Shown here piece by piece: positions 1 through 20,617 of a DNA stretch of 20,617 bases. The DNA comes from Actinomycetota bacterium (GTDB taxonomy: Bacteria > Actinomycetota > Acidimicrobiia > Acidimicrobiales > UBA8592), in contig PAYW01000032.1 of NCBI GenBank assembly GCA_002715425.1, positions 1 to 20,617 of the forward strand. The letters run 5' to 3'. The notes under the pieces were generated by a model. The model made no database searches. It had not been told where the DNA came from and saw only the letters and a list, made by a program, of their open reading frames with translations. Positions within the stretch are counted from its first letter, which is position 1; each line of letters begins with the position of its first letter. The position numbers and the translations under genes are program-made.

Positions 1-213
1 GTGGATGTTCCCGAATGGGTGCACTTCAAGATCGCCGAACCTTCTCGAGAAATTTATATGTTCTTCCAGAGTTAATACCTGATTACGGAGAACTAAGACC
101 TTGTGTGTAAGCCATAGTTGCTTTATGTCGTCGACATTCTCGTCAGTAAGGTTCGCTAAATCAATTTCTTCGATTGCAGCGCCAAAGAAATTGTTCAACT
201 TCGTGACTTCCAT
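1..213 (-). CDS. TauD/TfdA-family dioxygenase, N-terminal part (cut by window edge)
   Basis: The first 71 codons read from an ATG at 213 down to base 1 with no stop. About 50 of these 71 residues match, without gaps, the N-terminus of the complete dioxygenase at 6773-7588 (shared VTKLNNFFGA, VDDIK, LWLTHKVLVLR), so this is a paralogue on the same strand. The family uses Fe(II) and 2-oxoglutarate to hydroxylate small substrates. The catalytic His-x-Asp and distal His would lie beyond the window, so activity cannot be judged. There is no Shine-Dalgarno sequence; a TACCTT hexamer lies six bases before the ATG, as expected for a leaderless mRNA. It is divergent from the repeat protein at 313. Its substrate is unknown. 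Confidence 0.88.
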   Translation of the reverse strand, partial: MEVTKLNNFFGAAIEEIDLANLTDENVDDIKQLWLTHKVLVLRNQVLTLEEHINFSRRFGDLEVHPFGNIH

Positions 214-219
214 AGGAGA

Positions 220-225
220 AAGGTA
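220..225 (-). promoter_or_regulatory. -10 element TACCTT, leaderless promoter of the partial dioxygenase
   Basis: On the minus strand TACCTT is followed by six bases and then the ATG at 213. A start point about seven bases after the hexamer would put the mRNA 5' end at the start codon. Confidence 0.55.
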
Positions 226-241
226 CCACAAGATTCTTAGA

Positions 242-265
242 CCCTTGTAAACACATGCCCTCTAG
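242..265 (+). repeat. Intergenic motif copy 1 (core GTAAACACATGCCCTCTAG)
   Basis: First copy of a roughly 24-nt motif seen again at 1204, 4100, 5062 and, more degenerate, 6315. It lies between two divergent genes and, as in most other copies, a TAG triplet is just upstream. Its function is unknown. Confidence 0.7.
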
Positions 266-274
266 CGCCCACAA

Positions 275-344
275 ACATGTAACAAAACCTGTTCTGTCCT
301 AAACTAAAACACATGGTTAAAGGGGTTGCCACAAGGATCATCAC
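275..344 (+). repeat. 70-bp promoter/start-codon duplication, copy 1
   Basis: This block aligns without gaps to 3851-3920, with 62 of 70 bases identical by hand count. It spans a conserved ACATGTAAC, the TAAACT -10 element, the ATG and the first eleven codons of the downstream gene. The similarity stops upstream of 275. Confidence 0.85.
300..305 (+). promoter_or_regulatory. -10 element TAAACT, leaderless promoter
   Basis: TAAACT lies seven bases before the ATG at 313, and there is no ribosome binding site. The same hexamer at a similar distance precedes the starts at 3889 and 7697. Confidence 0.65.
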
Positions 345-1203
345 CATCGCTGTTCTCATGGGCAGTCTCGCGGCCTTCTCCCACCTTGTGTCGAGTGTCA
401 GGTTTCTTTGCAACAATAGGACTACGCGGAAGTTTCTTACCCTTGTTCTCATCTCCTTTTTTGTGCTGCCTATGGGTTCGGCGTCCGCTGAAAGCGATGA
501 TGTCCCCCCTGAGGTACAAGAAGAAGTTGATGAATACACGGAAGCCTACATTGCATGTTTCCCCAATGGCGCCCCTGACACTTGGGACTACTCAGAACAC
601 GGTTTTGAAGATTGCCTAGACGGAGACCCTGACGGCCCGTACGGCGGATGGGATCCCTGCAACCTTGAACCGAACTGGTGGGACGAAGAAACCAATGGCG
701 TGTACAACCAGCTTATGGATTGTGGCTGGGATCCACCGACGCCTCCCCCGGATGAAACCGGCTGGGACTTTTGCAAGTCTGAACCCGACTGGTGGAACGA
801 AGAGATGGACGGCCCCTACCCGCAGATCGCTGACTGTGATGAATGGGGTCCTAATACTGAGGAGGCAGCGAGAGCTGTCATGAAAGAAGAATGGGATTAT
901 TGCAAGCCTCCCCCGGATTGGTGGGACGAAGAAATAGATGGTGTGTACCCGCAGATCGCCGATTGTGGTTGGGAAGGGTTCCCTCCTGATGAAGAAGAGG
1001 AACCTACGCCGACACCGCAGAAGCTGATCATTGAGAACCCCACACCGGATAGTTCAGTGATCGTTGACCCCGATACAGAAACAGGTGACAAATCCGGAAA
1101 ACGTTTTTTGAATATTCCGTGGTATTGGCTAATCCCAATCGGTCTGTCTATCCTATTTATCCTTCAGGTCTTAGGTTCCAGCTATCGGAAGAATAAGCTA
1201 TAA
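313..1203 (+). CDS. Secreted, membrane-anchored Cys/Trp repeat protein, function unknown
   Basis: I do not recognise this 296-aa protein. Residues about 41-58 form a hydrophobic segment after RTTRK and end in GSASA, a good signal-peptide cleavage site; a further hydrophobic stretch lies at 9-25. The exported part is very acidic. It holds three clear repeats at residues about 113-139, 151-178 and 194-220, each built as W-D-x-C, then (E/P)P-x-WW-x-EE, G-x-Y-x-Q and DC-x-W, plus a degenerate unit near 82-105. Each repeat keeps two Cys, suggesting one disulphide per unit or a metal site. A Pro/Thr-rich linker, one C-terminal helix (about 268-288) and a basic tail YRKNKL follow, so the protein is probably anchored facing outwards. 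The promoter supports the ATG at 313, but a GTG start near 388 would give a more usual signal peptide. It is followed directly by an intergenic motif copy. Confidence 0.8.
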   Translation: MVKGVATRIITIAVLMGSLAAFSHLVSSVRFLCNNRTTRKFLTLVLISFFVLPMGSASAESDDVPPEVQEEVDEYTEAYIACFPNGAPDTWDYSEHGFEDCLDGDPDGPYGGWDPCNLEPNWWDEETNGVYNQLMDCGWDPPTPPPDETGWDFCKSEPDWWNEEMDGPYPQIADCDEWGPNTEEAARAVMKEEWDYCKPPPDWWDEEIDGVYPQIADCGWEGFPPDEEEEPTPTPQKLIIENPTPDSSVIVDPDTETGDKSGKRFLNIPWYWLIPIGLSILFILQVLGSSYRKNKL

Positions 1204-1227
1204 CCCCTGTAAACACAAGGCCTCTAG
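1204..1227 (+). repeat. Intergenic motif copy 2
   Basis: The motif starts at the base after the TAA stop of the repeat-protein gene: CCCCTGTAAACACAAGG followed by CCTCTAG. It differs from the core at two positions (TGC read as AGG). Confidence 0.7.
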
Positions 1228-1284
1228 CACCCCCCATAAATTATCATGTTATGTGTCTGTAGTTGTTTTGGGCATGTTGTCACG

Positions 1285-1290
1285 TAGATT
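1285..1290 (+). promoter_or_regulatory. -10 element TAGATT before the DUF4149-like gene
   Basis: TAGATT lies eight bases upstream of the ATG at 1299. There is no Shine-Dalgarno sequence, consistent with a leaderless or nearly leaderless mRNA. Confidence 0.5.
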
Positions 1291-1298
1291 AGAGAAAC

Positions 1299-1682
1299 AT
1301 GAGCAACCTGATAATTTTATTTAGTGGTCTGGTAGTTGGAACCATTGTTTTTCACTCAGCGATTGTTGCCCCTACCGTCTTTCGTACTTTAGGCGAAAGC
1401 GATGCCAGTATTTTTCTGCGAACTATTTTTCCTAAATTCTTTCTTTTCCTAACGCTTATTAGCGTGGTCAATTTCCTTTTGGCAGTGATTGATGGTCAGT
1501 CCGGAGTCATGGTGATGTCAGCAATAAGTGCTGTGTTAATGGGCATAGCCTATGGACTAATCCCGGTAACTAACCGCAGCCGAGATGAAGGACTACAACA
1601 ACGTTTCATTCAGCTTCATAGGCTAAGCGTATTATTAACTCTTGGGGTGTTATGCCTCAACGTGACAACCATTTTTTTATAA
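1299..1682 (+). CDS. Four-helix membrane protein, DUF4149/TMEM205-like
   Basis: This 127-aa protein is mostly hydrophobic, with four predicted helices at residues about 3-25, 44-64, 68-90 and 107-126. The pattern FSGLVVGTIVFHSAIVAPTVF near the N-terminus, a central PKFF and a loop with QQRFIQLHRLS before the last helix resemble DUF4149-type proteins, which include eukaryotic TMEM205. The biochemical role of the family is not established. The gene has its own leaderless-type promoter and stands alone, between the repeat-protein gene and the SET gene. The family assignment comes from motif memory. Confidence 0.72.
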   Translation: MSNLIILFSGLVVGTIVFHSAIVAPTVFRTLGESDASIFLRTIFPKFFLFLTLISVVNFLLAVIDGQSGVMVMSAISAVLMGIAYGLIPVTNRSRDEGLQQRFIQLHRLSVLLTLGVLCLNVTTIFL

Positions 1683-1728
1683 CTTTATGTTACGGATATA
1701 ACGGCTACAAAGAGTAACTAAGGGTACT

Positions 1729-1770
1729 CACACAGTTAATAATGTAAATTTTGCAACCCCCTAATAAGAA
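1729..1770 (+). repeat. Second intergenic repeat (R2), copy 1
   Basis: The string CACAGTTAATAATGTAA followed by ATTTTGCAACCCCCTAA matches 6061-6100 with about five mismatches over some 32 bases. It lies in the gene-free stretch 1683-1945, which otherwise holds only the SET-gene promoter. Its function is unknown. Confidence 0.6.
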
Positions 1771-1895
1771 CCAACCCACTTAGCCTCTCTGTTCCTCACT
1801 AGCGCGTATTGATTTACTCTCAGGGGCTCCATAGGAGCACAAGAGAAAAAGTAAACCTATGGGGGGCGGGTTTCCCTAAAGACCTCAATGAGGAT

Positions 1896-1922
1896 TTGAG
1901 AATCTCGCTCACTAGATATAAT
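1896..1922 (+). promoter_or_regulatory. Promoter of the SET-domain gene
   Basis: A consensus TATAAT sits at 1917-1922 with a possible -35 TTGAGA at 1896-1901; the 15-nt spacer is short. Transcription would start near 1930, leaving a short leader that contains a weak purine-rich AGGTAGGG before the ATG at 1946. Confidence 0.5.
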
Positions 1923-1945
1923 TAAATCCGATAGGTAGGGTAAAA

Positions 1946-2251
1946 ATGTTAACAGAAAATCAATACCAACCACTTCCGAATTGTCTGACGATTAAGGAGT
2001 CAGAAATACACGGGAATGGGCTCTTTGCTTTATCAGATATACCGACTGGAACAGACCTTGGAGAAAGCCATTATAGGTGCAGCGAAACCAGCGAAATTAA
2101 ACGTACTCCACTTGGGGGTTTCATCAATCATAGCGAAAACAGTAATTGCAAAAGAGTGGGCGGTCCGTCTTCTTTCCATATCATTACTACTAGTGAAATA
2201 AGATCCGGAGAAGAGTTAACAGTCACTTACACGTGGTATAACCCCACGTAA
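1946..2251 (+). CDS. Minimal SET-domain protein (putative protein-lysine methyltransferase)
   Basis: The 101-aa product is essentially a bare SET domain. An early IHGNGLFALSDIPTGTDLG matches the opening strands of SET proteins. GGFINHSENSNC supplies the NHS-x-x-x-N S-adenosylmethionine-binding motif, and SGEELTVTYTWYNP corresponds to the GEEL-x-x-(D/T)Y knot strand. SET enzymes methylate lysine side chains. There is no pre-SET or post-SET region and the variable insert is very short, so the chain is near the lower size limit of the fold. The substrate is unknown; secreted effectors and ribosomal-protein methylases both exist in this superfamily, but no signal peptide is present. The gene ends before a strong intrinsic terminator, so it is its own transcription unit. 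Confidence 0.85.
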   Translation: MLTENQYQPLPNCLTIKESEIHGNGLFALSDIPTGTDLGESHYRCSETSEIKRTPLGGFINHSENSNCKRVGGPSSFHIITTSEIRSGEELTVTYTWYNPT

Positions 2252-2281
2252 GAAAAGTTAGAAGAAAGAGTTTCAGTAAAG

Positions 2282-2321
2282 ACAGACCTCTATACATAGT
2301 CATTTATAGAGGTCTGTTTTT
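2282..2321 (+). terminator. Intrinsic terminator after the SET gene
   Basis: A perfect 13-bp inverted repeat (ACAGACCTCTATA at 2282-2294 and TATAGAGGTCTGT at 2305-2317) encloses a 10-nt loop and is followed by a T-run. It also overlaps the 3' end of the minus-strand small gene ending at 2304, so it may act on both strands, although the minus-strand T-run is poor. Confidence 0.9.
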
Positions 2322-2513
2322 CCAGCTTTTCTCAGGGTGATGATTGTCCTGCTTTTTACTACTGTTGAATTTTTGTCGCTTATTTGGGCCGGTAGTGTTA
2401 GTAACTGTCTCATCACCGACCCGTTTCTTCTTTGAATAGGGAGATGATTTGGGACGCGTTCCTTTTTCTGTTACCCGGCCACCGCTCTTTCTATTTTTTG
2501 GGGGTTTACCCAT
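2304..2513 (-). CDS. Small basic protein, MGKPPK family, copy 1
   Basis: This 69-aa product is rich in Lys, Arg, Ser, Asn and Pro and has no hydrophobic core, suggesting a disordered nucleic-acid-binding peptide. Its N-terminus (MGKPPKNRKSGGRVTEKG) matches a second gene at 6123-6254 (MGKPPKMRKGNSRITEKG), and this shared start argues that both are real genes. A TACTAT hexamer six bases before the ATG fits a leaderless promoter. The stop codon abuts the terminator stem of the convergent SET gene. I do not recognise the family; a role in RNA or DNA binding is inference from composition. The C-terminal 35 residues have no counterpart in the paralogue. Confidence 0.65.
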   Translation of the reverse strand: MGKPPKNRKSGGRVTEKGTRPKSSPYSKKKRVGDETVTNTTGPNKRQKFNSSKKQDNHHPEKSWKNRPL

Positions 2514-2519
2514 ACCTTA

Positions 2520-2525
2520 ATAGTA
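2520..2525 (-). promoter_or_regulatory. -10 element TACTAT of MGKPPK copy 1
   Basis: On the minus strand TACTAT is followed by six bases (TAAGGT) and the ATG at 2513, which is typical leaderless geometry. Confidence 0.55.
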
Positions 2526-2627
2526 GAGCTAGTTATGGACGTTGTAATGCGATACTCAGAGTACATGCGGCTACCTGCTCGAAGGTATGCAGATCGTTGA
2601 GTTTTTGTTTAGTACGCTTGGAGACTT

Positions 2628-3803
2628 ATGCATGTAACAATTGACGGTCTAGCAAAAGAAGGAGATGGCGTAGGTCGATGTCCTGACGGAAGAGCAATTT
2701 TTGTTCGCGGCGCATTGTTAGACGAAAAAGTTGATGTAATCAGGACGGAAGAAAAAAGAAAATTTCTTCGCGGACGCATCGTATCTATTCTAGAGCCCAA
2801 CGATCATCGAGTTAAGCCTTTTTGTAGTCACGTTCAAGATGGTTGTGGAGGATGCAACCTCCAACATGCGGATGCTGAACTGCAAAAGCAAATAAAGCTT
2901 CGTATCACGAAAGAGGCTATTGAACGGATAGGTAAATTCGATGCGATTCCTATCAAGTACGATGGCCGCATAGAGCCGGTAGGGTATCGCACGACAGTTC
3001 GTTGCTCAGTCCTTGATGGGAAAGCTGGTATGCGCGGATTTCGAAGCCATGACCACATACCGTTGAATTCCTGTGGGGTGGCTCATGAACGAGTTGAGGA
3101 AATAATGGCTAAAAGTTATTTCGGAGAGATCGAAGAGGTGGTAATACGTACAAGTAACCTCACGGGGAAATCCTTAGCAATAGTTTCTGCCTTTGATAGG
3201 TCGATAAAGACACTTAAGGACGTTCAAGTAATTAGCCCTGATCAACTTCGGAAAGGGCAGTCAGCAAATATTGTTGAGGAGGTTTATGGAAAGGAATGGA
3301 GGATTTCGGCAGACTCTTTTTTTCAAGCATCTCCACAAGGAAGTGAATTGCTTGTCCGAACTGTTAAGGACATCGTCAAAAGGAATATTTCTGCATCTGC
3401 GTCAATGATCGATTTGTATTCTGGAGTGGGTATTTTCGCTGGGACAATAGGATCTGGCCGTCAAGTTACAGCAATAGAGCAAAATGTCTCAGCGACGAAA
3501 GACTCAATCCATAATTTGGGTGACGCTGTAGAACATGTGTGTTCTCGTGTTGAACAATGGGAAATATCACCTCATAATTTTGTGATTGCTAACCCTTCGC
3601 GAAGTGGGATGAGTAAAAGAGTTCCAAACATTATTGAGCAAACGGGAGCAGAGTTTGTGGTTCTTATCAGTTGTGATGCAGCCGCTGCCGCCCGAGATGC
3701 AAGACGAATGGTGGATAAAGGGTTCCAATTAGGTGAAATAGTAGTTCTTGATCTTTTCCCTCAGACGTCACATATCGAAGTGATCTCAACATTCGTTCGG
3801 TAG
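2628..3803 (+). CDS. RNA (uracil-C5)-methyltransferase, TrmA/RlmC/RlmD family
   Basis: The 391-aa protein has the full family layout. An N-terminal TRAM-like RNA-binding region (residues 1-55) is followed by four likely Fe-S ligands: C66, C73, C76 (C-x6-C-x2-C) and C149. A SAM-binding MIDLYSGVGIFAG lies at 259-271, a catalytic Cys at 349 in LISCDAAAAARD, and the general base E384 in SHIEVIS. Such enzymes convert a specific uridine in rRNA or tRNA to 5-methyluridine. Two motifs deviate: NPSR (322-325) replaces the usual DPPR, and FFQAS replaces FFQxN. The exact RNA target cannot be read from sequence. The ATG at 2628 follows TTGGAG, a usable ribosome binding site. The gene runs alone. Confidence 0.9.
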   Translation: MHVTIDGLAKEGDGVGRCPDGRAIFVRGALLDEKVDVIRTEEKRKFLRGRIVSILEPNDHRVKPFCSHVQDGCGGCNLQHADAELQKQIKLRITKEAIERIGKFDAIPIKYDGRIEPVGYRTTVRCSVLDGKAGMRGFRSHDHIPLNSCGVAHERVEEIMAKSYFGEIEEVVIRTSNLTGKSLAIVSAFDRSIKTLKDVQVISPDQLRKGQSANIVEEVYGKEWRISADSFFQASPQGSELLVRTVKDIVKRNISASASMIDLYSGVGIFAGTIGSGRQVTAIEQNVSATKDSIHNLGDAVEHVCSRVEQWEISPHNFVIANPSRSGMSKRVPNIIEQTGAEFVVLISCDAAAAARDARRMVDKGFQLGEIVVLDLFPQTSHIEVISTFVR

Positions 3804-3850
3804 ACCAACCCTGAAAAATCTAAAGACTCTAGATCTCCTAGGCCCTCTTC

Positions 3851-3920
3851 ACATGTAACAAAATCAGTTCTGACCTAAACTAAGACGCATGGCTAAAGGG
3901 GTCGCCACAAGCATCATCAC
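3851..3920 (+). repeat. 70-bp promoter/start-codon duplication, copy 2
   Basis: Ungapped match to 275-344 with eight mismatches. It carries the same TAAACT, ATG and first codons, but the reading frame then closes at 3925-3927. It precedes the zinc-ribbon gene, which is unrelated to the gene at 313. Confidence 0.85.
3876..3881 (+). promoter_or_regulatory. -10 element TAAACT (duplicated promoter)
   Basis: TAAACT lies seven bases before the mini-ORF ATG at 3889, the same geometry as at 300-305. Confidence 0.6.
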
Positions 3921-3927
3921 GAAATAA
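3889..3927 (+). CDS. Possible 12-residue leader peptide MAKGVATSIITK
   Basis: This mini-ORF is the truncated copy of the 5' end of the gene at 313 (MVKGVATRIIT). It opens where a leaderless mRNA would start and closes at 3927, at the edge of the Shine-Dalgarno sequence AAGGAG of the next gene. Its translation could deliver ribosomes to the zinc-ribbon gene ten bases downstream. It could equally be only a by-product of the duplication. The peptide has no recognisable feature of its own. Confidence 0.4.
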   Translation: MAKGVATSIITK

Positions 3928-3936
3928 AGGAGCAAT

Positions 3937-4098
3937 ATGAAGAGGGGCACGTGTCCAAAATGTAACGGCAGAAATATTGTTACACCTAAGATTCGGAAAC
4001 GTGTATTAAAGCACATTGGGTTCAAGTCTGAAGAATATTTGTGCGAGGATTGTGGTTACGTTGAAGTTTACAAAACCGTTCCAACGGGTAGAGGATGA
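3937..4098 (+). CDS. 53-aa zinc-ribbon protein
   Basis: The product carries two CxxC knuckles, C6/C9 (TCPKCN) and C36/C39 (LCEDCG), separated by 26 mostly basic residues, which is the layout of a compact zinc ribbon. Such small ribbons bind nucleic acid or act as protein adaptors; the specific role here is unknown. A good ribosome binding site (AAGGAG, about six bases from the ATG) sets the start. The promoter is a copy of that of the gene at 313, including the start of its coding frame. The stop is followed at once by motif copy 3. Its short length is typical of genes missed in automatic annotation. Confidence 0.8.
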   Translation: MKRGTCPKCNGRNIVTPKIRKRVLKHIGFKSEEYLCEDCGYVEVYKTVPTGRG

Positions 4099-4099
4099 A

Positions 4100-4123
4100 C
4101 ACCGGTAAACACATGCCCTCTAG
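4100..4123 (+). repeat. Intergenic motif copy 3
   Basis: CACCGGTAAACACATGC followed by CCTCTAG begins one base after the TGA stop of the zinc-ribbon gene and matches the core exactly from GTAAACAC onwards. Confidence 0.75.
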
Positions 4124-4158
4124 GACCCATATATATTTATGTAGCAAACAGTTAGAAT

Positions 4159-5061
4159 ATGAAACTAGGTTGTATGGACATCAGAGAAAAACTGGTTAAA
4201 CGCGGAGTGTGGTTCCGTACCGATTCCATGAGTTCAGAGCAAGCGGTAGCTTTCTCCCAGCGGTTAGAGAGCATGAGCTATTCAGCTTTGTGGCTACCTG
4301 AAAGCACAGGCCGAGACCCGTTTGTCCATATGGCACTGTTAGCTTCACATACCAGTGAACTAATCTTCGCTACAGGTATAGCGAACATTTATCATCGTCA
4401 TCCCGGCATGACGAAACAATCAGCAGCCACGTTAGCTGAAATGAGCGATAACAGGTTCTTACTTGGGCTAGGAGTTTCTCATGCTCCAATTGTTGAAGGG
4501 ATAAGACAGCTAAATTATTCAAATCCCTTGAAAAGCATGCGACAGTACTTAGAAGCTATGCAACATTCTCCTTATACAGCCATTCCTCCCTCTATTGAAC
4601 CGCCATGCGTTCTTGCAGCACTAGGGCCAAAAATGCTTGAGCTCGCCGGAGAATACACTGATGGCGCTCATCCCTATTTCACCACTCCTGAACATACTGC
4701 AACAGCAAAAGAAATCTTAGGGGAAGGAAAAATGTTATGCGTAGAGCAAAAAGTTGCCATGACTACGAACAGGGACGTAGCCCATGGTGTAGCTCGATCA
4801 TCGTACAGCCGCCACGCAAATCTACCTAACTACCGAAACAACTGGAAACGGCTAGGTTTCACCGACGAAGATATTGACCAGGGAACGAATCGCTTCCTAG
4901 ACGCAATCGTTGCGTGGGGAACACCCGATCAAATCAATACCCGTCTGGCCGAACATGAAGAAGCTGGAGCAACACATATCTGTATTCACCCGCTTAACAC
5001 AGAGCCAGAATCTGAAGAATCTTTATGGGAAACCTTAGAGGCCCTAGCTCCATCGGTTTAA
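4159..5061 (+). CDS. LLM-class F420-dependent oxidoreductase (TIGR03620-like)
   Basis: The 300-aa protein has the luciferase-like TIM-barrel pattern: YSALWLPESTGRDPF near residue 45, the ATGIANIYHRHP strand, LGLGVSHAPI near 115 and a C-terminal GATHICIHPL. This arrangement matches the actinobacterial F420-using subgroup TIGR03620. Such enzymes transfer hydride between reduced F420 (sometimes FMN) and small organic substrates; the substrate is unknown. The start is uncertain: ATG 4159 has no ribosome binding site, and ATG 4174 in the same frame would remove five residues and lies downstream of a TAGAAT hexamer. The EamA transporter begins 14 bases after the stop and is probably co-transcribed, so the pair may act on and move the same compound (inference). 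Confidence 0.87.
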   Translation: MKLGCMDIREKLVKRGVWFRTDSMSSEQAVAFSQRLESMSYSALWLPESTGRDPFVHMALLASHTSELIFATGIANIYHRHPGMTKQSAATLAEMSDNRFLLGLGVSHAPIVEGIRQLNYSNPLKSMRQYLEAMQHSPYTAIPPSIEPPCVLAALGPKMLELAGEYTDGAHPYFTTPEHTATAKEILGEGKMLCVEQKVAMTTNRDVAHGVARSSYSRHANLPNYRNNWKRLGFTDEDIDQGTNRFLDAIVAWGTPDQINTRLAEHEEAGATHICIHPLNTEPESEESLWETLEALAPSV

Positions 5062-5083
5062 CCCCTGTAAACACATGCCCTCG
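5062..5083 (+). repeat. Intergenic motif copy 4, supplying a start codon
   Basis: CCCCTGTAAACACATGCCC begins directly after the TAA stop of the LLM gene. The ATG inside the motif is the apparent start codon (5075) of the EamA transporter gene. Confidence 0.75.
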
Positions 5084-5956
5084 ACCCCTTCGCAAAAATC
5101 TAACCAAGAAGCAACAGTTGCCTTGATCGGTGCCGCTATCGCTGTCACCGCTTGGGGGGCATCTGGAGTCATCATTAAGCATATCTCTCTGAGCTCTAGT
5201 GAAATAGCTGTGTACCGATTCACCTTCTACGCCTCTTTGTTAGCGATCTTCATGATGGCAAAAGGAACTCCTCTCACTATACGGGCGTTACGTGTATCAA
5301 TTTGGGGGGGATTGGCCTTGGGCCTTGACGTCGCATTTTTCTATGAGGCTTTGAAACGAACAACGATTGTGAATGCTACGATCATCGGCTCATTGCAACC
5401 GATCATCGTATCTATCTATGGATATAAAGTATTAGGAGAAAAAATTCGAAAACGAGAGCTAGGAATCGGACTCATAGCCCTACTCGGTACGGTCGGAGTT
5501 CTAGTCGGATCAAAGGGTTCATCTGAATGGAATTTAAGTGGGGACTTGTTTTCCGTAGGATCACTTTTTGCATGGTCTGCATACTTCATCCTCTCGAAAA
5601 AAACACAAGACAGAATCACTCCGATGGAATACACAGCATCCACAGCGGCAATAACTGCCATCATGAGCTTTGTTATTGCTTTAGTCCTAGGGGTATCATT
5701 TACAGTTCCTTCTAGAGAAAATATTCTCTGGCTTCTCCTTCTTGCTGGTATCGCAGGGGTGATCGGGCATTCCCTAATGAATTGGTCTCTTGTGCGTATT
5801 CCTCTTTGGGTTGGCTCTATCTTTACTTTGTTCGTACCTGTAGCATCAGCTGCATTAGCGTGGATTTTTTTAGGAGAATCACTAAATGCTCTTCAGGTTC
5901 TTTCGACTGTAGTAGTGATTCTCGCTCTAGGTTCTATTCTCCGCTATCAGAGATAA
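5075..5956 (+). CDS. EamA/DMT-superfamily transporter
   Basis: The 293-aa protein has about ten hydrophobic helices in two EamA repeats. The first repeat includes AVTAWGASGVIIKH and the second includes FAWSAYFILSKKTQ. The conserved G-E-x (LGEKIRKRELG and LGESLNALQ) closes each half. DMT carriers move metabolites such as amino acids or nucleosides, usually outward; the substrate is not predictable. The ATG lies inside the intergenic motif, and no ribosome binding site is visible. The next in-frame start (TTG about 5123) would cut into the first helix, so 5075 is preferred. The gene lies 14 bases after the LLM gene, probably in one transcript. Confidence 0.88.
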   Translation: MPSTPSQKSNQEATVALIGAAIAVTAWGASGVIIKHISLSSSEIAVYRFTFYASLLAIFMMAKGTPLTIRALRVSIWGGLALGLDVAFFYEALKRTTIVNATIIGSLQPIIVSIYGYKVLGEKIRKRELGIGLIALLGTVGVLVGSKGSSEWNLSGDLFSVGSLFAWSAYFILSKKTQDRITPMEYTASTAAITAIMSFVIALVLGVSFTVPSRENILWLLLLAGIAGVIGHSLMNWSLVRIPLWVGSIFTLFVPVASAALAWIFLGESLNALQVLSTVVVILALGSILRYQR

Positions 5957-6060
5957 CTGGGATGCCAGTTCTGACTTGGCGGGAGCGTAAACCAGCTGTA
6001 ATTCAGTCCTTGGAGTTGCTGTAGTTGAATCATTTGGCATTCCATTTGTTAGAAGAGCAT

Positions 6061-6100
6061 TTACACAGTTAAAGATGTAACTTTTGTAACGCCCTAAGAA
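6061..6100 (+). repeat. Second intergenic repeat (R2), copy 2
   Basis: ACACAGTTAAAGATGTAAC followed by TTTTGTAACGCCCTAA resembles 1729-1770. It lies just beyond the 3' end of the second MGKPPK gene; copy 1 also precedes an MGKPPK gene, although the SET gene lies between them there. Confidence 0.6.
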
Positions 6101-6122
6101 AATCTCCTACACGCAACACACG

Positions 6123-6254
6123 TTATGGGCTAGTTGTCACAATCCGGATCACTACAGCATGACGCATTCTCGGCTTTTTTATTTTGCCCTTTGGGTTGCG
6201 TCCCTTTTCGGTAATACGACTATTGCCTTTTCTCATCTTCGGAGGTTTTCCCAT
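6123..6254 (-). CDS. Small basic protein, MGKPPK family, copy 2, with possible -1 frameshift
   Basis: The zero-frame product has 43 residues, opens with MGKPPKMRKGNSRITEKG and aligns with the gene at 2304-2513. Codons 25-27 read ATA AAA AAG, so a canonical -1 slippery heptamer (A AAA AAG, 6180 to 6174) lies exactly in phase. Slipping would replace the zero-frame tail PRMRHAVVIRIVTTSP with AENASCCSDPDCDN, ending at TAG 6130-6132 (41 residues). The acidic, Cys-rich alternative tail looks the more protein-like. A simple one-base indel in the A-run would have the same effect. No clear ribosome binding site or -10 element precedes the ATG. Function is unknown; the basic composition suggests nucleic-acid contact. 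Confidence 0.6.
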   Translation of the reverse strand: MGKPPKMRKGNSRITEKGRNPKGKIKKPRMRHAVVIRIVTTSP

Positions 6255-6314
6255 GTAAAGAACTGAAATCGCCAACGAACAAACGTAGAAGATTAAACAA
6301 CAATAATTCTTAAA

Positions 6315-6338
6315 CCCCCTATAAACACGTAGTCTCTA
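6315..6338 (+). repeat. Intergenic motif copy 5 (degenerate)
   Basis: CCCCCTATAAACACGTAG followed by TCTCTA keeps the C-run, the TAAACAC core and the TCTCTA end. It again lies just after a TAA triplet, although no recognised gene ends here. Confidence 0.5.
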
Positions 6339-6340
6339 CA

Positions 6341-6371
6341 TGTGTCACAAAGGAAAATGCGATGTGACACA
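6341..6371 (+). promoter_or_regulatory. Inverted repeat TGTGTCACA/TGTGACACA upstream of the ferredoxin gene
   Basis: Two perfect 9-bp arms (6341-6349 and 6363-6371) are separated by 13 bases, so their centres are about two helical turns apart. No T-run follows. It may be an operator or an RNA hairpin; it lies about 90-120 bases before the ferredoxin start. Confidence 0.45.
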
Positions 6372-6444
6372 GGACCTGCCATCTTAAGCCAAAATCCTGT
6401 AAGCTAAGGGGTGATGATGACAGTCACAGTATTCAGCCAAACAA

Positions 6445-6450
6445 TACCTT
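6445..6450 (+). promoter_or_regulatory. -10 element TACCTT of the ferredoxin gene
   Basis: TACCTT lies seven bases before the ATG at 6458, with no ribosome binding site, as in the other leaderless-type promoters here. Confidence 0.55.
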
Positions 6451-6457
6451 TTGCCCT

Positions 6458-6709
6458 ATGAGCGGAATAAAGGTTTGGATAGATCAAGATTTGTGTACCG
6501 GCGACGGTATCTGCGAGGAGATCGCTCCAGCTATTTTCTTCGGCGCTGATGATGGCCTCTACTACGTGAGGGAAGCAGGAACGGAAGCCCCCACAGAACC
6601 GACGCATAGTTTTCACGAACCTGTCGATGTCCCCGATGACCTTGTTGAAGCAACGATTGACGCAGCTGAGGAATGCCCGGGGGAATGTATTTTTCTCGAC
6701 GTTGAGTAG
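6458..6709 (+). CDS. Actinobacterial [3Fe-4S]-type ferredoxin
   Basis: The 83-aa acidic protein has the small-ferredoxin pattern of P450 redox partners. WIDQDLCTGDGICEEIAP gives C13 and C19, with Gly in place of the middle cysteine of a 4Fe cluster, and AAEECPGECIFLD supplies the C-terminal CP pair. That arrangement binds a 3Fe-4S cluster. An extra Cys lies in GECI, and a roughly 20-residue acidic insert at the middle makes it longer than the usual 63-70 aa. It carries single electrons in the cytoplasm, classically to cytochrome P450; the P450 at 12710-13975 is the only such partner in view but is not adjacent. The gene has its own promoter. Confidence 0.88.
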   Translation: MSGIKVWIDQDLCTGDGICEEIAPAIFFGADDGLYYVREAGTEAPTEPTHSFHEPVDVPDDLVEATIDAAEECPGECIFLDVE

Positions 6710-6772
6710 CCTCTGAAACAAACCCTCAAGCACTTACCTGAGACTAAAGGTCCTGATTATTACTACTAGGGT

Positions 6773-7588
6773 TCAAAATGGGCGATCACCGATAATTGTC
6801 GTTCGTTCCATCCTTCGATGAGCCGGTATGAAATCATCCGTTCCTGTGTGTTGAACGCAACGGTTATCCCACATAACCACTGTCGTATCGTCCCATCGAA
6901 CCCGGATTTGAATACTCGGATCACGAATCGCACCTGCTAATTTTCGAAGTAGGTACTGGCTTTCCTCTTTCTCGACACCATCAATGTGTGACGTAAAGAA
7001 GTTATTGGTATAGATAGCCTTTGCGCTTGTCTCAGGGTGTGTTCGTATCACTGGGTGGTGGACAAGAGGATACTTTTCCCTATCGACCCCATCTTCATCT
7101 TTTGGCGCTGAAGGGTTACTTTCCGTATACCAATCATGAGTCGCAGATAGCTCCCCTACTTTTCTTTTCGTTTCCGAATCTAAACGGTCAAATGCAGCTG
7201 TCGCGTCAGCGAAGCAAGTATCTCCACCTACTTCTGGGATAACTACTCCCCTGAGAATAGACCCCATTGGCGGGCTTTCTTTAAATGTCACATCAGAGTG
7301 CCAATCAGTTGCGAGCGCTCTCTTTGCTCCCCCTGCTTCAAGAATTAGTATCTCTGGGATATCCGGATCACCCCGATTTTTCTGAACGTGCGGGTGAGCC
7401 TCAAGATCGCCAAAATTTCGAGAGAAATCTACATGCTCTTCCGGAGTTAACACCTGCCCCCGAAGAACTAAAACCTTATGTGTAAGCCACAATTCCTTGA
7501 TGTCATCAACATGCTGCTCTGTAAGATTTGATCCATCAATTCCGTGGATTTCTGCACCAAAGAAATTATTCAGCTTCGTGACGTTCAT
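6773..7588 (-). CDS. TauD/TfdA-family Fe(II)/2-oxoglutarate dioxygenase
   Basis: This 271-aa protein is full length for the family. The iron facial triad is visible: H97 and D99 in TDWHSDVTF and H247 in CVQHTG. Arg residues at 258-262 (HRRMER) can bind the 2-oxoglutarate carboxylate. Such enzymes couple 2-oxoglutarate decarboxylation to substrate hydroxylation, for example of taurine, alkyl sulfates or phenoxyacetates; the substrate is not evident. The ATG at 7588 follows TAGGTT by six bases on the minus strand. A close paralogue begins at the left edge of the window, so the organism keeps at least two copies within about 6.5 kb. It is convergent with the ferredoxin gene and divergent from the SHOCT gene. 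Confidence 0.92.
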   Translation of the reverse strand: MNVTKLNNFFGAEIHGIDGSNLTEQHVDDIKELWLTHKVLVLRGQVLTPEEHVDFSRNFGDLEAHPHVQKNRGDPDIPEILILEAGGAKRALATDWHSDVTFKESPPMGSILRGVVIPEVGGDTCFADATAAFDRLDSETKRKVGELSATHDWYTESNPSAPKDEDGVDREKYPLVHHPVIRTHPETSAKAIYTNNFFTSHIDGVEKEESQYLLRKLAGAIRDPSIQIRVRWDDTTVVMWDNRCVQHTGTDDFIPAHRRMERTTIIGDRPF

Positions 7589-7594
7589 AGAAGA

Positions 7595-7600
7595 AACCTA
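7595..7600 (-). promoter_or_regulatory. -10 element TAGGTT of the dioxygenase gene
   Basis: On the minus strand TAGGTT, six bases, then the ATG at 7588; no ribosome binding site. Confidence 0.55.
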
Positions 7601-7684
7601 ACATGCAACTTTCGAACCTTCCAAAGGTCACCCTTGGCCACCATCGTGTTTGGTTTCCTGATCATACCTAACTTAGTTTTGCCC

Positions 7685-7690
7685 TAAACT
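7685..7690 (+). promoter_or_regulatory. -10 element TAAACT of the SHOCT gene
   Basis: CCTAAACTA recurs here as at 300 and 3876; the ATG at 7697 follows six bases after the hexamer. Confidence 0.6.
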
Positions 7691-7696
7691 AGGGAT

Positions 7697-7963
7697 ATGG
7701 CTGACTGGATGGAAGAACTAGAACGACTCGGAGAACTACGAGAAAAAGGTTTACTGAGTGAGGAAGAATTCGAGACAAAAAAGAGCCAACTGCTTTCTTC
7801 TAAGCAAGGTGCCCCAGTCCAACAAGTTGAAACAACTTTAAAGTGGGCTCCGATAAAACAGAAATATGTGCAACGTTTCAAGTGGGCTTTCGCCGTTTAT
7901 ATTCTCCTCTTCTTAACAGCAGCAATTTTTATTGCTACATTCATCATCCGGAACTTCTACTAA
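7697..7963 (+). CDS. SHOCT-domain membrane protein
   Basis: The 88-aa protein begins with a SHOCT-type helical hairpin at residues about 4-33 (LERLGELREKGLLSEEEFE, then KKSQLL), a module found at the ends of many bacterial proteins and thought to support oligomerisation. A polar linker and one transmembrane helix at about 64-84 follow. The protein would sit in the cytoplasmic membrane with the SHOCT module inside. No enzymatic function is suggested. It has a leaderless-type promoter and is divergent from the dioxygenase gene. Confidence 0.85.
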   Translation: MADWMEELERLGELREKGLLSEEEFETKKSQLLSSKQGAPVQQVETTLKWAPIKQKYVQRFKWAFAVYILLFLTAAIFIATFIIRNFY

Positions 7964-8069
7964 GTGACAGCATTTAGTCTTTTGAAGTACACACGTGTGA
8001 CCTAAATATCCAGATGAAGGCTCTCCGTTTTCAATTACAGGCCTTGACGAGGAGATAGCGGAGTAATTT

Positions 8070-8759
8070 TTACCTTTTCAGTTTTCTAAGACTGTTCGCT
8101 ACACGATTCTTTCTCGCATGATCTAATTTCAGATCATGCTTGTATCCAGTTTCCAGCATTGCTTCAAGCTCTTCTCCAGTAAGTTGACCTTCTAGCCCCG
8201 AATGGTCAACAAGAATTTGTCCTGCAGAAGGACGACACTCTTTGTCTCTCCAAGTTTCTGGTTTCCACATTCCGCCACGCATAAACGATTTCGCACAGTG
8301 AATAAAGCCAGTCTCTATTTGGACCACTATGGCAGTCTTCGGAGTCTTTAATTCACTCGAGAAACCCTCTAGAATTTCTCTATCGGTGGTGATGCAAGCA
8401 GAGCCATTGACCCGAAGAGTTTCTCCTAAACCAGGGATAATGAAAAGTAAACCAATTTTCCGTTGGTTGATAATATTTCGAATCGAGTCAAGTCGATTAT
8501 TGCCATTTAAATCTGGAATAGCGATATGTTTCTCGTCGAGTACTCTAACGAAACCTGCTGGCCCTCCTCTTGGCGAAACATCAAGGTTGCCTTCTGGACA
8601 GACGGTTCCCATAAGTAAAAAAGTTGAAGCCGCAATAAAATCTTGGCACCCCTGATCAAACTCACCAACTTCCTTATTAATGACTACATCAGTCGGAGGA
8701 CGGTAAAGATTGAGGAGCTCGTCCTCAGAGTTAATGATATTTAATGAGTCAAGATTCAC
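8070..8759 (-). CDS. PPOX-class FMN-dependent flavoprotein, MSMEG_1061/DR_2398 type
   Basis: The 229-aa protein has the split-barrel flavin fold of the pyridoxamine-phosphate-oxidase superfamily. Key pieces are FLLMGTVCPEGNLDVSPRGG (residues about 47-66), the IPDLNGNNRLDSIRNI segment that contacts FMN, IGLLFIIPG, and a C-terminal HCAKSFMRGGMW. That set matches the family with representatives MSMEG_1061 and DR_2398. It probably binds FMN or F420, but its substrate is unknown. The start is a GTG at 8757-8759, chosen because an in-frame stop lies a short way upstream; no clear promoter hexamer is visible. It is divergent from the MFS gene. Confidence 0.88.
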   Translation of the reverse strand: MNLDSLNIINSEDELLNLYRPPTDVVINKEVGEFDQGCQDFIAASTFLLMGTVCPEGNLDVSPRGGPAGFVRVLDEKHIAIPDLNGNNRLDSIRNIINQRKIGLLFIIPGLGETLRVNGSACITTDREILEGFSSELKTPKTAIVVQIETGFIHCAKSFMRGGMWKPETWRDKECRPSAGQILVDHSGLEGQLTGEELEAMLETGYKHDLKLDHARKNRVANSLRKLKR

Positions 8760-8910
8760 TTCTACGAAACCCCAATATTAAGAACTTCCCAATGGCTATC
8801 ATAACCTCTAAGATTTCTAAGGTCTAAACATCCAACAAGCAGCTAGCTTGACTGAGACAGCTGAATAGAAAGAGTTCTTCACCAACCTTTTGGACCCTGT
8901 TTATCTGGCC

Positions 8911-8916
8911 TAGTGT
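8911..8916 (+). promoter_or_regulatory. -10 element TAGTGT of the MFS gene
   Basis: TAGTGT lies six bases before the GTG at 8923. A TTGGAC at 8890-8895 could be a -35 element with a short 15-nt spacer. Confidence 0.55.
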
Positions 8917-8922
8917 TCTAGA

Positions 8923-10332
8923 GTGCGACCGTGGTCTAAAAAATCTTCTAAAGAAATAGATAAGGAGCAAAATCGGTTGCTGTGGGCCACATTAATTTGT
9001 GGTTTCATCGCTGGCTTTGACTCAACGAGCACGTTTATTCTTTTCCCTGCGATACGATCAAGCCTCGGAAATGGAGACACGGCAGCTACAACTTGGATAC
9101 TGACGATAGTGGGCATAGTGAGTTCAGCCGTACTTCTCCAAGCCGGACACCTAGCTGACCGCTTCGGCCATAACAGGATCATGATCACTTCGGCAGGAGC
9201 ATCCGTAGCCGGGTCGCTACTAAGCGCTGTTTCCCCTAACCTGTTCCTACTTGTAGTAGGCAGAGGATTACAAGCAGCAGCCCTAGCCGGACTCGGAGTA
9301 AGTTCGATAGCAATTATCGTCAGAGAAACCGAACCCGGCCTCCTCGCTACTGCTATGGGGAGATGGGCGTTTTGGACAGCTACAGCAGGTGTATCAGGGC
9401 CAATACTCTCATCAATTTTTGTCGAGTACACCTCTTGGAGGGTCCTATTCTTATCGGTTATCCCAATCAGTGCCATGGTGATTTATCTAGGGGTCCCATA
9501 CTGGAATACTGACCACCGTTCTTCTAAAAAATCCAAAATAGATTACCTAGGGACATTCGCTGCGATGGTCGGTATCTCGTTGTTTGTATTAGCTCTCCTA
9601 GAAGGAAATGACTGGGGGTGGGCTAGCCCCCAAACAAACATTTCCTTTGCAGCCGGGTTCCTATTTATAGCTTTAGTAGTGAGAAGATCGAAGACACACG
9701 ACTCGCCCGTTATCCCCTTACATGTGTTCTCAAATACAACATTTGTCCTTAGCGCAATCATCGGCTTTATCTCATCTCTCATGTTCTTTGGAATGTGGTT
9801 GGCTCTTCTGAGCTACGCAATTGATGTCTGGGGTTTCAGCCCTATGAAAACAGGCCTCCTACTGACCGTCATGCCAGGAAGCATGATTTTTATTGCGCAG
9901 CCAGCGGGCAGGTTCGCAGACAGAAACGGCTTCCGAGGCATCATGACCGGTGGCGCAATCATCTTCACCGTAGGTTTTCTCGCAACAAATCTAGTAGCCG
10001 GAGATTCACCTTCTATACCCTCAATGCTCCCAGCATTGGTAGCAGCAGGCATCGGCATGGCCACAATTCTGTCAAACACAACCGCAGTTGGAACACAAGA
10101 ACTCGAACCTTCACTTGTTGGAACCGGAACGGCGATACTACAGACCGGCTACAGAATTGGCGGCTCATTAGGATCAGCGGTCGTTGCCGCCATCCTCGAA
10201 TCAGGAACGATAGGAACAGTCACCACCCACAAATGGTCCTTATGGGCAATCATCATCTCGGGAGCTATAACAGGGATACTCTGCTCTTCAATCAAGAAAA
10301 AAGGGCCCATACCCGCTGCAGGAAACTCCTAA
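8923..10332 (+). CDS. MFS transporter, DHA2 (drug:H+ antiporter) type
   Basis: The 469-aa protein has about 14 hydrophobic helices, typical of the DHA2 branch. The family A-motif is visible as GHLADRFGHNRIM (residues about 75-87), followed by the antiporter-type GxxxGPxxG equivalent AGVSGPILSS near 160. Such proteins export drugs, dyes or metabolites against protons; the substrate is unknown. The start is a GTG placed at the expected 5' end of a leaderless mRNA. The heliorhodopsin gene follows 92 bases later in the same direction but with its own promoter element, so co-transcription is possible but not required. Confidence 0.88.
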   Translation: MRPWSKKSSKEIDKEQNRLLWATLICGFIAGFDSTSTFILFPAIRSSLGNGDTAATTWILTIVGIVSSAVLLQAGHLADRFGHNRIMITSAGASVAGSLLSAVSPNLFLLVVGRGLQAAALAGLGVSSIAIIVRETEPGLLATAMGRWAFWTATAGVSGPILSSIFVEYTSWRVLFLSVIPISAMVIYLGVPYWNTDHRSSKKSKIDYLGTFAAMVGISLFVLALLEGNDWGWASPQTNISFAAGFLFIALVVRRSKTHDSPVIPLHVFSNTTFVLSAIIGFISSLMFFGMWLALLSYAIDVWGFSPMKTGLLLTVMPGSMIFIAQPAGRFADRNGFRGIMTGGAIIFTVGFLATNLVAGDSPSIPSMLPALVAAGIGMATILSNTTAVGTQELEPSLVGTGTAILQTGYRIGGSLGSAVVAAILESGTIGTVTTHKWSLWAIIISGAITGILCSSIKKKGPIPAAGNS

Positions 10333-10412
10333 TAGTAGGAAACGCTCAAGTCTATAAATCTCCAAACCTAAGAAATCTAATGGATACATAGGTCTACGCC
10401 TAACTTGATTAC

Positions 10413-10418
10413 TACTCT
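10413..10418 (+). promoter_or_regulatory. -10 element TACTCT of the heliorhodopsin gene
   Basis: TACTCT lies six bases before the ATG at 10425, with no ribosome binding site. Confidence 0.55.
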
Positions 10419-10424
10419 TCTCAT

Positions 10425-11183
10425 ATGAACTTAGACATAAATAACTTCCGGAAACTGAACTTCTGGGCAGGGTGCCTCCACCTCATCTCCTTTGTATTGA
10501 TCCTTGCCCTATCAAACGACGCTTCACTACCTGTCGTCGCGACGTACCTAACGGAAGCCCCAGGTACCGGAAATTTTTCAGATCCCGTCAATTTATTTAA
10601 TCTGAATATCAGTTACATGGTTGCCGCATTCATGGCGCTATCAGCATTCTTTCACTTCTTTATCTGCCTCCCATCTACCTTCAAAAAATACACAACGGGC
10701 CTGAAGAGAGGAATAAATTCATATCGATGGATCGAATACTCCTTGTCATCCACAATCATGATCATTGTTATCCTTCAGTTAAATGGAACCGCAGACTACA
10801 TCGCCCTTCTAGGAATCTCTGGAATCAATATCTGCATGATTCTGTTCGGCTGGCTTCAAGAACGGTACGTAAAAGCAGGTCATGGAGATTTACTGCCATT
10901 CTGGTTCGGCTGCTTTGCCGGATCTATTCCATGGATCGCAACAGCTCTGAACCTGATAGCTCCTAAAGGACCATCTGAAGCCACAACACCGGGGTTTGTG
11001 TACGGTATTGTGATCTCAATTTTTTTGTTCTTTAATTGTTTCGCCCTCGTCCAATGGAAGCAATATCGGGCAAAGGGCAAATGGGCGAATTATCTCCATG
11101 GAGAACGGATATACATCATTCTGAGTTTCGTCGCGAAATCGCTTTTAGCGTGGCAGGTGTACTCCGGCTCGTTAGCGAGTTAG
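10425..11183 (+). CDS. Heliorhodopsin
   Basis: The 252-aa seven-helix protein closely follows the prototype actinobacterial heliorhodopsin 48C12 as I recall it. RWIEYSLSSTIMI in helix C carries E104, the counterion (E107 in 48C12). LLPFWFGCFAGSIPWI and GFVYGIVISIFLFFNCFALVQ mark helices E and F. FVAKSLLAWQVYSG in helix G carries K238, which forms the retinal Schiff base. The two conserved histidines in the cytoplasmic half, H19 and H77, are also present. Heliorhodopsins are light-sensing retinal proteins with inverted membrane topology (N-terminus inside), a long photocycle and no established ion pumping; their role is still open. No retinal-forming oxygenase is in the window. It is convergent with the gene ending at 11196, 12 bases away. 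Confidence 0.97.
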   Translation: MNLDINNFRKLNFWAGCLHLISFVLILALSNDASLPVVATYLTEAPGTGNFSDPVNLFNLNISYMVAAFMALSAFFHFFICLPSTFKKYTTGLKRGINSYRWIEYSLSSTIMIIVILQLNGTADYIALLGISGINICMILFGWLQERYVKAGHGDLLPFWFGCFAGSIPWIATALNLIAPKGPSEATTPGFVYGIVISIFLFFNCFALVQWKQYRAKGKWANYLHGERIYIILSFVAKSLLAWQVYSGSLAS

Positions 11184-11195
11184 GACAGTGCCTCT

Positions 11196-11549
11196 TTAAA
11201 TAGCAATTGAGTCAGGTTGATAATCAGCAAAATTGATTATGCATCGAATGGTTTTGCTAACTTCTTCTTCTTCAGTGTCGTACTCTTCGAATTCATAATT
11301 TTGATAAACAGTCTTTAACTTGTTGAAATCATCTTCATCAATGCTGATTTCAAATTGTGGCTCTGACATGAAGCATCCGCCGCCACACTGTTCTCTTGTT
11401 GATCCGAAAATCAAATCATCATTTTGTAGTTGGAGTGCAGATTTAACACACTTTTGTACTATTTCTTCATTAGAAGCAATAGAGTGCTTCTTCTTTAAGC
11501 CATCTATGACTTCCATGTGAGTGTCTTTTAAATACAAACTAAATTTCAT
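11196..11549 (-). CDS. Possible tandem ribbon-helix-helix protein with CxxxC motif
   Basis: I do not recognise this 117-aa acidic protein. Its N-terminal part, MKFSLYLKDTHMEVIDGL then an SNEEIVQKCVKSAL helix, has the strand-helix-helix rhythm of a CopG/Arc-type ribbon-helix-helix. The C-terminal half (FEISIDEDDFNKLKTVYQ to EVSKTIRCIINFA) repeats that rhythm, so one chain could form a pseudo-dimer. A loop between them holds EQCGGGC, a possible metal or redox site. The gene is divergent from an iron-siderophore binding protein, with an IdeR-like box between them, so a role in metal-responsive regulation is an attractive but unproven inference. A TAATAT hexamer lies nine bases upstream of the ATG. 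Confidence 0.65.
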   Translation of the reverse strand: MKFSLYLKDTHMEVIDGLKKKHSIASNEEIVQKCVKSALQLQNDDLIFGSTREQCGGGCFMSEPQFEISIDEDDFNKLKTVYQNYEFEEYDTEEEEVSKTIRCIINFADYQPDSIAI

Positions 11550-11601
11550 TATTTGCCCATATTAGATTTTAAAGAGAAAATTCTCTGTGTTTACTATTCT
11601 G

Positions 11602-11620
11602 TTAGGTGAGCCTAACATAT
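11602..11620 (+). promoter_or_regulatory. IdeR/DtxR-like iron box
   Basis: TTAGGTGAGCCTAACATAT closely follows the known DtxR/IdeR consensus TTAGGTTAGSCTAACCTAA, keeping both TTAGG and CCTAA half-sites around the centre. It overlaps a TATACT -10 element (11618-11623) for the binding-protein gene, the position expected for iron-dependent repression. Confidence 0.78.
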
Positions 11621-11647
11621 ACTTCTATTATCCCCCAAATCAGAACC

Positions 11648-12667
11648 ATGTTAAAAAAAATTCCACTGATAATCTTTTCTACAGCTGGCCTTTTGTGTGG
11701 CCTTGTCGCCTGTGGCAATTCAACACAAGTCGCTAGCCCGACCCCTGGATCAGAACCCACCGTTGAACAACAACCCGAAGATATTATTGAAAAAGAAGGA
11801 GAAGATGAAATAGTAATAGAAAAAGAGACCAATGGTGAGGCCGAAAATCTGAATAGGTCTGATGAAGTTGCACCAGAGCCGACACCCTCTAGACGGCTTG
11901 TTGTTATCGGAGAGGATTTTGTTTTAGCCGATGTATTGGCTATGGGGGTGGTTCCAATAGCTGCAACGGCAACACTTAATGACAAATTTACTGGTATTGA
12001 AAGAGATACAACTGGAATTCAACCACTTCCATCTACCGAAGCGAACTTCGAATTACTCGCTTCGCTAAAACCTGATTCAATCATTACAACAGAAAATATC
12101 CTCAACTACGTTGATCAAGATTTACTAGATGGAATTGCCCCAACTAGTGTCATTTCTGGTGAAGGCTGGCGTGAACGAGTAATGAGTTTAGGAGAAATCT
12201 TAAATGCGCCATCTCAGGCTGACGCGCTACTTGCTGATTACGATTTAGCTATATCAAATGCGAAGGCGGAATTAAGTGGTGATATTTCAGTTTCACTAGC
12301 GACTATCTATCCGGGGTCGAACATTGCTGTTTGGGTAGATGGGCCAAGTAATATTCCTCAAACTATTTTGGATATGGGGATAGAACTTTCCCCCGGTATC
12401 AATAGCTACTCCTCTGCAATGAATGGGAGAGCATATATTTCAATCGAGAAAATTGGGGATTTATCTTCTCCGATAATTATCCTTTCACAATCAACAGCAG
12501 TTGAAGGCGAAGATGAATCTTTGCGAAACGTTCAAGATAACTCCCTTTGGAAAAATTTACCTGCAGTAACCTCTGGGAAAGTATCCACCATAGACCGTTT
12601 AGGTTACCCAGGAGTAGAAGGAAGGATCAGATTAATCAATGATCTAGTCGGGACAATACTGGAATAG
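11648..12667 (+). CDS. Iron-siderophore ABC transporter substrate-binding lipoprotein (FepB/FhuD type)
   Basis: The protein (339 aa from the ATG at 11648) begins with a lipoprotein signal: a KK charge, a hydrophobic stretch and the lipobox LVACG. An acidic Glu/Pro-rich linker of about 60 residues follows. The Peripla_BP_2 fold then starts at RRLVVIGEDFVLADVLAMGV; ELLASLKPDSIITT is the typical strand and turn of siderophore or haem binding proteins. It would capture a ferric complex outside the membrane and pass it to an ABC permease, which is not in the window. The longer frame from GTG 11606 would begin inside the iron box and add residues before the signal peptide, so it is rejected. The IdeR-like box predicts repression in iron sufficiency. 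It is convergent with the P450 gene. Confidence 0.9.
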   Translation: MLKKIPLIIFSTAGLLCGLVACGNSTQVASPTPGSEPTVEQQPEDIIEKEGEDEIVIEKETNGEAENLNRSDEVAPEPTPSRRLVVIGEDFVLADVLAMGVVPIAATATLNDKFTGIERDTTGIQPLPSTEANFELLASLKPDSIITTENILNYVDQDLLDGIAPTSVISGEGWRERVMSLGEILNAPSQADALLADYDLAISNAKAELSGDISVSLATIYPGSNIAVWVDGPSNIPQTILDMGIELSPGINSYSSAMNGRAYISIEKIGDLSSPIIILSQSTAVEGEDESLRNVQDNSLWKNLPAVTSGKVSTIDRLGYPGVEGRIRLINDLVGTILE

Positions 12668-12709
12668 TTCCTTTCATTTGAAACAGATGCCTCAAGACTT
12701 CGCAATGGC

Positions 12710-13975
12710 TTAGTTCCAAGCCACCGGAAATTTTCTTCTACCCCATAAAATAAACGGCTCAATTCTTTCAGGCTCATCTATAAGGCGGAGATTGGGGAAC
12801 CGCTCCGTAATTTCTTTAAGGGCAAGGCGGGCTTCGAGCCGTGAAAGTTGGGCGCCTGGGCAGAAGTGGACTCCTAAGCCAAAGGAGAGGTGCTTCCGTA
12901 ATTCTTCTGGTTCTCTGTCGAGACGGAAAGTTTCAGGGTCGTCAAATACGGCTGGGTCGCGATTAGCTGCTGCAAAAGTTGCCATTACCTTTGAACGCTC
13001 AGGAATTTTTTCTCCATGTAAATCAATATCAGCGGTATTGGTTCTATATAAGCCCAGGACAGGGGCGTCGAAACGCAAACTCTCCTCCACCGCAATTTTA
13101 TGCAAGGAAGGGTCGTCTCTTACTTGCTCGTACAGGTATCTGTCTAAAAGTAGCCGCCAGAAGAGGTTGGTTAGTAGCGATGTTGTGGTTTCGTTTCCGC
13201 CCACGAGTAGTTGGTTGAGCATCACTAAGCGTTCCTCGTCGGAAAGCATCCGGTTGTCAACCTCGGCTAACAAAATGCCGCTAATAACATCGTCAGGAAT
13301 AACATCCCCAATCAAGTCTTCGGCGTTATCGGTTTCATCGACTCCGGCATCATCTAGGAGGGAACGCCTTACATTTAGGTGTTCAAGCAGGTATGCGTTC
13401 ATGGCTTCGCGGGGGACTTTGCGGCCATCTTCTGAAGTGTTAGATCCGGCTAATTGGGCGTCGCTCCATGCTTTGAATTGGTCTATATCGTCCGTTGGTA
13501 TTCCAAGTATTTTGGCGATGACGATAACTGGCAGTGGGCATGCGAAATCGTCATGAAGGTCACCATGTGGTTTTTTAGCCATTTCATCTACGAGTTCTTT
13601 GACTAGCTGGCTGATTTCATCTTCCATTGCGGCTACGTGCCTAGGAGCAAAACTCTTTTGAATGAGTTTCCTGTACCACGTGTGCCCGGGAGGATCACTT
13701 TTGAGACATCCTTCGACTGAGTATCTGGGCATTTGGCCATAATGACTTGACCATAATTCGACGTTTGTAAGCATTGCAGCAACGTCATCGTATCTGGTGG
13801 TTGTATAGAGCGGGTAGGTGAAATCTTCGTGTTTGTGGACTGGGCAGGTTTCTCGTAAATCCTTATAGAACGCAAAGGGGTCATTTAAGACATCGTCAGA
13901 AAAAGGATCGAATACTGGCTTCCCCGGCATGTCGTTATCGTAGGAGAAATCTTCCGGTACCTCCAGTTCGTTCAA
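12710..13975 (-). CDS. Cytochrome P450
   Basis: The 421-aa soluble protein is full length for bacterial class I P450s. The I-helix oxygen-binding motif GGNETT lies at residues 259-264, the K-helix ExxR is E298-R301, and the haem loop FGLGVHFCPG at 365-374 provides the thiolate Cys372. P450s insert one oxygen atom into an organic substrate using electrons from ferredoxin; the ferredoxin at 6458-6709 is a plausible partner. The substrate is unknown. The start is a TTG at 13975 with no ribosome binding site; ATG at codon 16 is an alternative, close to where many relatives begin. It follows a small membrane-protein gene by 24 bases in the same direction, probably as the second gene of a transcript starting near 14212. 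Confidence 0.94.
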   Translation of the reverse strand: MNELEVPEDFSYDNDMPGKPVFDPFSDDVLNDPFAFYKDLRETCPVHKHEDFTYPLYTTTRYDDVAAMLTNVELWSSHYGQMPRYSVEGCLKSDPPGHTWYRKLIQKSFAPRHVAAMEDEISQLVKELVDEMAKKPHGDLHDDFACPLPVIVIAKILGIPTDDIDQFKAWSDAQLAGSNTSEDGRKVPREAMNAYLLEHLNVRRSLLDDAGVDETDNAEDLIGDVIPDDVISGILLAEVDNRMLSDEERLVMLNQLLVGGNETTTSLLTNLFWRLLLDRYLYEQVRDDPSLHKIAVEESLRFDAPVLGLYRTNTADIDLHGEKIPERSKVMATFAAANRDPAVFDDPETFRLDREPEELRKHLSFGLGVHFCPGAQLSRLEARLALKEITERFPNLRLIDEPERIEPFILWGRRKFPVAWN

Positions 13976-13999
13976 ATTGATGGCGCTAGCTAGAAGTAT

Positions 14000-14212
14000 C
14001 TAGACCAGTAGGGCACTAACAATTGTCCAAATTACTATGAGAGTTCCGATAACGATATTGAGCATGAAGATCTTCGGATGCTCATCTCTCGTCCCCCATC
14101 CATTTACTCTTCGGTTCCAGAATTTCTGATTTATCAAGCAATACATCACATAAGCCATCACAAGTAAGCCAATTACAAGTGATGCGACGTTTCCTACGGT
14201 AATCTGCGACAC
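14000..14212 (-). CDS. Small two-helix membrane protein upstream of the P450
   Basis: The 70-aa product has two hydrophobic helices (residues about 8-27 and 48-69) joined by a loop with NQKFWNRRVNGWGTRDEHPK. I do not recognise the family. The start is GTG 14212, five bases after TAGTAT on the minus strand. It ends 24 bases before the P450 gene and is likely co-transcribed with it, so it might place or assist that enzyme at the membrane (inference). An overlapping frame from 14285 reads through the same bases but gives no protein-like product. Confidence 0.62.
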   Translation of the reverse strand: MSQITVGNVASLVIGLLVMAYVMYCLINQKFWNRRVNGWGTRDEHPKIFMLNIVIGTLIVIWTIVSALLV

Positions 14213-14217
14213 ACCTC

Positions 14218-14223
14218 ATACTA
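14218..14223 (-). promoter_or_regulatory. -10 element TAGTAT of the small membrane protein/P450 unit
   Basis: TAGTAT on the minus strand ends five bases before the GTG at 14212. Confidence 0.45.
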
Positions 14224-14419
14224 ACGGCAAATACCAACTCTCTGATGAAGTACGGCGCACATAGGACAAAGCTTCGTGAAATCACTTAGAAACTTAGTGA
14301 GATAAAAACTTATGGACCACCTTTAACGGTTGATTACGAGGAGTATTAACTCTGGGGTTAAATTTCCGAAGATCACTCCTTAACGGTAATATCCTATAAA
14401 GAACTTATGGAGGAAGATA

Positions 14420-14695
14420 ATGATCTTTTTACTACAGGAAGAAATAGACGACTACGCAAAGTTCACTGCGTGGTTCAATAACGAAGCAGTACCCAAAATT
14501 GAAGCTGCTGGTGGTCGGGTTCTGGTCCAAGGCGTCGAAATGGAAAACGGAAACATGCTTCACCTAGTTATGGAGAGTCCAGACCAAGAAACTGTTGGAG
14601 CCTTCATGTCAGATGAGCAATTCACAGCGGATCGTATCGCTGCAGGAGTGCATGTTGAAACAACAAAGGTGACGTTCCTTAAGAGCCAAGTTTAA
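14420..14695 (+). CDS. Small protein, dimeric alpha/beta-barrel-like
   Basis: The 91-aa product alternates strand, helix, strand, strand and helix: MIFLLQEE, YAKFTAWFNNEAVPKIEAAG, RVLVQGVEM, MLHLVMESPDQETVGAFMSD and VETTKVTFL. That order and length resemble the ferredoxin-like dimeric barrel group (YCII, ABM or DUF1330-type proteins), whose members can be small oxygenases or have no known activity. No catalytic residue is obvious. The ATG follows TGGAGG by six bases, a strong ribosome binding site, and a TATCCT lies about 25 bases upstream, so this gene has a true leader unlike many neighbours. It is convergent with the reductase gene. Confidence 0.75.
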   Translation: MIFLLQEEIDDYAKFTAWFNNEAVPKIEAAGGRVLVQGVEMENGNMLHLVMESPDQETVGAFMSDEQFTADRIAAGVHVETTKVTFLKSQV

Positions 14696-14750
14696 GCTAG
14701 CCGCTTCAAATTCAAGCCTCTATTGCTTTAGTACTTTTGGACTCAAACTG

Positions 14751-15734
14751 TCAGGTGATAGATTGAGCGGTTTCTACTAGGGACTGGTCCATAGGAGTGG
14801 GTTCCCAACCAAGGATGTCGTACGTTTCTGCGTTGTTGACGGTTTGGCGCTCACCAACCATTGGCAATAGTCCCTTAACTTGTTCATCGAAAATACTCAT
14901 TATTCTCAAAAGAAACTTGGGCGCTTTCCTTGTTGAAGCTTTTTTGAAACCTGCGTTCTTTAGTATTGCCGTCATTTCTGTAAAGTGAAGTGGCTCATCT
15001 GATGATGCGATGAAGCGTTTCCCGACAGCTCCATCAGCTGTGAGCGCTGAAACGTGCAACTTGGCGACATCGCGAACATCTATAAAGCCAATCGTAATAT
15101 CAGGAACTAACGGGTATTTCCCGCTAATGATGTCAGAAATCGTCGTGAGGCTCTCTCCTTCGACTTTCCCTGTTAGTGTTGGGCCCATAACTCCCCCTGG
15201 ATTTATCACGACTAGATCAAGATCATTCTCCTCAGCAAAAAGCCACGCAGCCTTTTCGGCTAGGACTTTACTTTTAGCGTATGTGCCAATTTCTGCTTCT
15301 GGATCAGACCACGAGTCGGTCCCATAGTGGCCGCTTGGCTTACCGGCAATGATCGCTATCAAAGAAGACGTGACAACGGTACGTTCGATACCCGCTTTCT
15401 TGGCGGCCGATAAAACGCGCAACGTCCCATCTACTGCGGGAGAGATTATCTCATTCTCATCATCTGGGTTGGCGATAATGAATGGGGAAGCAACATGAAG
15501 AACGTACTTGCAGTCAGTCATCGCTTCTTGCCAGCCTTCATCTTTTGTGAGGTCAGTTTCAACGAATTTGAGATTCTCTACTGGTGCTACCTTCGCAATT
15601 CCTTCGCGAACTGCTTCAGCTTTTTCCAACGAACGAACAGTCCCTACGACTTCATACCCTTGTCGAAGAAGTTCAGCGCCACAATGCTGGCCTATATATC
15701 CTGTTACTCCTGTTACCAGTACTCGATCAGTCAT
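14751..15734 (-). CDS. NAD(P)-dependent epimerase/reductase, extended SDR (dihydroflavonol-reductase type)
   Basis: The 327-aa protein has a Rossmann start with the TGVTGYIGQH glycine motif (residues about 8-17) and a charged TVRS after the second strand. VVTSS at about 120 is the active-site Ser strand, and TYAKSK at about 152 provides the catalytic Tyr and Lys. NPGGVMGP follows as in dihydroflavonol-4-reductase-like enzymes and yeast Gre2. These enzymes reduce aldehydes or ketones with NADPH; the natural substrate is unknown. The ATG is preceded on the minus strand by GGAAGGAAAG, a ribosome binding site. It is convergent with the small barrel protein. Confidence 0.9.
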   Translation of the reverse strand: MTDRVLVTGVTGYIGQHCGAELLRQGYEVVGTVRSLEKAEAVREGIAKVAPVENLKFVETDLTKDEGWQEAMTDCKYVLHVASPFIIANPDDENEIISPAVDGTLRVLSAAKKAGIERTVVTSSLIAIIAGKPSGHYGTDSWSDPEAEIGTYAKSKVLAEKAAWLFAEENDLDLVVINPGGVMGPTLTGKVEGESLTTISDIISGKYPLVPDITIGFIDVRDVAKLHVSALTADGAVGKRFIASSDEPLHFTEMTAILKNAGFKKASTRKAPKFLLRIMSIFDEQVKGLLPMVGERQTVNNAETYDILGWEPTPMDQSLVETAQSIT

Positions 15735-15977
15735 AACTTTCCTTCCAAATACCTATTTAAGACTTACTTAAAAAAATTTAGGTTATCGAATTATACGTTC
15801 AACTTCTAGAAACCGTAGGCTGATCACCTTACTCAACTCTTTCAAATTCTAGGTAGTTAACTTGGCCTAACATTCGATGTTTGTTAGCGTAGCTAAAACA
15901 TTTCTGAAGCGAAGATGCAGTAGGAAGAGCACTACAGAAAATTGCTACGGAAATTTATAAAAGAAAGAGGTCAATTA

Positions 15978-16589
15978 ATGTATATTTCAGCTAGAAAAAT
16001 TACAGCCGCTGATGGAAGAATGGCTGACGCAACTGCCTTTGCTGCAATGGTGACAGAACGGATGAATGAAAAGTTCGGCACCACTCTTGGCTTAGGAACA
16101 GAAATAGGTGGAGACCCAAATGCTATTTGGCTTAATGGTAGGTGGGAATCACTAGGAGAGTACCAAGCATTTATGGAAGGGTTCTTTGCCGATCAGCAAT
16201 TTGTTACTGCGACAAGCATCACAGATTCCGTAGCTACAATCAGCTCCGATCAGATCAATAGAATTCATCGTGCCCCAGGTGAACGTGACGCCTTTGCCGG
16301 CGTTAGCACCGGAAGAATACTGGCGTCGAACTTTGTAGGAGCCATGGCATTTATTACTGAAATAGCAGAGCTAGCAACAAAAATCACTGGACGTGAAACT
16401 GGTGTAGCTCTACCTGTTACAGGTGACCGGTACGAAGCGAAATTTGTCCAATTTGGATCTTCGCTTCAGGATTTACAAGAACTTGATGAGAAACTGTTTG
16501 CCAACGAGGACTACCTTGCGCTATTCGCTCGATCAAGCGAATACATGGAACCACAGTTTGATTCAGTCTTTATTCAGAGAGTTCTATAG
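15978..16589 (+). CDS. Hypothetical protein with internal alpha/beta-barrel duplication
   Basis: The 203-aa product appears to contain two related halves. Each has a long helix (ATAFAAMVTERMNEKFG; AMAFITEIAELATKITG), a short turn with a G-x-(A/G)-x-x strand, and a closing helix with F-x-x-(D/N)-x-x-(F/Y). The pattern resembles a fused pair of ferredoxin-like barrel domains (NIPSNAP or ABM style). No function is recognised. The longer frame from 15942 is rejected: ATG 15978 is preceded by AAGAGGTCAATTA with a fair ribosome binding site. A strong terminator follows the stop, so this is a single-gene unit. Confidence 0.75.
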   Translation: MYISARKITAADGRMADATAFAAMVTERMNEKFGTTLGLGTEIGGDPNAIWLNGRWESLGEYQAFMEGFFADQQFVTATSITDSVATISSDQINRIHRAPGERDAFAGVSTGRILASNFVGAMAFITEIAELATKITGRETGVALPVTGDRYEAKFVQFGSSLQDLQELDEKLFANEDYLALFARSSEYMEPQFDSVFIQRVL

Positions 16590-16610
16590 CTCAAAGGGAT
16601 CTATAAGGAT

Positions 16611-16658
16611 GGGGCTTGGGTGTGGCGCTGAGCCGCATTCAAGTCCCAGCTATTTTTT
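16611..16658 (+). terminator. Intrinsic terminator with 16-bp stem
   Basis: The arms 16611-16626 and 16632-16647 pair over 16 positions (four are G-U) around a five-base loop GCTGA. TTTTTT follows at 16653-16658. It ends the transcript of the gene at 15978. Confidence 0.88.
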
Positions 16659-16720
16659 GCATTCAAATCAAATGGGCCGTTAAATCGGTCACATCTAGGG
16701 ACCTTGGATGACTATGTCAG

Positions 16721-16726
16721 TAGATT
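16721..16726 (+). promoter_or_regulatory. -10 element TAGATT of the four-helix membrane protein
   Basis: TAGATT is followed by six bases and a GTG at 16733, which argues for 16733 rather than the ATG at 16730 as the translated start. Confidence 0.5.
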
Positions 16727-16729
16727 GAT

Positions 16730-17146
16730 ATGGTGTTCATGGCGTATTGTCATCTGGCGGCAACTCTATTTATGGTTGGGTTGATCTGGTTTGTCCAAGT
16801 TGTTCACTATCCCCTATTCAGTCGTCTTACAGGCGACGCCTCTATCCCATTCGCGGTTGAACATCAGAGGCGAACTGCGTGGGTAGTAGGTTTACCGATG
16901 CTGACAGAGGGTTTAACAACTCTTTGGTTATTCTTTGATCCGGTTAATAGTCGTATTCTCCCTCTACTCGGCGTGCTTGTTCTTTTGAAGATTTATCTGT
17001 CGACAATTCTTCTTCAAATTCCTCTCCACAAAAAACTCTCAAACGGGCATGACAAAGGAGTTGTCAGAAAACTCGTCGCCACGAATTGGATACGAACAAT
17101 AGGCTGGACAACTAGAGCGGCTATCGCAATTGCTATTGTCGCTTGA
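16730..17146 (+). CDS. Four-helix membrane protein with VHYPLF motif
   Basis: The 138-aa protein has four hydrophobic segments at residues about 3-23, 52-70, 77-97 and 120-137. The first loop holds VVHYPLFSRL and EHQRRTAWVVG, a signature I associate with a widespread family of uncharacterised bacterial membrane proteins. No function is known to me. The start is ambiguous: ATG 16730, GTG 16733 and ATG 16739 are all in frame, and the promoter spacing favours 16733. It precedes the small protein/desaturase pair by about 60 bases and may be unrelated to it, since that pair has its own -10 element. Confidence 0.72.
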   Translation: MVFMAYCHLAATLFMVGLIWFVQVVHYPLFSRLTGDASIPFAVEHQRRTAWVVGLPMLTEGLTTLWLFFDPVNSRILPLLGVLVLLKIYLSTILLQIPLHKKLSNGHDKGVVRKLVATNWIRTIGWTTRAAIAIAIVA

Positions 17147-17195
17147 GAAGGCTTGACCATTCCAAGCAACACTTGTAAACCCGTGTGACCATTTG

Positions 17196-17201
17196 TACTC
17201 T
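17196..17201 (+). promoter_or_regulatory. -10 element TACTCT of the desaturase operon
   Basis: TACTCT lies seven bases before the ATG at 17209 and supports that codon over the upstream GTG at 17185. Confidence 0.55.
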
Positions 17202-17208
17202 AAGAGAC

Positions 17209-17448
17209 ATGGAATTCAGAGATACTGCAGTTACTCCGACAGGGCTCGCTCGTATCCTTGGAGGCCTTATCCAGCATTCAGAAACGTGGGGCAAGGTATG
17301 GTTTGGATTAATCTTCTGGGGAAGCGTTCTTTTCGCCACTAGCACGCAAATCTGGCCTGGCACGAATGACATAGTTCTACTATGTGCTTCATTATTCATT
17401 GGCCTGTCTGCCGGACTTTACGCTCATATAAGGGGATTCTGGCTATGA
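17209..17448 (+). CDS. Small two-helix membrane protein coupled to the desaturase
   Basis: The 79-aa product has an N-terminal soluble stretch (MEFRDTAVTPTGLARILGG) and two hydrophobic helices at about 28-47 and 54-72. I do not recognise it. Its stop codon TGA overlaps the ATG of the desaturase gene (ATGA at 17445-17448), which implies translational coupling and a fixed ratio of the two proteins. A membrane accessory or electron-transfer partner of the di-iron enzyme is a reasonable inference. The longer frame from GTG 17185 is rejected, because a leaderless mRNA would begin at 17209. Confidence 0.7.
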   Translation: MEFRDTAVTPTGLARILGGLIQHSETWGKVWFGLIFWGSVLFATSTQIWPGTNDIVLLCASLFIGLSAGLYAHIRGFWL

Positions 17449-18341
17449 GTATCGCTGCACCATCAATCGATTTATCACCTAAATCCGAGCGCGCCGTGGC
17501 TCGAAGGTTCATGGGTCGCATCCAATGGGAGATGATCCTCATTGGAATCGGACAGTCAGCTGCATGGATCGCCATCCTAACGCTGACCGTATTAGGGGTT
17601 ACCCCAGTCTGGCTTGGCTTCGTCATTGCCACAATATGCATGTGTATGGCGTATCTGCCTTCTCACGAAGGCCAGCATGGAAATCTCTCAGGACGTCAAG
17701 ATCGATGGCGGTGGATTGATACTTTTGTCGGCCAAATTTCACTACTGGGGCTTAAACAATCCCATGAAGTCCTTCGAGCAACACACATGAAGCACCATGC
17801 CCACACAAACGACCCGGACTTAGATATCGACTATCACAGCAAAGGAGACCACTGGTGGCAACCGGCGCTTGCAGTGCATCGAAACGACATGGAAGCCGTC
17901 GGACGTCACGCGGAACGAGACCCTGATTTCCTCCAGTCACTTATTCGCGGCATCCCGATAGCAAAATTACTCTCTTTAATCCAGCTGGTAATGGTTGTGC
18001 TGTTCCCTCTTGAAACGCTCCTCGTGTGGTGGCTTCCATCAAAGATAGGACTTTCCTATCTATACATTTTCTTCGCGTGGGAACCCCACAGGCCTGGAAC
18101 GCAAACCGGTCGCTACACGGATACCCGCTTCTGGACAATTCCAGTGCCGCGTTTCCTCTGCCACTCCATGCAAACCCATGTAATTCACCATATGTACCCC
18201 ACCATCCCCCATTGGGACGAACCCAAAGCAATGGAAGCTCTCCGGCCTTTTATGGTTGAACGTGGTGTTCCAGGATCAGAAGGTATTCCTGAGCGCGTGA
18301 GATTCAATCCCCTATTGGGACGGTTAGCAAACGATCAATAA
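17445..18341 (+). CDS. Membrane di-iron desaturase/hydroxylase, possibly CrtR-like carotenoid hydroxylase
   Basis: The 298-aa protein has three histidine clusters of the fatty-acid desaturase superfamily: HEGQH, HMKHHAHTNDPDLDIDY and HVIHHMYPTIPHW, separated by hydrophobic helices. An EPHRPG followed by GRYTDTRFW lies between clusters two and three. The HH-x-x-TNDP-x-x-D-x-D box, the PH-x-P/GR-x-x-x-TR segment and the HH-x-YP-x-IP ending recall CrtR-type beta-carotene hydroxylases more than acyl-lipid desaturases. A CrtW-type ketolase is less likely. The enzyme would insert oxygen into, or desaturate, a lipid-soluble substrate in the membrane using a di-iron centre. The start is ATG 17445, overlapping the upstream stop; the longer frame from 17382 adds residues that belong to the upstream gene. 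Confidence 0.82.
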   Translation: MSIAAPSIDLSPKSERAVARRFMGRIQWEMILIGIGQSAAWIAILTLTVLGVTPVWLGFVIATICMCMAYLPSHEGQHGNLSGRQDRWRWIDTFVGQISLLGLKQSHEVLRATHMKHHAHTNDPDLDIDYHSKGDHWWQPALAVHRNDMEAVGRHAERDPDFLQSLIRGIPIAKLLSLIQLVMVVLFPLETLLVWWLPSKIGLSYLYIFFAWEPHRPGTQTGRYTDTRFWTIPVPRFLCHSMQTHVIHHMYPTIPHWDEPKAMEALRPFMVERGVPGSEGIPERVRFNPLLGRLANDQ

Positions 18342-18424
18342 AGGCGTTTACTTTGCGAACGGGAATTGCTACACGAAACGTAGCCTGAACTGTCTCAAAT
18401 ATTGTCTGTCTTATTATCCTCTCC

Positions 18425-18430
18425 TATCGT
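18425..18430 (+). promoter_or_regulatory. -10 element TATCGT of the zinc-ribbon gene
   Basis: TATCGT lies six bases before the ATG at 18437 with no ribosome binding site. Confidence 0.5.
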
Positions 18431-18436
18431 TAAATC

Positions 18437-18625
18437 ATGAACGATGTCCGAATTGACGAATCCGGTGAACAAAGATGCTGGAACTGTAGCGGGAAGGACT
18501 TTGCCGCTAGACGCCCAATTCGATCGATACTCCTTCTGGGTGGGTTCGCTCTTTTGATGAAGAAGAAATTGAGATGCCAGAATTGTGGAAAGTTTAATGA
18601 GGTACCTTCAAGTGCGGTTCTGTAG
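18437..18625 (+). CDS. 62-aa zinc-ribbon protein with hydrophobic insert
   Basis: Two CxxC pairs, C14/C17 (CWNC) and C47/C50 (CQNC), bracket a 29-residue insert that contains a short hydrophobic stretch (SILLLGGFALLM). The whole looks like a zinc ribbon whose central loop could touch the membrane. I do not recognise a family. Its 3' end overlaps the likely start of the L,D-transpeptidase frame in another phase, so the two may be translationally linked. A leaderless-type promoter precedes it. Confidence 0.72.
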   Translation: MNDVRIDESGEQRCWNCSGKDFAARRPIRSILLLGGFALLMKKKLRCQNCGKFNEVPSSAVL

Positions 18626-19481
18626 GGAAAGCATAATCAGGCGCGGACTTTACTATTCGAAAGGCTTTCACCTCTTGATATTCATGATGGTGACTATGAT
18701 AGCTCTGGGCGCATCTTGTGGCCGCCCCGAAGGCCCATCGCTCACCATGGTTGAACCTAAACCGGTAATGACTGCCGAGCCCACCGCTGCGCCTTCTCCG
18801 GATTCAGTGCAACAAGCAACCCCGCAGAAACCACAAGAAAACACTCCAGAAGAAACCCCAACAGGTGAATTCGCAACCGTCATTGAAGATATAGATCAGT
18901 TGCACATATTCTCATCCCCTAGTGGAGAAAGTACACAATTGAAGGTGCTACCGAATCCTGGTCCTTTTACAGGGCCGAGGGTTCTGGAGACAACGGGACA
19001 ATCTGATAACGGCTTCATAGAGGTTGTTATCCCGATCCTTCCGAACAAATCTGTAGGTTGGGTAAGAGTGGAAGATGTAACTATTTCTTCAACCGGTCAG
19101 CTTATTGTCGTAGATTTGTCTGATCGAGAAGCCACCCTCTTTGTCGATGGTGTTATGACTCTGAGCGCTCCGGTAGCGATCGGAACAGATGAAACTCCTA
19201 CTCCTGTTTTGGAAGCGATTATCGACGTTGTATGGGACAGGAATACTTCTGTGGAAAATTTCAGCGCCGTGTATGGCAGCAATCTTTTTGGATTGAACCA
19301 GCACTCTGAAGTTCTCCAAAGCTTTGATGGGAAAAGGCCTGCGATAGCTATCCATGGGACTCCCCAGCCAGAGCTCATAGGGTCCAAAGTATCCAACGGG
19401 TGTATCCGTATGCGAAATGAGGATATCGCAGCGTTCGCTCAATACGTGACGCTTGGTATGAGAGTACACGTTATCGATTAA
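18597..19481 (+). CDS. L,D-transpeptidase (YkuD domain) lipoprotein
   Basis: The protein (294 aa from ATG 18597) has a basic N-terminus, a hydrophobic run and the lipobox ALGASC, then a Pro/Thr-rich linker. A small beta-rich, SH3-like region (about residues 90-160) precedes the YkuD domain. The catalytic signature is IHGTPQPELIGSKVSNGCIR, with the nucleophilic Cys in SNGC and the His in IHG. These enzymes make 3-3 cross-links in peptidoglycan or attach proteins to it, outside the membrane. The start is uncertain: GTG 18585, ATG 18597, GTG 18612 and ATG 18684 are in frame. 18597 has a weak GGAAAG upstream, while 18684 would leave too short a signal sequence. The frame overlaps the end of the zinc-ribbon gene by 29 bases. 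Confidence 0.9.
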   Translation: MRYLQVRFCRESIIRRGLYYSKGFHLLIFMMVTMIALGASCGRPEGPSLTMVEPKPVMTAEPTAAPSPDSVQQATPQKPQENTPEETPTGEFATVIEDIDQLHIFSSPSGESTQLKVLPNPGPFTGPRVLETTGQSDNGFIEVVIPILPNKSVGWVRVEDVTISSTGQLIVVDLSDREATLFVDGVMTLSAPVAIGTDETPTPVLEAIIDVVWDRNTSVENFSAVYGSNLFGLNQHSEVLQSFDGKRPAIAIHGTPQPELIGSKVSNGCIRMRNEDIAAFAQYVTLGMRVHVID

Positions 19482-19517
19482 GCTAAAGAACGCTACCCAC
19501 TACCCTCGGAGTATTAA

Positions 19518-20617
19518 ATGAAATTAAAAATCTTTCTATCTTTATCTGTATTGGCTACTGTTCTGATGGCATGCGGGGGGTCCTCTGACGAGTATGAGCC
19601 TGCTGGTGAAGTTCCATTTACTGAAGATGACCTTCAAGAAGTCTCATTTGAACGCTCGAACGAAGATAATGCAACGGTTTTTGAAAGCGTTGAGGACCAG
19701 ATCTCTGTGACGGTTCCCGATAGTGCCCTTCCCGAATCTGTGGACCCAGATGACCTGACATCAGAAGCGGTGTATGTCTCTTCTGAAAATGTTTTTGCGA
19801 TTGATTTCACGCTTGGGCCTGATGGGACCGAATTCGAAGAAAAAGTTGAGCTCAGCTGGGTAGGTCCTTGGGACCCGAATGCAGTTATTCAAATACAAGC
19901 TGTAAGCGATGACGGGGTTCCAGTCCTAACATCAATAGAAGACACTGAAGAAATTATAGAGAATTTGGTTATCGTCCCTTCCGAAAGTGGTGACGAGGCG
20001 AGGTATTCTCTCAACGTTGACCATTACAGTAATTGGACAGTTTCAGTTGATAGTTTTAATGACGATCGTTCCCGCAACTGGCTCGATGTCCATGTCCATG
20101 GGCGGGTTTCGTTTGGATTAACCCTCTTCGATGAAAGAGACCTCGATGACTGCCGTCCTTACGAATTATTAGACCATATCATGATCGATCCCGACTTTGA
20201 TTACTTCCGTCTTTGCATGGATGCCTTAGATTCCCACTGGAAAGCTGAGCGTGAAGCCGGTGCATCTAGAATGCAGCTAAAAAACATTACCGGAGAGGAC
20301 GTCGCAGCCATTGCCTTCGCTTCCGGGATGGACATTCATGGTCATTTCCATGACAGGGACGGGGATAGAGATCACGGGGGCGTATCGGGGAGGACATGCC
20401 AAAAAGTCATGATCCCAGAGAACAGCACAGACATCAGATTCATTACTTCAGGTGATACCCAAGTAGTATCTCTCAATACACCCTACAACTGTAGTGAACC
20501 TGATGACAACAGCCGTTTACAAGAGATAATGGCAAGACATGGGGATGTAATGCTCGGCACAGCGTCGATCATCCCAATGGTCTGCGCTTCAAATGAAAGA
20601 AGCGCTGAAGAACAGCA
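19518..20617 (+). CDS. Putative lipoprotein, C-terminus beyond the window
   Basis: The frame from ATG 19518 stays open to the last base (366 complete codons). The ATG follows CTCGGAGTATTAA with a good GGAG ribosome binding site. The first 19 residues form a lipoprotein signal ending in LMACGGSS. The mature part is acidic, with no transmembrane helix. The region after residue about 185 is rich in His and Asp (HVHGRVSFGLTLFDERD, then MDIHGHFHDRDGDRD) and has scattered Cys, which could bind metal or form disulphides. I recognise no family. It lies 36 bases after the L,D-transpeptidase gene, so the two may share a transcript. Confidence 0.82.
   Translation, partial: MKLKIFLSLSVLATVLMACGGSSDEYEPAGEVPFTEDDLQEVSFERSNEDNATVFESVEDQISVTVPDSALPESVDPDDLTSEAVYVSSENVFAIDFTLGPDGTEFEEKVELSWVGPWDPNAVIQIQAVSDDGVPVLTSIEDTEEIIENLVIVPSESGDEARYSLNVDHYSNWTVSVDSFNDDRSRNWLDVHVHGRVSFGLTLFDERDLDDCRPYELLDHIMIDPDFDYFRLCMDALDSHWKAEREAGASRMQLKNITGEDVAAIAFASGMDIHGHFHDRDGDRDHGGVSGRTCQKVMIPENSTDIRFITSGDTQVVSLNTPYNCSEPDDNSRLQEIMARHGDVMLGTASIIPMVCASNERSAEEQ

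Follow-up and report, generated by a model that had tools for sequence, protein, structure and literature searches.

The window, by which we mean the whole 20,617-nucleotide stretch of DNA analysed here, comes from what is probably a marine actinobacterium, the marine origin being suggested by isolate names. It carries a heliorhodopsin gene between an exporter gene and two genes on its other side, and the features on which this account turns are as follows.

8,923 to 10,332, plus strand: gene for a DHA2-like MFS exporter (PF07690), 92 bp before the heliorhodopsin gene; judged a passenger.
10,411 to 10,424, plus strand: promoter footprint, with TACTCT at 10,413 to 10,418 (TANNNT type of -10 element), 6 nt before the ATG.
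10,425 to 11,183, plus strand: heliorhodopsin gene, 252 aa from an ATG start (PF18761, NF038020 and alignment to PDB entries), with the residues H19, H77, R101, E104, M112 and S234-x3-K238 named from alignment and conservation.
11,196 to 11,549, minus strand: gene for a 117-aa tandem ribbon-helix-helix protein with a C55-x3-C59 linker, convergent to the heliorhodopsin gene; judged a passenger.
11,601 to 11,616, no strand assigned: operator-like inverted repeat, GTTAGG-TGAG-CCTAAC, in the gap from which the ribbon-helix-helix and lipoprotein genes diverge.
11,648 to 12,667, plus strand: gene for a Peripla_BP_2 lipoprotein, iron-siderophore-like (PF01497), in an open reading frame that runs from GTG 11,606; judged a passenger.

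The product of the central gene matches PF18761 over profile positions 2 to 242 of 242 (E = 3.2e-88; 295.6 bits against a cut-off of 26.7) and the NCBIfam equivalog NF038020 with 295.1 bits against a cut-off of 100. A phmmer search of the PDB matched it to six distinct sequences of solved heliorhodopsins, and the top three matches, 9ljj, 6su3/6su4 (heliorhodopsin 48C12) and 6uh3, cover residues 5 to 250 with E values of 5e-87 to 7e-87. In the alignment to 6su3, H19, H77, E104 and K238 fall on chain positions 23, 80, 107 and 241 of 48C12. Together, the two curated models and this alignment confirm the initial annotation, which had read the gene as a heliorhodopsin with exactly these four functional residues. 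The likeness to 48C12 (6su3, 6su4 and the near-identical 9ljj) extends to the same residues at chain positions 23, 80, 104, 107, 115 and 241, the window protein differing in having one residue more in a loop near residue 50. Both the S-x3-K retinal motif of helix 7 (S234 and K238) and the glutamate counterion of helix 3 (E104) are present, as judged from the 6su3 alignment and 233 homologues. Likeness to the solved structures leads us to expect seven helices in the inverted membrane orientation of the family. The roles given here to E104 and K238 follow those of E107 and K241 of 48C12, its counterion and its Schiff-base lysine, respectively. Mutants of 48C12 H23 and H80 have been studied (PMC7807009).

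All 120 close homologues listed have H, H, E and K at the four positions, and in the 113 loci of the survey described below H19 is kept in 108, H77 in 112, E104 in 111 and K238 in 112. The closest database protein among the matches listed is 96% identical to the window heliorhodopsin, and those of the seven nearest genome records (L001 to L007) are 80 to 98% identical; these records are labelled mostly Acidimicrobiaceae, Acidimicrobiales and Actinobacteria, with Microthrix also represented and L003 labelled Myxococcales. Three other records (L010, L013 and L016) with heliorhodopsins 67 to 71% identical to that of the window are labelled Bifidobacterium breve and are probably mislabelled.

Comparisons with L001, L002, L003 and L004 gave heliorhodopsin dN/dS values of 0.027, 0.042, 0.041 and 0.029, at dS values from 0.33 to 1.43, and the gene is under strong purifying selection. 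Seven neighbouring genes that were measured ranged from 0.03 to 0.26, the one neighbour pair below the corresponding heliorhodopsin value being the 91-aa open reading frame against L003 (0.030, compared with 0.041). Pairs with saturated dS were left out (heliorhodopsin with L005, L006 and L007, the epimerase gene with L007, and the 91-aa frame with L004), as was the lipoprotein gene, in which a stop ahead of the true start shifts the codons and makes the value an artefact. That the window gene might be a non-functional relic is practically negligible as an explanation: no evidence for it was found, and the complete frame, the full set of key residues and the dN/dS range of 0.027 to 0.042 all speak against it. 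Judged by its sequence, the window gene is a complete, maintained and ordinary heliorhodopsin of the typical actinobacterial type. Of 397 genomes drawn from the order, 117 exceed the Pfam cut-off, and 10 of the 20 genomes in the family of G001 (G numbers denote surveyed genomes) carry the gene. These counts contrast with a report of heliorhodopsins in only 4% of the genomes belonging to two marine Acidimicrobiales genera (PMC10205998).

The gene is preceded by TACTCT-TCTCAT-ATG, and no Shine-Dalgarno sequence was seen before the ATG, in line with the leaderless-type promoter proposed in the initial annotation. Each of the eight relatives compared shares with the window 10 to 14 of the 14 bases that precede the ATG, whereas in the more distant of these (L005, L006, L007 and G015) three further 14-base blocks upstream match at only 2 to 6 positions each. 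TACTCT becomes TAGTCT in L007 with its spacing to the ATG kept. This retention of element and spacing while the upstream DNA and genes change supports a leaderless promoter, although the leaderless start itself is deduced from the footprint. A TANNNT element alone would be weak evidence, since 4 of 14 other window genes checked have one at 5 to 8 nt from the start, and it is conservation that carries the case. A sigma-70 consensus scan did not list the TACTCT site, promoter and terminator scans of the window gave no more matches than shuffled sequences, and our literature search found no paper that joins heliorhodopsins with leaderless transcription. Other relatives (L011, L013 and L016) have Shine-Dalgarno-like bases instead. 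A published operon criterion for heliorhodopsins calls for a neighbour on the same strand less than 10 bp away (PMC8612252); in the window the heliorhodopsin gene starts 92 bp after the MFS gene and the next gene lies on the other strand, so by that measure it is outside any operon. Overall, the heliorhodopsin appears to be made from a single-gene transcription unit with its own promoter. The heliorhodopsin genes of L001 to L007 resemble that of the window in keeping the promoter footprint and differ from it in their adjacent genes, which vary by genome.

The initial annotation had suggested that, if the gene order were conserved, it would hint at a light-linked metal or export response. Gene order was compared in L001 to L007 and in a survey of the order covering 113 heliorhodopsin loci in 110 genomes (115 loci with the window and L003), with a mean of 14 kb visible per locus; most of the genomes are drafts, and an absence is therefore soft evidence. 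Left out of the 117 genomes above the cut-off were those with only a fragment of the gene (G201, G095, G244, G256, G119, G382 and G323), and partial second hits and three genomes under the cut-off were also omitted. Among L001 to L007, all three named neighbours (the exporter, ribbon-helix-helix and lipoprotein genes) occur only in L003, whose heliorhodopsin is 96% identical and whose genes from TRAM to the epimerase follow the order of the window, except that LLM and SHOCT were not found. L001 (98%) has the exporter and heliorhodopsin genes followed by the P450 gene, without window positions 11,185 to 12,708, and L002 has the heliorhodopsin, ribbon-helix-helix and lipoprotein genes with no exporter, PNPOx or P450 gene beside the heliorhodopsin gene. 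None of the three was found in the DNA examined of L004 to L007: L004 has the epimerase gene and the 91-aa frame beside its heliorhodopsin gene, L007 has the epimerase gene, and L005 and L006 have no window neighbour there. L003 (PBLQ01000024.1) is colinear with the window yet bears its Myxococcales label; PMC8612252 describes a contig of actinobacterial origin contaminating a Myxococcota genome, possibly this record.

Across the 113 loci of the survey, orthologues of the exporter, ribbon-helix-helix and lipoprotein genes were each found at a single locus. P450 relatives occurred at 11 of the 113, all but one at 24 to 33% identity and most of them several kilobases away. When crude open reading frames from the 115 loci were clustered by BLAST, no neighbour family was shared by more than five loci within two genes of heliorhodopsin or by more than four immediately adjacent to it, and the idea of a general hidden neighbour was rejected. 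Adjacent frames in close relatives include a GTPase and a Rieske oxygenase (L150), EamA (L147), a glyoxalase-like protein (L256), a glycosidase (L227 and L235) and glutaredoxin (L227), several have no Pfam match, and TerC is the second frame from heliorhodopsin in L237. Glutaredoxin and glyoxalase (PMC8612252) and TerC (PMC11109279) have been described as heliorhodopsin neighbours; here they are scattered. The light-linked metal or export reading rested on conserved order, and because the order is not conserved, with L002 lacking the exporter, L001 lacking the ribbon-helix-helix and lipoprotein genes, and the neighbours or their relatives occurring away from heliorhodopsin in other genomes, gene order does not support it. 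Since the exporter and iron genes come and go in close relatives, they are probably passengers. The wider region is partly stable, a counterpoint to any reading in which the neighbours do not matter: the window, L001, L003, L004 and L007 have the epimerase gene no more than about 5 kb from heliorhodopsin, and 91-aa and 215-aa frames lie downstream of heliorhodopsin in L001, L002 and L004, three records that also share a zinc ABC transporter. However, G006 (L319) and G026 (L320) have the ribbon-helix-helix, epimerase and zinc ABC genes on one contig with no heliorhodopsin gene in those stretches, that of G006 being on a different contig, and this backbone therefore does not need heliorhodopsin.

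The upstream gene encodes an MFS exporter by its PF07690 match (120 bits against a cut-off of 33.4). Its top NCBIfam match, TIGR00711 (DHA2/EmrB), scores 180.5 bits, below the cut-off of 230.2, and we therefore call it DHA2-like; the exporter named in the initial annotation stands, while its DHA2 membership is reduced to a best match. In L002, whose heliorhodopsin is 98% identical, a 54-bp stretch corresponding to window positions 8,902 to 8,955 (81%), that is, the bases before the exporter gene and its first codons, is joined directly to window position 10,370. By this alignment it is a remnant of a lost exporter gene, with the heliorhodopsin promoter left intact. The exporter and heliorhodopsin genes are also adjacent in L001 and L003. 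Exporter orthologues (about 72% identity) lie on contigs other than that of heliorhodopsin in G005, G006 and G015, and others occur in G022, G025 and G026 (split in G024), genomes in which heliorhodopsin was not found. The L002 remnant and the presence of an orthologue at only 1 of the 113 loci rule out a conserved exporter-heliorhodopsin unit.

The ribbon-helix-helix neighbour, put forward only as a possibility in the initial annotation, is borne out by its fold, with a single chain holding paired strand-helix-helix units. The 117-aa protein itself has no match in Pfam or NCBIfam, and among 48 of its homologues one matches RHH_1, weakly (E = 0.13). The family is unnamed and has an invariant pair of linker cysteines, spaced Cys-x3-Cys here and Cys-x2-Cys in its most distant members, and a third invariant cysteine at Cys103. 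With two strand-helix-helix units per chain the protein resembles a chain of the F-plasmid relaxosome, presumably TraY, and the single-chain Arc 1u9p; it differs from them in sequence (7 to 12% identity) and in having the Cys-x3-Cys linker and Cys103. A protein of this kind may possibly be a metal or redox sensor. Its gene occurs in 4 of the 20 family genomes: G002 has it beside heliorhodopsin, G006 and G015 have it on a contig other than that of heliorhodopsin, and in G026 it is present but heliorhodopsin was not found. In G015 (L258) less than 40 bp separates the PNPOx and ribbon-helix-helix genes, which share a strand; the exporter and heliorhodopsin genes, which stand between them in the window, are absent from that gap. 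The G015 order and the heliorhodopsin-free stretches of G006 and G026 rule out a conserved link of heliorhodopsin with this gene.

The iron-uptake lipoprotein of the initial annotation is likewise present, as a PF01497 binding lipoprotein of the iron-siderophore type, with NCBIfam FhuD-like matches well under cut-off. Its true start is probably ATG 11,648 and not GTG 11,606, as a stop lies between the two in L002 and L003. The gene was not found in L001, and it or a relative occurs in 3 of the 20 family genomes: beside heliorhodopsin in G002 (80%) and away from the heliorhodopsin contig in G006 and G015 (51 to 52%). Positions 11,602 to 11,620, overlapping the inverted repeat, differ at three positions from a DtxR/IdeR iron box, with 0.03 such matches expected. 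The repeat is kept, with changes, in L002 and L003; no DtxR/IdeR box with four or fewer mismatches was found there, and as the consensus is not kept in relatives the iron box is weak.

We consider it likely that the heliorhodopsin is an ordinary single-gene unit, probably a stand-alone light sensor, with unrelated passengers for neighbours; its exporter, ribbon-helix-helix and lipoprotein genes probably became neighbours by gene gain and loss, which makes one joint system improbable. K238 would carry retinal as a Schiff base, with E104 serving as the counterion, light would drive a slow photocycle in which H19 and H77 may lie near the proton path, and the protein would most likely sense light and act on a partner whose gene lies elsewhere in the genome. 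Heliorhodopsins that regulate the product of an adjacent gene (PMC9529153 and PMC11109279) count against a neighbour-independent reading. The operon-linked members of the same family, with glutamine synthetase (PMC9529153), an ABC exporter (PMC11109279) or photolyase (PMC9769723), are reported to share an operon with the gene they regulate, whereas the window heliorhodopsin is 92 bp from the preceding gene, has a promoter footprint of its own and is followed by a gene on the opposite strand. The ABC exporter case is also the precedent for light-regulated export, in which heliorhodopsin would bind and stimulate the adjacent MFS exporter, and the common strand, the 92-bp distance and the adjacency in L001 and L003 are in keeping with this. 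We regard it as very unlikely, since L002 has lost the exporter and kept heliorhodopsin and its promoter, the exporter orthologue lies on other contigs in G005, G006 and G015 and beside heliorhodopsin at 1 of 113 loci, heliorhodopsin has its own promoter footprint, and MFS proteins are absent from the ten neighbour groups named in the available part of PMC11109279. An ion-transporting or enzymatic protein in place of a sensor is quite improbable: viral heliorhodopsins transport protons (eLife 2022, as cited in PMC11109279) and an enzymatic role on carbonate or nitrate has been proposed (as cited in PMC7771536), but the closest solved relative is 48C12 and bacterial heliorhodopsins are described in PMC11109279 as lacking ion pumping.

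We also think it unlikely that heliorhodopsin modulates iron or zinc uptake, with nearby transport genes as its targets. Several family genomes have genes for iron or zinc transport no more than 8 kb from heliorhodopsin, a weak lead. An iron-type binding lipoprotein is encoded two genes from heliorhodopsin in the window, L002 and L003, and in G006 and G015 (L146 and L147) a PF01497 protein and FecCD permeases lie 2 to 5.5 kb from it, in an arrangement unrelated to that of the window. Downstream of heliorhodopsin by 5.7 to 7.7 kb, L001, L002 and L004 have an AztBC-like zinc ABC transporter (positions 12,208 to 16,664, 6,662 to 12,054 and 12,100 to 14,181 of the respective records), whose permease scores 283 bits with the NCBIfam AztB model, above the cut-off of 280, and whose binding protein falls below its own cut-off; a photolyase-related gene (PF04244) accompanies it in L001 and L002, and neither was found in the window. 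In "Ca. Actinomarinales" an Fe3+ ABC transporter, ferrochelatase and an iron repressor are reported near heliorhodopsin (PMC7771536), and both PMC8612252 and PMC9529153 mention that heliorhodopsin binds zinc; the part of PMC12422013 available on heliorhodopsin and iron gives no gene link. Against this, iron genes occur at 3 of the 113 loci in addition to the window and L003, as counted with profiles built from the G001 family, the binding-protein profile including members of those same loci. A DtxR profile matches none of the 115 loci, the zinc permease is found at 3 of 113, all within the G001 family, and the zinc transporter, epimerase and ribbon-helix-helix genes occur together without heliorhodopsin in G006 and G026. 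A 2-Mb genome has about two FecCD sites, which would put some 1% of random genes within 5 kb of one, so two iron arrangements near heliorhodopsin are not surprising. Below-cut-off FecCD matches on the heliorhodopsin contigs of G001, G002 and G004 proved to be zinc-type ABC-3 permeases. A broader and more speculative idea, to which we likewise give little credence, is that marine actinobacterial heliorhodopsins lie repeatedly beside metal uptake genes, which would point to metal acquisition tuned by light or to protection against metal chemistry that light drives, the cysteine-bearing tandem ribbon-helix-helix protein being a regulator that senses metal or redox state.

Retinal supply was considered at the genome level. 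The Blh-type enzyme (PF15461) was found in none of the 20 family genomes, which are mostly drafts, and in 7 of the 397 genomes of the order, 5 of these 7 also having heliorhodopsin; the search model therefore works, though the drafts are incomplete. Carotenoid oxygenases (PF03055), which may do other work, are present in 19 of the 20. Of the 10 family genomes with heliorhodopsin, 6 also have a type-1 rhodopsin above its cut-off, compared with 1 of the other 10.

Arguments about what heliorhodopsins do still lean mainly on their gene neighbours. The close relatives studied here provide a natural test of that approach, in which the gene and its promoter stay and each named neighbour is missing somewhere, and the loss of neighbours while heliorhodopsin and its promoter remain speaks against a guilt-by-association reading for this group. 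The result suggests that a partner should be sought elsewhere in the genome, and the metal lead can be tested across genomes.
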